From: Scytolyngbya sp. HA4215-MV1
GTDB taxonomy: Bacteria > Cyanobacteriota > Cyanobacteriia > Leptolyngbyales > Leptolyngbyaceae
Reading direction: 5' to 3'
Length of the DNA stretch: 64,000 bases
NCBI GenBank assembly: GCA_019359045.1
Contig: JAHHIA010000005.1
Location: forward strand, 248,001 to 312,000
Below are positions 1 through 64,000 of the stretch, piece by piece. Under the pieces are notes generated by a model. It was not told where the DNA came from. It made no database searches and saw only the letters and a list, made by a program, of their open reading frames with translations. Within the stretch, counting starts at the first letter, position 1. The number at the start of each line of letters is the position of its first letter. A program made the position numbers and the translations under genes.

Positions 1-55
1 CGGCAGCGAGCTTAATTAGTTCCAGAATTCCCAAATTTTCCGTATTATTACTCAT
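1..55 (-). CDS. Partial N-terminus of an unrecognised protein, cut by the window edge
   Basis: An ATG at 53-55 on the minus strand opens a frame that stays open for 18 codons to the window edge (MSNNTENLGILELIKLAA). It is preceded by a weak purine-rich stretch (AGAAAGATCAG). It lies downstream of pyrH-frr on the same strand, about 300 bp after the frr stop. Too little is visible to name a family. The short length means the open frame could also be chance. Confidence 0.4.
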   Translation of the reverse strand, partial: MSNNTENLGILELIKLAA

Positions 56-251
56 TCTGATCTTTCTGTGATCACGATCGTGTTTTTTTAAGCGGATTGG
101 TGTATGCATTCACGCAATTAAGCCAAAACACCTACCTTGGGCAATCCTTGCCTGTGGCAAACCCGCGTGAGGCTGTTTTTGGCAAGGACAATGCTCGCAC
201 TGCAAGCCAGGTCAGCGGAAAATAGACACAGAGAAGCCTCAAACAAAAAGT

Positions 252-340
252 AAGGTTGAGCTGAGGGTCCTCAAACCAGGCAAGCACAGGCTTGAGGGTT
301 TGCAACCTCAACTCAACCTTCAGAGAGAAAAGGTTCTCTC
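252..340. repeat. Inverted-repeat-rich spacer downstream of frr
   Basis: Directly after the frr stop (minus strand) are two hairpins. The first is GAGAGAA (323-329) pairing with TTCTCTC (334-340) over a 4-nt loop. The second is a long imperfect stem whose outer arms are AAGGTTGAG (252-260) and CTCAACCTT (312-320), with further inner pairing between CAAACC and GGTTTG. There is no T-run, so a classical intrinsic terminator is not shown. An RNA 3' end or a repeat element is possible. No convincing gene lies between 56 and 354. Confidence 0.5.
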
Positions 341-354
341 GCCTCAACGATCGA

Positions 355-903
355 TTAGACCGTCGTGATATCTTTTTCTTTTTCCGCTAGTAAAGTATCG
401 ATTTTAGTCACGTACTTGTCAGTCAGCTTTTGTACTTTGTCTTGTAAGTCACGCGATTCGTCTTCTGAAATTTCGCTTGCTTTTTCTTGCTTACGGATAG
501 AATCGACCGCATCTCGACGAATATTACGAATTGCAACTTTTCCCTCTTCCGCAAATTTTGCAGCGACCTTGACCAGCTCTTTTCGGCGATCGCTGGTTAA
601 TGGTGGAATATTCAACCGAATCGTTGAACCGTCATTATTTGGGGTCAAGCCCACATCGGACATCGAAATCGCTTTCTCAACCAGGTTGAGCGAACTGCGA
701 TCGAACGGCTGAATGTTAATGGTGCTGGCATCAGGGGTGCTGATATTGGCAAGCGATTTGAGAGGGGTCGGTGCACCATAATATTCAACCATTACGCGAT
801 CGAGCAGCGCAGCGTTTGCCCGTCCAGTACGAATGGTGTTAAAAGACCGTTGCGTAGCGTCAACCGCTTTTTGCATGTGGTCTTCAGCATCAGCTAACTT
901 CAC
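355..903 (-). CDS. frr: Ribosome recycling factor
   Basis: Encodes a 182-aa ribosome recycling factor, which with EF-G splits post-termination ribosomes in the cytoplasm. The protein has the family's all-helical domain ends, including [19 protein letters not shown] near the N-terminus and [16 protein letters not shown] in the C-terminal helix; 182 aa is the normal length. The GTG at 901-903 is chosen as start because it gives the conserved [12 protein letters not shown] opening and has a strong GGGAGG ribosome-binding site five bases upstream. An upstream ATG would add five non-conserved residues. The start lies inside the end of pyrH (14-nt overlap), so the two genes are almost certainly translated from one mRNA. 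Confidence 0.96.
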
Positions 904-1618
904 AGAAACCTCCCACAATGGTTCCGATCGATTCTCCCATGACTGCGCGCCGAATGTTGCCCTTCACTGAGAGGTCAAACACAATAATGGGAATATCATT
1001 ATCTTTACAAAGAGAAATTGCTGTACTATCCATAACGCGCAAATCTTGGCTCAAAACATGTCCGTAGGTCAGGCTTTGATAGCGTTTTGCTTGAGGGTTG
1101 ATACGGGGATCAGAGTCATAGATCCCATCGACCTTGGTTGCCTTAAAGAGAACTTCAGCGTTGATTTCAGCGGCTCTAAGTGCAGCCGTTGTATCTGTTG
1201 TAAAGAAAGGATTGCCAGAACCACCCCCAAAAATGACCACTCGCCCTTTTTCGAGGTGCCGAATCGCCCGACGGCGAATATAAGGCTCGGCAACTTCCTG
1301 CATCGAGATAGCCGTTTGGACGCGCGTTGGAACACCAATTTGTTCCAGTGAATCCTGGAGCGTCATCGCATTCATCACAGTCGCAATCATGCCGATATAG
1401 TCAGCAGTTGCTCGATCCATCCCAGCAGCGGCACCTTTGACACCTCGGAAGATGTTGCCCCCGCCAACCACGATCGCGACTTGAACACCGGCAGCGGTGA
1501 CATCTGATACTTGCTGAGCGATTTCATGAACAACCTCAGGGTCAATTCCGTAAGTGAGACTCCCCATTAGGGCTTCTCCGCTCAGTTTTAGTAAAACCCG
1601 TTTGTAAGTTTTCCCCAT
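890..1618 (-). CDS. pyrH: UMP kinase
   Basis: A 242-aa uridylate kinase of the amino-acid-kinase fold, which phosphorylates UMP to UDP for pyrimidine nucleotide supply. Visible signatures are the N-terminal [13 protein letters not shown], the glycine-rich [10 protein letters not shown], the [14 protein letters not shown] loop and the [13 protein letters not shown] segment. The ATG at 1616-1618 (MGKTYKRV) matches the family N-terminus; an upstream in-frame ATG would add 12 residues of non-conserved sequence. It is followed by overlapping frr, the usual bacterial pairing of pyrH and frr. Confidence 0.96.
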
Positions 1619-2005
1619 GAAGTGACTATTTTCTGAACTCAAATGACTTGCCAACTAAGATAACACTAGTGTCTCAAGAAACTAGAGAAAACTAGAGAAA
1701 CCCTCTACCTTCAGACACTTTGATTCCAAGCCCCAACTGGTTTGCAAAGACTGATTTAACAATCTCAGCAATCCGGTCTAAAAAACCATCACCACTCAGT
1801 TAATAGGCTGACCCTTTGAGGGTTAACGAATCACCAGTCATTACGATTCAGGTACTGTCAATTCCGGAAAGCTTTGTTGGATTCCTCAGTTCTCTAACAA
1901 GCTGTATGTCTACCCTCTCCAGATTTTGTCACTTGCTAGATTGGCAGGGGAGAGACTCTCAACGAGCGCCCCTTCAATTATTACGATTTTTAACAATTTC
2001 TTATT
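1619..2005. other. Gene-free spacer upstream of pyrH
   Basis: About 390 bp between pyrH (start) and the thioredoxin-fold gene (stop), both on the minus strand. It presumably carries the pyrH promoter. A short repeat ACTAGAGAAA occurs twice around 1681-1700. No other structure or convincing coding sequence was seen. Confidence 0.5.
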
Positions 2006-2551
2006 TTACGCGCGCCATTTGACAGAACATCCGATCGCACTCGTCGCAGTCGGAGTGACGGATTGCCCAGCTAAAACTTGAGCGATCGCAGCCCGTAAAT
2101 AAGGAGATTTCACCGCAGCTGCATCATTCGCATTGTCATCAATACAGCCGGTATAGCGTAAAACCCCTCTCTGGTCGATCAGAAAGACCTCTGGAGTGCG
2201 CTCTGCCCCAAAACTATGAGCCACATCCTGGGTTGCATCCCAAAGGTAAGGAAAATTGAGTTGGTTGCTAGCAGCAAAGCTCTTCATGTTGTCGAAACTA
2301 TCTTCTGGGAAACGAGTTGCATCGTTCGCATTGATTCCGATTAGGGTAAACCCCTGGACTCGAAAATCTGCCTGAATTTGCTTGAGTCGTTCCAAATAAA
2401 GTCGGACATAGGGGCAGTGGTTACACATAAAGACCACGCCGATCGCCTGGTACTGTTCCAAATAACGGGCTAAATGATGAACTGCATCATCGTTTCCAGG
2501 TAGTTCAAAATCTGGTGCATAACTACCGATTTGGGTTCCAAGCTTTTCCAT
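2006..2551 (-). CDS. Thioredoxin-fold (redoxin/AhpC-TSA-like) protein
   Basis: A protein of about 181 aa in the redoxin superfamily. Near the N-terminus is GSYAPDFELPG, the usual opening of AhpC/TSA-type domains, and VVFMCNHCPYVRLY carries a CxxC pair (CNHC) typical of a cyanobacterial and proteobacterial thioredoxin-like family. The later EVFLIDQRGVLRYTG strand fits the thioredoxin fold. It is probably a cytoplasmic thiol oxidoreductase or peroxiredoxin-like protein; the substrate is unknown. The ATG at 2551 is preferred because the conserved domain begins just after it. A TTG 12 codons upstream is also open. No signal peptide is visible. Confidence 0.8.
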   Translation of the reverse strand: MEKLGTQIGSYAPDFELPGNDDAVHHLARYLEQYQAIGVVFMCNHCPYVRLYLERLKQIQADFRVQGFTLIGINANDATRFPEDSFDNMKSFAASNQLNFPYLWDATQDVAHSFGAERTPEVFLIDQRGVLRYTGCIDDNANDAAAVKSPYLRAAIAQVLAGQSVTPTATSAIGCSVKWRA

Positions 2552-2633
2552 AGCGCTGAGTGTAGCTGTGTATGAGTTTGCGAACAACGAGAGGGGCTGA
2601 TTATCGCGCTCTTGCCTAGTAGTCCATCAGGAT

Positions 2634-2704
2634 AGATTTGAGGAGTCGCTCAAATCTACAAAAACCATTTTTGAGGTGTTTTGAGGGGTTGACAACCCTC
2701 AAAA
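2634..2704. repeat. Two hairpins between the agmatinase and redoxin genes
   Basis: AGATTTGAG (2634-2642) pairs perfectly with CTCAAATCT (2649-2657) over a six-base loop. A second stem pairs TTTTGAGGG around 2679-2687 with CCCTCAAAA (2696-2704) around a small loop with one bulge. GAGG-rich words recur between them. Neither is followed by a T-run on the minus strand, so they may be 3' processing or repeat structures rather than a standard terminator for the upstream agmatinase gene. Confidence 0.5.
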
Positions 2705-2861
2705 CAGTCTTGACAGACAACACTAGAGCGATTGTGGGTTTAATATGCCCGCTTATTGAGCAATCCTTAATCAGATCGATGAAATTGTAGAGTAGAGATG
2801 TGGGATGCACACTCTGAGGAGGGATAGATGCGTCGTGCAACAAAAAATTTAAAGCAAAACG

Positions 2862-3776
2862 CTAAGAACCAAGCCAGTTTTTTGCCTGTGCCTGATACCC
2901 TATCAGCTTATACACTAATTTAGCAGCCGTGAACTCTGAGACGACAGAATCCGCGATCGGTGCCAGCTCCATCACATCGGCACCAATGACATCGTGATTT
3001 GCAAAGACCTGATGCAAAAAGGTCATCAGCGCATACCAGTTGAGTCCGCCGGGTTCGGGAGTGCCAACCCCAGGGATTAAGGTGGGATCGATGCCATCTA
3101 GATCAATGGTCAGAAACACCCGCTCGGTTTGAATAGCTGCCAGTGCTCGCTCCTGCCAATCTGGCTGGCTGGCAATTTCCCTTGCTCGGAAGACTGCCAG
3201 ATTTTTGGACTTAATTAGGTCAGCTTCTTCTCGACAAATGCTACGAATCCCAATCTGCACGGTTGGCAAACCCATATCCACAATCCGCCGCATCACGCAG
3301 GCGTGGTTATAAATTGAGCCTTCATACTCATGCCGCAGGTCGCCGTGAGCATCGATTTGGACGACTGTAAACGGCTCGACATTCGCCTGCCGATAAGCTT
3401 CCACAACGCCAGTTGTAATGCTGTGCTCTCCTCCTAGAGAAATTACAAACTTGCCATCTGCAATGAGCTTGGCGACCGTTTGCTGAGTGACTTGTAACAT
3501 TTCTTCAGCAGAAATTTTGCGATCGTGACGAGTATCCGCGATCGCTGAATGGGTATCGATCCCCACGGGCCAAAATTCTTCATCCAACTCTTCGTCATAA
3601 TACTCGACCTGCTGCGATGCATCTAAAATTGCGGCAGGCCCGTTCTCACAACCACGCCGATAGGTCGTTGTCGCTTCATAGGGAATTGGCAGAATGACCA
3701 CTTTGGCAGCCTCATAGCTGGCAGTCACATCCGGACCCAAAAACGGTAGTTCAGAAACAGATATTTGCGTCAACAT
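2862..3776 (-). CDS. speB: Agmatinase (ureohydrolase family)
   Basis: A 304-aa arginase/agmatinase-family enzyme. It should hydrolyse agmatine to putrescine and urea with a dinuclear manganese centre. The metal-binding signatures are all present: GGEHSIT, DAHGDLR and the DLDGIDPTLIPGVGTPEPGG region, with conserved Asp and His ligands. Length and N-terminus are normal. The family also contains arginases and guanidine or guanidinobutyrase enzymes, so the exact substrate is inferred. It stands alone on the minus strand, divergent from the alpha/beta hydrolase gene. Confidence 0.88.
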   Translation of the reverse strand: MLTQISVSELPFLGPDVTASYEAAKVVILPIPYEATTTYRRGCENGPAAILDASQQVEYYDEELDEEFWPVGIDTHSAIADTRHDRKISAEEMLQVTQQTVAKLIADGKFVISLGGEHSITTGVVEAYRQANVEPFTVVQIDAHGDLRHEYEGSIYNHACVMRRIVDMGLPTVQIGIRSICREEADLIKSKNLAVFRAREIASQPDWQERALAAIQTERVFLTIDLDGIDPTLIPGVGTPEPGGLNWYALMTFLHQVFANHDVIGADVMELAPIADSVVSEFTAAKLVYKLIGYQAQAKNWLGS

Positions 3777-3968
3777 CGCCCAGAAACTTTAGTGTGACTT
3801 GATCCTGACATAATTTTGGGTTTTCAGCCAAGGAGAAAGGGGAAAGGAGGGTGGAAGGAGAGTAGGAGCAGAGGAAGTTACAAACGCCGACCGTCAACTA
3901 TCAAGTTTTGTAACAAAAATTTGGCACAATAGAGGAAGTCGCTGAACTCAGTCTTTTTGCGGAAACTC

Positions 3969-4886
3969 ATGACACTTCTCTCTGCCAATGCTTCGTCGGA
4001 TGTCCCCGTTTTTGGATTGGAGACCCAAACCTGGATATGGCGAGGATTTACGATCACCTATCAAACCCAAGGAAACCAGGGTCCGGCAGTGGTTTTGGTG
4101 CACGGGTTTGGGGCATCGTTGGGGCACTGGCGTAAAAATTTGCCAGCCTTGGCAGAAATTTGTCGTGTGTATGCACTGGATTTGCTTGGATTTGGGGGTT
4201 CCGCCAAGCCAATGCCGGGGGAGTCAGTGGACTATACCTTTGAAACTTGGGGGATGCAAATTGCGGATTTTTGCCGCGAGGTGGTGGGAGAACCGGCTTT
4301 GCTGGTCGGCAATTCGATCGGCTGTATCGCCATTCTGCAAACAGCCACCGATTACCCAAATTGGGTGATGGGTACGGCTTTGATTAACTGCTCGTTGCGA
4401 TTGCTGCACGATCGACACCGTGCCACTCAGCCCTGGTACAAACGCCTGGGTGCTCCGTTGTTGCAAAAAGTTCTCCAGGTCAAAGGAGTAGGTCGCAGCT
4501 TTTTTAATCAAATTGCGCGCCCAGAAACAGTGCGTAAAATCCTTCTGAAAGCCTACGCCCGAAAAGAAGCCGTGACGGATGAGTTGATTGATCTGCTGAT
4601 GGCGCCTGCGAGAGATGCGGGAGCCGCGGAGGTGTTCCTCGCATTTACTGGCTATTCGCAAGGTCCCCTACCAGAGGATCTGCTGGAAAGCTTGCCTTGT
4701 CCGGCGCTGATTCTCTGGGGAATTGATGATCCCTGGGAACCGATCGCGCTAGGGCAAGCGTTTGCCAAGTTTCCGGCTGTGAAAAAATTTATTCCCCTCG
4801 AAGGAGTCGGGCATTGTCCCCAAGATGAAGCCCCTGAGTTGGTAAACCCGATTTTACAAGCATGGGTGCTGGAATTTGCCAACTGA
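3969..4886 (+). CDS. Alpha/beta-fold hydrolase
   Basis: A 305-aa hydrolase with the full catalytic set: oxyanion-hole HGFGASLGHW, nucleophile elbow VGNSIGCIA (serine in GNSIG), acid in WGIDDPWEP and histidine in GVGHCPQDE. The ATG at 3969 is preferred over an in-frame TTG four codons upstream. The sequence style resembles the cyanobacterial and plant chloroplast group that includes pheophytinase-like esterases, but the substrate cannot be read from sequence. No signal peptide is obvious. It is monocistronic, with minus-strand genes on both sides. Confidence 0.85.
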   Translation: MTLLSANASSDVPVFGLETQTWIWRGFTITYQTQGNQGPAVVLVHGFGASLGHWRKNLPALAEICRVYALDLLGFGGSAKPMPGESVDYTFETWGMQIADFCREVVGEPALLVGNSIGCIAILQTATDYPNWVMGTALINCSLRLLHDRHRATQPWYKRLGAPLLQKVLQVKGVGRSFFNQIARPETVRKILLKAYARKEAVTDELIDLLMAPARDAGAAEVFLAFTGYSQGPLPEDLLESLPCPALILWGIDDPWEPIALGQAFAKFPAVKKFIPLEGVGHCPQDEAPELVNPILQAWVLEFAN

Positions 4887-4984
4887 TTCAGTCCATTGAA
4901 AAGGGCAACTTGGGATGGTCGGATTTTGGCGGAGTAGGAGCTGACTCAACCAGTGTTTGCAGTCATGATCTCTTATATGGGCAA

Positions 4985-6262
4985 TTATCCTTTCTGATCT
5001 AATCGAATGGCTTGTTCCAGAGCAGCTTTTTCTCTAGCACGGTTGGCGTAGGGCTGGAGTTGGGTCAACGTCCACCCAGTCAAGATACGGAGATTTTCCA
5101 AATCCATTCCCCGCATTAACATCTCCACACACCAGGTTTGTTGGGCTTGCGTGATTGCAGGCGGATGACCTTCGGGAGTGAGCAATCCGATCGTCAACTC
5201 TTGCCACTTTTGCTGGAGTTCCAGTTCGGTCAGAGGCGAACCCGTTGGATTAATAAAGAGTGCTGCCTCATTATCTTTACGGTTTTTGAGCCATTGCGTC
5301 AGAGGATTGCGTATATAGGAACCGTAGCGCTTGCCCATAATCCACTGATTGACGGGAACCTGACGAACCAGCCCCTGGGTGACTTGCAAAAGTTGTTGGT
5401 GGGGATCGCTGATATGGTGCGATCGCTCCAACCGTAGTACCTCCGCTGGACTCAACCCTGCCCCGAACAGAACATACATCAACGCATACTCTTGAAAACC
5501 TTGCTTTTTGGCACGTTGCAGAATGGTATGCACTAAATTTGCCAACAAATCTGCCACTTTTGGACGAATGGTTTGGAGATAGCTGGCTGTTTTGAGCGAG
5601 ATCGGCTCCAATGTCACTAAGCTGGAATGCACTGAATCTGAACCGGATATTGGCTCCAGTGCTGGGGAAACTGCCCCTTGCAAAAACAGCGTCACCAGAT
5701 TTTCCAGGAAATCGCTGCGATCTTGCCAGAGTTGGTGAAATTCGCTGGTGAACTCAATCACGGCGTATCCTAACAACATCCCATTCAGCAAACTGGCAAG
5801 TTTTTCAGCAGGGAGATGGGTCTGCAATTGACCTTGCTGAATTACCGTCTCAAAATATTCGGCAACATAGCGGTTTGCCTGAGTAAAGCCTCGTCCCAGC
5901 GCGACTCGATTTTCGGCAGGAAATTGTCCCGCTTCCCCAACCACCGATCTCACCACTTCTGGCACTGCATCCAACGCCTGCAAACAGGCATTAGCATAGT
6001 CTTTAAGTGCCTGGTAAATGCTACCAGTCTGATTGGCTTGCTGAATCAACGCCTGACCCAGATGAGTAAAAACAGCCGCTTCCTCGATCACTGCCAGCAG
6101 TAGACCATGTTTATTGCCAAAGTGACGAAACAACGTTACTTCGTTGACTTCTGCTAATTCGGCAATCTCTTTAGTGGTGGTTTCTCTGACCCCCTGGGAG
6201 GCAAATAACTCAAGCGCTGCGCGAATTAAACGCTGCCGGGTGGAGTCTCGTTGAGTAGACAT
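4985..6262 (-). CDS. TetR-family regulator fused to a degenerate tyrosine-recombinase-like domain
   Basis: A 425-aa protein, about twice the usual TetR length. Residues 1-60 are a standard TetR helix-turn-helix (TTKEIAELAEVNEVTLFRHF), followed to about residue 190 by a helical TetR effector domain. Residues from about 225 to the end follow the layout of a phage-integrase catalytic domain: FGAGLSPAEVLRLER where integrases have TGLR.SEL, a beta-hairpin with QVPV, ALFINPTGSPLT, and a C-terminal helix with RILTGWTLTQLQPY and Tyr405. The integrase arginine and the HxxR pair are not recognisable, so DNA cleavage is unlikely. It may be a second DNA-binding or dimerisation module. The ATG at 6262 is used; a TTG four codons upstream is open. 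It is divergent from a desaturase gene and likely controls it and itself. Confidence 0.8.
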   Translation of the reverse strand: MSTQRDSTRQRLIRAALELFASQGVRETTTKEIAELAEVNEVTLFRHFGNKHGLLLAVIEEAAVFTHLGQALIQQANQTGSIYQALKDYANACLQALDAVPEVVRSVVGEAGQFPAENRVALGRGFTQANRYVAEYFETVIQQGQLQTHLPAEKLASLLNGMLLGYAVIEFTSEFHQLWQDRSDFLENLVTLFLQGAVSPALEPISGSDSVHSSLVTLEPISLKTASYLQTIRPKVADLLANLVHTILQRAKKQGFQEYALMYVLFGAGLSPAEVLRLERSHHISDPHQQLLQVTQGLVRQVPVNQWIMGKRYGSYIRNPLTQWLKNRKDNEAALFINPTGSPLTELELQQKWQELTIGLLTPEGHPPAITQAQQTWCVEMLMRGMDLENLRILTGWTLTQLQPYANRAREKAALEQAIRLDQKG

Positions 6263-6269
6263 GGGCAAA

Positions 6270-6286
6270 TGCAAGTGGTACTTGCA
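6270..6286. promoter_or_regulatory. Perfect palindrome, putative TetR operator 1
   Basis: TGCAAGTGGTACTTGCA is a perfect inverted repeat (7-bp arms, 3-bp spacer), 7 bp upstream of the regulator ATG. It shares its core with the palindrome at 6312-6336, in the expected position for autoregulation. Binding is inferred from symmetry, repetition and location. Confidence 0.7.
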
Positions 6287-6311
6287 GGAAAGACCAATTG
6301 TTGTTAGGCTA

Positions 6312-6336
6312 AAGATGTAAGTGGCACTTGCATCTT
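6312..6336. promoter_or_regulatory. Near-perfect palindrome, putative TetR operator 2
   Basis: Arms AAGATGTAAGT and ACTTGCATCTT flank GGC, with one mismatch in 11 bp. The core AAGTGGYACTT is shared with the 6270 site; the centres are 46 bp apart. A TATACT hexamer (6342-6347) just downstream is a possible -10 box for the desaturase gene, so occupancy here would block transcription. Confidence 0.7.
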
Positions 6337-6420
6337 CTCCTTATACTGTAACGGTCTTTTTCGCAAGAAAGGTTTAAGTCTTTTTTGCTTGTGTGGCAAT
6401 TTGCATTCCAGCGAGGCGAT

Positions 6421-6497
6421 CGCTCCGATGCACCAGTTTGCCCCCAAGGCACCAGTTTATAGGGGAGCGCCTTTCAGTGCTGCATCGTCGAGCACTG
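6421..6497 (+). promoter_or_regulatory. Structured 5' leader of the delta-9 desaturase gene
   Basis: If transcription starts near 6350, the mRNA has a leader of about 180 nt. It contains CGCTCC (6421-6426) complementary to GGAGCG (6464-6469), and a separate hairpin CAGTGCT (6475-6481) with AGCACTG (6491-6497) ending 33 nt before the ATG. CACCAGTTT also occurs twice. This could influence mRNA stability or temperature response; no known riboswitch class is recognised. Confidence 0.4.
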
Positions 6498-6530
6498 GTT
6501 AATCCCTGTTTATCCGAGATAAGGATTTTC

Positions 6531-7376
6531 ATGACTTCAAATTCTGCTGGAACTGCCCCTGAGGGCGAAAAATTAGTTGGGCTAAGCTGGACAAGTGTAG
6601 TGTTTTTTGGTGCGGTTCATGCATTGGCATTGCTGCTAGCGCCCTGGTTCTTTTCCTGGTCTGCACTAGGGATGATGATCTTTCTACACTGGTTGTTTGG
6701 CAGCATCGGGATTTGCCTGGGATACCACCGATTACTGACTCACCGAAGTTTGCAAGTGCCGAAACCGCTGGAGTATGCGATCTCCATCATTGGAGCACTG
6801 GCACTGCAAGGGGGGCCCATCTTTTGGGTTGCTGGACATCGGTTGCATCATCTCCATACCGAAGATAACGAAAAAGACCCGTACTCTGCTCGGAGAGGGT
6901 TTTGGTGGAGCCACATGCTCTGGTTGTTTTACCCAAAATCCGATTTCTTTGAGTACGACGCTTACAAGAAATTTGCCCCTGATTTAGACCGAGATCCGTT
7001 CTATCGCTGGCTAAATCGTTACTTTCTCCTGCTTCAGTTGCCTCTGGCGGGGCTGTTATATCTGATCGGTGGCTGGTCATTCGTGGTTTATGGTGTCCTT
7101 CTGCGAGCCGTGTTGCTCTGGCATAGTACCTGGTTAATTAATTCTGCCACTCATATGACCGGGTATCGAACCTTTAATTCGGATGATAATTCTCGCAATC
7201 TCTGGTGGGCTGCAATCCTTACCTATGGCGAAGGTTGGCACAACAATCATCATGCTTATCCGAACGTGGCAAAAGCAGGATGGCGCTGGTGGGAACTAGA
7301 TATGACCTGGTGGGCAATTCAACTGCTGAGAGGATTAGGTTTGGCGCGTAAGGTGGTGCTCCCTCCCAGCCTTTAA
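6531..7376 (+). CDS. desC: Acyl-lipid/acyl-CoA delta-9-type fatty acid desaturase
   Basis: A 281-aa membrane di-iron desaturase, which introduces the first double bond into membrane-lipid acyl chains using ferredoxin-type electrons. The three histidine boxes are HRLLTH, HRLHHLH and EGWHNNHHAY, the arrangement of the delta-9 (DesC/stearoyl-CoA) class. Hydrophobic pairs flank the boxes (for example SVVFFGAVHALALLLAPWFF). The ATG at 6531 has an AAGGA ribosome-binding site. An upstream in-frame extension from 6393 is non-conserved and runs through the leader hairpins, so it is rejected. The divergent TetR-like gene and two palindromes suggest repressor control, comparable in idea to DesT-type regulation in Pseudomonas. 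Confidence 0.9.
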   Translation: MTSNSAGTAPEGEKLVGLSWTSVVFFGAVHALALLLAPWFFSWSALGMMIFLHWLFGSIGICLGYHRLLTHRSLQVPKPLEYAISIIGALALQGGPIFWVAGHRLHHLHTEDNEKDPYSARRGFWWSHMLWLFYPKSDFFEYDAYKKFAPDLDRDPFYRWLNRYFLLLQLPLAGLLYLIGGWSFVVYGVLLRAVLLWHSTWLINSATHMTGYRTFNSDDNSRNLWWAAILTYGEGWHNNHHAYPNVAKAGWRWWELDMTWWAIQLLRGLGLARKVVLPPSL

Positions 7377-7492
7377 AAAATTGTGGATAGCGGAGTCTCG
7401 ATTGTAGATGAGCCCCTAGACAAATGTGATTTCTTGAATGTCGTTTTCAATTCATTGAAAATCGCCTGTTTCAATTAAATCTGAGTAGAATG

Positions 7493-7529
7493 ATCGTGTT
7501 TTATGAATTACATAAAACACGATTTTTTT
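7493..7529 (+). terminator. Intrinsic terminator after desC
   Basis: ATCGTGTTTTATG (7493-7505) pairs perfectly over 13 bp with CATAAAACACGAT (7511-7523), loop AATTA, followed by six or more T. It lies 116 bp after the desC stop on the same strand. Confidence 0.88.
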
Positions 7530-7920
7530 ATGCTTGATCAAGCTTGTGATTTCAATGAAAAGAAGGAAGACGAGAGCATATTTTTCTGAAATCTAAAGCA
7601 GACTTTTTTCGCCTTCCCGACTTTTTCCCGATTCTTCCTTAGGATGCAAAGAATCGGTGATGTTTCAGCACTCACACACCTGTTAAAGATCGCAATCTCT
7701 CGATATCGCTTGTACCAAGGCAATACCCCAATAACCTCAAGCGATGCAGGGCAGGCAAGCCCATTTTCAACGAGCCTGAAAATATGCAGATGTCCCGATC
7801 TCTGCCTCACAGTTTTAGTCGAAAGTGCCAATTTATTCATTTATGAGGATGAAGTCTTGAGTCAAACATGATTACGATCCATGCCAACTGACTTAAGGGC
7901 TTTGTTCCAATGCTCTTTTG
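7530..7920. other. Spacer with no recognised gene
   Basis: About 390 bp between the desC terminator and the next plausible gene. Small open frames exist on both strands, but none has family-like sequence. No strong inverted repeat was seen beyond the terminator itself. Confidence 0.4.
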
Positions 7921-8388
7921 ATGTCAATTCGTCACTCAATAGCAATGCTCATGTCAACGATTCAGCCCTTTACTCAGTTTGAAATCATTGATTGCGAAAA
8001 CTCAATGACTCATCTCCTCAGTTATGCACAGCAAAAGCTAAAAGATGCTTCTTTGCCCTTAAAAGTCAGAGCTTTTTCCTATTTACGCATTTGTTGCTTG
8101 GCCATGAAAAAATCTCCCAAGAGTGATCGTCCCTGGTCTGCCGGACAAGCTTATCTCGACTTGCTAACGACCTTGAACGAACAAGATTTTGAATGGTGGA
8201 ATTGGTGTCAAGTGACTGATGTGGGGGTTCTCAGATCCGACCATCTGGAAATCGATCGCCTTCTGAGTCCCTTTGCCCTTTTCGTTACTCATCATCACCG
8301 TCAACACCAACCAGTCCATTATCAGATTTACACCATTCCAGTCAGCCGACAATTTATTGCGCCAACTGAAGTGGCGATCGCCCCCTAA
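7921..8388 (+). CDS. Hypothetical protein
   Basis: A 155-aa open frame from an ATG at 7921, on the same strand as the YdhR-like gene 37 bp downstream. The sequence has a globular composition with aromatic and charged residues (FEWWNWCQVTDVGVL near residue 95) and no membrane segment or known motif. It may be co-transcribed with the following gene. No family is recognised. An internal ATG (codon 9 or later) could be the true start. Confidence 0.5.
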   Translation: MSIRHSIAMLMSTIQPFTQFEIIDCENSMTHLLSYAQQKLKDASLPLKVRAFSYLRICCLAMKKSPKSDRPWSAGQAYLDLLTTLNEQDFEWWNWCQVTDVGVLRSDHLEIDRLLSPFALFVTHHHRQHQPVHYQIYTIPVSRQFIAPTEVAIAP

Positions 8389-8425
8389 CTTCTCCCCTTT
8401 ATCACTGATCTCAGGAACTCCGCTC

Positions 8426-8740
8426 ATGCTCACTGTTCTGGTTCAATTTCAATTGCCTGCTTCTGTGACCCGTGAACAGGCTGAAAAACTCTTTGCCCGT
8501 ATCGCCGGAATCTATCATGAGATTCCCGGCTTGATCCGTAAATATTTTTTGTTGGCAGAAGATGGCAAAACTGCGGGAGGAGTGTACCTCTGGAGGACAC
8601 GCCAGGAAGCGGAATCTTTTTATAACGAGAATTTCAAACTGGCGATCGCCGAAAAATTTGGTTCCGAACCCTCAATCACCTACTTTGAAAGTCCCGTCGT
8701 GGTTGACAATCTAACGGGTGAAACCATTACATCTCGGTAA
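8426..8740 (+). CDS. YdhR-like putative mono-oxygenase (ferredoxin-like fold)
   Basis: A 104-aa protein matching the small YdhR family of dimeric alpha-beta-barrel proteins. The sequence opens with LTVLVQFQLP and contains IPGLIRKYFLLAEDGKTAG and GGVYLWRTRQEAESFY, the hallmark pattern of these proteins. Family members are annotated as putative mono-oxygenases; the substrate is unknown. The ATG at 8426 is chosen because it opens directly into the first strand and is preceded by AGGAA. A longer in-frame extension to 8273 overlaps the upstream gene and is rejected. Confidence 0.8.
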   Translation: MLTVLVQFQLPASVTREQAEKLFARIAGIYHEIPGLIRKYFLLAEDGKTAGGVYLWRTRQEAESFYNENFKLAIAEKFGSEPSITYFESPVVVDNLTGETITSR

Positions 8741-8786
8741 TAGCAGCCTTCAATCAGGTTGCCGATGACAGGCGCAGAGAAGTTTT

Positions 8787-8867
8787 GGCGTTGCTGAAAA
8801 GCAGGATGATTTGGAACTTCGTTCCAAATCATTCAGTATCATTTTCATCCCGTCGTTGAGTAATGCC
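8787..8867 (+). repeat. Miniature inverted-repeat element, copy 1
   Basis: An 81-bp element with imperfect termini GGCGTTGCT and AGTAATGCC and a perfect internal palindrome, ATTTGGAAC (8809-8817) and GTTCCAAAT (8821-8829). Closely related copies are at 20497-20572 and 62911-62991. It lies upstream of the copper ATPase gene. No transposase gene is present, so it resembles a MITE or REP-type element. Confidence 0.85.
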
Positions 8868-8974
8868 GAAGTTTTTGCTGGATTGCTGCCACGATCGAGG
8901 GCTTACCCCTTGACTTTCCAGTCCACTGGAGACTCCAGAATAAAGGAGCCCTTAGAAAGGTTGCAAAATTCGCG

Positions 8975-11281
8975 ATGGAAAACACGACCCTCAAATTGCG
9001 AGGAATGAGTTGTGCCTCCTGTGCTAGCAACATTGAAGCAGCAATTCGATCGGTTCCAGGTGTCGAAACCTGTAACGTCAACTTTGGGGCTGAGCAAGCC
9101 TCGATTCGTTACGATCCCAGCCAAACTGATATTGCCGCAATGCAGGCAGCAGTGGATGCGGCAGGATATTCGGCTCAGCCCCTACAAGACGATGTGCTTG
9201 CTCCTGAAGATGATGCAGAACAACGAGAACGTCAAGCTGAAACTCGCAAATTGACTCGAAAAGTATGGATCAGCGGCGGCATCAGTGCCATGCTCATCCT
9301 CAGTTCGTTGCCGACTATGACAGGATTGCCAATTCCGTTCATCCCAGGATGGCTGCACAATCCTTGGTTTCAACTGGTGTTGACTGCGCCGATTCTGCTT
9401 TGGGCAGGTCGCTCATTTTTCATCAATGCCTGGAAAGCGCTAAAGCGGCACACAGCCACCATGGACACGCTAGTGGCAGTGGGAACAGGAACCGCCTATC
9501 TTTACTCGCTATTGCCAACCTTTTTGCCCCAATGGTTTACGGATCAAGGTCTCAGCCCCGATGTTTATTTTGAAGCAGCTGCAGTGATTGTGACGTTAAT
9601 TCTGCTGGGGCGACTGCTGGAAAATCGAGCCAGGGGACAGACCTCCGAAGCCATTCGTAAGCTCATCGGATTGCAGTCAAAAACGGCACGGGTAATCCGC
9701 AGCGATCGAGCGATGGACATTCCGATCGCTGAAGTGGTCTTGGGCGACGTGATTTTGGTGCGTCCAGGAGAAAAAATTCCCGTGGATGGGGAGATTGTGG
9801 AAGGAGCCTCAACGATCGACGAAGCCATGGTCACTGGGGAAAGCGTGCCTGTGAAAAAGCAACCCGGTGATGAGGTGATTGGTGCAACGATCAACAAAAC
9901 AGGCAGCTTCAAATTTCGGGCAACCCGAGTTGGCAAAGATACTTTCCTGGCTCAGATTGTCAAATTGGTGCAGCAGGCGCAGGGCTCGAAAGCCCCAATC
10001 CAAAAACTGGCAGATCAAGTCACAGGATGGTTTGTGCCCGCGGTTATGGCGATCGCCCTTCTCACGTTCATGCTTTGGTTTAACCTCATGGGCAATATTT
10101 CCATGGCATTGATTACCATGGTTGGCGTGTTGATTATCGCCTGTCCCTGTGCCTTGGGGTTAGCAACGCCCACCTCTATCATGGTGGGTACCGGCAAGGG
10201 GGCTGAAAACGGCATCCTCATTAAAGGGGCAGATAGCCTGGAGCGGGCGCACAAGCTACAAACGATCGTGCTGGATAAGACGGGGACGATTACCCAAGGC
10301 AAGCCAACGGTTACGGACTATATCACCGTCAATGGCACTGCCCAGCAAAATGAATTGAAATTGCTTCAACTGGCAGCGTCCATTGAACGTAACTCAGAAC
10401 ACCCACTAGCAGAAGCGATCGTGAAATATGCCCACTCTCAAGAAGTGGAGTTGACCGAGGCTCAGGGGTTTGAAGCAATTGCAGGCAGTGGGGTAGAAGG
10501 ACGGATCGGCGATCGCATCGTGCAGATCGGCACACAACGCTGGATGATTGAATTGGGCATTGATCCGAGTGCACTTCAGCAATCGTGGCACCGACTGGAG
10601 TCTCAGGGCAAAACAGTTATCGGCATTGCGATCGATGGCAAAATTGAAGGCATGATGGGTATTGCAGATGCTGTAAAACCCTCTTCGATTCATGCCATTC
10701 GTGCTTTACAGCGTCTGGGTTTGGACGTCGTCATGTTGACAGGTGATAATCGCCATACAGCAGAAGTGATTGCGCGTGAGGTGGGCATTCAACAAGTGCT
10801 GGCAGAAATTCGCCCTGACCAGAAGGCATCGGTGATTGCGGCATTGCAGCGGGGCGATGGCGCGTACTCACCCTCTCAAAGCCAAAAGCCAAACCCTAAA
10901 ATTGTCGCCATGGTGGGAGATGGCATTAACGATGCCCCTGCCCTGGCTCAAGCCGATGTTGGCATCGCCCTTGGAACGGGCACGGATGTGGCGATCGCTG
11001 CCAGTGACATCACCCTGATTTCGGGTGATTTGCAAGGCATTGTCACTGCAATTCAACTGAGCCGTGCCACCATCCGCAATATCCAGCAGAACCTGTTCTT
11101 TGCCTTTATCTACAATATTTTCGGAATTCCGATCGCTGCAGGCATTCTTTATCCCATCTTTGGCTGGTTGCTCAGTCCCATGATTGCAGGGGCGGCGATG
11201 GCATTAAGTTCTGTGTCAGTTGTCACGAATGCTTTGCGCCTGCGAAATTTTCAACCCAAGGCGCTGAGCCCGGGCAGGTAG
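8975..11281 (+). CDS. Copper-transporting P1B-type ATPase
   Basis: A 768-aa heavy-metal ATPase. The N-terminal HMA domain (about residues 1-70) carries the metal site GMSCASC. The membrane CPC metal-transport motif [12 protein letters not shown] is near residue 390, the phosphorylation site DKTGTIT near residue 434, TGES in the actuator domain and [16 protein letters not shown] in the nucleotide domain. Cyanobacteria have two such pumps, CtaA (plasma membrane import) and PacS (thylakoid import to plastocyanin and cytochrome oxidase). Sequence reading alone does not separate them, so no symbol is given. The next gene encodes a membrane cupredoxin, supporting copper as substrate. Confidence 0.93.
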
Positions 11282-11320
11282 TCAATGATAGGAGCAGGCA
11301 AGCATATCCGAGGGGGGAAG

Positions 11321-11836
11321 ATGGTGATTTATAAAATAATCTTGCTGAGTAGCATTGCCAGTTTAGGGTTGCTTGGAGGTGGAGTTGCGGTTCAACGGTC
11401 ACAGACAAGTGAACTGTCTATGACCGGAGCACCAACCCAACCGTTCCAGAAAATTGACCAACCGTTATGGCTCAAGACAGCGGTAACTGTAGGAGGAGCA
11501 GGATTGATTGGGCTGGAACTTTGGTGGTTCTTGCTTAGTAAACCAAAGTTTCGTCAAGCGACGATGCGGTCTGGGGTTCAGGAGGTTACTGTAACGGTCG
11601 AGGGAGGCTACGAACCAAACCAAATCCAGGTACAAGCAGGGCAACCCGTCAGGCTGAATTTCGATCGAAAAGACCCCAGCACCTGTCTGGAAGAAGTTCG
11701 CTTTCCTGATTTTCGCATTGCCCAAACATTGCCCCTGAATCAGATAACCGCGATCGAATTCACGCCTGCTCAACCAGGTCGATACGAGTTTACCTGCGGC
11801 GTGAATATGTTTCGAGGAGTGGTTATTGCCAATTAA
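11321..11836 (+). CDS. Membrane-anchored cupredoxin-domain protein
   Basis: A 171-aa protein with two predicted membrane segments (IILLSSIASLGLLGGGVAV and TAVTVGGAGLIGLELWWFLL) followed from about residue 85 by a cupredoxin domain. TCLEEVRFPDF and YEFTCGVNMFRG supply the Cys, Cys and Met ligands typical of the one-domain Cupredoxin_1 group. It is probably a copper-binding partner or chaperone of the preceding ATPase, 39 bp upstream on the same strand. The ATG at 11321 has a strong GAGGGGGGAA ribosome-binding site; an upstream ATG at 11285 would lack one. Confidence 0.85.
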   Translation: MVIYKIILLSSIASLGLLGGGVAVQRSQTSELSMTGAPTQPFQKIDQPLWLKTAVTVGGAGLIGLELWWFLLSKPKFRQATMRSGVQEVTVTVEGGYEPNQIQVQAGQPVRLNFDRKDPSTCLEEVRFPDFRIAQTLPLNQITAIEFTPAQPGRYEFTCGVNMFRGVVIAN

Positions 11837-11858
11837 TCGGCTGACATTCAACTTGCCA

Positions 11859-13811
11859 TTAAACTTTCAGGTGCAGCGTAAAACAAGTTTGATTATCCCC
11901 ACTCTCGACCTGGATCGAGCCATTCATCTGCTCAATCAGCTTCTTTACCAATGCCAACCCTAAACCTGTACCCCCATGTTTCCAGGGGTCATTCTTGGGA
12001 ATGCGATAGAACCGCTCAAAAATACGAGCGTGTTCTGCAGGGGCAATTTCTACACCCGTATTGGTAATAGAAAGTTGCAACCAATCTGTGGAATAGGGGG
12101 TTGTTTTTTTCTGAGAGAGCTTTGCCGAAATTGAAATCTTGCCACCAGCGGGAGTGTATTTACAAGCATTACTGAGAAGTTCGGTAATCACTCGGTTCAT
12201 GACTAACGGATCAAACTTCAGAGCCGGTAAATCGGCAGGAAGATTGACCTCAAGGCTTTGTTGTTGATTTTGGGTCCGCGTTTCAAACGGTTTGATGAGA
12301 TGCAGAAGGAAATCACACAAATCAATGGGGGCTAATTGATCGTGATAAGTTCCTGCTTCCATGTTTTGTAAGCTCAATAGGTCTTCGACAAGGGCGAGTT
12401 CACGATCGCACTCTTGTTGTAAGACCTCAAAGTAACGCATGATTCGATTACTTCGATTGGAAGACTTCGATAACTCTTCAACAAAATATTTCCCTTGATC
12501 AGTCAGCGTGTTCAACAACTGAATGACCATTTTCATACTGGAGATGGGGGTGCGTAGTTCATGGGAAATCGTATTGAGAAAGTCATCTTTGAGTTGATCC
12601 AGTCGTTCAAGTTCTTTGACTTGTGCCTGGGCTGCTTCGTAAAGTCGAGCTTGCCGCAGCGCGATCGCACACTGGTTTGCTACCTGTTGCACCAGATGAA
12701 TTTCCATTTCACTAAAGCTAGCAGACGTGTCTTTGAATACCCAAAGATCACCCAGAATCCCTACCTCATCGACCTGATCGTCAAAAATGGGACAAGATAA
12801 GATCGCAGAATGGTTAGGGATTGCCAGAGATTGAAGTTGACAAAACGCAAAAAACGATCGTTGTTTTTGAAGCTGAGTATAAATTTCTGGGATATCTGCC
12901 ATGCACAACAGTTGTTCTTGAGCAGTTGTAAACTTGGATGCTACATATTGATACCGAACCATGGAGGAGTGTTTATCAGGACTGTATAACACTGCATTAC
13001 AACACTGAACTTGCAGTGCGATCGCCAATTCTTCCACCGCATTTTGCAGAATTTGATGTTGATCGAGCGAGTCGCGAACTCTGTCAGAAATTCGCTTTAA
13101 AGTTGATTCAAATTTAAGCGATTGCTGTAACTCCAGCGTGCGAACATGCACCTGCTGCAACAGATTGGCATTGAGCCGTCGCACTTCAGCTTCGGCAGTT
13201 TGGCGCTCCTGAATTTCCCATTCAAGTTGTTGTCGCTGTTGGTGAATTAACAATTGATTTTTAATTCGTGCAAGGACTTCCAATTCTTGAAAAGGTTTCG
13301 TGATATAGTCTTGCCCACCCATTTCAAAGGCCTTCACTTTATTATTGACCTGATCGAAGGCACTGATGAAAATAACCGGAATATTCGCAGTTGCTTCTGA
13401 CGCTTTTAATTGTTGACAGACTTCATAGCCATCCATCTCGGGCATATTAATGTCTAACAGAATTAAATCCGGTGGATCAAGGTGCACACCTTGAATTGCC
13501 ATTTTGCCATTGAGCGCTTTACGCACCGTGTAGTGTTGCGTCTCCAGGATCTTTGCCAAGAGACGTAGGTTGTCGGAGGCATCATCCACAATTAAGATAC
13601 TGATTTGATTTGTCGATTTGATTAACATATTTCTTGCCCGGGGCTGTAAATCAGCGGGGCGATCGTGACCCATTGCCAGAAATTGACCCAATTTGTCATG
13701 TTTATGACCAACAGTTGGACTGTTGGCAGAATTGGGCGTATCCGGTTGGAAAGAAACAACTGTTGCGTGACGATCAGAGTTTTCATCTGGAGGAACAATC
13801 AGGTTAATCAT
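11859..13811 (-). CDS. REC-GAF sensor histidine kinase
   Basis: A 650-aa hybrid kinase with a receiver at the N-terminal side. After an unstructured 60-residue lead, REC spans about 70-190 (ILIVDDA; phospho-acceptor in LLDINMPEMDGYE; ITKPF). A coiled-coil linker (about 190-245) leads to a GAF domain (250-400), then HisKA with His417 in ISHELRTPIS, and HATPase with LLSNACKYTPAGG and GTGLGLALVKKL. There is no membrane segment, so it is cytoplasmic. It is the last gene of a minus-strand two-component cluster, 20 bp after the CHASE kinase stop, and is probably co-transcribed with it. The GAF domain lacks the bilin-site Cys-His, so it is not a photoreceptor candidate. Confidence 0.9.
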   Translation of the reverse strand: MINLIVPPDENSDRHATVVSFQPDTPNSANSPTVGHKHDKLGQFLAMGHDRPADLQPRARNMLIKSTNQISILIVDDASDNLRLLAKILETQHYTVRKALNGKMAIQGVHLDPPDLILLDINMPEMDGYEVCQQLKASEATANIPVIFISAFDQVNNKVKAFEMGGQDYITKPFQELEVLARIKNQLLIHQQRQQLEWEIQERQTAEAEVRRLNANLLQQVHVRTLELQQSLKFESTLKRISDRVRDSLDQHQILQNAVEELAIALQVQCCNAVLYSPDKHSSMVRYQYVASKFTTAQEQLLCMADIPEIYTQLQKQRSFFAFCQLQSLAIPNHSAILSCPIFDDQVDEVGILGDLWVFKDTSASFSEMEIHLVQQVANQCAIALRQARLYEAAQAQVKELERLDQLKDDFLNTISHELRTPISSMKMVIQLLNTLTDQGKYFVEELSKSSNRSNRIMRYFEVLQQECDRELALVEDLLSLQNMEAGTYHDQLAPIDLCDFLLHLIKPFETRTQNQQQSLEVNLPADLPALKFDPLVMNRVITELLSNACKYTPAGGKISISAKLSQKKTTPYSTDWLQLSITNTGVEIAPAEHARIFERFYRIPKNDPWKHGGTGLGLALVKKLIEQMNGSIQVESGDNQTCFTLHLKV

Positions 13812-13831
13812 TTCAAAAAATATCCATTCAA

Positions 13832-16800
13832 TTAAGTTATGGAGGAGGCGTTGACATCGTCAATCAGTTGAAGAATCTGCTCAAATTGATATTTTTCTGC
13901 GAAATTAATTAACTGATTGGCTAACGCGGCAAATTCTGGTGGTAATTGCGCTGCGAGTTTTAAAATCGCAATATCGTAGCCGCAAATTGCAGCATTTTCC
14001 AGAGATTTCAACCACTCTGGCGATAATGAGGCAAGCATCGTTGCATTCAAAAGACCCGACATTTTTTTGTGACTATCCGATAGTGCACCGAGATCACTTT
14101 TGGATGAAGGCTCTGGTTCTGCGTAGAGATACTTCAAACCCAGATATTCTTGCAGTTTGCGAAAGAAAATTTCTTCTCGAAAGGGCTTGCTGATGTAGTC
14201 ATTGCAGCCTGAGGCTAGCGCCAGGTCACGATCGCTTTGAGAAGCTTGCGCTGTGAGTGCAATGATGATGCTGAGTTGCCCTTGCTCCATGGCTCGAATT
14301 TGCTGGGTCGCTTCATAACCATCCATCCCCGGCATCCGAATATCCATCCAAATCAAGTCAGGTTGCCATTCTTGCCAGATCCGAATCGCCTCTTGTCCAC
14401 TGGTTGCTTCCCGGGTTTCCAAACCTAAGAGCGCCAGTAACCGCGCTAAAACAAGGCGATTTTCTCGTTGATCATCAACTACTAAAATTCGCCAACGGGG
14501 TTGACCGGGCAACAAACCAATCACCACTCGATCAGGATGTTCTGCTTCGATATGAACCTGATCTGTGGAATGTACTGGAATCGTAAAGGCAAACGTACTG
14601 CCAATGTTTGGCACACTGCTCACAGAGATTTCTCCATGCATCAATTCAAGCAGTTTGCGGCTAATTGTCAGCCCTAAGCCGGTGCCGTTTACTGATCGCT
14701 TGCCCGCTTCTGCCTGTACAAAAGCATCAAAGATGCGGCTTTGGTCGGATGCGGCGATACCGATGCCTGTGTCAATGACTTCAAAACGCAGCAGGAAGGG
14801 ACGATGGGCGGAGAGGGAGAGGGACGGATGAGTGGCTGCAAATTCACTTACATTGACTCGTAGCATCACACTGCCCCGATCGGTGAACTTAATGGCATTG
14901 CTGAGGAGATTGAGCAGGATCTGTCGCAGCTTTTTTTCATCGGCAATCACAAATTGAGGCACTGCTGGAGCAATGTCAAATTCAAACTGGAGATACTTAG
15001 CAGTTGCCCGCTCGGTCATCATGCTGTGAAGCGTCTGGAGTAGGGCAATCAAGTCAAAGCCAATGGCTTCTAAAGTGCAATGTCCAGCTTCAATTTTGGA
15101 TAGATCCAGAACATCATTGATTAAACTCAGCAGATGGTCGCCACTGCGACGAATGGTTTGTAGATCCTCTCGTTGGTTTGAGGTGAGTGATGTATCGTGC
15201 GCCATGACCTGAGCGAAACCCAGAATGACATTCAGCGGTGTGCGCAATTCATGGCTCATATTTGCCAGAAAAATGCTTTTTGCCAGATTTGCCGCTTCAG
15301 CCGATTCCATCGCTTGTTGCAATCTCAGTTCTTGCCGTTTGAGATCGCTAATGTTGATATGGCACCCAATCATTCGCCGGGGGCGTCCTTCTAGATCCCA
15401 TTCAATGACCTGACCGGAACAGATCACCCAAACGATCGAGCCATCCTTGTGGCGATAGCGAACTTCGCTGGAATAAGGAATTACGCCGTGGCTCTGGACG
15501 TGGCGTTCAAAACAATCCAACAGCAGGGAGAAATCTTCCGGAAAGATCAGTTGTTGCCAGCTTTCTGGGGCGTTGGGTAGCTCGTGATCTTCATAGCCAA
15601 ACATGCGTTTGAAGCCGGGACTGAGGTATTCTTGATTGCTGATAAGATCCCAATCCCAGTAGCCCGCCAGGATAATCTCTAAGATCGTCTCCAAAAGTTT
15701 TAATTCTTGGCTGATGCGCTCTGCCCGCTGGTATTCAGCTTCACTGCGCTGGCATTCGGCTTCGAGCCGCTTGCTCTCGCTTACGTCTCGTACGATGTAG
15801 GAAAACTGGGGACGCTGACTCTCAGCCATGCCGAGAAATGAAACCATGACTGACAACCAATAGGTTTGAGTTCCCCGAATATCTTCGTATTCAAACCAGA
15901 CAGGTTGCTGCTGTTGCTGGCTTCGACGATAGTGGGTCAACCAAAGCTGTCGATATTCTAAAGGTACGCCTAGTTCACTTGCCCACTTGCCAGTCAGCTC
16001 TGCGGTAGTTAAGCCAAAAAATTCTAGGGTTGCAGAATTGTGTGAGACATGGAGAATGTCGGTTTCGGATAACTCCACCACACCCAGCATGAGCGGTGAA
16101 GACTCATAAAAGATACGTAAAATTGCAGCTTGTTCTTCCAGCGTGTGCTCGGCTTGCTTGCGATCGGTGACATCCCGATTCACCCCAATCATGCGCAGGG
16201 GTTGCCCCTCGGGGTCGCACTGCACCATCGCATGGGCTTCGATATAGCGAACCGTGCCATTGGGTAACACGACTCGAAACGCTTGCTCAAACGCTTTTTC
16301 CCCAGCCAGGGCTTGCTGGTAACCCATGCGACAAGTTAGCAAATCGTCCGGATGGACACGCGCTTCCCAGGCTTCGTAGGTGTTACCAAAGTCGGTGGGC
16401 GGAATGCCGTAGAGTTCGTGCATCTGATCGTCCCAAATCAGGCGATCGTTGACCAAATCCAAATCCCAGATGCCAATTTTCGCTGACTGTACTGCCAGAT
16501 TGAGCCGATCGGACAAGCTTTGCAGTTGCACCTCTGCTTGTTTGCGATCATCAATAATCGCTAAACATCCCACCAGTTCGAGCGGTTCTCCCTCCGCATC
16601 CTGCACCAGCCTCAGTTCATCTTGTACCCAACAATAGTGACCATCGCCATGGCGAAAACGATATTCATGGATATGGTGTCCTTGCTCAAATAGGGGAAGC
16701 AGCCCAGCAAAAACTCGCGGGGCATCGTCGGGATGCAGACGCTTAGCCCAAAAGTTCGGCTCTGCCAAAAAATCGGCAGGAGTATAACGAAACAGCGCAC

Positions 16801-18628
16801 TGACATTCTCGCTAATGAAGGTACAGCCAAAGTCGCCTTTGGGTTTGCAGGAGTAGATGACGACAGGGCTAGCAGCCAGAAGAAATTGCAACCGATCGCG
16901 TAAAGATTGATTTTCTAGTTCTGCTTGTTTGAGTTCAGTCAAGTCATGGACGTTGAGCACGACTCCGGAAATCGTGCCGTCCAGTTCTACATAAGGTGTA
17001 TAGATGGCTCTGACATAACGTCGTTGACCATCTGGATAGTTGAGCCATGCCTCCACGATTTGCCGAGGTTCCCCAGCCAGACTGCGATCGAGGGAAGGCT
17101 TAGCCATCGTTTCAAAAAACTCTTTCCCTAGTAAATCACTCACCGAATGGCCAATAATTTCTTCAGTGGATTTTTGATACCAGGTTAAGTAAGTTTGGTT
17201 AACGACTTGATAGCGATAGTTGAGATCGATCAAGGACACCAGATCGGGTGTGGCAGAAACAATCCGCTCATAGCGACGCAACAAGGATTCAGCTTGTTTG
17301 CGATCGCGAATATCCTTAAAGGTGCCGACCATCCGTAAGGGTTTGTTGGCAGCATCCCGTTTAACCACCTTGCCGTAGTCTGAAATCCACTGCCAATCAC
17401 CCGACTTCGTCCGTAGCCGATAATCGCAAGCATAAGGAACGGAGTCATCTTGTAGGTGAGCTGTCAGTCGCTCCCACATGCTGGACACATCATCGGGATG
17501 CAATGAGTTTTCCCAGCTATCCACCACATCTGGAAATTCATCTGGCTTGTACCCTAAAAGCCTTAAATATTGAGGACTCCGATTTACCTTTCCCCTGGTG
17601 ATATCCCAATCCCACCAACCTTCGCCTGATGCCTCTAACGCAAATTGCAACCGTTCTTCAGTTTCGCGCGAATTGGATTCTACCTGTTGGCGATGAATGA
17701 TTTCGTCCCGTAGCTGTTGGTTTATCTTCCTGGCTTGCCGAGCATGAAGGGCAGAGCGTTGCGCCAGATACAGCGCAAGTGACAATGTCCAGGCACCCGC
17801 TAATCCCCCCCATAAAATAAAGGTTGGCAATAACGATCGCCCTTCTGCAATTAACGCTGCAGTTGGGAAAACTTGTACTTTCCAGTCTGCACCATAGACT
17901 CGCACCATTCCCATTTTGGATAGTGCCGAAGGTGATGTTTCCCCCTGACTATAAATCAACCCCGATTGGTCATAGATTTGAACTCGATATCGGGACGAAA
18001 CTTTTAAGATATTGTCAAATAAGGCTTGAAACCGAAAGACACCGACAATAAAGCCATCAAAGCGCTCAGTTTCTGGTGCCCCTTGATCCATCTCTACAAA
18101 TAGCGGGACACAAGCCAAAAACCCTTTTCCACCCTGAACTAAGGAAATCGTTTTTGTTAGAACAGTTTGACGCAGATCTCGTGCCACACGCAACGTAATC
18201 TGGCGACGAGATTCTTGTCCAAGATTGAGGTTGTGAACCATTTCGTTGCCCTGGATCGGCACCACCCACCGCACATGGAAAGAAGAATCAACCCATTCGA
18301 TCGCCTGAAAACCATAGGAATGATGAATATAATCGGCAACATCAGCTTCCCAGAGCGCTCGTGGTGTTCCTTGACTGGCTCGCCAGCGGTTTGCCATGTG
18401 TTGGAGCGCTAAAATTCGGTTTGACAGTTCTTTATCGAGTTCTAACTCAAGGGCATTGGCTTCTTGCTGCACTAACTGCTGAATATGCAGTTGCTCCTGT
18501 ACCTGCAACTGTTGCCACAATCCCAAGACTGAAATTGTGGCAACCACGCCCAACAATAGGGGCATCCAGAAACTCTGGCAAGCCTGCTTGAGACCTCGAA
18601 ACCATTGACTTTCCTGCCGTTGCCTCAC
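13832..18628 (-). CDS. CHASE-domain, multi-PAS hybrid sensor histidine kinase
   Basis: A 1598-aa hybrid kinase. A membrane segment (about 18-40), a periplasmic CHASE sensor (60-260; for example GFQAIEWVDSSFHVRWVVP) and a second membrane segment (270-292) are followed by six PAS domains, most with PAC signatures. HisKA carries His1126 in MSHELRTPLNV. HATPase shows LLNLLSNAIKFTDRG and NGTGLGLTISRK. A C-terminal receiver has its acceptor near 1426 (MDIRMPGMDGYE), and a 60-residue helical tail follows (LAAQLPPEFAALANQLINFA), as in many cyanobacterial ArcB-like kinases. It senses an extracellular ligand plus intracellular cues; the ligand is unknown. It begins 14 bp after the upstream small gene, so it is operonic. 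Confidence 0.92.
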   Translation of the reverse strand: MRQRQESQWFRGLKQACQSFWMPLLLGVVATISVLGLWQQLQVQEQLHIQQLVQQEANALELELDKELSNRILALQHMANRWRASQGTPRALWEADVADYIHHSYGFQAIEWVDSSFHVRWVVPIQGNEMVHNLNLGQESRRQITLRVARDLRQTVLTKTISLVQGGKGFLACVPLFVEMDQGAPETERFDGFIVGVFRFQALFDNILKVSSRYRVQIYDQSGLIYSQGETSPSALSKMGMVRVYGADWKVQVFPTAALIAEGRSLLPTFILWGGLAGAWTLSLALYLAQRSALHARQARKINQQLRDEIIHRQQVESNSRETEERLQFALEASGEGWWDWDITRGKVNRSPQYLRLLGYKPDEFPDVVDSWENSLHPDDVSSMWERLTAHLQDDSVPYACDYRLRTKSGDWQWISDYGKVVKRDAANKPLRMVGTFKDIRDRKQAESLLRRYERIVSATPDLVSLIDLNYRYQVVNQTYLTWYQKSTEEIIGHSVSDLLGKEFFETMAKPSLDRSLAGEPRQIVEAWLNYPDGQRRYVRAIYTPYVELDGTISGVVLNVHDLTELKQAELENQSLRDRLQFLLAASPVVIYSCKPKGDFGCTFISENVSALFRYTPADFLAEPNFWAKRLHPDDAPRVFAGLLPLFEQGHHIHEYRFRHGDGHYCWVQDELRLVQDAEGEPLELVGCLAIIDDRKQAEVQLQSLSDRLNLAVQSAKIGIWDLDLVNDRLIWDDQMHELYGIPPTDFGNTYEAWEARVHPDDLLTCRMGYQQALAGEKAFEQAFRVVLPNGTVRYIEAHAMVQCDPEGQPLRMIGVNRDVTDRKQAEHTLEEQAAILRIFYESSPLMLGVVELSETDILHVSHNSATLEFFGLTTAELTGKWASELGVPLEYRQLWLTHYRRSQQQQQPVWFEYEDIRGTQTYWLSVMVSFLGMAESQRPQFSYIVRDVSESKRLEAECQRSEAEYQRAERISQELKLLETILEIILAGYWDWDLISNQEYLSPGFKRMFGYEDHELPNAPESWQQLIFPEDFSLLLDCFERHVQSHGVIPYSSEVRYRHKDGSIVWVICSGQVIEWDLEGRPRRMIGCHINISDLKRQELRLQQAMESAEAANLAKSIFLANMSHELRTPLNVILGFAQVMAHDTSLTSNQREDLQTIRRSGDHLLSLINDVLDLSKIEAGHCTLEAIGFDLIALLQTLHSMMTERATAKYLQFEFDIAPAVPQFVIADEKKLRQILLNLLSNAIKFTDRGSVMLRVNVSEFAATHPSLSLSAHRPFLLRFEVIDTGIGIAASDQSRIFDAFVQAEAGKRSVNGTGLGLTISRKLLELMHGEISVSSVPNIGSTFAFTIPVHSTDQVHIEAEHPDRVVIGLLPGQPRWRILVVDDQRENRLVLARLLALLGLETREATSGQEAIRIWQEWQPDLIWMDIRMPGMDGYEATQQIRAMEQGQLSIIIALTAQASQSDRDLALASGCNDYISKPFREEIFFRKLQEYLGLKYLYAEPEPSSKSDLGALSDSHKKMSGLLNATMLASLSPEWLKSLENAAICGYDIAILKLAAQLPPEFAALANQLINFAEKYQFEQILQLIDDVNASSIT

Positions 18629-18642
18629 AAATTGCCGACCTC

Positions 18643-19041
18643 CTAAGCGGGTAGCAGCTGTAAATCCTCATGGATGAGTTTCTGGGCTACTTCGGGGGCA
18701 ATCGCAGTCCACTGGGGGTTCGTCGCTTTTCCGTCCTGCCACTCAAAAGTGACCTGACTAAAATCTGCAGATGGGGCATCTGCGTAAGCTGAAAACTCTG
18801 AAGCATACTGCTCAATCCAGACCAAGTGGCTAGGGTCAAGATCAAAGACTTGAACAACCTGATCGACCAGTTTTTCGACAATGCTAGGGTTAAACCAACC
18901 AATCTCAAATGCCATATCCGCAATAAGGACGGTTTGTACCTCTGCATAAGACTGGAAAATGCGGAGGCGACATTGCAATTTCCAAACTTCAGATGTATGA
19001 CCAGGTATTTGAAAGCGGTAGATTTGGTCGATAGTCTTCAT
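18643..19041 (-). CDS. Conserved cyanobacterial hypothetical protein
   Basis: A 132-aa soluble protein of unknown function. It opens MKTIDQIYRFQIPG and contains AEVQTVLIADMAFEIGWFNPS and VWIEQYASEFS, a globular, weakly acidic sequence with no cysteine cluster or membrane segment. The pattern suggests a real gene. It ends 14 bp before the CHASE kinase start on the same strand, so it is likely co-transcribed and might act in the same pathway. No catalytic motif is visible. Confidence 0.75.
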   Translation of the reverse strand: MKTIDQIYRFQIPGHTSEVWKLQCRLRIFQSYAEVQTVLIADMAFEIGWFNPSIVEKLVDQVVQVFDLDPSHLVWIEQYASEFSAYADAPSADFSQVTFEWQDGKATNPQWTAIAPEVAQKLIHEDLQLLPA

Positions 19042-19126
19042 AGGCTGTCAGGTTTGGAGAATAGGAGACTGAAGGAGAAAAATTGAATCAACAGGCAGCA
19101 ACTATTATTCAATTCAATTGCGGGGC

Positions 19127-19315
19127 TTAAACAGTAACCAGCGATCGGGTCAAAGCAGCGGGCACAAAATGAGGCACTAACGTCGGGGAAATAAAACTCA
19201 GACTCCGTTGCTCGAGGATTGGCATCTCTTGCCAACAACTTCGGCAAAACCAGTACAGCTGATGATGGCGAAAATGGCGCAGCATTTGGTTGGAGCAACA
19301 AGGGCAGGTATTCAT
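19127..19315 (-). CDS. Small zinc-finger protein of cyanobacteria
   Basis: A 62-aa protein with two CxxC knuckles, CPCC and CRSC, in a treble-clef-like pattern (MNTCPCCSNQML, then YWFCRSCWQEMP). This CPCC...YWFC..CWQEMP signature belongs to a family of tiny cyanobacterial zinc-ribbon proteins often found beside signalling genes; the function is not known. The ATG at 19315 is chosen because AAAGGA sits nine bases upstream. The alternative ATG at 19324 overlaps that ribosome-binding site. Confidence 0.8.
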   Translation of the reverse strand: MNTCPCCSNQMLRHFRHHQLYWFCRSCWQEMPILEQRSLSFISPTLVPHFVPAALTRSLVTV

Positions 19316-19535
19316 CGTAAACATCCTTTATTAATGTGTGGAATGAGATATAAATCGTCGGGTGAGATATGAGTCGTTAAATGGACGTCTTATCGATCGG
19401 GCTTATTAGAGATTCTGCAATTCGTTCCGAGTTAAACATACTGGACAATCTTGGAGAAAGCATGGAGATGAATGAGAATTTAGCTAAGTTTCCTTGCGAA
19501 AGATATCGAGATGTTTACTGAATCAGCCCCTTGCC

Positions 19536-19961
19536 TCACCAACCCATCACTTGAGCAATTTGCCGAACGAGATCGAGCGCCTGAAATGGTTTTGGAATGG
19601 TGAGCATGACTCCCAAATTGGTGAGGCGATCGGAGTGGGGGAGGTAGCTATTTGCCGTCAACAACACAACAGGAATGTCCTGCGTCGTTGGATCGGCACG
19701 CAGATTTTGGAGAAAAGCAAAGCCATCCATTTCAGGCATCATGACATCCAACACGATCGCGTCTGGTCTTTCCGCACGAGCTTGCTGTAACGCATCTTGT
19801 CCTGAAGCCGCCGTTAAAACATCCCAACCTCCCAACCGCTTCAAACAAACAGTCACTACCTCGCGGATAGTAGCTTCATCATCCACGACCAAAATTCGTT
19901 TGGTGGTCATAGCAACCACTTCCAACTTTGAGCTTTGAACAACAGGTTCTGTAACGAACAT
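19536..19961 (-). CDS. Single-domain response regulator (receiver)
   Basis: A 141-aa CheY-like protein. Residues 22-140 are a receiver: ILVVDDEAT acidic pocket, phospho-acceptor Asp in VLDVMMPEMDGF, VLLTANS with conserved Thr, and IPKPF with the signalling lysine. The ATG at 19961 is supported by a strong GGAGGTGAG ribosome-binding site six bases upstream, although an internal ATG at codon 18 would also give a complete receiver. There is no output domain; it probably shuttles phosphate or acts by protein contact within this cluster. It closely resembles the second receiver at 21186-21563. Confidence 0.92.
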   Translation of the reverse strand: MFVTEPVVQSSKLEVVAMTTKRILVVDDEATIREVVTVCLKRLGGWDVLTAASGQDALQQARAERPDAIVLDVMMPEMDGFAFLQNLRADPTTQDIPVVLLTANSYLPHSDRLTNLGVMLTIPKPFQALDLVRQIAQVMGW

Positions 19962-20496
19962 TTTTTGCTCACCTCCACCGTATGTAACGAGGCAGTGAAT
20001 TGACGCTGGGATCTCCTCGACTTCATATAAAAACCGATCTCAATCGTCGGTGAAGTAATTACTTTTGTCAGGGGTATGGAAAATATCCACACCCCAAATG
20101 GGAGAGCCTCACAATATTTATTAGAGTAGAGAGCAAAAGTGGAGAAAGTTTGGAGAAATGACTTGAATCCCGAAGGAAATATTAAATTTAATCAGTCCTT
20201 TAGTGATTTCTACGAAGCAATTTCTCTAATGGAGTGCACGCATCTTGTCCGCGACGTGAGCAGTTTGCCCCCACGATCGGAGTTGAAGGGGGAAAGTCTT
20301 TATTAATAGAAATTGCCCAGAACTGTTCGCACAATTCTTGGACACTAAAGTACGGCAAGCCCCTTCAAACAGGGAACTTAAAGCCGTTTTGACTTGAATG
20401 AGCCACACTTATCCCTCATCCACCCATTCCCTATCCCTGTCATTGACTCGTCTGAATCTGACTGTAAGCCCCTTGCCCATCCCTCAACCGTAGGAG
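19962..20496. other. Spacer upstream of receiver gene
   Basis: About 535 bp with no recognised gene, presumably carrying the promoter of the receiver at 19536-19961. The motif GGAGAAAGTTTGGAGAAA near 20140 recurs around 21119 upstream of the second receiver gene, a possible shared regulatory element. The rest shows nothing distinctive until the miniature element that follows. Confidence 0.4.
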
Positions 20497-20572
20497 GGCG
20501 TTGCTAAAAGATGATTTGGAACTTCGTTCCAAATCACTCAGCATCATTTTCATCGCGTTGTTGAGCAACATC
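20497..20572 (+). repeat. Miniature inverted-repeat element, copy 2
   Basis: A 76-bp relative of the element at 8787-8867, lacking about five bases near the left arm. The left end is GGCGTTGCT, the right end AGCAACATC, with the same internal ATTTGGAAC/GTTCCAAAT palindrome. It lies just outside the 3' end of the gene at 20586-20906. Confidence 0.85.
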
Positions 20573-20585
20573 ACCACAGGGGAGA

Positions 20586-20906
20586 TCAAAGATTCGGCAG
20601 ATGGCGGCTCAGCCAAACCGCATTTTCGCGCAGGATATGCAAAATACTGCCACGCACCAGCATTTCCATGCGTAGCCGCGCTTGTAACCGTGAACAGTAG
20701 CGAACTTGATCAGAATTGGATGATTCCTGGACTCCTTCCACAACGCAGCGATTAGGAACCTGATTGAGAATGTGGGTAATGAGCTTTTGACGTAATTCAG
20801 GGATCGAAAAAGCTGAATGATAAGGATGAACCGGATACTCATCCAAAACATCCTCGATCGCTTGATTGACGCCTACCAAAGTTAGCTCCATTAATCCTTG
20901 CGACAT
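20586..20906 (-). CDS. Small conserved hypothetical protein (weak ComFB-like resemblance)
   Basis: A 106-aa protein. The N-terminal half, MELTLVGVNQAIEDVLDEYP followed by IPELRQKLITHILNQVPNRC, resembles the late-competence ComFB-type small domain seen in cyanobacteria, where a helix is followed by an xxYALNxLPxxY-like segment. The match is loose and the cysteine pattern of bacterial ComFB is absent. The C-terminal part is helical. It sits between two single-domain receivers on the same strand, so a signalling role is possible. Confidence 0.55.
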   Translation of the reverse strand: MSQGLMELTLVGVNQAIEDVLDEYPVHPYHSAFSIPELRQKLITHILNQVPNRCVVEGVQESSNSDQVRYCSRLQARLRMEMLVRGSILHILRENAVWLSRHLPNL

Positions 20907-21185
20907 TTTGCCCTCTCATTAAAATCGTTTAAGACGGTTGATAACCCAAAATCGACTTTTGAAGCGTCCAGTCTTTGACTGAATTAAACGGGCATATTTT
21001 CATGACAGTGACCGAAAGCCTGCCCTAAGCACATAGGGTGCTGCAAGACCTGAAGACAGCGAAGGCAAGTCTGCCTGCTGAACTCAACTCTTGATACTTT
21101 CAGAATAGTTACAAAAGATGGAGAAAGTTTGGAGAAAGCGTCTGAATTCTAAAATAAAGCTTAAGATTGGCAAAAATTGACTGAG

Positions 21186-21563
21186 CTAACTCCACCCCAG
21201 CAATTGACTGATCTCTTTGGCAAGCTGTACCGGATCAAAGGGTTTGATAATTAACCCTGCTGCTCCTAATTGGTTGTACTCTGCCTGCTCCGCTGGTTGA
21301 ACTTTGGCAGTCAAGAAAATTACTGGAATCGCTTGAGTTTTAGGATTGCTTTGAAGCTGTTGAAATGTCTCAACTCCATTCATTCCAGGCATTGAGACAT
21401 CCAGCAAAATGGCATCGGGGGGATGGGCGATCGCGGCCTGGATGGCTGCCGTACCTGATGCGGCAGTGGTGGCATCCCATTGGGCAAGCTTGACCAGACA
21501 TGCCCTTACCACTTCCCGAATCCGCTCTTCATCATCCACAATCAAAATGCGTTTGGCTGCCAT
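21186..21563 (-). CDS. Single-domain response regulator (receiver)
   Basis: A 125-aa CheY-like receiver with ILIVDDEER acidic pocket, phospho-acceptor in LLDVSMPGMNGV, IFLTAKV and IIKPFDP. It starts from ATG at 21563. The stop of the cyanobacteriochrome-like kinase is 49 bp upstream on the same strand, so it is a likely direct phosphotransfer partner of that kinase. Its short DxSMPGMNGV loop and overall sequence are close to the receiver at 19536, suggesting local duplication. Confidence 0.92.
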   Translation of the reverse strand: MAAKRILIVDDEERIREVVRACLVKLAQWDATTAASGTAAIQAAIAHPPDAILLDVSMPGMNGVETFQQLQSNPKTQAIPVIFLTAKVQPAEQAEYNQLGAAGLIIKPFDPVQLAKEISQLLGWS

Positions 21564-21612
21564 TACCCTATCCTACGATCCACTGGAATTTAACATATCC
21601 AATTCACAGATT

Positions 21613-24600
21613 TCATCGGGTTTGCAGCGGTAATGTAAAGAAGAAAGTGCTGCCTTGTTCCCAACAACTTTCGACCCAGATCTCTCCATCATGCTGCTGC
21701 ACGATCGACTTACAGATTGCTAGACCTAAGCCAGTTCCCCCTTTATCGCGCGAGTCTGATGCATCCACCTGTTGAAAGCGACCAAAAATGCTTTCCAGTT
21801 TCTCAGCGGGAATGCCGCGTCCCTGATCCTGGACTGAGAAGAGAATGTAGGGAACTGAAGAATGAGGAGATGGGGAGGATAAGAGCGGTGGGTCTGGTCT
21901 CCGAATCTCTGCTGATAGCGTCACAATGCTATCAGGAGGAGAAAATTTGATGGCGTTGCTGAGGAGATTCGTGAATGTTTGGATGATGCGATCGGGGGCA
22001 ACCCAGATTTGCACCGATAATGGCTCTACAACAAGCTGGACTCCGGCTTCCTGGGCACTGCTTGTCATGATTTCGATCGATCGCTGCATCAAATCAGCCG
22101 CATCGATCCATTCTCGGAAAAAGGAAACTTTGCCACTTTCCAATTTCTCTAGATCCAGCACATCGTTGACCAGCCGCACCAACCGTTCCGTGTCGATCGC
22201 GGCAATTTCAATCATGCGCTTCATTTCATTCGGTTCATCATCCATAATGCCTGTTGCTAGTAGTCCCAACGAGCCACGGATCGAGGTTAGCGGCGTTCGT
22301 AGTTCATGGCTGACGATCGAAATAAACTCATTCTTCATTTTCTCCACTCTTTGCCGCTCGGTAATGTCTTCGCCAATGCTGATGATGCCAATTTTGTTGC
22401 CTTGGGAATCTTGTAGCATGGTATTGTTCCAGGCAATGAAGCGTTCTTCTCCAGATTGGGTCAGGATAGAATTCTGATGGTAGGGATGAGCATTTTGGTT
22501 TAAGACTTCTAAAAAAATTGCTTGATTCGAGGCTTGATGGGAAGAGGGCAAAAAGTTTTCAAACCAATTTTTTGCCAAAACTTCTGCATCAGTGTATCCA
22601 GTTAGGCTTAAGAAGAACGCATTGACATAGTTAACATTGCCAAATTGATCCAATCCCACCACCAGCAATTGCACATTGTCTAAGAGCGATCGCCAGCGTC
22701 GTTCTGCTTCGCGTAACACGGCTGCGGATTGCTTGCGCTCTTGCAATTCAGCTCGAAGTTGTTGATAGAGTTCGGCTTGCTGAAGGGCGATAGCCAATTG
22801 GCTAGCAATCTGTTGCAGCAATTCGATCTCCCACGAGTTCCAGTCGTGAGGGGTCGCATTTTGGTAAATCGCAAACAGCCCCCACAGGGTTTCTCCCACA
22901 AAGATGGGCGCGATCGCGTAAGCTCTTGCCTGAAACTGCTCCAACAGTTCAATGTGGCAGGGTTGCAGTTCTGCTGTATAGATATCGGCAATGATGAAGG
23001 TTTCGTGGTTTTGAAAGCGACCGCCCTGGGTTTCTTGGAGATAGGTATCTTGCCAAAGCTTATAAACGTTGGGTTCCACCAGTTTTACCCAACCATCAGC
23101 TACTGATTCCACAATGAAATCACCACTCCAATCGGCGTTAAACCGATAAAGCGCGACCCGATCGACGACTAAGAGTTGCCTGACCTCAGCCACCGCCGAA
23201 TTAAGGATCACATCGAGATCCAACGATTGACGAATGGTTTGCGTAATATTCCAAAGTAACTGTTTCTGTCGGGTTTGTTGTTGCAGCGTATGTTCTGTCT
23301 GCTTACGATCGCTAATGTCTAACAAAACGCCTAGCATACGCAAGGGCTGTCCAGCTTGGTCATAGGTAGCTCGTGCTCGCACCATGATCCAATGCACAGA
23401 GCTATCTGGGTAAACCACTCGATGCTCTACTACATACTCAGTATGCGTTTCGATCGAGCGCTGAAACTGTTGTTCAACCCAATCAATATCATCCGGATGA
23501 ACGCAATCTCGCCACAGGCTGTAGCTAGCTTCAGATTCATCAGGAGAGAGTCCTAAAAGGGCGAATGAATTATCATTCCAAATGGCTTTCCCGCTGGCGA
23601 TATGCAAATCCCAAGAGCCGATTCGGGTTAAATCCAGTGCTAAGCGACGGCGTTCTTCACTCTCTCGTAAGGCAGCTTCAGTCTGTGCTTGTTCCTTCAG
23701 CGCCACTAATAGGCGATCGTTGAGCGCAGTAAGCTCTGCCATTCGCTCTGCAACTCGTTGTTCCAACACAGCATTCAGTTGTTGTAAGGCGTTTTCAGCC
23801 TGTTTGCGATCATTCAATTCGGTTTGCACCTGTTCTAGTAAGGCAGCTTGCTGAAGTGCAATGCTGGCTTGAGATGCAATTTGCCGCAGTAGCTCGATCT
23901 CGGAATCTTGCCATTGACGAGGTGCCGTACAATGATGAGCTGCCAACAACCCCCATAACTCGTCATTTTTGAGAATGGGAACAACGAGATTTGCTCTGAC
24001 TTGCAGTTGTGCCAGAAATTCAACGTGGCAAGGGCTAATATCGGCACTGTAAATATCCGATTTAGCGACCACTAAGCCTTGTTTGAACGGTTCGATATAG
24101 TCATCCCTAATACAGGGATCATAGATATCGAACGGTAGAATTGCTAATGCCTGGTCCACAACTGACTCGACTGTTATCGCCCCTCCCCAGTTGGAAGTGA
24201 ACTGAAAGATAATCACTCGATCGACGTGAAGAAATTGGCGCACCTCATCAGCCGTCGTTTGCAAAATCTCTAGCCAATTGAGAGACTGCCGAATACGGTG
24301 GCTCATTTCCATGACCAAATGCTGCTGCTCAAGTTGTTGCTGGAGCAACAGTTGAGATTGCTTGCGATCATCGATCGGCATCACCGTACCAATCATGCGA
24401 ATCGGTTGTTCTGCCTCGTCATAAATAGCATTTCCTCGCCCCTCAATCCAATGCAGGCTTCCATCTGCCCAGAGAATTCGGTATTCATAATGATAGTCAC
24501 CGTGCGTCTGAAGTGCCTGTTGAATTGCCTGATTGAGAGGTGCCCGATCGTCTGGGTGGATATGGCGATCAAACGTTTCATATCTGCCATCGAAACTACC

Positions 24601-24768
24601 TGAGGGCAAGCCAAATAATTGTTCGTGCTCCCGATTCCATCGAATCAGCCCCGTTACCATATCCCAATCCCAGATGCCAATCTGAGCAGATGCCAAAGCC
24701 AGTTGCACCATTTCCCGATCTTGAGCGTAGTCATTGATATTCAAAATGGTGTGTGATTCCCCAGTCAT
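21613..24768 (-). CDS. PAS/GAF sensor histidine kinase with two cyanobacteriochrome-like GAF domains
   Basis: A 1051-aa cytoplasmic kinase. Order: PAS (20-140), GAF1 (165-310), coiled coil, PAS (375-490), GAF2 (510-660), PAS (680-800), HisKA with His821 (VSHELRTPLTS), HATPase (LLSNAIKFSPPDS; GGTGLGLAICKS). Both GAFs look bilin-binding. GAF1 has SPCHVEFLAQLQVRANLVVP with the candidate bilin Cys247-His248, and a DPCI segment (Cys219) like the DXCF motif. GAF2 has TYLQETQGG and PCHIELLEQFQARAYAIAP with Cys604-His605, as in red/green types. The ATG at 24768 is chosen; 18 upstream codons are non-conserved. Its neighbours are a receiver downstream and a multidomain regulator upstream. Photochemistry is inferred. 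Confidence 0.88.
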   Translation of the reverse strand: MTGESHTILNINDYAQDREMVQLALASAQIGIWDWDMVTGLIRWNREHEQLFGLPSGSFDGRYETFDRHIHPDDRAPLNQAIQQALQTHGDYHYEYRILWADGSLHWIEGRGNAIYDEAEQPIRMIGTVMPIDDRKQSQLLLQQQLEQQHLVMEMSHRIRQSLNWLEILQTTADEVRQFLHVDRVIIFQFTSNWGGAITVESVVDQALAILPFDIYDPCIRDDYIEPFKQGLVVAKSDIYSADISPCHVEFLAQLQVRANLVVPILKNDELWGLLAAHHCTAPRQWQDSEIELLRQIASQASIALQQAALLEQVQTELNDRKQAENALQQLNAVLEQRVAERMAELTALNDRLLVALKEQAQTEAALRESEERRRLALDLTRIGSWDLHIASGKAIWNDNSFALLGLSPDESEASYSLWRDCVHPDDIDWVEQQFQRSIETHTEYVVEHRVVYPDSSVHWIMVRARATYDQAGQPLRMLGVLLDISDRKQTEHTLQQQTRQKQLLWNITQTIRQSLDLDVILNSAVAEVRQLLVVDRVALYRFNADWSGDFIVESVADGWVKLVEPNVYKLWQDTYLQETQGGRFQNHETFIIADIYTAELQPCHIELLEQFQARAYAIAPIFVGETLWGLFAIYQNATPHDWNSWEIELLQQIASQLAIALQQAELYQQLRAELQERKQSAAVLREAERRWRSLLDNVQLLVVGLDQFGNVNYVNAFFLSLTGYTDAEVLAKNWFENFLPSSHQASNQAIFLEVLNQNAHPYHQNSILTQSGEERFIAWNNTMLQDSQGNKIGIISIGEDITERQRVEKMKNEFISIVSHELRTPLTSIRGSLGLLATGIMDDEPNEMKRMIEIAAIDTERLVRLVNDVLDLEKLESGKVSFFREWIDAADLMQRSIEIMTSSAQEAGVQLVVEPLSVQIWVAPDRIIQTFTNLLSNAIKFSPPDSIVTLSAEIRRPDPPLLSSPSPHSSVPYILFSVQDQGRGIPAEKLESIFGRFQQVDASDSRDKGGTGLGLAICKSIVQQHDGEIWVESCWEQGSTFFFTLPLQTR

Positions 24769-24840
24769 GGCAGGTTCTCTTCTTTCAAGACAATTCGCGA
24801 TCGCGCTAAATGGGTAAAGCATTCGAGAGGCATTCCCCCA

Positions 24841-26694
24841 TCACCCCGTCCCTCTCATCCACCTTTGTGCCCCTTCCAAACGATTGAGCACTCGGGCAAC
24901 CAACTCTGGCTCCAAAATTGGTTTACGGATATAGTCATCCCCACCCACTGCAAATGCCTCAACAATGATTTCCACCTCCTGGTGAGCCGTCAAAAACAGG
25001 ATCGGGAGGTTGCCCCATTGCAAGTCATTGCGCACCACCTGGCATAGTTCAATTCCACTCAATCCTGGCATTTCTATGTCCAAAATCAAGAGATCGGGAA
25101 CTGTGCGTGTCAGTACTTCCCAAAAACGATCGGGTTCTAGCAGCGTTGTCACCTGCAAGCCCCAGGGTGGTAAGATACCTGACAGTTGATGCAGAATCAG
25201 AGGATCGTCATCTACAATCAATACCTTACCCGTTGGTGAAGACTGGGGGTTCAGTGCCTGGGCAATTGCTTGAAAAATCTGCTCTACCGTAATCGGTTTT
25301 TGAAGAAATGCCTGTACACCCAATCGGGCTGCTGCAATGCGATCGCTGAAACTACCTCGTCCGGTGAAGACTAGGACTGGAATCTGGGGATAATGTTGCT
25401 TCAAGGTTTCTAACCAGTTCAGACCATCCCCATGGCTGTCGGCAAAGGTGAGATCCAACAAAATAACTGCTGGTAAAGTGCGATCGAGGATTGATTGGGC
25501 GGCAACGGGATTACGCGCGATCGTCATGTGGAACGATCGTGCCATCGCTTCTGCTTGCAACCGGGTGGTCAACGCCTCATCATCATCCACGACCAGCACC
25601 TGTGACAATTTGGGGACAGCGGTCGGGGCAACTGTCGCCTTAGGGACACGGCTGATTTCTTGCCGTAAAGCCCCCACCCACTCAGCCATCTGTTGAATTT
25701 CTGCTGCTTCCAAAGAAATATCAGGATGCAGCAAATCCTGAATCTGCTTCGCCAGTACTGATCCTTGTGGAAAGCCGTACACACCCAGCGACCCTACCAA
25801 TTTGTGCGCCGTCTGCTTTGCCTCTTGCTGCAAATCCGCCGTTAACAGCCCATCCTGTAACGCAACCACCACGCGATCGAGTAAATCAATTTGAACTCCA
25901 AAAGAATCCTTAAAGCGCTCCCAAAGTTCTGCCATGACAGCATTTGCCAGGGCTTGCTTCCCTAGTTGGGGTGCCTCTGGAGAATGGTCGTCAGAAGCAG
26001 AGGGTGAACTGGGTATCAAGGTCTCCAACGCCCGCAGGCGGTAACCCAATCCATACATCGTCTCAATCAAGTCTTGATGCGCGCCAGCTGCCTTTAACTT
26101 TTGGCGAATTGCTTTAATGTGGCTGCTGATAGCGCTTTCGGTCGGGGGTTCGCCCAATTCCCATAAGCGATCGAGCATGGCAGACCGACTAAAAATTCGC
26201 TGAGGATTGAGGAGCATCAGTTCCAGAATCCCATGTTCCTTCGGCGTCAGCCGTAGCGGCTGGTCCTCATAACGAATCTCGTTGGTCAGGCAGTCCAGGT
26301 GCAAATTTCCCCAAATCACGACAGAGGTCGCGGCTGTTCTACCTCGTCGGAGTAAAGCTCGAATGCGTGCCAGCAGTTCCGGTATATGAAAGGGCTTGAC
26401 CATGTAATCATCTGCCCCTGCATCCAATCCCAACACGCGATCGCTGACCTGATCTTTCGCTGTCAACAATAGAATTGGGACTTGACACCCCTCATTACGC
26501 AACCGCTTGCAAACGCTAATTCCATCCAATTCAGGAATCTCGATATCCAACAGCAAGAGGTCATAGTCAGTCTGTTCGACTAAAGCCAATGCCGATCGTC
26601 CATCTTCCGCAACCGCAACGGTATGATGAGGACGCAATGCCTTCTCAATCAAGACACGAATAGCGCTATCATCCTCCACCAATAAAATTTTCAC
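24841..26694 (-). CDS. Multidomain response regulator: REC - winged helix - HPt - REC - REC
   Basis: A 617-aa OmpR-class regulator with an unusual tail. REC1 (1-120; LLLLDIEIPELDG, KPFHIPELLARIRALLRR) is followed by a DNA-binding winged helix (about 130-225; LTPKEHGILELMLLNPQRIFS, GLGYRL), an HPt-like helical bundle whose candidate phospho-His is in AHKLVGSLGVYGF (about 290), REC2 (about 360-480; VILLDLTFADSHGDG) and REC3 (about 490-612; LLILDIEMPGLSG, IRKPI). One polypeptide thus holds three acceptor aspartates, one histidine and a DNA-binding output. It is first in the minus-strand cluster, 72 bp before the photoreceptor-like kinase, and may be the transcriptional output of that kinase. Confidence 0.9.
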   Translation of the reverse strand: MKILLVEDDSAIRVLIEKALRPHHTVAVAEDGRSALALVEQTDYDLLLLDIEIPELDGISVCKRLRNEGCQVPILLLTAKDQVSDRVLGLDAGADDYMVKPFHIPELLARIRALLRRGRTAATSVVIWGNLHLDCLTNEIRYEDQPLRLTPKEHGILELMLLNPQRIFSRSAMLDRLWELGEPPTESAISSHIKAIRQKLKAAGAHQDLIETMYGLGYRLRALETLIPSSPSASDDHSPEAPQLGKQALANAVMAELWERFKDSFGVQIDLLDRVVVALQDGLLTADLQQEAKQTAHKLVGSLGVYGFPQGSVLAKQIQDLLHPDISLEAAEIQQMAEWVGALRQEISRVPKATVAPTAVPKLSQVLVVDDDEALTTRLQAEAMARSFHMTIARNPVAAQSILDRTLPAVILLDLTFADSHGDGLNWLETLKQHYPQIPVLVFTGRGSFSDRIAAARLGVQAFLQKPITVEQIFQAIAQALNPQSSPTGKVLIVDDDPLILHQLSGILPPWGLQVTTLLEPDRFWEVLTRTVPDLLILDIEMPGLSGIELCQVVRNDLQWGNLPILFLTAHQEVEIIVEAFAVGGDDYIRKPILEPELVARVLNRLEGAQRWMRGTG

Positions 26695-27027
26695 TTTAAT
26701 CCCCGGTTGCCTTAGAGTCGTGAACTAATTAATTCCACGATTTCGGTGTAGGAGCAATACAGCGCCATGCCCTCAAGAATTTTTTTTAGTAATTTAATCT
26801 GCCCGTCGTAGACAAATCGATCGTCGCTTCTCAAACCCTATCATTAACAAAGCCAAGCCGATGAGCAGGGAAATTTCATTTCTGTCCTCTATCTTAGAGA
26901 CTGTTCAGCCTGAATTTCTCATTTTTGTCATGGGTCGCGGGATAACCTGTACGATTTGTATTCAAATACTCCCCATCGGTGGCAAAATCCAGTTTAATTT
27001 AGGCATAGATTTCCCTTCGGTAAACCT
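26695..27027. other. Divergent promoter region
   Basis: About 330 bp between the multidomain regulator (minus) and a small plus-strand gene. It should carry the promoter of the two-component cluster. AT-rich words are present but no clear operator. A short open frame at 26861-27049 is not convincing. Confidence 0.4.
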
Positions 27028-27246
27028 ATGGTTACTGCACTGGTTCTGATTGGGCTGGGTGTGCTCGTGCAAACAGTAGTTCTGACCACGACACAGACGG
27101 TACTGCCTCGATTTGTCAAAGTCTGCCCGACTTGTAGAAATCAACTGCCACCCATGGAATATCCGCCAGCTATTTATGACTGTCCGGAGTGTGAGCGGTT
27201 GATTAGTGTGGGGGTAGATCTGAGTGATCCGCTGCCCCGTTTGTAA
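27028..27246 (+). CDS. Small membrane-anchored zinc-ribbon protein
   Basis: A 72-aa protein. An N-terminal membrane helix (ALVLIGLGVLVQTVVL) is followed by a rubredoxin- or zinc-ribbon-like pair of knuckles, CPTC and CPEC, spaced 22 residues apart (VCPTCRNQLPP, then DCPECERLI). This layout suggests a real small protein that holds one zinc at a membrane surface. The function is unknown and no neighbour explains it; it converges on the efflux gene with a gap of 7 bp. Codon content is ordinary. The ribosome-binding site is weak. Confidence 0.6.
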   Translation: MVTALVLIGLGVLVQTVVLTTTQTVLPRFVKVCPTCRNQLPPMEYPPAIYDCPECERLISVGVDLSDPLPRL

Positions 27247-27253
27247 GGATTGA

Positions 27254-28858
27254 TTAGTGGACGGCTGCACCACCGGATGGTTTGACCTTTTTGAAAAACA
27301 GGGCGAACAAAGCACCTGCAAACAGAGCACAACCCATAAAGAAAAAGCAGTCGTTGTACGCCATGACGTTTGCCTCACGGCGCACGAGCCGATCGAGGAA
27401 AGCGTAGGCTTGGTTTTGCGCTATAACCGGATCGCCCACCTTGCTGATAAACAGTTGGGTCAGTTGATCCAGTCGATCTCGGGTAATGGGATTAGAAAGG
27501 GAGATTGCTTCCACCAACCGGTTGGAGTGAAACCGCTCTCTCACCGAAAGGAGTGTTCCCAGGGCAGCAATGCCGATCGATCCTCCTAAATTGCGAGAGA
27601 CATTAAACAGCGCCGAAGCAGAACCAACTTGTTTTGGTGCAATTCCTGCGGTTGCCACGCTAGAGAGCGGCGTAATAATCAGCGGTTGCCCCATCGCCCG
27701 CACAATTTGTGACCAGCGCAGTTGCTCTAATCCGGTGTTATGGGTCAAAGCTGAGTTCATAAAACAGCTCACACCAAACAAGGTCAACCCCACTGCAATC
27801 AGCAGTCGCAGGTCAAACCGTTGCATCAGGCGAGGCACAAAAGGGATAAGAAAAAGCTGGGGAATTCCAGCCCACATGATAGTTTGCCCGATCGTCATGG
27901 CATTGTAGCCCTGGATCTGTGCCAAGAACAGCGGCAGGATGAAGATAGAGCCGTAGAGTCCCAGTCCGGTTGCCAGATTGACGAAAACCGATAACCCAAA
28001 GTTACGTTGTCCCAACAAACGCAGGTTGAGCAACGGTTGCTTGCGCGTGAACTGGATCCAGACAAACAACGGCAAGGTAATGGCAGCAACGATCGCCGCC
28101 CGCTGAATTTCGACCGAACCAAACCAATCTTTGCGATTCCCTTCTTCCAAAAAGAATTCTAGCGATGCCAGCCCGATCGCCATCGTCGCGATGCCCCCCC
28201 AGTCGCCTCGATTAAACAGTCCTAACTGCATAGGTTTCGCGGGAATTGCATACCAAACTCCTGCAATCAAAAGCAAGCCAGGCACAATGTTGAGGTAGAA
28301 GATATATTCCCAACCATAGTTGTCAGTCAACCAACCGCCGATCGTGGGACCAATCGATGGGGCAAAGGTAGCCGTGATAGCGAACAGTGCCAAGCCGATC
28401 GGTTGTTTCGCCGGAGGCAAGGTGGTTAAAATCACCGTAAATGCCATGGGGATCAGGACGCCGCCTGTAAATCCTTGCCCTGCCCGCAACAGAATCATCA
28501 TGGGCAAATTGGTTGCCCAGGCACAGGCGATCGAGAACAACAGAAACAGAATGGCATTGACCAATAAATAGCGCCGCACTGAAAAAACTTGCGACAGCCA
28601 GCCTGTCAATGGAATCACTACTACTTCTGCAACTAGATAGCCCGTCGAGATCCAAGACCCCTCGTCGATCGTGGCACTCAGTGCTCCGGTAATGTCATTT
28701 AAGGACGCATTGGTGATCTGAATATCCAACACTGCCATGAATGCACCTAGCAACGTGGACAGCACCCCAATCCAGTCCTTAGCCGTTAGTTGATCCGTGC
28801 CTGGAGCAGGCGCGATCGCGGGTTTCCTCGGTTGACCGTCAACGTTTGCACTCGTCAT
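27254..28858 (-). CDS. DHA2-family multidrug efflux permease (EmrB-like)
   Basis: A 534-aa major-facilitator transporter with about 14 membrane segments, the DHA2 (EmrB/QacA) length. Typical motifs are DIQITNASLNDITG in TM1, TGYLVAEVVVIPLTGWLS, the motif C-like GPTIGGWLTDNYGW and the C-terminal MGCALFAGALFALFFKKV. It exports drugs or toxic amphiphiles by proton antiport. The upstream gene on the same strand encodes the matching membrane-fusion protein (202 bp gap), so together with an outer-membrane TolC they should form a tripartite pump. Substrate is unknown; no local regulator is adjacent. Confidence 0.92.
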   Translation of the reverse strand: MTSANVDGQPRKPAIAPAPGTDQLTAKDWIGVLSTLLGAFMAVLDIQITNASLNDITGALSATIDEGSWISTGYLVAEVVVIPLTGWLSQVFSVRRYLLVNAILFLLFSIACAWATNLPMMILLRAGQGFTGGVLIPMAFTVILTTLPPAKQPIGLALFAITATFAPSIGPTIGGWLTDNYGWEYIFYLNIVPGLLLIAGVWYAIPAKPMQLGLFNRGDWGGIATMAIGLASLEFFLEEGNRKDWFGSVEIQRAAIVAAITLPLFVWIQFTRKQPLLNLRLLGQRNFGLSVFVNLATGLGLYGSIFILPLFLAQIQGYNAMTIGQTIMWAGIPQLFLIPFVPRLMQRFDLRLLIAVGLTLFGVSCFMNSALTHNTGLEQLRWSQIVRAMGQPLIITPLSSVATAGIAPKQVGSASALFNVSRNLGGSIGIAALGTLLSVRERFHSNRLVEAISLSNPITRDRLDQLTQLFISKVGDPVIAQNQAYAFLDRLVRREANVMAYNDCFFFMGCALFAGALFALFFKKVKPSGGAAVH

Positions 28859-29060
28859 CCCGTTCTCGTGTGTTTTGATGAAACAGTGTTTTAGCGAAGC
28901 CTGTGTTTTGGCGAAGAAGTCGTAGTCTTACAATTTGTCATCGATAGCCGTTTTCATTGGCATAAGCCATATCTAAGACTCATCCACCCATCCACTCATC
29001 TACCGAACTGTAGCTTACTCGTCTGAAACTGGCTGCAACTGAAAAATGAGGCACTGAGAT

Positions 29061-30419
29061 TTAGGGAATTTCCACCGCAACAACAACCGACATCCCAGGC
29101 GTGATGCGGGATTCATAGCCTCGAATACTTTCTGTCTCAAAGACAATCTTGACTGGAATCCGTTGCACAATTTTGGTGAAGTTGCCCGTAGCATTGTCAG
29201 GTGGGAGTAAGGCGAACTTTGCCCCTGAAGCAGGCGCTAGGCTGTTGATTCTGCCCTTGAAGAGATGGTGCGGGAAGGCGTCGATTTTAATTTCAACCTC
29301 CTGACCTGGTCGCATCTTTTCCAGTTGAGTTTCTTTGAAGTTAGCAATGATCCAGGGTTGTTCCTGAACGATCGAGAGCAGCGTTTGTCCAGGCTGCACC
29401 CGTTGACCGACTTCCACTGTTTTGTTGCCAATTTTGCCAGCCGTTGGGGCTTGGATGCTGGTGTAATTCAGTTGGAGTTGGGCATTTTTGACCTGGGCAC
29501 GAGATTGCGCGATCGCCGCCAGTGCCGCCTGATACTGCTGTTGGTTAGCTTCAGTTTGCTTACTGGCAGCGTTTGCCTGTTGCAACCCCCCCTGGGAAGA
29601 TGCCAGCTTTGCCTGCACATTATTCAGATTTTTTTGTGCCTGGGCAACTCTTGCCTCAGCTTGCCGAATTTGTTCTCTCACCGCATTGCGCTGCGCAACC
29701 AACGCATCATAACTTGCCTTGGCTGCATCATACTGTTGCCTGGGAACAGCCCCTTCCTGGGCAAGCTGGGCATATCGTTGATAATCCAACTGTGCTTTGA
29801 CCAAATTTGCTTCTACCTGGGCAAATTGCGATCGTGCCTGAGGCACCCCAGACTGTGCTTCTGCCAGTGCCGCCTCAGCTGTAGCCACACTCGCTGCCGC
29901 CGCATCAATATTTCCTTGAGCTGTGGTTACCTGTCCCTGAGCATCAATGGAGCCAATCCCAACTTTGGTTTGCGCCACCTCTGCTTGACGACGAGTCGCT
30001 TCTAGGGCTGCCTCGGCTTGCTGCAAACTAACCTGATAATCACTGGGATCAAGCTTGACCAGAACTGTCCCAGGTGCAACGGTTTGATTATCATCCACTA
30101 AAACTTGCGTGACAGTTCCTGAGATGCGGGCTGTGACCGGATTGACATGCCCGCTCACGTAGGCATCTTCTGTTTCTTGATGGGTTTGGATATAGTGCCA
30201 CCAGCGAATCCCCAAAATCGCCACAATAATTGCCCCAATACCGAGTACTCCGAAAAGAACCAGCTTACGGGGAAATGTGTGGGGAGATTCAGGCTCAGGG
30301 GGCACTTTTTCTACTGGGATAGCAGGCTTATCCTGCTCTAAAACGCTGATAGCGTTGGCATGATGCCCATCCTGTTGGGCAAGTGCTTCAGTCTGTCTGG
30401 GTGCATTGGAAGATTCCAT
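29061..30419 (-). CDS. HlyD/EmrA-type membrane fusion protein
   Basis: A 452-aa periplasmic adaptor. A single N-terminal membrane segment (LFGVLGIGAIIVAILGIRWW, about 55-75) is followed by a biotinyl-lipoyl-like half (TEDAYVSGHVNPVTARISG; VDDNQTVAPGTVLVKLDP), a long Ala/Gln-rich coiled-coil hairpin (about 130-310), the second lipoyl half (IQAPTAGKIGNKTVEVGQRV) and a beta-barrel domain. This is the EmrA pattern. It is transcribed just before the EmrB-like permease and should link it to an outer-membrane channel. The coiled-coil region is low in complexity but intact. Confidence 0.92.
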   Translation of the reverse strand: MESSNAPRQTEALAQQDGHHANAISVLEQDKPAIPVEKVPPEPESPHTFPRKLVLFGVLGIGAIIVAILGIRWWHYIQTHQETEDAYVSGHVNPVTARISGTVTQVLVDDNQTVAPGTVLVKLDPSDYQVSLQQAEAALEATRRQAEVAQTKVGIGSIDAQGQVTTAQGNIDAAAASVATAEAALAEAQSGVPQARSQFAQVEANLVKAQLDYQRYAQLAQEGAVPRQQYDAAKASYDALVAQRNAVREQIRQAEARVAQAQKNLNNVQAKLASSQGGLQQANAASKQTEANQQQYQAALAAIAQSRAQVKNAQLQLNYTSIQAPTAGKIGNKTVEVGQRVQPGQTLLSIVQEQPWIIANFKETQLEKMRPGQEVEIKIDAFPHHLFKGRINSLAPASGAKFALLPPDNATGNFTKIVQRIPVKIVFETESIRGYESRITPGMSVVVAVEIP

Positions 30420-30630
30420 AGGTCAACCCTGTAGAGAAAGTATGAATGGTTTATAAACTTAACCGTGCAACTGCGATCGCCGCCATTGATCGTGCAAGTC
30501 ATTGGATCACTTCAGTTGCTCCAACAAATAATTACCCACTCGCTCCGAATTAGCAATCATGCATTAGCATGATTCATCGCTAAACTGGATAATCAAAAAA
30601 TGAATATGAGATGGCGCTCAAACTAGATTG

Positions 30631-30894
30631 ATGTTTAAAGTACTGACTTCCGGCTATTCACAAGAGTTTGCCCGTTGGACCGATGCCCTCCATGCTGCTA
30701 AAGCCCTCATGCCTCAGTGCAAAAGCCTGAGTCAAGATGTGCGTATTTATTTATTGGATGAATTAATCTGGCTATACAGCCGCGAACACAAGTATCCCAA
30801 ATACATAGGAGCCGGCACGTACGATCGTCTGGCTCGGCTATTCTTGCAAGAAGCCGTGGAAGAAGAAGCCATCCTGGAAGAAACCAACCAATAA
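30631..30894 (+). CDS. Conserved cyanobacterial hypothetical protein
   Basis: An 87-aa soluble, mostly helical protein (MFKVLTSGYSQEFARW; DVRIYLLDELIWLYSREH) with an acidic tail rich in glutamate. It resembles small conserved cyanobacterial proteins of unknown function. The ATG at 30631 is used; the TTG just before it is an alternative. It is divergent from the efflux operon (211 bp) and converges on pyrF-pyrE. No motif allows a function to be proposed. Confidence 0.65.
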   Translation: MFKVLTSGYSQEFARWTDALHAAKALMPQCKSLSQDVRIYLLDELIWLYSREHKYPKYIGAGTYDRLARLFLQEAVEEEAILEETNQ

Positions 30895-30937
30895 TCTCAA
30901 AACAGGCGTTCATGAATAAGCATTTGCGAGTTCTTGC

Positions 30938-32422
30938 TCAGCGTGCTCTTGCTTCATGCTCAGCAAAGGCTTGCAACTGGGCTTCGTCAATGCGGCCCGC
31001 CTGATAGAGCGTTTCGGTCACTTCTGAAATCGATAAAACCGAATGCGCTTGATAACCATTCTGTCGCAGTCGGTCTTTGACTCCCTGTTCATGATCCAGA
31101 AACACAACAATATCTTGCACTTTGAGTCCTGCGGATTCCAATTTGGCAGCCCCTTCCATGGCACTGTTGCCGCTAATCAAAATATCGTCCACGACGACAA
31201 CCGTTTCCCCCGCCTGAAAGTTTCCTTCAATTACTCGACGAGTACCATGAGCTTTCACCTCTTTACGGGGGAAAATCATGGGACAGTTGAGATGGAGCGA
31301 CAATCCAGTAGCCGTAGGCAGAGAGCCATAGGGAATTCCGGCAATGCGATCGAACGTCAGCGGTTTGAGCAGATCCGCATAGGCACTCAGCACCTGATGA
31401 AATAATTGTGGATTAGAAATAATTTTGCGTAGATCAATGTAGTACGGGAATATGGCACCCGAAGCCTGGACAAACTCGCCAAACAGAATGCAATCAATAT
31501 CGTAAAGTTGCAAAATTAAGTCCAAATGAGGATGCTGATTTAAGGTACAAACATTTGGCATCCAGATATCGCAGGTAGAAGCATCGTGGACAACCTCGGT
31601 TCTTAGCTGATTAATAGTTTGCTGGAGAGATCGCACCAATTCGCCTAATCCATCGCGGCTCAACCAGTCCTGAGGCACTGGAATCAACAGCCCTGCACCG
31701 TTCGCATCCAATCCTGCAGCAAGCAACTGAGCCAAGTCAGTGCCCTCTTGCCAAATGCTGCGCGCCAAAATCAACCGCTCTGGAGCGATCGATCTCACAC
31801 TGGCAAGAACCTCTGGGCGAGTCGTTCCCACTTCTAAGCCTAATTGCTCAGGCGTTCCCCAAGTTTGAGCTTCCTGCACCACTTGCAGATAAAGCGGTGC
31901 ATCAACACTGGGGTAAGCTTGCAATCGGCTTGCCGCTGGATTAGAAGTACAGCACAGCACAAACGCCGCCCTACCGGGATACACCAAAAAAGGAGCCACA
32001 TGATCTTGCCCAACATAGGGACTCAGCGTGATTGCATCCACCTGCCATTGCTCAAACACAGTCTGAGCAAACACGGTACTGGTGTTGAGATCACTGTGCT
32101 TTGCATCCAGAAGAATGGGAATATCGGCAGGAATGGCTGCAATGACCCGCTGCAAAAGTTCGATTCCGGCTGCTCCCAGGGCTTCGTAGAACCCGAGTGT
32201 GGGTTTATAGGCACACACCAGATCCGCCGTTTCGAGAATGACGCTTTGCATCCAGTCCCATAGCCGATCGATTAGACTGGTAGTGCTTGCTCGAGCGCCC
32301 AAATGGGCAGGCAACATTTCTGGGTTAGGGTCCAGCCCGATAAACAAAAGACTTTGATTTCGGGCAATACTGCACTGAAGTCGTTCCGAAAATGCACCCT
32401 GCAACGGATCGAAAATTCGCAT
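30938..32422 (-). CDS. pyrF/pyrE: Bifunctional orotidine-5'-phosphate decarboxylase / orotate phosphoribosyltransferase
   Basis: A 494-aa fusion catalysing the last two steps of UMP synthesis. The N-terminal half (about 1-270) is type-2 OMP decarboxylase: LFIGLDPNPEMLPAHLG and the catalytic ILLDAKHSDLNTS with its Lys and Asp. The C-terminal half (about 290-490) is orotate phosphoribosyltransferase with the PRPP loop VVVVDDILISGNSAMEGA. Such PyrF-PyrE fusions are known from cyanobacteria. The ATG at 32422 has AGGGAA upstream; a TTG six codons earlier is open. The LabA-like gene ends 23 bp upstream on the same strand, suggesting co-transcription. Confidence 0.93.
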   Translation of the reverse strand: MRIFDPLQGAFSERLQCSIARNQSLLFIGLDPNPEMLPAHLGARASTTSLIDRLWDWMQSVILETADLVCAYKPTLGFYEALGAAGIELLQRVIAAIPADIPILLDAKHSDLNTSTVFAQTVFEQWQVDAITLSPYVGQDHVAPFLVYPGRAAFVLCCTSNPAASRLQAYPSVDAPLYLQVVQEAQTWGTPEQLGLEVGTTRPEVLASVRSIAPERLILARSIWQEGTDLAQLLAAGLDANGAGLLIPVPQDWLSRDGLGELVRSLQQTINQLRTEVVHDASTCDIWMPNVCTLNQHPHLDLILQLYDIDCILFGEFVQASGAIFPYYIDLRKIISNPQLFHQVLSAYADLLKPLTFDRIAGIPYGSLPTATGLSLHLNCPMIFPRKEVKAHGTRRVIEGNFQAGETVVVVDDILISGNSAMEGAAKLESAGLKVQDIVVFLDHEQGVKDRLRQNGYQAHSVLSISEVTETLYQAGRIDEAQLQAFAEHEARAR

Positions 32423-32445
32423 AAGCAGGTTCCCTATCAAGCGTA

Positions 32446-33099
32446 TTAACGCTCTCTTGCGGTTCTTTGGACATCGGCTTTGATCATGGCGAGATCAATA
32501 TAGCGATCGGCGACGTTGATTAAGCTGTCACTGGTCATCGATCGCAAACTTACAACTTCAATTTGAACACCTCGATACGCGATTGCATTGACTGCATAAG
32601 CCAGGTTGCCGTCCCCGCTGAGCAGCACAATCTCATCACAATAGCTGGCTAGCTTCATCATATCAACCGCAATCTCAACGCCAACATTTGCCTTGCGGCT
32701 GCCGTCCGGAAACTGGATCAAGTCTTTAGCAACCACCCGATAACCATTTCGTCGCATCCAATGTAAAAATCCTTGTTGCTTTTCGTTGGTGCGATCGGCT
32801 CCTGTATAAAAATAAGCTCGAACTAAGCGTCGATTTTTGATCAGGCAGCGCAAAAGCTTCAAATAATCAATTTCAAGACCCAGGTTAGAAGCAGCATAAA
32901 ACAAGTTTGAACCATCAATCAAAATAACCACCCGATTGCGGAGCGTATCTTCGATCGGGTCAGCTGGCTCAAATACAACACTGCTCTCTACATCCTCAAA
33001 ATTAGGAACAATCGCGAAAGAGAGAGGATCAGCAGAGGACTCAAATTCCATCCCTTGAAACTGATGTTGATTCCTCCTAGGTTTTGGCATCAATTGCAT
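32446..33099 (-). CDS. LabA-like NYN/PIN-domain protein
   Basis: A 217-aa protein with an NYN (PIN-like nuclease) domain at about 55-210. Conserved acidic residues lie in VVILIDGSNLFYAA, KANVGVEIAVDMMKLA and VLLSGDGNLAYAV, the pattern of the LabA/DUF88 family. In Synechococcus elongatus LabA is a clock output factor needed for repression of KaiC-dependent expression; related proteins may be RNases. A poorly conserved acidic lead precedes the domain. The ATG at 33099 has AAGGAG upstream; a second ATG three codons later is possible. It directly precedes pyrF-pyrE. Confidence 0.85.
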   Translation of the reverse strand: MQLMPKPRRNQHQFQGMEFESSADPLSFAIVPNFEDVESSVVFEPADPIEDTLRNRVVILIDGSNLFYAASNLGLEIDYLKLLRCLIKNRRLVRAYFYTGADRTNEKQQGFLHWMRRNGYRVVAKDLIQFPDGSRKANVGVEIAVDMMKLASYCDEIVLLSGDGNLAYAVNAIAYRGVQIEVVSLRSMTSDSLINVADRYIDLAMIKADVQRTARER

Positions 33100-33770
33100 A
33101 ATTGGGTTAACTCCTTAGCTCATAGAGCTTGCCCAACGGTGACAATTGATATTGCTTGGAGATATTTTGAAAGATATCCAATTTTCCAAAAATACCTACT
33201 TTCACGATTGGGGTTGACTTCCTAGTATGTGAAACTCAGCCAAACTCAAAGGGCAAAATGACTGATGAGTTAATCTGCCCATCATCTAGACCAATATTGA
33301 CAACTCACCTTCCCAAAACTTGCGATCGTTCACAAGCGGATGGTTATCAATCGCAAGATCCTGCATTGCCAACCAAAACATTGAAGTTATGAAATCTTCA
33401 TTCCCGAGATCGCAGTGCACGTATCTATTCTTGGCTCAAATAATCAAACAAAAATCAGTTAGCAATCGCTGGAAAAGCCGATTCCTCATTCTTTCCAGCG
33501 AATGGGCACCCATCATTTAATATTTTCTTTATATTTTTAGCATTAAGTTCCTCGATCTCGGAAGGGGTAACCAAAATCTTGTCTTTTCGTAATATTTTTA
33601 TTGAAAATTGTTGAGAATATACTTGATTACTCCCTCAGAAGCAGACTTTCGGTCAAAATCCTAACGCTAAGAGGATGGTTTAAAAGTCCTTTCGCAAGTA
33701 GCAATAGACACGATCCCCTAAATCCCCGTGCTTTAGCGAAGCCATGCCGACAGGCTATACGCACCGCTGC
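33100..33770. other. Gene-poor spacer with repeat fragments
   Basis: Carries the labA-like gene promoter and, beyond it, AT-rich DNA without a convincing gene. AGAGGATGGTTTAAAAG at 33670-33686 closely resembles the left terminus of the inverted-repeat element at 49365-49659, and the next 80 bp contain CGAAGCC-type palindromic repeat words common in cyanobacterial spacers. Confidence 0.45.
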
Positions 33771-33800
33771 GCGCCGATTCCCTGAATTGGGAGTCGGCGC
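33771..33800. repeat. Strong 12-bp hairpin
   Basis: GCGCCGATTCCC (33771-33782) pairs with GGGAGTCGGCGC (33789-33800) with a single G-U pair and a 6-nt loop. It is GC-rich and followed by TTTACG. It may be a terminator-like or REP-like structure; no adjacent gene requires it. Confidence 0.65.
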
Positions 33801-33855
33801 TTTACGATTAGTAACCTGAGAAGTGTTAAGCAAATCTAATTATCTGGCTAAACCC

Positions 33856-33935
33856 GGTACACTGAGTACCACGCAGTTAGGAATCAAGCCTCAGGACAAA
33901 CGCGCTTACTGATGAGCCGTTCTCCTGAGGTTTTT
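33856..33935 (+). ncRNA. Candidate small RNA 3' part with intrinsic terminator
   Basis: Two consecutive hairpins with a T-run at the end, in a spacer where neither flanking gene is on this strand. Hairpin 1: GGTAC (33856-33860), loop ACTGA, GTACC (33866-33870). Hairpin 2: CCTCAGGA (33889-33896), an inner stem AACG/CGTT and GCT/AGC with an 8-nt loop, then TCCTGAGG (33923-33930), followed by TTTTT. The arrangement is that of a free-standing sRNA end. The 5' end and promoter are not defined and no known family is recognised. CTGAGG can alternatively pair with CCTCAG at 33942-33947. Confidence 0.5.
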
Positions 33936-34004
33936 AGCAAAGCCTCAGAATTCAGGTTGCACCGCTCGCAGCTAGACCGAGTGGCAATGGGGTACCCCAA
34001 AAAG

Positions 34005-34040
34005 CTTTTAGCGATGGGTAAACTTTTAGCGATGGGTAAA
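34005..34040. repeat. Perfect tandem duplication of 18 bp
   Basis: CTTTTAGCGATGGGTAAA occurs twice head to tail (34005-34022 and 34023-34040), immediately 3' of the small minus-strand gene whose stop is at 34045. Probably a slippage duplication. Confidence 0.85.
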
Positions 34041-34044
34041 ATGG

Positions 34045-34338
34045 TTAGACTTTTCTAGCGATCGTGGCTGAGCAGGGCATTTGGGTGACTATCCTTTTAG
34101 GAAGTCGGGAATGGTCACGAACCCATTGAGATTCGGCAATATCCCGAATCAATGAAATTTTGGAGCCAATGTAACTGTAGAGTTCGTAGACCTCTTCGCC
34201 TGTCAGCATCATTTTTTGAGCCATTTTTTGTAGGATTAACCGCACTAAAGCAGTGTCCGTAAGCAGCATGAGTTGACTGGTCGGGGTTTCTTCAATCACA
34301 GTCCAGGTTAAGCGCAATAGAGTAGAGGTCAGCGGCAT
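34045..34338 (-). CDS. Conserved cyanobacterial hypothetical protein
   Basis: A 97-aa helical protein (LLRLTWTVIEETPTSQLMLL; LTGEEVYELYSYIGSKISLI) of the type repeatedly seen in cyanobacterial genomes without assigned function. The ATG at 34338 is preferred because GAGGG lies six bases upstream; the ATG two codons earlier abuts that site. It is divergent from the phytochrome gene (187 bp between them), so a shared regulatory region is possible. No metal or catalytic motif is present. Confidence 0.7.
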   Translation of the reverse strand: MPLTSTLLRLTWTVIEETPTSQLMLLTDTALVRLILQKMAQKMMLTGEEVYELYSYIGSKISLIRDIAESQWVRDHSRLPKRIVTQMPCSATIARKV

Positions 34339-34524
34339 TGTCATCCCTCAGAGGTTGGAAAAAATAATCTTTTCTTTAGATTCTTGTTGTAGCCTGGCAT
34401 TATCTCTTGCACCTGTAAATCAATTTCATATTTTCTTTACATTCAATCTGCCCTCTTTACTAATCGAAACATCTTTGAATAAGCTGCGATACTGAAGGAA
34501 CCGCAAATCTAATTCGTTCGACTC

Positions 34525-36888
34525 ATGAGTGGGTTTGAAACCACAGATGCCCGATCGGAAAGGTTCATCAATCTGAAAGAGGATGAATCTGTCCAATTTT
34601 CGGATGCGATTCAACCTCACGGCATTCTCATGGTGCTCCTTGAACCAGAATTGAGCATTGTAAGCGTGAGTACGAATACGCAGACTTATCTTGGCTTTTT
34701 GCCACAAAATTTGTTGGGGCAGCGTCTGGAAGTGTTGCTAGTTTCCCAGCAGATAGACCGCATTCGACAACAATTGCAAGCGTTTGAGTCAGCGAGTGTT
34801 TTCAAGCTGCTGTTTCATGAGTCGATCGCTCACTCTGCTTTTGATGCCAGGGTTTATCGCAGTGATCGGGGCATTGTTCTGGAACTAGAACCCTTTAGCC
34901 CTGTAGAAGCGACAGCGGCTTTCAATCTCTATAGCTGGGTCAAGGGAACCATTGCTCAGTTGCGCCAGCAGAAAGGGTTGAGTTTATTTACCCAACGGGT
35001 TGCTCAATCTATTCGTCAGATTACTGGGTTCGATCGCGTCATGCTCTACCAGTTTGACCCACAAGGTTCGGGAGCGGTGATTGCAGAAGCCAAGCAAGAT
35101 GACCTCGTTTCTTATTTGGGATTGCACTATCCTGCAACCGATATCCCTCAGCCAGTCAGGACCCTCTATGCCAACGGGCTATTACGATATATTCCAGACT
35201 TGCAGGCAATGCCAGTCGAGCTACTTGCCCCTGAGCCGAATCCGGGACTGCCCCCCCTTGACTTGAGCCGATCTCGATTACGAGCGGTTGATCCTTGTTG
35301 TATTGAGTATCACCGTAATATGGGTGTGGCAGCCATACTGGTGATGGCGCTGGTGAAAGATCAGCAACTTTGGGGATTGATTTCTTGCCATCACCAGACT
35401 CCAAAACCAGTCTCCTTTGAGATGAGGGAAGCACTGGAGTTGGTAGCACAGTTTATCTCATCAGAACTTGCTAATCAGCACAACCATGAAGAACTGGATT
35501 ATGTCGTGAGGCTGAGATCGCTTCACTCAGATTTTGTCGCATCCATTGCTCAAGCCACCGATCTCAAAGCGGCTCTGGGTAGCCCTGCATCCCGTTTGTT
35601 AGATCTGGTCAGCGCTCAAGGAGCCGCGATTTGCCTGGGGGAAGAAATCATGCTGGTTGGAAAAACCCCAGCGCTGGAAGAAGTGCGTGCTTTGCTGTCC
35701 TGGACGGCGACACAAATTAAAGAGACGCTTTGGCATACCCATACACTTACTCAGTTTTATTCAGCAGCTGCAGCTTATCCAGCCATTGCCAGCGGTTTGT
35801 TAGTGCTGCAAATTTCTAAAGTCCAGCGCTACGCTATTCTCTGGTTTCGTCCTGAAGTTTTGCAAACCGTCGATTGGGCAGGTGCGCCTGTGGCCACCGA
35901 TCAAGAAGGTCAGGCGGTTTTATCGCCGCGCAAGTCCTTTGAACGTTGGCAAGAAATCGTGCAATTTACGGCTTTGCCCTGGAGAGCGTGTGAATTAGAG
36001 AATGCTTTAGATTTGCATCACGCGATCGTGGGGATTGTGTTGCACAAAGCCGATGAATTGGCTCGCATCAATCGAGACCTGGAGCGTAGCAACCAGGAAC
36101 TCGATTCCTTTACCTATGTTGCTTCCCACGATCTCAAAGAACCTTTGCGCGGCATTCATAACTACTCCAAGCTTTTGCTCAAAAGTTATGCAAACGTATT
36201 GGATGAGATGGGAACAGCTCGTTTGCACACGCTGGTTCGTCTCACTCGACGGATGGAATCGTTAATTGATGTTTTGCTCAAGTTTTCACGCTTGGGGCAA
36301 ACCGAGTTATGTCTCCAGCCCACGGATCTGGACCCAGTCGTCCACCAAACACTGGAAGATTTACACGTTAGTTATCAAGACACCCAGTTGCAGATTCGAT
36401 TACCACGATCGCTGCCGACTGTTTATTGCGATCCAGTGCTTATAAATGAGGTCTTCACCAACCTTCTGAGTAATGCCCTCAAATATAATGACAAGCCAGA
36501 ACGATGGATCGAAATTGGTTTTACTAATGCCAGTGATCAGCTTCAGGATCGGGAAGAAAGCTGTCCTATTGCAGCATCTCCTCACAGCCAAGATGCCAAT
36601 CTCTACCCAACGATCGTGTTGTACGTGCGTGATAACGGCATCGGGATTCGAGAACGCCATCGAGAAACAGTGTTTCGGTTATTTAAACGGCTGCATGAAC
36701 AAAATCTGTATGGAGGGGGAACTGGTGCAGGGTTGACGATCGCCAAAAAAATCGTTGAACGTCATGGCGGAAAAATCTGGGTGGAATCCACCTATGGCGA
36801 AGGTTCAACCTTTTGTTTCACGCTCCAGACATGGGTAGGTACTCAGGACACCTCTAGCCCCCCTCACCCAAAGGATGCTTCGCGATAG
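34525..36888 (+). CDS. Cph1-type phytochrome histidine kinase
   Basis: A 787-aa red/far-red photoreceptor kinase: PAS (about 20-120; SDAIQPHGILMVL), GAF (140-310; YPATDIPQPVR with the DIP motif), PHY (330-510), HisKA with His535 (ASHDLKEPLRG) and HATPase (NLLSNALKYNDK; GGTGAGLTIAKK). The bilin cysteine aligns at Cys258 (RAVDPCCIEY), equivalent to Cph1 Cys259. The next residue, a near-invariant His in phytochromes, is Cys259 here. There is no N-terminal biliverdin cysteine, so phycocyanobilin is the expected chromophore, and pcyA is in the window. An Rcp1-like receiver lies downstream beyond FRP-OCP. Confidence 0.92.
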   Translation: MSGFETTDARSERFINLKEDESVQFSDAIQPHGILMVLLEPELSIVSVSTNTQTYLGFLPQNLLGQRLEVLLVSQQIDRIRQQLQAFESASVFKLLFHESIAHSAFDARVYRSDRGIVLELEPFSPVEATAAFNLYSWVKGTIAQLRQQKGLSLFTQRVAQSIRQITGFDRVMLYQFDPQGSGAVIAEAKQDDLVSYLGLHYPATDIPQPVRTLYANGLLRYIPDLQAMPVELLAPEPNPGLPPLDLSRSRLRAVDPCCIEYHRNMGVAAILVMALVKDQQLWGLISCHHQTPKPVSFEMREALELVAQFISSELANQHNHEELDYVVRLRSLHSDFVASIAQATDLKAALGSPASRLLDLVSAQGAAICLGEEIMLVGKTPALEEVRALLSWTATQIKETLWHTHTLTQFYSAAAAYPAIASGLLVLQISKVQRYAILWFRPEVLQTVDWAGAPVATDQEGQAVLSPRKSFERWQEIVQFTALPWRACELENALDLHHAIVGIVLHKADELARINRDLERSNQELDSFTYVASHDLKEPLRGIHNYSKLLLKSYANVLDEMGTARLHTLVRLTRRMESLIDVLLKFSRLGQTELCLQPTDLDPVVHQTLEDLHVSYQDTQLQIRLPRSLPTVYCDPVLINEVFTNLLSNALKYNDKPERWIEIGFTNASDQLQDREESCPIAASPHSQDANLYPTIVLYVRDNGIGIRERHRETVFRLFKRLHEQNLYGGGTGAGLTIAKKIVERHGGKIWVESTYGEGSTFCFTLQTWVGTQDTSSPPHPKDASR

Positions 36889-36921
36889 CGGTAGTCAATG
36901 GCTATAAATAGACGACTCAAT

Positions 36922-36945
36922 AAAAAAAGCCAGAAAAATCTGGCT
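36922..36945 (-). terminator. Intrinsic terminator of the FRP gene
   Basis: Read on the minus strand, AGCCAGA and TCTGGCT pair over 7 bp with a 4-nt T loop (36928-36945) and are followed by six or more T (36922-36927). It lies 47 bp after the FRP stop and between converging transcription units. Confidence 0.85.
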
Positions 36946-36991
36946 AGAAAATTAAAGAAGGAGGTTGCTGAAAGAATTCCTGACTAAGCCT

Positions 36992-37318
36992 CTACATACG
37001 GGTCAGGGCTTTAATCTTCGACAATTTATCTGTATTTAGCTGTTCCAACTCATTGAGGTGCAGCCAGCCATCTCGAACGAGTCGAGCAAAAACAAACAAC
37101 AAAACCGAGTATTGATAGTCGTACTTGCCATCGATTTCATGTCGCTTTGCACTCAAAAAATCGTGCAACTGCCAGAGATCTTCAATCCTTTCTAATGTGC
37201 TCGATCGAGTGCGAACATCCTTCACTAGCGCAGTGATTTCACGCTCATAAGCTCTGTCGAATATCTCCCGAGCCAATTGTTGCTCTGCTAAAGACCATTC
37301 ATGCTGACTCTCTTCCAT
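36992..37318 (-). CDS. frp: Fluorescence recovery protein
   Basis: A 108-aa soluble protein that detaches activated OCP from the phycobilisome and speeds its return to the orange form. The family core DLWQLHDFLSAKRHEIDGK is intact, as is the C-terminal DKLSKIKALTRM, and the length matches known FRPs. It lies directly downstream of ocp on the same strand (105 bp gap), the typical OCP1-FRP arrangement, and ends at an intrinsic terminator. Its start at 37318 gives the normal short N-terminus. Confidence 0.95.
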   Translation of the reverse strand: MEESQHEWSLAEQQLAREIFDRAYEREITALVKDVRTRSSTLERIEDLWQLHDFLSAKRHEIDGKYDYQYSVLLFVFARLVRDGWLHLNELEQLNTDKLSKIKALTRM

Positions 37319-37423
37319 CGTCCAAATTTAAATCGCTATATTTGTTATGTTTGCGACAGCGAAGCGCCCCCATTAAGAGAGCGCTTTCACCCAACGGTCA
37401 AGGTTTATTGGTGTTGTATGTTT

Positions 37424-38371
37424 CTAGCGGGCTAGGTTCAACAATTCTTTCGGAGAAGCGAGTAAGTCGATTGCAACAAAGAAAATCTTGCCTTGAGGAT
37501 CGAGCAAAAATCGCCATGCCATGTTCATCCCAACATTGGCACCAAACCAGGGAGTTTGCACTTTTCCGGTCACTTTGATCTGAGTGTAGCCATCTTGTGC
37601 GGGTTCAGTTACACCGCGCTCAGGCATCAGCTTCAAGTTTTGGCAATCTTCCTGGAAAAAGCGTAGAACCGCACTTCGTCCAACGATCGGCTTCTGGAAA
37701 GGAGGTTGCAGCGCTCCATCTTCGGTAAACAATTGGATGAGCGTATCAAAATCATTGGCGTTCAGGTTATCCATGTAGCTTAAGACGGTTGCATTGGTAA
37801 CGCCTTCAATGCTTACCTGAGACCGCTGAGCAACTTCTTTGGGTGGAACAACAGGCTCTGCCACTCGGTTGGAGCTTGATTCGTAACCCATATCGACCAC
37901 TGCATTCCGCAAAACTGTGATTTGCTGACCTGGATCGAGATCTCGGATCGCTTGTAGCACCGCTGAAGCATTTGCCGATAATTTATACCCTTCTGGAATC
38001 GGGGCAACGATGCCTTTATCCATCCATTGCCCTAATTGGTACCAGAAACCCAACTTAATGTTGGCACTCCAGCTGGCATAGGTTCGGCAAATGGGAGTGT
38101 CGGTCCGATTTGCCAAGTCACACATAACTTGGGATTGCTGCAGAGAGGGCATTTGACGGATTTCATCCAGGGTTCGCTCTGCCAGAACCATATTAGCTGC
38201 ACCAGGAGCCGCGATCGTAATCGTGGTTCCCATTTCGAGATAAGCAAACCAAATGAGTGCCAGTTGATCTTCAGCTTTCAATTGGCTAAACCGGGCAATA
38301 GTTGCTGGAACTGCATCCGCAGAGAGCGTATCAGGAAAGATGCCTCGAGCCGAATCAATTGTAAATGGCAT
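37424..38371 (-). CDS. ocp: Orange carotenoid protein
   Basis: A 315-aa photoactive carotenoid protein that quenches phycobilisome excitation under strong blue-green light. The N-terminal all-helical carotenoid domain (about 15-165; QLALIWFAYLEMG; NIKLGFWYQLGQWM) is joined by a short linker to the NTF2-like C-terminal domain (about 190-315; MDNLNANDFDTLIQLFTEDG; VGMNMAWRFLLDP). The linker is a few residues shorter than in Synechocystis. With FRP immediately downstream it belongs to the FRP-regulated OCP1 clade. The ATG at 38371 (MPFTIDSARGIFP) matches the family start; four upstream codons are rejected. Confidence 0.96.
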   Translation of the reverse strand: MPFTIDSARGIFPDTLSADAVPATIARFSQLKAEDQLALIWFAYLEMGTTITIAAPGAANMVLAERTLDEIRQMPSLQQSQVMCDLANRTDTPICRTYASWSANIKLGFWYQLGQWMDKGIVAPIPEGYKLSANASAVLQAIRDLDPGQQITVLRNAVVDMGYESSSNRVAEPVVPPKEVAQRSQVSIEGVTNATVLSYMDNLNANDFDTLIQLFTEDGALQPPFQKPIVGRSAVLRFFQEDCQNLKLMPERGVTEPAQDGYTQIKVTGKVQTPWFGANVGMNMAWRFLLDPQGKIFFVAIDLLASPKELLNLAR

Positions 38372-38717
38372 AGTCAGATTCACCTGGTCAGATTTGTGGT
38401 TAAACGCGAGAGTCAGCGTGCATGGAAAATCACTCAGTGAAAATTAAGGCCGAGCTCGGCCTCAGTGATGCCATAGAAGTGCAATTATCTTGCCTGCATG
38501 AGCGATCAGCTTAAGATTCACTTAACAAAACAGCCATGCAACGTTTTTTGTGTCCTGAATATTAAGTTAGCACAAATTCTTGTAATAAAACGCAATAAAA
38601 ATTTACAATTAGTATTTGGTTTTATATATCGTATTTTACTTATTTAGTCAATAAGTTGTAACTATTTAGAATTTATCGTAATATTGTGACACGGAATTTA
38701 ATTTTAATAAAAATCAA
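38372..38717. promoter_or_regulatory. Divergent ocp / rcp regulatory region with perfect palindrome
   Basis: An AT-rich 346-bp region between ocp (minus) and the receiver gene (plus). It contains the perfect 16-bp palindrome AGGCCGAGCTCGGCCT at 38447-38462, about 76 bp upstream of the ocp ATG, flanked by the inverted words ATCACT and AGTGAT. This is a plausible operator or ocp leader hairpin. No specific factor is known for it. Confidence 0.5.
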
Positions 38718-39215
38718 ATGATCACAGCTTCTATGCATCCCCTGCTAATCGCTGAGGATAGCGATGAGGATTTTGAGGTGTTGCAGTTGCTCATGCAGCA
38801 AATGGAGGTAAAAAATCCGATTTATCGCTGTACCAATGGTGATAAGGTCTTGGATTTGCTTTATCGAGACGAAAGCAAAGAGGATTCAGAGGCTCCAGCG
38901 ATCGTGGCGGCTGCTCCCTCTGTCATTCTTCTAGATTTGAATTTACCTGGAACTGATGGGCGTGACGTGCTGGAATTACTTAAGCAAGATCAAAAATTTA
39001 AGAAAATTCCGGTTGTCGTATTTACCACCTCTTCAAATCCAAAAGATATTGAGTTCTGCTATCAAAATGGTGCGAATGGCTACTTAATCAAGCCAGTCGA
39101 TTTGGAAGAACTCGAGAAAACCGTCCAAGCTTTTGTGTCCTATTGGTTGGTCACAAATACGCCTCCAGCCCAGCCCTGTGAATCACAAGGAACACCTTCA
39201 TATCACATTGGGTGA
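38718..39215 (+). CDS. Rcp1-like single-domain response regulator
   Basis: A 165-aa receiver of the phytochrome-partner (Rcp) type: LLIAEDSDEDFEVLQLLM at the N-terminus, phospho-acceptor in VILLDLNLPGTDGRD, VVFTTSSNPKDIEFCYQNG and GYLIKPVDLEEL. Insertions around the beta3 region fit Rcp1 proteins, which accept phosphate from Cph1-type kinases. It lies on the same strand as the phytochrome gene, separated from it by the minus-strand frp-ocp pair. This split is unusual, because cph1 and rcp1 are normally adjacent. Output is by protein contact; no DNA-binding domain. Confidence 0.88.
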   Translation: MITASMHPLLIAEDSDEDFEVLQLLMQQMEVKNPIYRCTNGDKVLDLLYRDESKEDSEAPAIVAAAPSVILLDLNLPGTDGRDVLELLKQDQKFKKIPVVVFTTSSNPKDIEFCYQNGANGYLIKPVDLEELEKTVQAFVSYWLVTNTPPAQPCESQGTPSYHIG

Positions 39216-39295
39216 TTTTTCGTGATAGAAGACACGCTATTTTTATATTTTTTGATTTAGATTAAGGGAAGAAGTTTACGGCTAGGTACGGTGGG

Positions 39296-39739
39296 ATGGG
39301 ACTGAAGAGCCAGGTAGAAATTTACTCCTTGGAGTCTATCAAGGGCGGAATGGCTGAGTTCTATACCCCTCAGTCAAGTAATGAGACGATGCTAGTGCAG
39401 GTTCCAAGCGGGACAGTGGATGATTTGTTTGTGCATCATTTTCAAACCGATCAATTATTTGTCGTGCGTGGTAGCTTTGTATTGGTTGTGTTGCAAAACC
39501 GCCGATATCAATATATTCCTTTGAGTGAAAACTATCCGGCAGTGGTTAGAATTCCTCCAGGGGTGCCTCATGGAGCCATTAATCTCTGCCACGAACCTTG
39601 TGTAATGGTGAATGCGGTGCTGCGACATGGGCCCGTTTGCGATCGCGACTACCGCCCCCTCAAGCGCCCCTTTGATTACGACATGGCAATGGCTAGAAGC
39701 CTCATGAATTCGTCGTTTCATTCCGTTGCTGCCACTTGA
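39296..39739 (+). CDS. Cupin-domain protein
   Basis: A 147-aa beta-barrel protein. The cupin core shows VDDLFVHHFQTDQLFVVRG and IPPGVPHGAINL, providing candidate metal ligands (His-His, and PHG). The family contains many small cyanobacterial cupins of unknown reaction, as well as sugar epimerases of the RmlC type. It is 80 bp downstream of the Rcp1-like receiver and probably co-transcribed, so a light-linked role is possible. No signal peptide. The RVPxG-like element is degenerate. Confidence 0.75.
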   Translation: MGLKSQVEIYSLESIKGGMAEFYTPQSSNETMLVQVPSGTVDDLFVHHFQTDQLFVVRGSFVLVVLQNRRYQYIPLSENYPAVVRIPPGVPHGAINLCHEPCVMVNAVLRHGPVCDRDYRPLKRPFDYDMAMARSLMNSSFHSVAAT

Positions 39740-40165
39740 ACTTGGCAAGCCCTAGCAAGGCTGTCTTAGCGGATATTTGAAAATCCTGCTGCGATGATGA
39801 GCGCTCAAAGATTTCCCTAGCCTCCTTAAAAAGCTACGGTGCATACACAAGTGATCCGTGATGTCATTAAGTTCGATTGATCCCCTAAATCCTCTTTAAA
39901 AAGGGAGATTTAGGGGGTCTTGCAGAGGTTTTGCCGTGAATAGATTTGTGTGTACACCATAGCCTTCGCAAGGGGACAACAGCCTCAAAGTTTCCTTTCT
40001 TTTTGCTCATCCTTGCCTATCGTTGTTCCGTGAGGATGCGTTCGCAATATATTGAATCCCCTAGTGGGATACCCAATTTCAATCGTTTTATGAATTCGAG
40101 TTTTTGTTTTTCTACAATAAACTTGACCTATTCTAGGGGTTAAGATCACTGGTTCTCCACATCTC
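39740..40165. repeat. Degenerate inverted-repeat element in spacer
   Basis: About 425 bp with no gene. From 39768 (AGCGGATATTTGAAAAT) to roughly 39996 it resembles the element at 49365-49659: CCTCCTTAAAAAG, GTGCATACACAAGT and TGTGTGTACACC words match. A hairpin is formed by CCCCTAAAT (39883-39891) and ATTTAGGGG (39910-39918). Likely an older copy of the same miniature element. Confidence 0.6.
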
Positions 40166-40849
40166 ATGCCGTTACTGATTCTGATTGCTGATGATGATCC
40201 AGGTATTCGGCTTTCTGTTAGCGACTATCTTGAGTTGTCTGGCTATTCCGTCATAGCAGCAGCCAATGGACAAGAAGCGCTAAAACTGGTTGAAGAATAT
40301 CAGCCTCACTTAGTTGTTACCGATATTGCCATGCCCAATATGGATGGTTACGAATTAGTGCAACGAGTGCGTCAGCGCCCTGTGTTTCGGTTGCTGCCGG
40401 TTATTTTTTTGACCGCCCATACTGCCACGAAAGAACGAATCCGGGGATATCAGATGGGCTGTGATGCTTATCTGGCAAAACCTTTTGATTTGGATGAATT
40501 GGGGGCAGTGGTGCGTAATTTGTTAGAGCGATCGCAAATGATTGAGTCGGAATGGCGATCGCGCGTGCAAGCTTCAGAACTTTACAGTGATAAGCAGAGT
40601 GACAAACCAGAAGGGTTTATCAGACACTCTGCCTCCCCACCCCTGGATTTCACCCAAAGTCTCTCCCAGCGAGAACAAGAAGTTTTGGAACTGCTCAGTG
40701 CTGGATTTTCCAATATCCAAATTGGAGACAACTTACATCTCAGCCCCAGGACGGTTGAAAAGTATGTGAGTAGTTTGCTCAGAAAAACCGAGACCAGTAA
40801 CCGAGCAGAACTGGTCAGATTTGCCATGGAGCATAATTTGGTGAGCTAA
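40166..40849 (+). CDS. NarL/LuxR-family response regulator (Rre1/Ycf29-like)
   Basis: A 227-aa regulator: receiver at 1-120 (LILIADDDPG; VVTDIAMPNMDGYELV; AYLAKPFDL) and a LuxR-type helix-turn-helix at about 165-227 (LSQREQEVLELLSAGFSN; LHLSPRTVEKYVSSLLRKT). The very characteristic HTH and MPLLILIADDDPG start match the cyanobacterial Rre1 group, homologous to plastid Ycf29 and linked in Synechocystis to salt, heat and hydrogen-peroxide responses. Assignment to Rre1 rather than another NarL paralogue is from memory of the family. Confidence 0.85.
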   Translation: MPLLILIADDDPGIRLSVSDYLELSGYSVIAAANGQEALKLVEEYQPHLVVTDIAMPNMDGYELVQRVRQRPVFRLLPVIFLTAHTATKERIRGYQMGCDAYLAKPFDLDELGAVVRNLLERSQMIESEWRSRVQASELYSDKQSDKPEGFIRHSASPPLDFTQSLSQREQEVLELLSAGFSNIQIGDNLHLSPRTVEKYVSSLLRKTETSNRAELVRFAMEHNLVS

Positions 40850-40854
40850 ATACT

Positions 40855-40883
40855 CGGGTTGAGTTTTGAGAAAACTCAACCCG
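40855..40883. terminator. Long hairpin between converging genes
   Basis: CGGGTTGAGTTTT (40855-40867) pairs perfectly over 13 bp with AAAACTCAACCCG (40871-40883), loop GAG. It lies between the converging rre1-like and DUF4335 genes, so it may terminate both; no external T-run is present. Confidence 0.75.
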
Positions 40884-40903
40884 GGAAAACTTCTAACTGC
40901 TGA

Positions 40904-42418
40904 TTACTCAAACCCTTGCAAAAAGGTTTGCACTTTGCCATCCGGAGAGAGCACGACTCGGATTTTAGGGCTGCGTCCACCTGCGATCGGAGAAACAAAA
41001 GATTCTCCGATCAGCGGCATTCCCGTGCGATCAATATAGTCGCCCGATGCCAGCCCCAACGGCGAAATTCGTTGAATCGTACCATCTGGAGCCAATATCA
41101 GCGTATATTCCAACGTTTGGGTCAGCCCTTCCGGCGGTTGCCAACGGTCTTTAAAGTATTGACGAACTTCGGCAACTTGGGGAATGGTGTCAAAGGCAGT
41201 CGTGTTTCGTTCGGCAGCGGCACCTACTCCGGCGCTCTCCGCGACAGGCGCAGGCAGAGCGGCACCCGTTGCAATCTCGGACCTCAATCGGACTTTTGCT
41301 GATCCACGAGCAGCGTTGTTTTGTTGATCAGCCAGCGCAATTTGGGTCGGTGTCTTGGCATCTCTGTTGGTGGCTGAATTAGCAGCCCCCCCCCCTGGAG
41401 TAGAGGGTCTACCGGGCACGATCGGGGCAACAGGTGCAGATTGAGGCACTGTAACAGTGGATAAACTGGACGGCACGGGTAAGGTCGAACCGAGAGGCGG
41501 TGGGGGTGGCAGTTTTTGTCCCGAAGCCAACGGTGACGGCACGGGTAAGGTCGTTGTCGAAGGGCTGACAGACGGAACAACCTGTGCCATTTGCTGATCC
41601 GCACTGCTGGCACCCTGGCTACTGGTCGGACTGTTGGCTACTTGCCCTCTCTGGTAAGAACCATCCAAAATTTTGGCAAGCGAAGTCGTTAAACCAATGG
41701 TGAGCAGAGCGATCGCTGCCACTCTAGACCAGGAGGGAGGCGCTTTTAACCAACGAGGCGAATTGAGAGTGGGTAAAGCCAGGACATCGGCAGCATACTC
41801 ATCTAATGCTGAAGCCAGGTCAAACAGTTGTAAAGCACTCAAGCGAATTGCGGGGCCAGATTCGGCAGTTGCCAGAGACCCTAAAAATAAGGAGTGGTTC
41901 AACAATCCTTGCGGTTGCAGATAAATCTGATTGGAGTGAAAACGAGGATCAGCGCTAGGTGACGATTCGCGTTGGGCCTGACGATCGTTCCACTTCGCCT
42001 CAAACGGAACGACCTTGCCCCCTGCCTCACTGGTCGAAACCAGGGCTTCGTTGGATTCCACTCCTCGTAAAGCAAAGGGACTCGCCGTAGGCGACAGTTT
42101 GGGAAAGGGGGTGGCTGTCCAATCCAGACGCTGGTCAGAAGCAAGTAAGCCTGCATTCAGTTGAGCTGAGGACTGATCCAGAAAACTCTGCACGTAGAGT
42201 TCCACTGCTTCTCGGAGCGTTTCTAACTGAATGCGATCGCCCTGCAAGGAAAGCCAGGTTTCTTCTGGCGATCGGGGATCATCAAAACTCAGTTCAAACT
42301 CCAACTCCTTGAGCACAGTCTGACCTGCCCAGCGAGATAAGGGCGAACCTTGAGCCACAATCTCTAGGGTGCAAGTCGGAGGCGTATACCGTCGCAAAAC
42401 TGACTTCGAGGAAAACAT
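40904..42418 (-). CDS. DUF4335-family membrane protein, paralogue A
   Basis: A 504-aa protein of unknown function. The N-terminal DUF4335 domain (about 1-240) opens with VLRRYTPPTCTLEI and is followed by a membrane helix (VAAIALLTIGLTTSLAKIL, about 248), a long Pro/Ser-rich linker (270-400) and a C-terminal beta domain (about 410-504; FKDRWQPPEGLTQTLEY; VVLSPDGKVQTFLQGF). A cytoplasmic head and a tail across the membrane are likely. DUF3038 lies 68 bp upstream. A second DUF3038/DUF4335 pair is at 51671-53676; the C-terminal domain is single here but tandem there. No enzyme motif is present. Confidence 0.85.
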   Translation of the reverse strand: MFSSKSVLRRYTPPTCTLEIVAQGSPLSRWAGQTVLKELEFELSFDDPRSPEETWLSLQGDRIQLETLREAVELYVQSFLDQSSAQLNAGLLASDQRLDWTATPFPKLSPTASPFALRGVESNEALVSTSEAGGKVVPFEAKWNDRQAQRESSPSADPRFHSNQIYLQPQGLLNHSLFLGSLATAESGPAIRLSALQLFDLASALDEYAADVLALPTLNSPRWLKAPPSWSRVAAIALLTIGLTTSLAKILDGSYQRGQVANSPTSSQGASSADQQMAQVVPSVSPSTTTLPVPSPLASGQKLPPPPPLGSTLPVPSSLSTVTVPQSAPVAPIVPGRPSTPGGGAANSATNRDAKTPTQIALADQQNNAARGSAKVRLRSEIATGAALPAPVAESAGVGAAAERNTTAFDTIPQVAEVRQYFKDRWQPPEGLTQTLEYTLILAPDGTIQRISPLGLASGDYIDRTGMPLIGESFVSPIAGGRSPKIRVVLSPDGKVQTFLQGFE

Positions 42419-42486
42419 GAGATAGCGCTTGAATGCCTACTTGAATGCGTACTGGATGAAAAAATTACTATCAACCGCGATCGCGG

Positions 42487-43113
42487 CTAAGCCTCTTTGG
42501 CACGATTGGCAGAAGCAAGCACCTCTGCATCTCTGGCACGATCTAATAATGCCAGCCAGAGACGGCGGGCACCTCCCGGACCACTATAAAACAGGAGATC
42601 AATCAACAATTTGAGTGCCAGATGCGTTAAGCCTTCTGGATTGACCTGATCTCCGTCTTCCATCCGCTCCTGGTAAGTATTACTGAAAGAATCCAGATAA
42701 TCTCCTAATAGGGCGGCATGGTGTGGCTCCCGGTTCTGCTCAGTCAATTGCTCTAGCAAACTGACCGCGCGGCGCACTAATTCTTGATATTGTCTTGCCA
42801 GGAAACAGCTAATCAGCACAAGGGCTCTTGCCTCCTCCACATCTAGTTTCTTGCGTCCACCTTGCCCTTTGCGTAGTGGACTGGATTGACGCAATCGCCA
42901 TAACGCCACCCGATCAGCAACGACTGACTCCAGGTTGAGTTCAACTGCTGCTTGCAGCATTGCCTCAGAGCCAATTCCTGCCAGCGATTCGAGCGCTAGC
43001 AGCACTAGATCGAGCTGGGCTTTGATGTTGTCCAACTGATCGGGGTCAGGCTGGTTGACGAGAGGTAACTCAATCAACTGCGAGGATGTGGCAGGCTTAG
43101 CTGTAGATGGCAT
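42487..43113 (-). CDS. DUF3038-family protein, paralogue A
   Basis: A 208-aa helical cytoplasmic protein of the cyanobacteria-specific DUF3038 family. The core is LDLVLLALESLAGIGSEAML, then DRVALWRLRQSSPLRKGQ and EARALVLISCFLARQYQELV. It is followed on the same strand by DUF4335, the family pair always seen together as far as I recall. The second pair on the plus strand encodes a protein with the same order of motifs (ILLAIEALDLGGSEAIL; RVVLWRLRSTNPLRR). No function is known; the pair may form a complex. Confidence 0.87.
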   Translation of the reverse strand: MPSTAKPATSSQLIELPLVNQPDPDQLDNIKAQLDLVLLALESLAGIGSEAMLQAAVELNLESVVADRVALWRLRQSSPLRKGQGGRKKLDVEEARALVLISCFLARQYQELVRRAVSLLEQLTEQNREPHHAALLGDYLDSFSNTYQERMEDGDQVNPEGLTHLALKLLIDLLFYSGPGGARRLWLALLDRARDAEVLASANRAKEA

Positions 43114-43312
43114 AGCTCCAGAATAGGCAAAAAGTCAGATTGCGACTCAATGGTTACGAGTCTTGAAACAAGACTGAACATCCTGCGGTAAAGTTTCCAT
43201 TCAGGATGTACAGTTACGATATCGAGTTTTTACACTAAATGCATCAACCGCTCAGGTGAAACTTGAGAGGCGATCGCCCTGCATCGGCTCGCCATTCTCC
43301 TTGAACACTGGC

Positions 43313-44014
43313 TCAAGTTGCCAACTGGCTTAAGAAAAAACTCAACGCTGCGCTGCCCAAGGGAACGGTCAGATTGTCAATACCAAATTTAGAAAAGGCT
43401 TCCAGACCCGTGGCAACCAAAGCAATTACCAGAGAAATTGCCCCTGTCTGCCAGAGATCTCCTTGGACTTCCAGTAACACCAGACTACTAACGGCAAAAC
43501 TGACAATCGCCATGGTCAGCGTTCCTTCCAAACTTTTTTGCATCCCAAATACTTTATAAGGATGTCGCCCGAAGCGTTGCCCTACCAGCGCCGCCAAACC
43601 ATCGCCCCAGGTCATCACCAAAACACCCAGAACCGCATGATGATATTGCTGTAATGTCCAAAAACAACCGATCAACACCCCAATACTGACCGCATAGAAA
43701 AAAGTGCCCAGGCTTTTGCGCCCCACACTGTTCAAGCTGAGCAACACCGGGATGCGATAAGACAAAAAGGCGATCGCACTAAACAGAACCGAAGCCCCTA
43801 CCCCGAGTTCGATCGGCAACCGAAACCACCAAGCCAACAAAATCACGTTGCCCACACCGATGTGAACGATTTTACGAACCACCTCCGAGTCGATCGCCGT
43901 ATAGCGACTCAAGCATTCCGCTAGTAACAAAATCGTCGCTAGCCAAACTCCCACGATCGTGAGTTGCAGCCAGAGGGGGGGAATGGATGCCAACCAAGGG
44001 ACTAGAGTGAACAA
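43313..44014 (-). CDS. Phytol kinase / polyprenol kinase family membrane protein
   Basis: A 233-aa protein with six or seven membrane segments, belonging to the CTP-dependent dolichol/phytol kinase family. Key segments are RKIVHIGVGNVILLAWW and MTWGDGLAALVGQRFG with the conserved Gly-Asp, followed by FGMQKSLEGTLTM. In plants and Synechocystis (VTE5, slr1652) this enzyme phosphorylates phytol released from chlorophyll, feeding tocopherol and chlorophyll salvage. The start appears to be TTG at 44014; no ATG is available before the first membrane segment. It is divergent from psb28. Confidence 0.85.
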   Translation of the reverse strand: MFTLVPWLASIPPLWLQLTIVGVWLATILLLAECLSRYTAIDSEVVRKIVHIGVGNVILLAWWFRLPIELGVGASVLFSAIAFLSYRIPVLLSLNSVGRKSLGTFFYAVSIGVLIGCFWTLQQYHHAVLGVLVMTWGDGLAALVGQRFGRHPYKVFGMQKSLEGTLTMAIVSFAVSSLVLLEVQGDLWQTGAISLVIALVATGLEAFSKFGIDNLTVPLGSAALSFFLSQLAT

Positions 44015-44189
44015 GGAATCAGGAAAATTTCATCAAAAAAGTTTTCACTCTTCACTGTAGTGGATCTTGGCAACCCCATGGCGACCGACTCTACCGATTG
44101 AATGGCTCAGCCTGTCTGGGAATCTGCTAACTTTTGTATATTAAATGAATTCAAAGCAATAACTTGCACGCGCCAGGTGGTGAATTGTC

Positions 44190-44564
44190 ATGACTGTTGA
44201 ACGTCCCTCAATTCAGTTTTTTGAAGGTCTTTACGAAGAATTGGATGATGTCAGCCTGAGACGAAATCGATCGACAGGCGTCCGCACTGTTCTCATGACG
44301 TTTAAAAAACTCAAAGCGATCGAGCGGTTCAACAGTTTTACCCAGCGTTTTTCTAATGCCATTCGACTGCAAGACAGTGAAGGTGAAATCAGCGTCGAAC
44401 CCTCAGGCGTCAAATTCATTTTTGGGGGGCCTGAAGGTGATGACCTGGAGCGCGTTGAATGCCAGTTTGAAATCGATCGCGAGGAGCATTGGGAACGCTT
44501 CATGCGCTTCATGCACCGCTATGCTGAAGCAAATGGCATGGAATATGGCAGTCGAGGGGAATGA
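44190..44564 (+). CDS. psb28-2: Photosystem II assembly protein Psb28-2
   Basis: A 124-aa PSII assembly factor. Psb28 proteins bind the cytoplasmic face of RC47-type intermediates. The sequence matches the Psb28-2 paralogue: SIQFFEGLYEELDDVSLRRN, then KFIFGGPEGDDLERVECQF and EHWERFMRFMHRYAEANGM. Canonical Psb28-1 lacks the VSLRRNRSTG and FGGPEGDD segments. The next gene begins 9 bp after the stop, so psb28-2 and a TIGR01777 epimerase are translated from one transcript. Confidence 0.9.
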   Translation: MTVERPSIQFFEGLYEELDDVSLRRNRSTGVRTVLMTFKKLKAIERFNSFTQRFSNAIRLQDSEGEISVEPSGVKFIFGGPEGDDLERVECQFEIDREEHWERFMRFMHRYAEANGMEYGSRGE

Positions 44565-44573
44565 GAGGTCTAT

Positions 44574-45503
44574 ATGAAAATTGCGATTACGGGTGCCACA
44601 GGGTTTGTGGGAAGTCGTCTCGTTGAGCGCTTGCAACAAGAAGGGCATCAGGTGCTGGTGCTGGTGAGAAATTTGGCAAAGGCAGAGCAAGTCTTTCCCA
44701 AGGCAAAATTTCCCAATGTAGAGAAAGTTGCTTATACGCCAACCCAATCGGGAGATTGGCAGCAGGCGATCGCGGGTTGTGATGGTGTGGTGAATCTAGC
44801 AGGGGAACCGATCGCAGAAAGTCGGTGGACCGCTGCCCGCAAACAAGAAATTTTGCAGAGTCGGAAACTGGGAACGCAAAAATTGGTGGAAGCGATCGCG
44901 CAAGCCAATCCCAAACCCACGGTGTTGGTCAGTGGTTCAGCGATCGGGTTTTACGGCACCAGTGAAACCACTACGTTTGATGAGACCAGTCAATCCGGTA
45001 ACGATTTTCTGGCAGAGGTGTGTCAGAACTGGGAAGCCGAAGCCCAGAAGGTGCAGTCGGCAGGGGTACGGCTGGTGATCGTCCGCATTGGTATTGTCCT
45101 GGGGCTAGGAGGGGCGATCGCCAAAATGCTGCCCCCCTTTAAGCTGTTTGCTGGAGGACCGATCGGCAGCGGTCGCCAATGGTTCTCCTGGATTCATCGC
45201 GACGATCTAGTCAACCTAATTGTGACGGCGCTGACCCGATCGGACCTGGCAGGCACTTTCAATGCCACCGCTCCCAACCCCCTTCGCATGAACGACTTTT
45301 GCCACACCTTGGGCGAAGTCATGAACCGTCCCTCCTGGCTACCCGTCCCCGACTTTGCCCTGGAAGTATTGCTCGGTGATGGTGCCAAGGTGGTGCTGGA
45401 AGGGCAGCAGGTTTTGCCCAAACATACGCTGGCAAGCGGGTTTCAGTATCAGTACCCGACTGCCAAACAGGCGTTGCAAGAAATTTTGAGTGGTGGATAT
45501 TAG
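44574..45503 (+). CDS. TIGR01777-family NAD-dependent epimerase
   Basis: A 309-aa extended short-chain dehydrogenase-like protein. The N-terminal nucleotide fold is [16 protein letters not shown]; the family signatures [26 protein letters not shown] and [13 protein letters not shown] are present, and the C-terminus carries the DUF1731-like [11 protein letters not shown]. In cyanobacteria the family is called SulA-like or YfcH-like and has been linked to cell division or thylakoid biogenesis; the reaction is not known. Nine bp separate it from psb28-2, which suggests a role near photosystem or membrane assembly. Confidence 0.9.
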
Positions 45504-45570
45504 GTGAGTGCTTCCGCAAAAATTGGGGAATACTCAAAGTACTAATATCTAACTCCCTATGCTAAATTGA

Positions 45571-45596
45571 CCCCGGCACTTGTGTCGGGGTTCTTT
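45571..45596 (+). terminator. Intrinsic terminator after the psb28-2/epimerase operon
   Basis: CCCCGGCAC (45571-45579) pairs with GTGTCGGGG (45582-45590) over 9 bp with one G-U pair and a 2-nt loop, followed by TTCTTTG. It lies 68 bp after the epimerase stop. Confidence 0.82.
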
Positions 45597-45633
45597 GTAT
45601 ATTAGGGGCGGAGCGGATTCAACGCCTGGGCTC

Positions 45634-46716
45634 ATGATTGGTTCTCGCAAGATCATCCACATTGATATGGATGCTTTTTATGCATCGGTGGAGCAACGGG
45701 ATAACCCCGCCTACCGGGGCAAACCGATCGCCGTGGGTGGGAGACCCGAACAGCGGGGAGCCGTTGCGGCTGCCAGCTATGAAGCACGGCAATATGGCGT
45801 GCGATCGGCGGTGCCTTCCAGGGTCGCGATCCAGCGATGCCCCCATCTGATTTTTGTCCAACCTCGGTTTGAGGTCTATCGTACTATTTCGCTCCAGATT
45901 CGCGAAATTTTCGATCGCTACACTGATCTGGTGGAACCACTCTCTTTAGACGAAGCCTATTTAGATGTCACCGAAAATAAACCGGGCATTGCTTCTGCTA
46001 TGGCGATCGCCCGTGAAATTAAACAAGCGATTTTGGCAGAGACCCAACTGACGGCATCCGCAGGCGTTTCGATCAACAAATTCCTTGCCAAAATTGCCTC
46101 GGATTTGGACAAGCCCAATGGGCTTTACCTGATTACGCCCGAACAAGCTGAAGCCTTTGTTGCCACCCTGCCGATCGAGAAGTTTTATGGCATTGGTGCG
46201 GTGACGGCTGCCAAGATGAAAGCACTGGGGATTCACACCGGGCTGGATCTGAAGCAATGGTCAGAAGCTGATTTGGCGCAACAGTTTGGTAAGGTGGGAC
46301 GGTTTTATTACAACGTTGCCAGGGGACAGGACGATCGCCTGGTCAATCCGAATCGCGTTCGTAAGTCGATCGGGGCAGAATGCTCTTTTACGGAAGATTT
46401 GCAGACATTGGCAGCGATGCTGAGCGAATTAGAAAAGCTGGCGCAGGAAGTGTGCGATCGCCTGCAGCGTCATCAGCGTTCTGGGCACACGCTGACCTTG
46501 AAGGTGAAGTACAACGACTATCAGCAAATTACCCGCAGCCGTACTCTGAATGATGAGTTGGGTGATGCGGAGAGAGTCTACGCGATCGCCCAAGATTTGC
46601 TGGTGCACCAGGTCGATCGGCACAAGCCAGTCCGGTTGCTGGGCATCACGATTTCGAATTTGAGGGAAGCGACGGCAATAATGCAGCCGCACCAACTCAG
46701 CTTGAATTTGCGGTGA
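45634..46716 (+). CDS. dinB: DNA polymerase IV (Y-family)
   Basis: A 360-aa lesion-bypass polymerase. Catalytic carboxylates lie in IIHIDMDAFYASVEQR and LSLDEAYLDVTEN. The steric-gate region YASVEQRDNPAYRGKPIAVGG and thumb and little-finger segments (SINKFLAKIASDLDKPNG; PVRLLGITISNL) are complete. The C-terminus ends in the beta-clamp-like QLSLNL. The ATG at 45634 precedes the catalytic strand directly; an upstream ATG within the terminator hairpin is rejected. No LexA box was recognised by eye. Confidence 0.94.
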   Translation: MIGSRKIIHIDMDAFYASVEQRDNPAYRGKPIAVGGRPEQRGAVAAASYEARQYGVRSAVPSRVAIQRCPHLIFVQPRFEVYRTISLQIREIFDRYTDLVEPLSLDEAYLDVTENKPGIASAMAIAREIKQAILAETQLTASAGVSINKFLAKIASDLDKPNGLYLITPEQAEAFVATLPIEKFYGIGAVTAAKMKALGIHTGLDLKQWSEADLAQQFGKVGRFYYNVARGQDDRLVNPNRVRKSIGAECSFTEDLQTLAAMLSELEKLAQEVCDRLQRHQRSGHTLTLKVKYNDYQQITRSRTLNDELGDAERVYAIAQDLLVHQVDRHKPVRLLGITISNLREATAIMQPHQLSLNLR

Positions 46717-46819
46717 TGCGGTGATGTGCAGGGGGTGGCTGATGGATCTGCCAGAGAGAAAGGGTGCCATTGCTCGATCGATCAGCCACAATTGAGAGAA
46801 AAATGCCCTTGCTCCTGCG

Positions 46820-49129
46820 ATGACTCAACCGCCAGAAAATGAACCTGCCTCGACACCACCAGTGCCGCGTCCCAGCACTGAACGGCGCTTCGTGCAACGA
46901 TCGCTTCAGGGCATTGCTCGTTGGTCGCCATTGGGGGGCAGTAGCTTTGCTTTTGCATCTTTTTTGCTGAAACAAGATTGGGCGACAGCGGGACTTTTAT
47001 TACCTGTTACTGCGGTTTCTGGCGTGTGGGCAGCTTACAGCCAAAATTTTGTGGAGCGCCTGAGCGAAATTTATGGAGAACGAGCCAGGAACGATGCAGA
47101 TAAGCTGGTCGCTTGGATGGATAGTCTGAATCAAACGCTGCAATGGCAATTCTCTGGGTTCGATCAAAAATATCTCAAACAACAAGCCAAGCTCTGTCAG
47201 GAATACACCACTGAAGGGTTCAATCCTGATAAAACTGCCATTCCCATGTTGGAACAGGTATTTGTGCCGTTGCAACTCAGTGGCTACTTTGCTGAAGATA
47301 TCGTTCGTGTTCAGGATTTGAATCACTCTCCAGAAGGACTCAGTATCTGGGATCTGATCCGTCGATCGCGCAAAGACCGCACCTTCCGACAAATGGCAAT
47401 TCAAGCCAAAGGAGGATTTGGTAAAACCACGCTGATGCGTCACATTGCCCTAATCTATGGGGAAGGCAAATATCGAAATTACCAGGCACCCAAACTAATT
47501 CCCTTTTTGTTGTACTTGCGCGATTGGCACGCGTTGTTAACTCAAAAGAACCCACCCACGCTGCCAGACCTGATTACCAAACACTATTTACCCAGTCTGT
47601 CTCACAGCCAACCCTTAACTCCCCCACCCCTATGGGTAGAAAGCCTGCTGCGCGAAGGAGATGCATTGGTCATGTTGGATGGGTTCGATGAACTGGCAGA
47701 GGGACAGCGCCAGCGAGCCAGCCACTGGATCAGTCAGCAGATGCAAGAGTTTCCCCGATCGACCTTTATCGTCACTTCTCGTCCCGCAGGCTATCAGGAC
47801 TATGTCGCCAAGCACCCCACGGCACCGTTGTTTGTGCAGAAATTTAGCCCAGACCAACAAAAGAAATTTGTGGAACGCTGGTATTTGTGTCAGGAGCGCT
47901 GTGCCCGTAGCGAAAACCAATTTGCTCAAGCAGAAATCGCAGCAACGCAAAAAGCTCAAAATTTACTGGTGCAATTGATCGACCCCAACCGCCCAGAATT
48001 GCGCGAGATGGCAGAAAATCCGCTGTTGCTCAATATGCTGGCAACCTTCCATCGCTTTGATCCAGGGGTCGAGTTGCCCAAACGGCGGGTAGAACTCTAC
48101 AAGGGGATTTGCAAACTGCAACTGGACGATCGTCCCAGAGCCAGAGGCATTGCCATGCTTTTGCCCTTAGAAAAAAGCCTGTCTATCTTGCAATCGCTGG
48201 CGTTGGCAATGGTCAATGCCAACCGTCCTACCATCCCTCGATCTCAAATTCTCAGCTTGTTTCAAAAGCATGTCATTTTGCAGCAAGAAGAGATTGATCC
48301 AACTGCATTTTTGCAACAAATGGTGCAAGTCAGCGAACTGTTGGTGGAACGAGAACCCAACGAATTTGAGTTTCCTCACCTCAGCTTTCAGGGCTATTTT
48401 GCCGCATCTCGTTTAGAGCAACAAGGCAACAAGGCTTTGTCTCTGGTGCAACAAAATTGGGACAAAACCTGGTGGCGCGAAACCATTTTGCTCTACACTG
48501 CCCAACTCTCTCCTCGACTGTTGACCCAGGTCATTAACCAAGCCTGTAACCTCGGCAAAGAAGCTGCCCAACTGGCTTACGATTGTCTGCGAGAATATCG
48601 CAACCCAGAAAAGCTCGACCCGACTCTGGCACAAGAACTTGCCGCGCTAACAGGCAATGTACAAAATCTGCGCTATCAACGATTGGAGGAGTCGCTGAAA
48701 ACTGGGCAATGGGAAGAAGCCGACGAGGAAACCTATCAGCTCATGATTACCACCGTGGGCAAAGAAGTGGGACAGTGGTTTGAGCCGGAGGACTTACTGA
48801 ATTTTCCCTGTGAGGAGCTACGAACTATTGGTGAATTGTGGGTGAAGTACAGCCGGGGACACTTTGGCTTCAGTGTACAAAAAGAGATCTATCTGCAATG
48901 CGGTGGCATTCTAGATGGCAAGTATGATCAGAAAGCGTGGAACAAGTTTTGCCACGCCGTGGGCTGGAAAGTAAAAGACAAGTATGTACCTGTAACATAT
49001 AGCACCTTAGCGCTGAGAGGACACCTCCCTGGGGTGTTAGTGGTGCTTGGGGTGGATGGTTGGGGTGGTGGTGGATGGTTGGGGTTGGGTTGGTATTTCT
49101 TCTCTCGCATCCAGGCTTGTGAAGTGTAA
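46820..49129 (+). CDS. Membrane-anchored NACHT NTPase with C-terminal GUN4 domain
   Basis: A 769-aa STAND ATPase. Two hydrophobic segments at about 40-75 (SFAFASFLL; LLLPVTAVSGVWAAY) suggest a membrane anchor. The NACHT module follows: Walker A QAKGGFGKTTLMRH near 196-206, Walker B ALVMLDGFDELAEGQ near 280-290, sensor TFIVTSRPAGY and the helical ENPLLLNMLA and FEFPHLSFQGYFAA segments. Residues 620-769 are a GUN4 domain (LEESLKTGQWEEADEET; CEELRTIGELWVKYSRGHFG; FSVQKEIYLQCGG) ending in a Gly/Trp-rich tail. GUN4 binds porphyrins and activates Mg-chelatase when free-standing; here it probably works as a sensor. The gene is monocistronic. Confidence 0.9.
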   Translation: MTQPPENEPASTPPVPRPSTERRFVQRSLQGIARWSPLGGSSFAFASFLLKQDWATAGLLLPVTAVSGVWAAYSQNFVERLSEIYGERARNDADKLVAWMDSLNQTLQWQFSGFDQKYLKQQAKLCQEYTTEGFNPDKTAIPMLEQVFVPLQLSGYFAEDIVRVQDLNHSPEGLSIWDLIRRSRKDRTFRQMAIQAKGGFGKTTLMRHIALIYGEGKYRNYQAPKLIPFLLYLRDWHALLTQKNPPTLPDLITKHYLPSLSHSQPLTPPPLWVESLLREGDALVMLDGFDELAEGQRQRASHWISQQMQEFPRSTFIVTSRPAGYQDYVAKHPTAPLFVQKFSPDQQKKFVERWYLCQERCARSENQFAQAEIAATQKAQNLLVQLIDPNRPELREMAENPLLLNMLATFHRFDPGVELPKRRVELYKGICKLQLDDRPRARGIAMLLPLEKSLSILQSLALAMVNANRPTIPRSQILSLFQKHVILQQEEIDPTAFLQQMVQVSELLVEREPNEFEFPHLSFQGYFAASRLEQQGNKALSLVQQNWDKTWWRETILLYTAQLSPRLLTQVINQACNLGKEAAQLAYDCLREYRNPEKLDPTLAQELAALTGNVQNLRYQRLEESLKTGQWEEADEETYQLMITTVGKEVGQWFEPEDLLNFPCEELRTIGELWVKYSRGHFGFSVQKEIYLQCGGILDGKYDQKAWNKFCHAVGWKVKDKYVPVTYSTLALRGHLPGVLVVLGVDGWGGGGWLGLGWYFFSRIQACEV

Positions 49130-49364
49130 CTTATAGGGCTGCTGGGTTTTTCTAAAGTTTTTTAACGGTGCGGTTTGGCTAGGAAGAATCAGGGTTCTGG
49201 CGTTTCGTTACCTGGCACCGCTGCTTGTCCATCTGCGTCAGCGCCACCTCTGGGTTGTAGCAACTTGCTGCCACAAACTTTTCTGCCACTGCTCGGATTT
49301 CTTCAAGCGGCGTATTCCACTCTTCCCATAAGCTTTGTTGCCCTGGGCTGGTCTTTGCAGATTT

Positions 49365-49659
49365 AGAGGATGTTTGAAAAGTTATCGGCTGTGATGTTGA
49401 GCACTCACAGATCCCCCAACCCCCCTTAAAAAACTCCGGTGTACACACAAGTCTTCTGATTGAGCCTAGGTCGGGTTGTGATCCTCCCTAGCCCTCCTTA
49501 AAAAGGAGGGAACCGATTGGAAGTCCCCCTTTTTAAGCTCCGGTGTACACATAAATCTCAGGTCCCCCTTTGGTTTGGCGAAGCCTCTCTGCGCGAGATA
49601 GAGGGATTTAGCGGGATCGGGTCTGTTGCGACTTGCGACAGGACTCTCAAACATCCTCT
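49365..49659. mobile_element. Miniature element with perfect 13-bp terminal inverted repeats
   Basis: AGAGGATGTTTGA (49365-49377) and TCAAACATCCTCT (49647-49659) are perfect inverted termini around 295 bp of non-coding DNA. Inside are palindromes (TCCTCCC...GGAGGGA around 49484-49510) and two CTCCGGTGTACACA words about 110 bp apart. No transposase is encoded. Related but degenerate sequence lies at 39768-39996 and a left-end fragment at 33670, which supports a non-autonomous mobile family. Confidence 0.7.
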
Positions 49660-49684
49660 CAGATGAAATCACTTCAAATTCTGA

Positions 49685-50734
49685 TTAATTGATATCAATC
49701 AACTGAATTCGAGGATCAACTCCCTTTAAGAGCAAATCTGCCAGCAGATTGCCCACAATCAACATCACCGCTCCCATCATTAGACTTGCCATCAGCAAGT
49801 ACAGATCTTGTGCCAAAACCGCCTGCAGCGTCAGCCGTCCCAGACCGGGCCAATTGAAGAAAAACTCTGAAATAAAAGCACCACTGAGCAGACTGGCAAA
49901 CTCGAACCCCAGCAGCGTAATCAGCGGGTTGATCGCATTGCGTAATGCATGGACATAAATCACTTTGTTTTCGGGCAAGCCCTTAGCGCGTGCCGTCTGG
50001 ATATAGTCCTGACGGAGCACATCCAATAATTCACCACGTGTAATCCGCTGCAACCCAGCAAAACTGGTGATACTCAGGGCGATCGTCGGCAAAATCATAT
50101 GCCAGCCAATATCCAAAATTTTCCCGAGCGGAGTCAGATCAGCATAGTCAATGCTGGTCATGTCCCCCACCGGAAACAGCGGCGATAGATTTTGCGCCAA
50201 AATCAAGAGCAACAGGGCAGTGATGAAACTGGGAAAGCCCTGACCCATGTAGCTAATCACCCGCAATAGGCGATCGCTCCAGCGATTTTGATTCACCGCA
50301 CCAATAATCCCCATGGGAATCGCGATCGCCCAGGTGACCACCAACGAAGAGACTGCCAAAAGCAACGTCGCAGGCACCCGTTCCCAAAGCAAAGACGCCA
50401 CCGATCGCTGGTAAACAAAACTGGTGCCAAAATTACCTTGCGTTAAAATTTGCCTAATCCAGAGAAAATATTGGATGTGCCAGGGCTTATCCAGACCAAA
50501 TTGCTGCCGAAGTTGTTCAATTCGTTCTGGAGAGATTTTAGGATTTTCCCGCAATGTGTCCAGGTAATCGCCAGGAGCCAATTGAATAATGAAGAAACTG
50601 AGTGCTGATGCCAAAAACAAGGTCAGCAATGCTTGCAACAACCGCTTCACCACAAAGATAAAAGTCTCGCTGGTGATTACGTCTACCACCCAAGTCCAAG
50701 CCCATTCAGCCCAGTTCCGCACAGAAGTCGTCAT
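49685..50734 (-). CDS. ABC transporter permease, dipeptide/oligopeptide/nickel type (DppB-like)
   Basis: A 349-aa membrane permease with six predicted membrane segments. The DppB/OppB N-terminus is clear: VKRLLQALLTLFLASALSFF and QLAPGDYLDTL with the usual periplasmic loop (EQLRQQFGLDKPW). The cytoplasmic EAA loop is YIQTARAKGLPENKVIYVHALRNA. It would pair with a second permease, two ATPases and a binding protein; none is adjacent here, as is common for cyanobacterial peptide importers with scattered genes. A few residues longer at the N-terminus than E. coli DppB. Confidence 0.92.
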   Translation of the reverse strand: MTTSVRNWAEWAWTWVVDVITSETFIFVVKRLLQALLTLFLASALSFFIIQLAPGDYLDTLRENPKISPERIEQLRQQFGLDKPWHIQYFLWIRQILTQGNFGTSFVYQRSVASLLWERVPATLLLAVSSLVVTWAIAIPMGIIGAVNQNRWSDRLLRVISYMGQGFPSFITALLLLILAQNLSPLFPVGDMTSIDYADLTPLGKILDIGWHMILPTIALSITSFAGLQRITRGELLDVLRQDYIQTARAKGLPENKVIYVHALRNAINPLITLLGFEFASLLSGAFISEFFFNWPGLGRLTLQAVLAQDLYLLMASLMMGAVMLIVGNLLADLLLKGVDPRIQLIDIN

Positions 50735-50821
50735 TGCGATCGCCTAAATCATCCAACCAGAATACAGTCAAATTTCGAGATAGGGATAGTTTTGCGCCGC
50801 CTGAACCCCTCACCCCAACAA

Positions 50822-51337
50822 TTAATATTCAATCAAGGTAACAATCGGCACATCGGGCAAGCGATCGCGCCCTGCCAGCGCTTTTAACTCAATCACAAAC
50901 GCAAACCCCACTAACTGACAGCCCGATTGTTCCACCAGCTTGGCAGTGGCCGCCGCCGTTCCCCCAGTGGCTATTACATCATCAACAATCAGAATCCGAC
51001 AATCGGGCGGGTGCAGTGCATCCTGGTGAACTTCCAACCGATCCATGCCGTACTCCAACTCGTACTCGATCGCATGAACCGCAGCTGGTAGCTTGCCGGG
51101 TTTCCGTACTGGAATAAACCCTGCACCTAAACGATATGCCAGAGGCGCACCAAAAATAAACCCGCGCGACTCCATGCCAATCACAAAATCCACGGAAAAA
51201 TCAGCACATTTTTCTGCCAGGGTATCGATGGTACTCCGCAACCCTTCCGGGTTTCGCAGCAGTGTGGTGATGTCCCTAAACAAAATACCGGGCTTGGGGA
51301 AATCTGGAATATCCCGAATTAAAGATTTGAGATCCAT
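50822..51337 (-). CDS. apt: Adenine phosphoribosyltransferase
   Basis: A 171-aa purine salvage enzyme, converting adenine and PRPP to AMP. The type-I PRTase PRPP loop is [20 protein letters not shown], with [20 protein letters not shown] and [16 protein letters not shown] earlier. The ATG at 51337 gives the standard [14 protein letters not shown] start. The 32 upstream in-frame codons are non-conserved. The permease gene begins 88 bp downstream on the same strand. Confidence 0.94.
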
Positions 51338-51670
51338 AGACTTATTTGAGTCAGTCTTGTATGAACAAATACCGAATTGTTCTCGTCTAGCTAGATGAAG
51401 ACGACTCAGAAATCGTACACTAGAAGGCTGCACTGTTTAGCTTGCTGGTGAACAATTGATCTGAAGATTGCTGACCCCGTTATTCCATGATTTCTTTGAG
51501 ATTTTTCCATCGGATGATCCCGATTTCGGTAGAATGCTGCTGGATGTGAGCTACGAGGGTAGAAATTGGATTAATATGCCCATCCTGAGACTAGGGATTG
51601 CTATCTTGAGCATCTCGTCTGCAAGAGTCTTTTTGAATAGTTTGTTGAAGTGAACGTTACCGTGAGTGTA
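51338..51670. other. Divergent promoter region of apt and the DUF3038 gene
   Basis: About 330 bp with no gene. It should hold the apt promoter (minus) and the DUF3038 promoter (plus). No distinct operator or strong hairpin was seen. Confidence 0.4.
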
Positions 51671-52276
51671 ATGCAAGTAAACAGTCCACCTGCCCAATCG
51701 ACCCCTCTGATTTTAGACAGCCTGATGAATCCGGCTATCCCAGACGATGCCTGTCCCCGACGAACGATGCAACAAATTGACCTGATACTCCTCGCGATCG
51801 AAGCGCTTGATTTAGGAGGCTCAGAAGCAATTTTGGCAGTTGCAGACGAATTGGAACTCCAGGGGATTATTAAAAACCGGGTAGTATTGTGGCGATTGCG
51901 GAGCACCAATCCCCTGCGACGGTTTAACCAGCGCCGTCCTATGACTCTGACCGAAGCCAAAGCCCTCGTCGTCATTGGGTGCAATCTGGCAAGACGCTTG
52001 ACTGTTCTCATTCGACAATTACTGCTGGCATATCAGCAACTCAGTGAGAAGCAACTTTCTTTTGAACATCACTTTCGTTTGTATGATTACCTGGAGCGGT
52101 TTCGATCGCACTTTCGCGCCAGGATGAATCCCAAACGAACCGCAGTCACTGCCTACAGTTCAGACGAAAAGCTGAACGAATTGGCAATTCAGCTATTGGG
52201 ACAGTTGCTCTTTTGCACGGGCACGGCTGGAATGCAACGATTTTGGGTTAGCTTGTTCGATGGAGAAGTGGCATGA
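51671..52276 (+). CDS. DUF3038-family protein, paralogue B
   Basis: A protein of about 201 aa, paralogous to the gene at 42487-43113. It shares the core LILLAIEALDLGGSEAIL, NRVVLWRLRSTNPLRR and EAKALVVIGCNLARRL, but has a shorter C-terminus. The ATG at 51671 is used; a GTG seven codons upstream is open. The stop overlaps the start of the DUF4335 gene by 4 nt (ATGA), so the pair is translationally coupled. Function unknown; the duplicate suggests the two pairs have diverged in specificity. Confidence 0.85.
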   Translation: MQVNSPPAQSTPLILDSLMNPAIPDDACPRRTMQQIDLILLAIEALDLGGSEAILAVADELELQGIIKNRVVLWRLRSTNPLRRFNQRRPMTLTEAKALVVIGCNLARRLTVLIRQLLLAYQQLSEKQLSFEHHFRLYDYLERFRSHFRARMNPKRTAVTAYSSDEKLNELAIQLLGQLLFCTGTAGMQRFWVSLFDGEVA

Positions 52277-53676
52277 CGATTCAGCGCCAGTACAATCTAC
52301 CCAACTGCACTTTGATTCTAGAAGGCTTGAGCGACACGGTGACTGCCTCTAGTGAAGTTAGACCGCTGATGTCAATCTTGGTCAATGCTGAGTGCCATTT
52401 TGTGGGTCATACGAACCCCCTGGTGGGCGGGCGAGACTTCTTTGAAAGTCTGATCAATGCCGTTAGCCACTACGCGCAAGAATTTCTCAGTGGCATTCAC
52501 CCGGTTGCTAAAAAGAGTGGCATGGGTCTGGTAGAAGTGCACCGACTCGAGCAACAAATACATCGTTTAAGCGTGCATGATCCCGATGCCAAGCATTCCG
52601 AAGCGACCCCGCCTCAAGTTCAGCTTGATTTAACCACGGTGCAATTGTTTGATTTGATTGAGGCGATCGATCAGTTCTTTGCCGATTCGCAAACGCTGCC
52701 CGATCTGTCCCTCCAGTTAACTCCCTTGCCTCGGCGCGATGTCCGATCGAGCCAACCCATGGTGAAGCGGGCAGTTCCCGTTGCGGTGGGAGCTTCGACT
52801 TTAGCAGCAGCGATCGCCCTATTCTCGCTCTTGCCCTTCCCCAAGGTACGGCAACCAGATGCCCTGACCCCCCAAGCTGCCAAGCAGGCAACTTCCAGTC
52901 CCAGCCCCACAACCAATCCCAAAGCTGGAGCCTCCCCATCCCCAACGGCCTCAGCTTCGGCATCACCGACGGGAGCGGCTGCCATTAGCGAAACAGCTTT
53001 GACTTCAGCTCCCGCCCTGACCGATCCGGTCAAAATTAAGGATCTTGAGGCAGGGCTGAAAACTAAGATCGATCAAAACTGGAAAACCCAACCCACATTT
53101 AAAGAGGAACTCGTCTATCGAGTTGGGGTCAGTGCCAATGGCGATATTTTGGGCTATAAGTACGTCAACTCGGCAGCCCTCGATTTTGTCAATGAAACCC
53201 CCCTGCCCGATCTGTACTATAAGCCTGTACCTGGAAGCACCAAAAATTCAGAACCCCTCGCTCAATACAGAGTGGTCTTTACACCGTCGGGACAATTGCA
53301 AGTTAGCCCCTGGCAAGAGACCGCTGCTTCTCCGCTTGCTTCTCCCCTAGCAGTTACCGAAATTACAGACCCTGAACAGATCAAAGCCCTCCAACCAAAA
53401 CTGTACGAGCGAATTGATCAAAGCTGGAAGACCAAACCGACGTTTGACAAAGACTTAACCTTTAAGGTTCGGTTGAAAGCTGATGGGACGATCGTGGACT
53501 ATAAACCCATGAACCAGCCCGCTAATGATTATGTCAAAGAGGTCCCCCTGTCCGATTTGGGTACGCTCACGTCCGACGATACTTCCCCATCAGCAGAACC
53601 CCTGGCATTGTTCAAGGTCGTCTTTAAGCCCGATGGCAAGCTGGAGGTCAGTCCCTGGCGTGGCTATCAGCCCTAA
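52273..53676 (+). CDS. DUF4335-family membrane protein, paralogue B, with tandem C-terminal domains
   Basis: A 467-aa protein. The DUF4335 N-domain starts QRQYNLPNCTLILEGLSD, as in paralogue A (RRYTPPTCTLEI). A membrane helix (VAVGASTLAAAIALFSLLPF, about 175-195), a Ser/Pro/Ala linker (200-250) and two copies of a roughly 100-residue beta domain follow: copy 1 about 255-352 (KTKIDQNWKTQPTFKEEL to QLQVSPW) and copy 2 about 365-465 (YERIDQSWKTKPTFDKDL to KLEVSPW). The repeat resembles the strand order of TonB C-terminal domains, but this is a visual impression. It overlaps DUF3038 and faces a hypothetical gene. Confidence 0.85.
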   Translation: MTIQRQYNLPNCTLILEGLSDTVTASSEVRPLMSILVNAECHFVGHTNPLVGGRDFFESLINAVSHYAQEFLSGIHPVAKKSGMGLVEVHRLEQQIHRLSVHDPDAKHSEATPPQVQLDLTTVQLFDLIEAIDQFFADSQTLPDLSLQLTPLPRRDVRSSQPMVKRAVPVAVGASTLAAAIALFSLLPFPKVRQPDALTPQAAKQATSSPSPTTNPKAGASPSPTASASASPTGAAAISETALTSAPALTDPVKIKDLEAGLKTKIDQNWKTQPTFKEELVYRVGVSANGDILGYKYVNSAALDFVNETPLPDLYYKPVPGSTKNSEPLAQYRVVFTPSGQLQVSPWQETAASPLASPLAVTEITDPEQIKALQPKLYERIDQSWKTKPTFDKDLTFKVRLKADGTIVDYKPMNQPANDYVKEVPLSDLGTLTSDDTSPSAEPLALFKVVFKPDGKLEVSPWRGYQP

Positions 53677-53700
53677 GTTGTTGAGACTAATCATCCAGCA

Positions 53701-54393
53701 TTAGTGTTTGGCTTGGGGTCCAGTCCAAATGCTGTTGACCCGCTGCCCAAAGACGATCGCCTGGTCATCTTGGGCTGCGACCGTCTGTCCACTCCAATCA
53801 ACCGCACAGAGTGCCGAATCTGGCTCACCCATATTGATCGTGCGAAACAGCACGCGGTTGGGGTAGGTCTGACTCCAACCCAAGATCACAGCATTGGTGT
53901 AGTGAATTTGGGTGGGAGCAAAGGTGCTGACTCGATTCAGGGCACTGTCCCAAATCACGGCGTAATCAGATGCGATATCGGAACAAAAGATGGACTCAAA
54001 TTCTCTGGCTAATAGCCGATCGCTCTGTTTAGACCAGCCGATCGGGATCAAAACCGCGATCGTCCCCGCCAATTCACTTTGGTTTTCGCCCGCGAAAGGA
54101 TTATCTGAAAATGGGGAAGCGGGCATAAGCGTCTGCAAACTGCCCGTCTTGAGATTCTCAAGAAACAAAACGCTACTCACTCGGCTCCGCAGCGGTTCTT
54201 CAGGATACACCTGTACCTGAATACGACTATAAGCTGCATATTGCCCATCCGGTGAGATCAAAGACTGGCTCCGGTAGCAGTGGAGTTGCGGGACTGAAGC
54301 TGAATGAACATCCGTCAACGTTGCCATAACCCAATTCCAGGGAATGGGATGGGGGCTATCAAGCGGGTCGAACTGAACTGAGCGATGGTTCAT
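53701..54393 (-). CDS. Conserved hypothetical protein, TolB/beta-propeller-like
   Basis: A 230-aa protein with blade-like strands. LISPDGQYAAYSRIQVQVY and VIWDSALNRVSTFAPT resemble TolB or WD-type repeat blades, and the overall sequence is strand-rich. No signal peptide or membrane segment is evident. It converges on the DUF4335 gene with 24 bp between stops. Similar proteins occur in cyanobacteria without assigned role. Since only part of a propeller is present, it may be a fragment or may oligomerise. Confidence 0.65.
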   Translation of the reverse strand: MNHRSVQFDPLDSPHPIPWNWVMATLTDVHSASVPQLHCYRSQSLISPDGQYAAYSRIQVQVYPEEPLRSRVSSVLFLENLKTGSLQTLMPASPFSDNPFAGENQSELAGTIAVLIPIGWSKQSDRLLAREFESIFCSDIASDYAVIWDSALNRVSTFAPTQIHYTNAVILGWSQTYPNRVLFRTINMGEPDSALCAVDWSGQTVAAQDDQAIVFGQRVNSIWTGPQAKH

Positions 54394-54899
54394 GGTAGCA
54401 GCAGAAAAGCAGACAAAAATGGGTAAGCGAAACTAGCCACAGTTGCAGATTCCTGTGTGCCAGACAGCTCACTGTAGATTTGAGTAACCGTTCTATACTC
54501 TCAGGATCAAAATGATTCCAGTATTTCAACATCCCAAACGAACCCGCAAGGCGCTCTGAAAACCCTGCCAGTCAACGACCGATCGCGTGGATTTGAAATA
54601 CGATGAGAATGGACTTCCAGGTTGATAGAAACCTGAAGAATCTAACTAAGGCTCTTTTTCTATACAGCGAACTTTTATATCAACAGTGAACTCACAAAAG
54701 TAAACCAATAAATTCAGGTTTAATTGAGCGTATCGGGGTTTCTCAAATCCACCTGTAGATTCTCTCTAATATAAGCCTCTATTCCAGGAAACATACAGAC
54801 TTCAAATAATTTCACATCAGCATCCCAAACGGTATATTTTTCCTTCATCTGCCGTTTTGCAGACCTTGAACGTTAGACACAAAATAATTCCATGACAAG
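54394..54899. other. Gene-free spacer upstream of fmt
   Basis: About 505 bp with no gene recognised on either strand. It carries the divergent promoters of the hypothetical gene (minus) and fmt (plus). No strong hairpin or repeat was seen. Confidence 0.45.
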
Positions 54900-55913
54900 A
54901 TGAAATTGGTTTTTTTTGGTACGCCTGAATTTGCAGTTCCCAGCCTGAAGCAACTCCTGACACATCCCGCTTTTGAAGTCCTGGCTGTGGTCACCCAACC
55001 CGATAAGCGACGGGGTCGGGGCAATCAATTGATCCCTTCACCCATCAAAGCAGTGGCAGAGGGACATGCGCTGCCTGTTTGGCAACCCAAAAGCGTCAAA
55101 AAAGATGCCGAAACCCTGAACCAGCTCCAAGCCTATGGGGCAGATGCGTTTGTAGTGGTGGCTTATGGACAAATTCTCTCTCAGGCAATTTTGGAGATGC
55201 CTCGGTTGGGATGCATCAATGCCCATGGCTCCATTTTGCCTGCCTATCGGGGCGCTGCGCCCATTCAGTGGAGCTTATATCGAGGGGAAGCAGAAACGGG
55301 GATCACGACCATGCTGATGAATGCAGGGATGGATACGGGTCCCATGTTGCTTAAAGCTTTGACGCCGATCGCTTTACTGGATAACGCCCATACCTTGGCA
55401 GAACGACTCTCGGCGCTATCTGCTGATTTGCTAGTCGAAACGTTACTGAAACTAGGGCAGCAAACCGTTCAACCAGAACCGCAGGATGATACTCAGGCAA
55501 CCTACGCGCCCTTAATTCAAAAGTCAAACTATTGGCTGGATTGGTCTCGTCCGGCGATCGCGCTGCACAATCAGATTCGTGGCTTTTTCCCAAACTGTCT
55601 GACTGGCTTGCGAGGCGATGGGCTGAAAGTCATTGCCAGTTTGCCGCTAGACGCCGAAGCTCTGGCATCACTGCCGTCCGAATTTGCACCTTTGCAAAAA
55701 GAGTGGGCTACCGTTGCCAACACCCTCAAGCCAAAGCCAGTGGGTGCGGTCGTCGCAGTGCTCAAAGGCTGGGGACCGATCGTGCAAACCGGAACGGGCT
55801 ACTTACTCTTGCGAGAAGTGCAACTCGCAGGGAAGCGTCTCCAATCTGGTTGGGATTTTGCCAACGGCACTCGACTGGCTGTGGATGAAATTCTCCAAAC
55901 ACCGATCGTTTAG
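54900..55913 (+). CDS. fmt: Methionyl-tRNA formyltransferase
   Basis: A 337-aa enzyme that formylates initiator Met-tRNA from 10-formyl-tetrahydrofolate. The N-terminal Rossmann domain is clear: [31 protein letters not shown], and the formyl-transfer signature [20 protein letters not shown] with catalytic Asn and His, then [18 protein letters not shown]. The C-terminal OB-fold tRNA-binding domain follows (about 210-330). The length is typical of cyanobacterial Fmt. The ATG at 54900 is the only sensible start. Confidence 0.95.
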
Positions 55914-55918
55914 ATGAA

Positions 55919-56293
55919 TCAGGTTGGCGCTCCAGATGAGGGAAGCACTTCGTAAAAGGGGCAGCGATCGCAGGGACCATAAGGATTGACCGCGCAACGG
56001 ATAATTTCCGATCGGGCATTAAACCGACAACTGACATCTCCTAATATCCATCGATCTTCTAGCAAGCTACCCTCTAGCGGACGCTGGGCTGCCTGAACAT
56101 ATAACGAAATTTTTTGCAGTTGATATCGTCCCGCTTTGAACTGGTAACGGTGACGACGCTCCAAAATTGCGTAGGTTTGCCCCTCAAAATCCAGATATGC
56201 TCCCGGTTGAGGTGACCAGTCTAGCTGAACCGTTCCCAAAGCCTGGTGCGAGTGACTCAAAATCACCTCCGCAGGGAGAGAAATTTGCTCCAT
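55919..56293 (-). CDS. DUF6464-family cyanobacterial protein
   Basis: A 124-aa soluble protein. The C-terminal signature GDVSCRFNARSEIIRCAVNP, followed by PYGPCDRCPFYE, contains four conserved cysteines likely to bind a metal or Fe-S cluster and defines the cyanobacteria-specific DUF6464 group. The N-terminal half is strand-rich. The ATG at 56293 is chosen; an upstream ATG at 56320 is possible and neither has a good ribosome-binding site. The stop lies 5 bp from the fmt stop on the opposite strand. Function unknown. Confidence 0.8.
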   Translation of the reverse strand: MEQISLPAEVILSHSHQALGTVQLDWSPQPGAYLDFEGQTYAILERRHRYQFKAGRYQLQKISLYVQAAQRPLEGSLLEDRWILGDVSCRFNARSEIIRCAVNPYGPCDRCPFYEVLPSSGAPT

Positions 56294-56410
56294 AAAAGAA
56301 GTGTGTTTTAGCTTACACATTGTTTAGATGGTATCGCACTCGGCGAAAGGGGTTATGTTGCCCGATCGAGCTATCGATTTTCTTAAAGATTTCGAGCTGG
56401 ATCGTTTCTA

Positions 56411-56519
56411 GCGGTTAAAACCGCAGCAACCCGAACAAAGTCCATCGGCGGACGAAATAAGCCAGGAAAGTCGCCATACGCGCGGTTAAAACCGCAGCAA
56501 CCCGAACAAAGCCCATCGG
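56411..56519. repeat. Two spaced copies of a 38-bp repeat containing a palindrome
   Basis: A 38-bp unit (56411-56448 and 56482-56519) differing at one base. Each starts with the perfect 14-bp palindrome GCGGTTAAAACCGC and continues CAGCAACCCGAACAAAG, then YCCATCGG. Unit starts are 71 bp apart. The context is a spacer upstream of the desA region. It could be two sites for a regulator or a decayed repeat array; only two copies are present. Confidence 0.8.
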
Positions 56520-56829
56520 TACAGACACCCAGAATCTTGCACCCCCCCATGGACAAGTCTTGTTTTGATAGTTGCGTTCATTACTGGGTGATTGAAGCCA
56601 CCATCTCAGGACATTAAAAATTATCCCCTATCCCTAAAACGCTATACAAAGATCTCGATCGCCAAAGCCCTGTGCCAACTGACTCCCTAGCCTTGATTCC
56701 TGCGATTTACGCTTGCGCGACTTTGAGTTCGCTTAATTTAGTAAACATCCTGTTAAGATAATGAAGTTTAATCAAAAAACCTGATTTGGGTGTCAAAACA
56801 TACCCTGTTGCTTGATCTGTCTACTGGGT

Positions 56830-56982
56830 CATACAGTGTCGCGCTCCTGTATGGGTTGAGAATTTGTTTTCTACGGAAATTCCGATTCACCGATCCACTC
56901 ATTTTCACGAATGATTGAGGGTAGCGATATCAAATCAAGGCGTTGTGCATATTGTGCCTGCTAAAAACTCAGCAGGTTTTTT
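56830..56982 (+). promoter_or_regulatory. Structured RNA ending in an intrinsic terminator upstream of desA
   Basis: A hairpin CATACAG (56830-56836) with CTGTATG (56847-56853) is followed by a TCATT/AATGA stem near 56900 and a terminator: CCTGCT (56957-56962), loop, AGCAGG (56971-56976), then TTTTTT. The terminator ends 75 nt before the desA ATG, and no plus-strand gene lies between fmt (stop 55913) and desA. It is either the end of a small RNA or a transcription attenuator in the desA leader. A TAAGAT hexamer at 56754-56759 is a possible -10 box. No riboswitch class is recognised. Confidence 0.55.
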
Positions 56983-57057
56983 ATGTGCCTCTCGCCGGCG
57001 TTTGCACTGAATAATTCCGCTCGACTGACATCACTTTTGGAGAGAATTCATTCATTC

Positions 57058-58098
57058 ATGACTGCAACACTCACGTCCCAAACCTCTCAATTGCCATTGT
57101 CTGACTTACAAATTAAGCATATTTTGAAAACCCTGCCGAAGGATTGTTTTCAAAAGAATCGCCTGAAAGCATGGACTACGATCGCTTTAAGTCTCGGAAT
57201 GGTTGGTTTGGGATATTTGGGAATCGCTTACTTGCCCTGGTTCTTTCTGCCATTGACTTGGATCTTTACAGGAACCGCACTGACTGGTTTTTTCGTGATT
57301 GGTCACGATTGTGGGCATCGTTCTTTTGCCAAGCGTCGATGGGTCAATGATTTGGTCGGGCATCTGTTCATGATGCCACTCATTTATCCTTTCCATTGCT
57401 GGCGCATCTTACATGACAAGCATCACACGCATACCAATAAGATTGATGTGGATAATGCCTGGCAACCCATAACGCCAGAGGTTTATGACAGCTTAAATTG
57501 GTTGACCCAAAAAGGATATGAAGCGTTACGAGGGCGGTTTTGGTGGGTCGCCTCGATCGTGCATTGGGTTGGGCTGCATTTCGATCTGAAGCAATTTGCC
57601 ACGAAAGACCATGGCAAGGTGAAGTTGTCGATCGCAGTTGTTGTGATCTTTGCCGCGATCGCCTTTCCGTTGTTAATCGCAACGACAGGGGTTTGGGGCT
57701 TTGTCAAGTTTTGGCTAATGCCCTGGGTCGTTTATCACTTTTGGATGAGCACATTTACGTTGGTTCACCATACAGCTCCAGACATCGAGTTTCGCTCACC
57801 CGAAGAGTGGCATGCTGCCAGAGCACAACTGCTGGGCACGGTGCATTGTAACTATCCTGTCTGGGTTGAAGTGCTCTGTCATGACATCAATGTGCATATT
57901 CCGCATCATCTTTCCACTGCCATCCCTTCCTATAACTTGCGCAAGGCTCACAAGAGCTTGAAGCAAAACTGGGGCTCTTATCTTTACGAGAGCAAGTTCT
58001 CCTGGAAACTGATGAAAGAAATTACAGATCAATGCCATCTCTATCATCCTGAAAATTGCTATGAGTCTTTTCAGGCACATCATGCGAAAAAAGCATGA
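57058..58098 (+). CDS. desA: Acyl-lipid delta-12-type fatty acid desaturase
   Basis: A 346-aa membrane di-iron desaturase, inserting the second double bond (delta-12) in glycerolipid acyl chains. The three histidine boxes are [25 protein letters not shown] and HIPHHLS, as in cyanobacterial DesA. Membrane segments precede and follow them ([41 protein letters not shown]). The ATG at 57058 begins the conserved region; 25 upstream codons run into the leader and are rejected. GGAGAG lies about 13 bases upstream. Delta-15 or delta-6 activity is less likely from the box spacing, but substrate is not proven. Confidence 0.9.
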
Positions 58099-58200
58099 TT
58101 CAGATTTTGAGGGCTAGCAGTAATCGGTGGTAGATAACAGGAGTGACTTTGTCTCCGCCATCAATTTCCTGAGTCACGTCGAACAGGTGTTCAATTGAAG

Positions 58201-58240
58201 TCCAGTCAGTGTTTTTGAGAAGCACTCGACTGGATTTTTT
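58201..58240 (+). terminator. Intrinsic terminator after desA
   Basis: TCCAGTC (58201-58207) pairs with GACTGGA (58228-58234), with an inner AGTG/CACT stem, and is followed by six T. It lies about 100 bp after the desA stop. Confidence 0.85.
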
Positions 58241-58353
58241 GTAATGCGATCGTGGATTGCCATAAAGCACAGCACGATTGACTAGGATTTATTAAAACAC
58301 TCATGAACTTTAAGTGTTTGTTTACGCATCAAAAGTCCGGAGTTCCCTTCTAA

Positions 58354-59385
58354 TTAATAGGGAGCACACTCATATCCTGGGATCTGAGGCTTCGTAAAAG
58401 AGCCATAGCTAAAACTGTTGGGGTATTGTCGAGTTTTACCGCATTCTTCGCCAACCGTACAGAAGCAACGCCAAACTTTTTTACTGTCAGGTGCAGGGGT
58501 TTCTTGCGCCTGTCCTACTATGCCATTCACGGTTCTAGCAAAGGTGGCGGCATTACCTTGGTCGGTAAATACTGCCAATTGAACGGCTGGCTGACCCTTG
58601 TATGTAGTACTAGCAGCGTTGCCGCAGTAGCGAGTACGGGCAGAATCTACACTGGTTTCGGTGAGCAATACAGGATACCAGGTCAAGCGATCGAGCGCAG
58701 GACGATCGCCACAAAACGATCGGGGCAAGGTGGCTTGGTTTCTAATGGCAGAGGGCAGTTTGGACTCCTGGTTCTCACCCACACAGACCAAGTAAGGAGT
58801 GGCGATAAATCCTCGCAACCCTTTGTCAGAAAGAACATAGTAGTAGGGCGAGTCCATCAGGGTGCTGCCCGGTGCCATCCCCCGGACTCGCACTTCATCC
58901 CCATCCCGCAAAGTTCCAACAACCAATTGTTCGGGTTTGCCAACGCGGGTGGGTTCTTTGCGGAGATTGACAGAACCACCCGGATCTAGAGTTTTGACTC
59001 GCATTTTGCCCTCAAATCGGGAACCAAATTGAAAGCGAGTCAGGGAAGTTTGAAAATCGCGATCGCTGATATAGCCTTCAAAACCGCCTGGTAACGCAAT
59101 GGGTACGCTTTTATCCGGCCCTGTGCCAGCGGGCAATAAGACGGTGGTTGCTGGAACCACCGATCGGGAGGTGCCGTCCAGCTTCCGCACAGTTAAGGTT
59201 TTTTTAACCTGGTAGAAATAAGTATGCTGACATGCGTTGGCGGGCACGGGGTTGAGGGGTGTGTTGGGGTCATAGGCTGCCTGCGCGGTCGTTAGCCCAA
59301 GGAGATGGCTCAGACTGAAACCGATTACGATCGTCCCCCGCCAAAATCCAGACACCGCTTTTCTCCCCAAATTTTGTCTTAACAC
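58354..59385 (-). CDS. Secreted SH3-like domain protein
   Basis: A 343-aa exported protein. A signal peptide is clear: hydrophobic core GTIVIGFSLSHLLGLTTA and an AQA cleavage site near residue 36. A bacterial SH3-like segment follows (VNLRKEPTRVGKPEQLVVG, then LRDGDEVRVRGMAPGS). Several cysteines are spread through the C-terminal half (VWRCFCTVGEECGK; YECAPY), suggesting disulphides in the periplasm. SH3b domains usually bind peptidoglycan or cell-surface ligands; no catalytic domain is present. It is monocistronic and converges on desA. Confidence 0.75.
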   Translation of the reverse strand: MLRQNLGRKAVSGFWRGTIVIGFSLSHLLGLTTAQAAYDPNTPLNPVPANACQHTYFYQVKKTLTVRKLDGTSRSVVPATTVLLPAGTGPDKSVPIALPGGFEGYISDRDFQTSLTRFQFGSRFEGKMRVKTLDPGGSVNLRKEPTRVGKPEQLVVGTLRDGDEVRVRGMAPGSTLMDSPYYYVLSDKGLRGFIATPYLVCVGENQESKLPSAIRNQATLPRSFCGDRPALDRLTWYPVLLTETSVDSARTRYCGNAASTTYKGQPAVQLAVFTDQGNAATFARTVNGIVGQAQETPAPDSKKVWRCFCTVGEECGKTRQYPNSFSYGSFTKPQIPGYECAPY

Positions 59386-60449
59386 TTTCTAAGGATTGAT
59401 CGCCAAGCCCCTCGAACGCATCGGTTCTGGTAATAGAGCATATCAGAGGGATACAGCGTGTACACGACACTTAAATGACTGTGCATCGATAAATCTTTTA
59501 GGTATCATCACGATCGGTTTAACCGCAGAATGATCGATCACTTCTTCTAGATTCAGTAGTACCTATCTCTTTGAGCATAGATCATCTTGGGCATAGATCA
59601 TCTTAATCAAACAGCATTTTAATCTAGTCTGCCTTTTTCTAGAACTGCATCTCACGGATGATCCAGAAAAAGTCTAACTCTACCTTTGAAACATAAATCA
59701 TCTGACTTAACAATGAAAGCGAATACTTTAGCTGAAACATTACATTAATGTTGAAACATTACATTAATAAGGATTTTTAAGGAATATTACGATGTTTCAT
59801 TGCCACAATCTTTTCACAATCCTCCTTTAGCGTGAGAAGCATAGGAGTTTTCAATGAATACCATCGAGCATGATGAATCAAAACCCAGGCAATAAACGAA
59901 GTCTACTTTCTTAAAGAGTGGAGTCTAACAAGACTAGATTTGCCCATACTTCCGAAGTCTAATGCCCTTTACTTAACTAGATTGTCTCCCACGCCCCATC
60001 GAGATTACAAAGTCAAAAGAGTTTGTGACTCCAAGACTCAGCTAGTAACTTGCTCTTAAAAGTAGTCGGTTTTAAATAGTGCTATTTCAGAAACACTGGA
60101 AATAATGAGGTAGGGTCAAAAGCCTTACAGCCCTAATCCGCCTGCTTGAGGCGACTTTTCCTCTAATAGCACTATCGAAAAAACATTCCGACTTTCGCAT
60201 ATCTACTGAGAATAAAAATGATGCAGGGTTATTTTCAGTATTTATCTGATTAGTGATGAAAAGCCTGTGTGGGCACATTCGCAATAGCTAGTAGTGTTTT
60301 TGGATAAATAGAGAAAATTAGGATGGTTAGAAACCCTGCAATCCTAATCCCCTGTTTGAACCTGTTTTTCTTCTATCCTTCTCCAAATAGCACTATCCGG
60401 TTTTGTGTTTTTCAACAACCTGTTCTGAGAATTTTTGAGGTACTTAATT
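59386..60449. repeat. Long gene-free spacer with several tandem duplications
   Basis: About 1060 bp, AT-rich. Tandem copies: GAGCATAGATCATCTT then GGGCATAGATCATCTT (59573-59604), and TGAAACATTACATTAA twice (59733-59767). A longer imperfect repeat occurs at about 60075-60175 and 60289-60396, each containing a TTACAGCCCTAATCC-like or CTGCAATCCTAATCC word and ending in AATAGCACTATC; the first copy also begins with AATAGTGCTATT. A 13-codon open frame at 59854-59895 has an AGGAG site. It should include the promoter of the V4R-Roadblock-GTPase-PATAN operon. Confidence 0.55.
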
Positions 60450-60941
60450 ATGTCTACCGTTGCAATTCCTGTTGCAAATCAATTACGTGCGGAGCTTGGC
60501 GACTTTAGTAGCATTGTTTGTTTTAAGGCAGTGGTGGTTGGAATTGAAGAAGCCTTGGGTGAAAAGGCAGCAGCGATCTCACTCATCGCAGCCGGTCGTA
60601 ATCGTGGCAAGCAACTTGCTGAACAACTGGGTCTCACGGGCAAGGGAATTGATTCCGCAGAAATTGTGCCGCTCCTCCAGTCCGCCCTGGGCAAAGAGGG
60701 AACCCGACTCTGCATCGTAGACAAGATCGTCGAAATTGGAGAATCTATCCAGGTGTCTTGCCGAGAAACGATTTGTTCCGCAGGTGAACCCCAAGGCTCT
60801 CCTCGTAACCTAACTTTCACGCTGGGAGCTATCCAAGGTGTTCTGGAGCAGACAACTGGCAAACGTTTGCGGGGTAAGCAAACGGAGTCGGTTCTGCGCG
60901 GGGGGACCCACGATGTCATTAATTTTGAAGTCCTCGGATGA
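60450..60941 (+). CDS. V4R / hydrocarbon-binding-like regulatory protein
   Basis: A 163-aa protein. Its C-terminal part (RNLTFTLGAIQGVLEQTTGK, then KQTESVLRGGTHDVINF) fits the conserved Gly and Glu spacing of V4R/heme-NO-binding-like domains, and the SSIVCFKAVVVGIEEALGEKA N-terminal segment is familiar from cyanobacterial proteins annotated as hydrocarbon-binding. The ligand is unknown; the usual V4R cysteines are not all present. The ATG at 60450 has a GAGG site. It starts an apparent operon with Roadblock (49 bp), GTPase (99 bp) and PATAN (49 bp) genes, so it may be the input sensor. Confidence 0.65.
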   Translation: MSTVAIPVANQLRAELGDFSSIVCFKAVVVGIEEALGEKAAAISLIAAGRNRGKQLAEQLGLTGKGIDSAEIVPLLQSALGKEGTRLCIVDKIVEIGESIQVSCRETICSAGEPQGSPRNLTFTLGAIQGVLEQTTGKRLRGKQTESVLRGGTHDVINFEVLG

Positions 60942-60990
60942 TCCAATTTCCTGCATTCGCTCACTACACAACTTACAAGAGAAGATCATC

Positions 60991-61362
60991 ATGGCAATTA
61001 ATACTGAAAAACTGGGTGTCGTCCTCCAAAACTTTGTGACTGCAACCAATGATGTTCAAGGTGCGGCACTCGTCACTCCCGATGGTTTACCCCTAGCAGC
61101 TTGCCTGCCTGGCGGCATGGATGATGAACGGGTTTCTGCAATGTCAGCCGCTATCCTGTCTTTGGGGGAACGCATTGGTACGGAATTGTCTCGTGGCGGC
61201 ATCGATCGAATTTATGTTGAGGGAAATCAAGGGTACGCAATTTTGACCAGTTGTGGAGACGACGCGGTTTTCCTGGTTCTGGCAAGTGCAAGTGCCAAAC
61301 AAGGGATTCTGATGCTGGAAATTAAGCGATCGATTTCAGAACTGAAACTACTGCTGGCATAG
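60991..61362 (+). CDS. Roadblock/LC7-domain protein
   Basis: A 123-aa protein of the dynein light chain-like Roadblock/LC7 (MglB) family. The fold is an alpha-beta-alpha sandwich: FVTATNDVQGAALVTPDGLP, MDDERVSAMSAAILSLGERI, then YVEGNQGYAILTSCGDDAVF. Roadblock proteins act as dimeric scaffolds and GTPase-activating proteins for MglA-type GTPases, in polarity, motility or Streptomyces conservons. Here the next gene encodes such a GTPase on the same strand. The ATG at 60991 gives the usual N-terminal helix. Confidence 0.88.
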   Translation: MAINTEKLGVVLQNFVTATNDVQGAALVTPDGLPLAACLPGGMDDERVSAMSAAILSLGERIGTELSRGGIDRIYVEGNQGYAILTSCGDDAVFLVLASASAKQGILMLEIKRSISELKLLLA

Positions 61363-61461
61363 TTTTTCTGCCAAAGTCTATCTAATCCGGAGGAAAGAAC
61401 TGGTTCCTCTGTCATCAGTTCTTTTCTCCTCATACTGAAACCCGATTCTCAAACAAAATCA

Positions 61462-62007
61462 ATGGAAGTAATGCGGCTCGTTGTGACAGGTCCAGTAGGG
61501 GCGGGAAAATCGACCTTTATTCGATCAGTTAGTGAAATTGAGGTTGTGGATACCGATCGACAAGCAACTGACGAAACTGCCAATTTAAAGGCGAAAACAA
61601 CAGTTGCGTTTGACTTCGGACGGTTACAGTTTGGCCCTGATATGGCGCTCCATCTCTACGGCACACCCGGGCAAGCCCGATTTGACTTTATGTGGAATAT
61701 CCTGATCCAAAAAGCCCACGCTTACATGCTGCTAGTTGCAGCGCATCGTTCCGATGAGTTCTACTACGCCCGCCGTATCTTGAACTTTATAAAACAACGC
61801 TCACAAATTCCCATGATTATTGGCTTGACCTATACAGACTCGCCTGATGCTTGGGATGAAGAGACGATCTCGCTTGCCCTTGGCTACACCCATGCAGGGC
61901 AACATCCTCCCATCATTGCAGTTGATGCCAGACAGCGTGCTTCTGTCGCGCAAGCTGTATTGACTCTGGTACAACATCTAATGCAAAGCCAAGGCTGTCT
62001 CGTATAG
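61462..62007 (+). CDS. Small P-loop GTPase, MglA/conservon-like
   Basis: A 181-aa Ras-like GTPase. The P-loop is VTGPVGAGKSTFIRS (9-20), switch II is LYGTPGQARF, and the G4 position has GLTYTDSPDAWD rather than the canonical NKxD or TKxD. That matches the GTPases of Streptomyces conservons and related cyanobacterial genes, whose nucleotide specificity may be relaxed. Membrane attachment is not predicted. It probably works with the preceding Roadblock protein and the following PATAN protein as a molecular switch. Start at 61462; a second ATG three codons later is possible. Confidence 0.85.
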   Translation: MEVMRLVVTGPVGAGKSTFIRSVSEIEVVDTDRQATDETANLKAKTTVAFDFGRLQFGPDMALHLYGTPGQARFDFMWNILIQKAHAYMLLVAAHRSDEFYYARRILNFIKQRSQIPMIIGLTYTDSPDAWDEETISLALGYTHAGQHPPIIAVDARQRASVAQAVLTLVQHLMQSQGCLV

Positions 62008-62056
62008 CCAGTATCCTACATCTCTTAAGTTCATATTTTGGAAGGAAAGTAGAATT

Positions 62057-62908
62057 ATGTCAGTCTCAGGACGTTTATCAGAGTTCTCTCTAGGAGAAAT
62101 TTTTCAACTTCTGGAGCGAGGACAAAAAACAGGTTTGTTGACCATCCGGGCTGCCCATTCTCCTGCGGAACCCCTACAAAACTTCTATCTCTGGTTTAAG
62201 CAAGGACAAATTCTCGCAGCTGCTAATCGCCTAGACTACAAAGGGTTAGCAACTCTGCTCTATCAACGAGAGTGGCTGGGTGAACATAGCAAAATGCTGC
62301 TGGTTGAAGCGTTTAAGAGCAATCGTCCGCTCGGGTTATATCTTAAATACCAGAAATTGCTGAATGCTGAGCAACTCAAATTGCTATTTTATACCCAAGT
62401 GATCCGACAAGTCTGTACAATCTTTCAGTTTTCAGAGGGCTGGTTTAACTTTGAGACGAAAACTGAATTGCCCTTAGCTGAAATGACTGGCTTAAGTGCA
62501 GTGCCGCTGAATGTTACGCTGGAAGGCTTGCGCGCATTGAGGGATTGGAGATCTCTCTCGAAAAAACTCCCTGCTCCCAATTCTGCAATCACATCCCTGA
62601 TTGTGGGTAACCCCCAGTTAAAAATCAATCCAGTGGAATGGCAAGTGTGGGAATTTGCCAACGGCACAGAACCCTTGACCGTCATTGCAGAACAATTACA
62701 GTTGCCATTGGGAAAAATTCAACAAATTGCCTTTCGTTTGATGATGGTGGGCTTGATTGAGGAAGTCCCCCTAGTGGTCTCTAAGCCAAGCAAAGCTCCA
62801 GAGATAGAGATACAAAATCCAGAGTTGATTACTCCCAACCATAAACCAATTAGCCAATCATTTCTACACAATTTGGCAGTTTTTTTGGGTAGTCGATCCA
62901 TCCATTAA
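62057..62908 (+). CDS. PATAN/DUF4388-domain protein
   Basis: A 283-aa protein with an N-terminal PatA-N (DUF4388) domain at about 1-110: LSEFSLGEIFQLLERGQKTG, FYLWFKQGQILAAANRLDYKG. A second helical region follows (about 120-240; VRQVCTIFQFSEGWFNFETK) with a winged-helix-like segment near 210 (LGKIQQIAFRLMMVGLIE). PATAN domains are fused to receivers in PatA and in phototaxis regulators, where they mediate protein contacts; here no receiver is attached. It is the last gene of the four-gene operon and may be its effector. Confidence 0.82.
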   Translation: MSVSGRLSEFSLGEIFQLLERGQKTGLLTIRAAHSPAEPLQNFYLWFKQGQILAAANRLDYKGLATLLYQREWLGEHSKMLLVEAFKSNRPLGLYLKYQKLLNAEQLKLLFYTQVIRQVCTIFQFSEGWFNFETKTELPLAEMTGLSAVPLNVTLEGLRALRDWRSLSKKLPAPNSAITSLIVGNPQLKINPVEWQVWEFANGTEPLTVIAEQLQLPLGKIQQIAFRLMMVGLIEEVPLVVSKPSKAPEIEIQNPELITPNHKPISQSFLHNLAVFLGSRSIH

Positions 62909-62910
62909 GA

Positions 62911-62991
62911 GGCGTTGCTCAACAACCGGATGAAAATGATGCTGAATGATTTGAAACTTCGTTCCAAATCATCCTGCTTTTCAGCAACACC
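62911..62991 (-). repeat. Miniature inverted-repeat element, copy 3
   Basis: An 81-bp copy of the family at 8787 and 20497 in opposite orientation. Ends are GGCGTTGCT and AGCAACACC; the internal palindrome is TTTGAAAC/GTTCCAAA with one mismatch. It lies 3 bp after the PATAN stop. Confidence 0.85.
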
Positions 62992-63084
62992 CATTAGGAG
63001 ATGATGGCGATCGGCTGGCGTCAATTGTGTCTGAATGAAGTGTAGGGATGACTGAAGTCGCACACGCTTTCAGTGAGGAAACGG

Positions 63085-63816
63085 TTACGCCACATAATCA
63101 AACAACATCGTGTTCATATATCGATCTGTCCACGCTGCGCCAAATGACTTTTCGAGCACCCGCCGAGTTTTGTCATTTTGTTGTTGCTTTAAGCAATAGT
63201 AACGCTGCCCTGCCAAAACTTGCGTAATGTCCAAATTCGATGTCAGAGGAGATTCTGTACTAGCGATTTGACAATGAAGAGTTAAAAACTCTCTGACTCG
63301 ATTGAGGAACATGTCTTCTTCGGGTTCATTCGCTGGATGTACAAACAAACAAAATTCTGAAAAAATATCAGCCCATGCTGGTAAGGCACGGGGTTGAGAG
63401 AACTCAACTTCAGATAAGCGTGATAAAGTCTGGTGATAATGGACTGGCAAAATACGTTCAGCATTCACAGGCGACAAATCCACGATCGCCGCACTAATGG
63501 TTCCTCCGCGCTTGCCAACCAAATCCGTGCCAAAAATTGGCAGCGCATACTCAGGCTTGGGAAACATGACACAGTGCAAAATATCTAACCCATTGCTAAC
63601 CTGTGCCAATTCCAAATGCAGTTTGCGAAATTGGGGAGTTTGGTAGCAGTGATTTTCAATCGTCAGCCGTTCACCTTCGAGATTGCCCTCAATGTAGCCC
63701 AAATCTTCTGGCACAGAGTAAGGAGAAAGCTCTAGATATTCATGCCAAAGCGCTTCGATACAATCGGCTAATTTACGAATCAGAGTATGTTGACGGCTTC
63801 TTAATGAGACTTCCAT
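63085..63816 (-). CDS. pcyA: Phycocyanobilin:ferredoxin oxidoreductase
   Basis: A 243-aa ferredoxin-dependent bilin reductase that converts biliverdin IXalpha to phycocyanobilin for phycobilisomes and phytochromes. The match to PcyA is clear: VPEDLGYIEGNLEGERL, CYQTPQFRKLHLELAQV, LDILHCVMFPKPEYALPIFG and the C-terminal DKTRRVLEKSFGAAW. The glutamate (HLEL), histidine (DILHC) and aspartate (GTDLV) equivalent to catalytic Glu76, His88 and Asp105 of Synechocystis PcyA are present. The ATG at 63816 is used; the 53 upstream codons are non-conserved and overlap the end of a response-regulator gene. Confidence 0.95.
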   Translation of the reverse strand: MEVSLRSRQHTLIRKLADCIEALWHEYLELSPYSVPEDLGYIEGNLEGERLTIENHCYQTPQFRKLHLELAQVSNGLDILHCVMFPKPEYALPIFGTDLVGKRGGTISAAIVDLSPVNAERILPVHYHQTLSRLSEVEFSQPRALPAWADIFSEFCLFVHPANEPEEDMFLNRVREFLTLHCQIASTESPLTSNLDITQVLAGQRYYCLKQQQNDKTRRVLEKSFGAAWTDRYMNTMLFDYVA

Positions 63817-63896
63817 ATATTTTAAAATCGCTTCTATTTGAGTAATCGGATTAGACTTACATTGGCGTATGTTTTGTGCAAAATGTGTGCAATGTT

Positions 63897-64000
63897 TCAA
63901 CTGGCACAGGCGCGTATCCGGTGCAAGCGGCTTAGGATGCGGTTGGCAAGTGCTCCCCCCACGACAGGCTTGCACAAGTAATCGTCGGCTCCTACAGTAA
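63897..64000 (-). CDS. C-terminal end of a response regulator, cut by the window edge
   Basis: A minus-strand frame enters from the right edge and ends in TGA at 63897-63899. The visible 33 residues start TVGADDYLCKPVVGGALANR, the classical alpha4-beta5 region of a receiver domain (GADDYLxKP with the signalling lysine), followed by a basic helix ending RIRACAS. It is 81 bp upstream of the pcyA start on the same strand, so the two may be co-transcribed. The domain may be the last of a larger protein. Confidence 0.75.
   Translation of the reverse strand, partial: TVGADDYLCKPVVGGALANRILSRLHRIRACAS

What the first reader, a model, noticed from the sequence alone, without database searches (positions are those of the whole stretch)
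46820..49129. NACHT-GUN4: a STAND NTPase with a tetrapyrrole-sensing domain
Walker A (GGFGKTT) and B (LDGFDEL) motifs belong to a complete NACHT module anchored by two N-terminal hydrophobic segments; the last 150 residues are a GUN4 domain. Bacterial NACHT proteins often act in phage defence or programmed cell death, with the C-terminus as sensor. Here the sensor would read porphyrin or bilin levels, or a viral effect on pigment metabolism (cyanophages carry pigment genes). No effector domain is visible other than the membrane segments, suggesting a membrane-perturbing output.
Basis: partly seen in the sequence, partly recalled or inferred. Interest (0 to 1): 0.75.

Follow-up and report, generated by a model that had tools for sequence, protein, structure and literature searches.

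The report
Cyanobacterial receptors with randomised DNA ends
The gene is a real NACHT-GUN4 protein of a kind common in cyanobacteria, but its GUN4 part has lost residues that bind chlorophyll precursors and instead ends in a stretch of apparently random DNA between two fixed sites, which looks like a new way for bacteria to diversify immune-type receptors.

Summary
The ORF, the NACHT module and the GUN4 domain are real. NACHT-GUN4 is one of several cyanobacterial fusions (NACHT, kinase, caspase, TIR) with GUN4 at the C-terminus. The tetrapyrrole-sensor reading is not supported: porphyrin-binding residues F196 and R214, kept in 30 of 30 canonical GUN4, are kept in 2 and 0 of 87 fusion GUN4 domains. 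In their place, directly after the Pro codon of the GxLP motif, comes a G/T-rich segment (22-154 nt, median 57). It has little or no codon-position structure, uses all three frames, has no second copy in this genome and is usually replaced wholesale between similar genes. It ends sharply at a conserved ~113-bp DNA element (window 49098-49210) with stop codons in the frames used. The element is found in 62 of 291 genomes of the phylum and lies beside GUN4 in 6 of 6 copies here. A RAYT-like HUH transposase gene, or its remnant, follows it in part of the loci. Best reading: immune/cell-death receptors whose GUN4 scaffold is diversified by site-bounded, untemplated DNA insertion, working like junctional (N-region) diversity. 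The insertion pattern is well supported; enzyme, ligand and defence role are inferred.

The parts
46820..49129 (+). NACHT-GUN4 ORF, 769 aa
46946..47047 (+). two modestly hydrophobic N-terminal segments (residues 43-76), possible membrane anchor
   Evidence: Kyte-Doolittle 1.10 and 1.40
47387..47881 (+). NACHT NTPase module (residues 190-354; Walker A at 198, Walker B at 286)
48662..49030 (+). GUN4 core (residues 615-737), ending at the GHLP motif; F196 and R214 equivalents absent
49031..49097 (+). variable segment, 67 nt, G/T-rich, no second copy found in this genome; the junction itself is probably one base earlier, after CC of the Pro codon
49098..49210 (+). conserved DNA element ('tail'), TCTTCTCTCGC..., begins inside the ORF and runs past its stop codon; read in all three frames in different genes
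49248..49370 (-). C-terminal remnant of a convergent RAYT-like Y1 transposase gene (matches residues 204-244 of a 251-aa relative)

Best explanation
The protein is a STAND-type immune or cell-death receptor. Its GUN4 domain is no longer a porphyrin sensor but a fold used as a scaffold, and its C-terminal strand is made of random residues. Shown by sequence: at a fixed site right after the Pro codon of GxLP, where canonical GUN4 continues into its porphyrin-binding Asn211/Arg214 stretch, these genes carry a segment of random-looking G/T-rich DNA (22-154 nt). It ends at a fixed site, the start of a conserved ~113-bp DNA element with stop codons in the frames used, so segments of any length mod 3 still give a short, terminated C-terminus. 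Inferred: the segment is made by untemplated DNA synthesis at a break in the element. The neighbouring RAYT-like HUH nuclease would plausibly nick the bottom strand at the GAGAGAAGAGA end and leave a 3'-OH that an unidentified polymerase extends with C/A-rich DNA before rejoining. Inferred: the random C-terminus, on the part of GUN4 that once bound tetrapyrrole, recognises a changing ligand such as a phage product and triggers the N-terminal NACHT, kinase, caspase or TIR part.
For: Composition and coding: 46 first-set segments are A .13 C .10 G .44 T .33 with no significant codon-position effect (p 0.07), while the same number of bases just upstream has p 3e-8; amino-acid use is close to the iid expectation; stops are 1 of 825 codons in the used frame and 40 of 808 and 40 of 797 in the others. 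A second set of 38 from other families: p 0.22, stops 0 of 806, 25 of 791, 53 of 781. Length remainders mod 3 (0/1/2) are 35/22/30 of 87. Borders: on the right, base use is background up to three bases before the element; on the left, in 12 pairs, the CC is identical in 12 of 12 and the next base differs in 9 of 12. Replacement: of 42 gene pairs with at least 80% identity upstream, 41 have segments with only 0.43-0.67 identity over the overlap. In a tandem pair in one genome, upstream identity is 94.5%, the first 60 bases of the element are identical, and the segments are no more alike than random pairs (0.40 against 0.416 +- 0.086 for 300 random pairs). Not templated: no second copy of the window segment in its genome; 46 first-set segments share only 10-21-nt G/T-rich matches; no phage match for the two stretches tried; no fold (86 segments). 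Pocket loss. The element lies beside GUN4 in 6 of 6 copies here and occurs in 62 of 291 genomes. RAYT-like gene: 22 of 29 genomes with it carry the element (62 of 291 overall), Fisher p 3e-11; it is the largest neighbour cluster besides the GUN4 proteins, in 15 of 85 loci, 14 of them among the 46 with the element. Partners.
Against: One pair (L202/L210) keeps an identical 62-nt segment at 92.5% flank identity, so a segment can be stable. All 87 segments together show a codon-position effect (p 0.005). Neighbouring equal bases are somewhat more frequent than iid (0.378 against 0.331), Cys is rarer and Trp and Phe commoner than expected, so the segments are not perfectly random. On the global measure computed for 7 of the 41 differing pairs, two (0.586, 0.608) sit at the top of the random range. 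Of the 42 pairs many share genes, and ten involve L212, whose left border looks misplaced. 40 of 62 element genomes have no RAYT-like gene at E <= 1e-20, and 4 of 20 searched at E <= 1e-3 have none, so it may not be the enzyme. The genomes are related, so the Fisher p overstates the evidence. No polymerase is identified. No variation within one culture, no ligand and no phage effect has been observed. GUN4 is under purifying selection in the three element pairs (dN/dS 0.10-0.29). Left borders were located by the GxLP motif, which itself forces the Pro codon.
Confidence: 0.6

Rival explanations
1. One reading: the GUN4 domain senses porphyrin or bilin levels and gates NACHT signalling, as a readout of photosynthesis status or of viral interference with pigments.
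For: GUN4 fold confirmed. Kaur et al. 2020 propose tetrapyrrole sensing for GUN4 in cyanobacterial conflict systems (PMC7159879, passages). Position 192 (Trp in Synechocystis, Tyr in the 30 canonical genes here) is still Tyr in 68 of 87 fusion domains, so part of the pocket remains.
Against: F196 kept in 2 of 87 and R214 in 0 of 87 fusion domains, against 30 of 30 canonical. The N211/R214 stretch is replaced by the variable segment.
Confidence: 0.12
2. Diversity-generating retroelement: the segment is a DGR variable region and the tail its initiation-of-mutagenic-homing site.
For: Position at the 3' end of the gene, and partner domains (kinase, caspase, TIR) like those of the C-type lectin DGR targets of cyanobacteria (PMC7517822, passages and section 6).
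Against: The only RVT_1 hits in this genome are a group II intron-like gene (HNH-like end by eye) and a degraded one. No copy of the GUN4 end or element was found near the first. Segments differ in length and the 46 compared share no template, whereas DGRs change adenines of one template.
Confidence: 0.07
3. Ordinary fast divergence: a dispensable C-terminal extension that drifts by slippage of G/T-rich tracts next to a relic transposon end; the tail is only an old insertion-sequence end.
For: Runs of G up to 12; equal neighbouring bases slightly in excess; transposase remnants next door; partial copies of the tail start inside some segments.
Against: Replacement of the segment in a pair that is 98% identical over the 650 bases further upstream (L160/L172); sharp borders; near-random statistics in two sets; the two tail-less fusion GUN4 pairs close enough to test keep their C-termini (0.874 and 0.691 at upstream 0.911 and 0.827); the tail itself stays conserved across families.
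Confidence: 0.15
4. Segments are captured pieces of foreign or host DNA, spacer-like, or exchanged between paralogues by gene conversion.
For: Synonymous divergence is 1.6-3.5 times higher in the GUN4 end than upstream in the three element pairs, which fits exchange of the 3' end between paralogues; the tail-less controls for this are few and not clean.
Against: No match of the window segment in this genome, no donors among the other fetched loci or segments for the first set, no phage match for the two stretches tried; composition too uniform and biased.
Confidence: 0.06

Closest known systems
GUN4-containing conflict-system proteins of cyanobacteria (Kaur et al. 2020, 2021)
   Same: GUN4 in cyanobacterial conflict systems and in one polypeptide with kinases, caspases, trypsin or TIR (PMC7159879, PMC8195603, passages).
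   Different: The passages seen call GUN4 tetrapyrrole-binding and attribute hypervariability to FGS domains and DGRs; the random segment and the three-frame tail are not in them.
Diversity-generating retroelements with C-type lectin targets in cyanobacteria
   Same: Hypervariable C-terminus of signalling proteins with similar N-terminal partners (PMC7517822, passages and section 6).
   Different: DGRs copy one template and change adenines; here length, frame and sequence are free, no template was found, and this genome has no DGR-type reverse transcriptase hit.
V(D)J junctional (N-region) diversity of vertebrates (recalled)
   Same: Untemplated-looking random nucleotides between two fixed coding ends, frame not preserved; a product with an immediate stop is seen (L224).
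   Different: No RAG, no TdT identified; one site, no V/D/J choice; no somatic cells; the product can be inherited.
RAYT / TnpA-REP single-strand transposases
   Same: The flanking gene has Y1_Tnp, the NHVH motif and YIH[GA]NP, nearest by motif (my reading) to subclass 2.1 of PMC6006769 (passages).
   Different: Below the NCBIfam cut-off for REP-associated tyrosine transposases (54 against 80 bits); no REP-like hairpin in the element; often beside accessory GUN4 genes.

Membership tests
NACHT / STAND NTPase | Pfam NACHT above cut-off, Walker A and Walker B | tested here: met
NACHT / STAND NTPase | nucleotide-dependent oligomerisation | not testable with these tools
   needs experiment; AF2 model of the protein useless (pLDDT 33)
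GUN4 fold | Pfam GUN4 above cut-off | tested here: met
   E 4.2e-32; solved GUN4 chains match by sequence
tetrapyrrole-binding GUN4 (Mg-chelatase cofactor) | Phe196 and Arg214 (Synechocystis numbering) | tested here: not met
   window has Val and a gap; 2 of 87 and 0 of 87 fusion domains, 30 of 30 canonical
Diversity-generating retroelement | DGR reverse transcriptase in the genome | tested here: not met
   (three RVT_1 matches: a group II intron-like gene and two pieces of a degraded one)
Diversity-generating retroelement | template repeat and adenine-only changes | tested here: not met
   no template found in what was searched
RAYT / TnpA-REP | Y1_Tnp core with HUH motif in the flanking gene | tested here: met
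   (relative, 251 aa; E 1.5e-16); the window keeps only its C-terminal remnant
RAYT / TnpA-REP | NCBIfam REP-associated tyrosine transposase cut-off | tested here: not met
   54.1 bits against 80; so called RAYT-like here
RAYT / TnpA-REP | REP-like hairpin element | tested here: not met
   no consensus pairs in 32 copies
anti-phage defence system | match to a known system or defence-island neighbours | tested here: not met
   18 bits against a cut-off of 1000; PD-T4-6 model spans kinase plus GUN4
anti-phage defence system | protection in a phage challenge | not testable with these tools
   needs experiment
V(D)J-like junctional diversity (works like) | untemplated-looking random insert between two fixed ends, frame not preserved | tested here: met
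V(D)J-like junctional diversity (works like) | dedicated nuclease and terminal transferase | tested here: inconclusive
   RAYT-like gene associated but absent at E <= 1e-20 from 40 of 62 element genomes; no polymerase searched for or found

The most novel reading that the evidence does not exclude
Cyanobacteria run a programmed, untemplated junctional diversification system. A site-specific cut at a dedicated three-frame-stop DNA element, made by an HUH (RAYT-like) nuclease, followed by terminal-transferase-like synthesis, builds CDR3-like random C-termini on a GUN4 scaffold fused to NACHT, kinase, caspase and TIR effectors: a bacterial receptor repertoire made by N-region-style addition.
Probability: 0.45. 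Interest if true: 0.97.

Novelty: categorically new. Interest (0 to 1): 0.86.

Why it matters
Known bacterial ways to diversify a protein region copy a template (DGRs), shuffle silent cassettes, invert DNA or slip repeats (recalled). A site-bounded, untemplated insertion in immune- or death-type receptors would be a different principle, the one used for antibody CDR3. It would make testable what GUN4 fusions in cyanobacteria are for, suggest a function for a domesticated HUH transposase, and correct the assumption that every GUN4 domain senses tetrapyrroles. It also warns that one PADLOC PD-T4-6 model is hit by GUN4 fusions that have no kinase.

Tried and rejected
AlphaFold2 with the only admissible two-sequence alignment gave pLDDT 33 and was discarded, so no fold search was run. 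Rfam found nothing in the window. The tail has no conserved RNA structure. The DGR idea was tested and dropped. Tetrapyrrole sensing was tested by residues and set aside. The PADLOC PD-T4-6 hit was traced to the GUN4 part of a kinase-GUN4 model. Three Fremyella/Tolypothrix plasmid records gave identical GUN4 loci without an element hit and so say nothing about turnover; the Stanieria pair had no element hit either. Segments are not folded DNA (mean z 0.06 in 86). Positive selection in GUN4 was not found (dN/dS 0.10-0.29 over the domain in three element pairs).

Rows dropped before counts: one search left out L053-L056 as duplicates or partial loci, and L143 was dropped for an odd length; one search compared only the 46 first-set segments; one search skipped element hits that start after model position 12, 19 element hits had no GUN4 ORF, and 3 of the 90 genes had no locatable left border (L218, L225, L239); the 38 new segments include the identical pair L202/L210; A3 holds 85 of the 90 element genes because of the size limit. 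The 42 pairs passed a shared-word prefilter and share genes; the 12 pairs were picked from them. Borders rest on the GxLP motif. The 10 genomes and the 20 were chosen because they held RAYT or element hits. The adjacency count uses only the element rows printed. The phage search used a 127-nt stretch that covers all but two bases of the L230 segment. Four of the 62 element genomes (G070, G091, G101, G235) have small genomes and weak hits (E 1.6e-4 to 4.9e-4) and may be chance.

Not in print, as far as searched: the listings (open-licence PubMed Central papers only), and the passages read of the papers named here, show no description of the variable segment or the element; bioRxiv and most subscription papers are not covered, and most listed papers were not opened.

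Full report
Observation. The ORF 46820-49129 (+) encodes 769 aa. Pfam finds NACHT at 190-354 and GUN4 at 615-740, both above cut-off. Walker A (residue 198) and Walker B (286) are intact. The N-terminal hydrophobic segments are modest. The genome has eight GUN4 matches: one canonical GUN4, this protein, a second NACHT-GUN4 on contig C15, a third on C17 with one internal TAA, caspase-GUN4 genes on C31 and C17, one on C10, and a remnant on C18. The nearest named relative is in Elainella saxicola E1 (64-66% identity). The architecture is common: among 39 genomes of the same family or class, ten besides this one hold a single match that runs from the NACHT part into GUN4.

What the C-terminus is. 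Many fusion GUN4 proteins end in one of three kinds of peptide (LFSRAxTCEL, SSLASRLVDCSTSQP, LLSHRDL). At the DNA level these are the three reading frames of one conserved sequence, TCTTCTCTCGC..GAGACTTGTgAACTGTAGCA.., which continues past the stop codon. It has no consensus secondary structure. In this genome a model of it (R1) finds six copies, all directly after a GUN4 gene or remnant (with positions). The two GUN4 genes without a match are the canonical one and the one on C10. In a phylum sample 62 of 291 genomes have it.

The variable segment. Between the GxLP motif of GUN4 and the element lies a segment that as a rule cannot be aligned between genes. In 46 genes it is 44% G, 33% T, 13% A, 10% C; base use does not differ significantly between codon positions (p 0.07), while the same number of bases just upstream differ strongly (p 3e-8). 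The encoded amino acids are close to the expectation for random DNA of that composition (Cys lower, Trp and Phe higher), equal neighbours are slightly in excess, and stop codons are missing only from the frame in use. A second set of 38 segments from other families gives the same picture (p 0.22). The 87 together show a position effect (p 0.005), which selection on the products could cause. Lengths fall in all three frames (35/22/30). Fusion GUN4 genes without the element have C-termini of ordinary composition and clear codon-position structure (30 genes), and the two such pairs close enough to test keep them.

Borders and turnover. Base use is at background up to three bases before the element and conserved from two bases before it. 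In 12 gene pairs the left flank is conserved up to the CC of the Pro codon, and the next base differs in 9 of 12. Of 42 pairs with at least 80% identity upstream, 41 have segments that are 0.43-0.67 identical over the overlap. The clearest are two tandem genes in one genome (94.5% identity in the upstream 450 bases, 100% in the first 60 bases of the element) and an orthologue pair with 98% identity over the 650 bases further upstream (L160/L172). On a global measure these two are at the random level (0.40 and 0.46 against 0.416 +- 0.086), while two more distant pairs (0.586, 0.608) lie at the top of the random range. One pair has an identical segment, so a product can be kept. There are products that look failed: a junction that opens with a stop codon (L224) and one that deletes part of GUN4 (L218).

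Not a copy. The window segment has no second copy found in its genome. The 46 first-set segments share only short G/T-rich matches, and the two stretches tried have no phage match. RVT_1 matches in this genome are limited to a group II intron-like gene and pieces of a degraded gene. So this is not a DGR by the tests made, although the partner domains resemble those of cyanobacterial DGR targets (PMC7517822, passages and section 6).

The pocket. Porphyrin binding of GUN4 depends on Phe196 and Arg214 of Synechocystis (PMC8967248, abstract and passages). R214 comes six residues after the Pro of GxLP (numbering carried over from the chain alignment), in the stretch that the variable segment replaces. 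Canonical genes keep F196, N211 and R214 in 30 of 30; the fusion domains keep F196 in 2 of 87 and R214 in 0 of 87. The alignment is not meaningful inside the random segment, so the loss of R214 is best read as loss of the whole stretch. Tyr at position 192 is kept in 68 of 87.

Neighbours. In part of the loci the gene that follows the element, convergent with the GUN4 gene, is an IS200-like Y1 transposase that resembles RAYTs, though it scores below the NCBIfam cut-off for them. In the window only a C-terminal remnant is left (49248-49370). Over 85 loci it was the largest neighbour cluster besides the GUN4 proteins, in 15 loci, 14 of them with the element (46 of the 85 have it). In 291 genomes this transposase at E <= 1e-20 is found in 29, of which 22 carry the element; without six small-genome relatives it is 22 of 23. 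But 40 of 62 element genomes lack it at that cut-off, and of 22 full-length copies 12 lie within 500 bases of a listed element. It is a candidate for the nuclease, not a proven one. A named example is the plasmid NZ_CP060823.1 of Cylindrospermopsis curvispora: two of its GUN4 genes share the flank and differ in the segment, and an intact transposase gene of this kind stands beside one.

Partners and role. 85 of the 90 element-bearing proteins were scanned: all have GUN4, 25 NACHT, 22 kinase, 18 caspase, 7 TIR_2, 2 SEFIR. These are conflict or cell-death parts. The window gene has housekeeping neighbours and no defence island. A table in a cyanophage-resistance study lists a GUN4 and kinase gene among the mutated genes of one resistant substrain (PMC10811720, one passage), together with a transporter and a glycosyltransferase, so it is only a hint.

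Reading. What is shown is a site-bounded, untemplated-looking, frame-free insertion at the C-terminus of a GUN4 scaffold, spread over cyanobacterial families and several effector types. What is inferred is that it is an active diversification system, that the HUH transposase makes the break, and that the product recognises a ligand. Each has a direct test listed in the next steps.

Noticed in passing
L110:9129-9653 and seven other element loci: A cluster whose example is a short RAYT-like start joined to a DUF559-like reading frame occurs in 8 loci, all with the element and none without it; the DUF559 name is recalled.
   Followed up: no
L223, L225, L227, L228 (genomes of one genus, g59): Element-like copies without a GUN4 ORF follow a near-identical upstream sequence; in L223, L225 and L227 two element copies lie about 1.2 kb apart, as if the element had become part of a dispersed repeat there.
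   Followed up: partly
L202 (- strand) and L210:2438-2499 (+): Two species share an identical 62-nt variable segment although the upstream flanks differ by 7.5%: the segment is better conserved than its surroundings.
   Followed up: partly
L150/L075, L184/L073, L160/L172: Synonymous divergence is 1.6-3.5 times higher in the GUN4 end than in the rest of the gene, which suggests exchange or extra mutation reaching into GUN4.
   Followed up: partly
L237:2488-2600: Two copies of the element start stand 51 nt apart behind one GUN4 gene, as if the junction had been duplicated.
   Followed up: no
window 40904-43113 (-) and 51650-53676 (+): The pair of genes DUF3038 and DUF4335 seems to be present twice in the window; the second pair was judged by eye from the translations.
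   Followed up: no
PADLOC model PDLC04062 (PD-T4-6): This model spans a kinase plus GUN4, so caspase-GUN4 and NACHT-GUN4 proteins hit it with E down to 2e-47; automatic defence annotation of cyanobacteria may be inflated.
   Followed up: yes
L248:18597-33892 (Cylindrospermopsis curvispora plasmid NZ_CP060823.1): A plasmid carries at least four GUN4-domain genes, psbA and a RAYT-like gene within 16 kb.
   Followed up: partly
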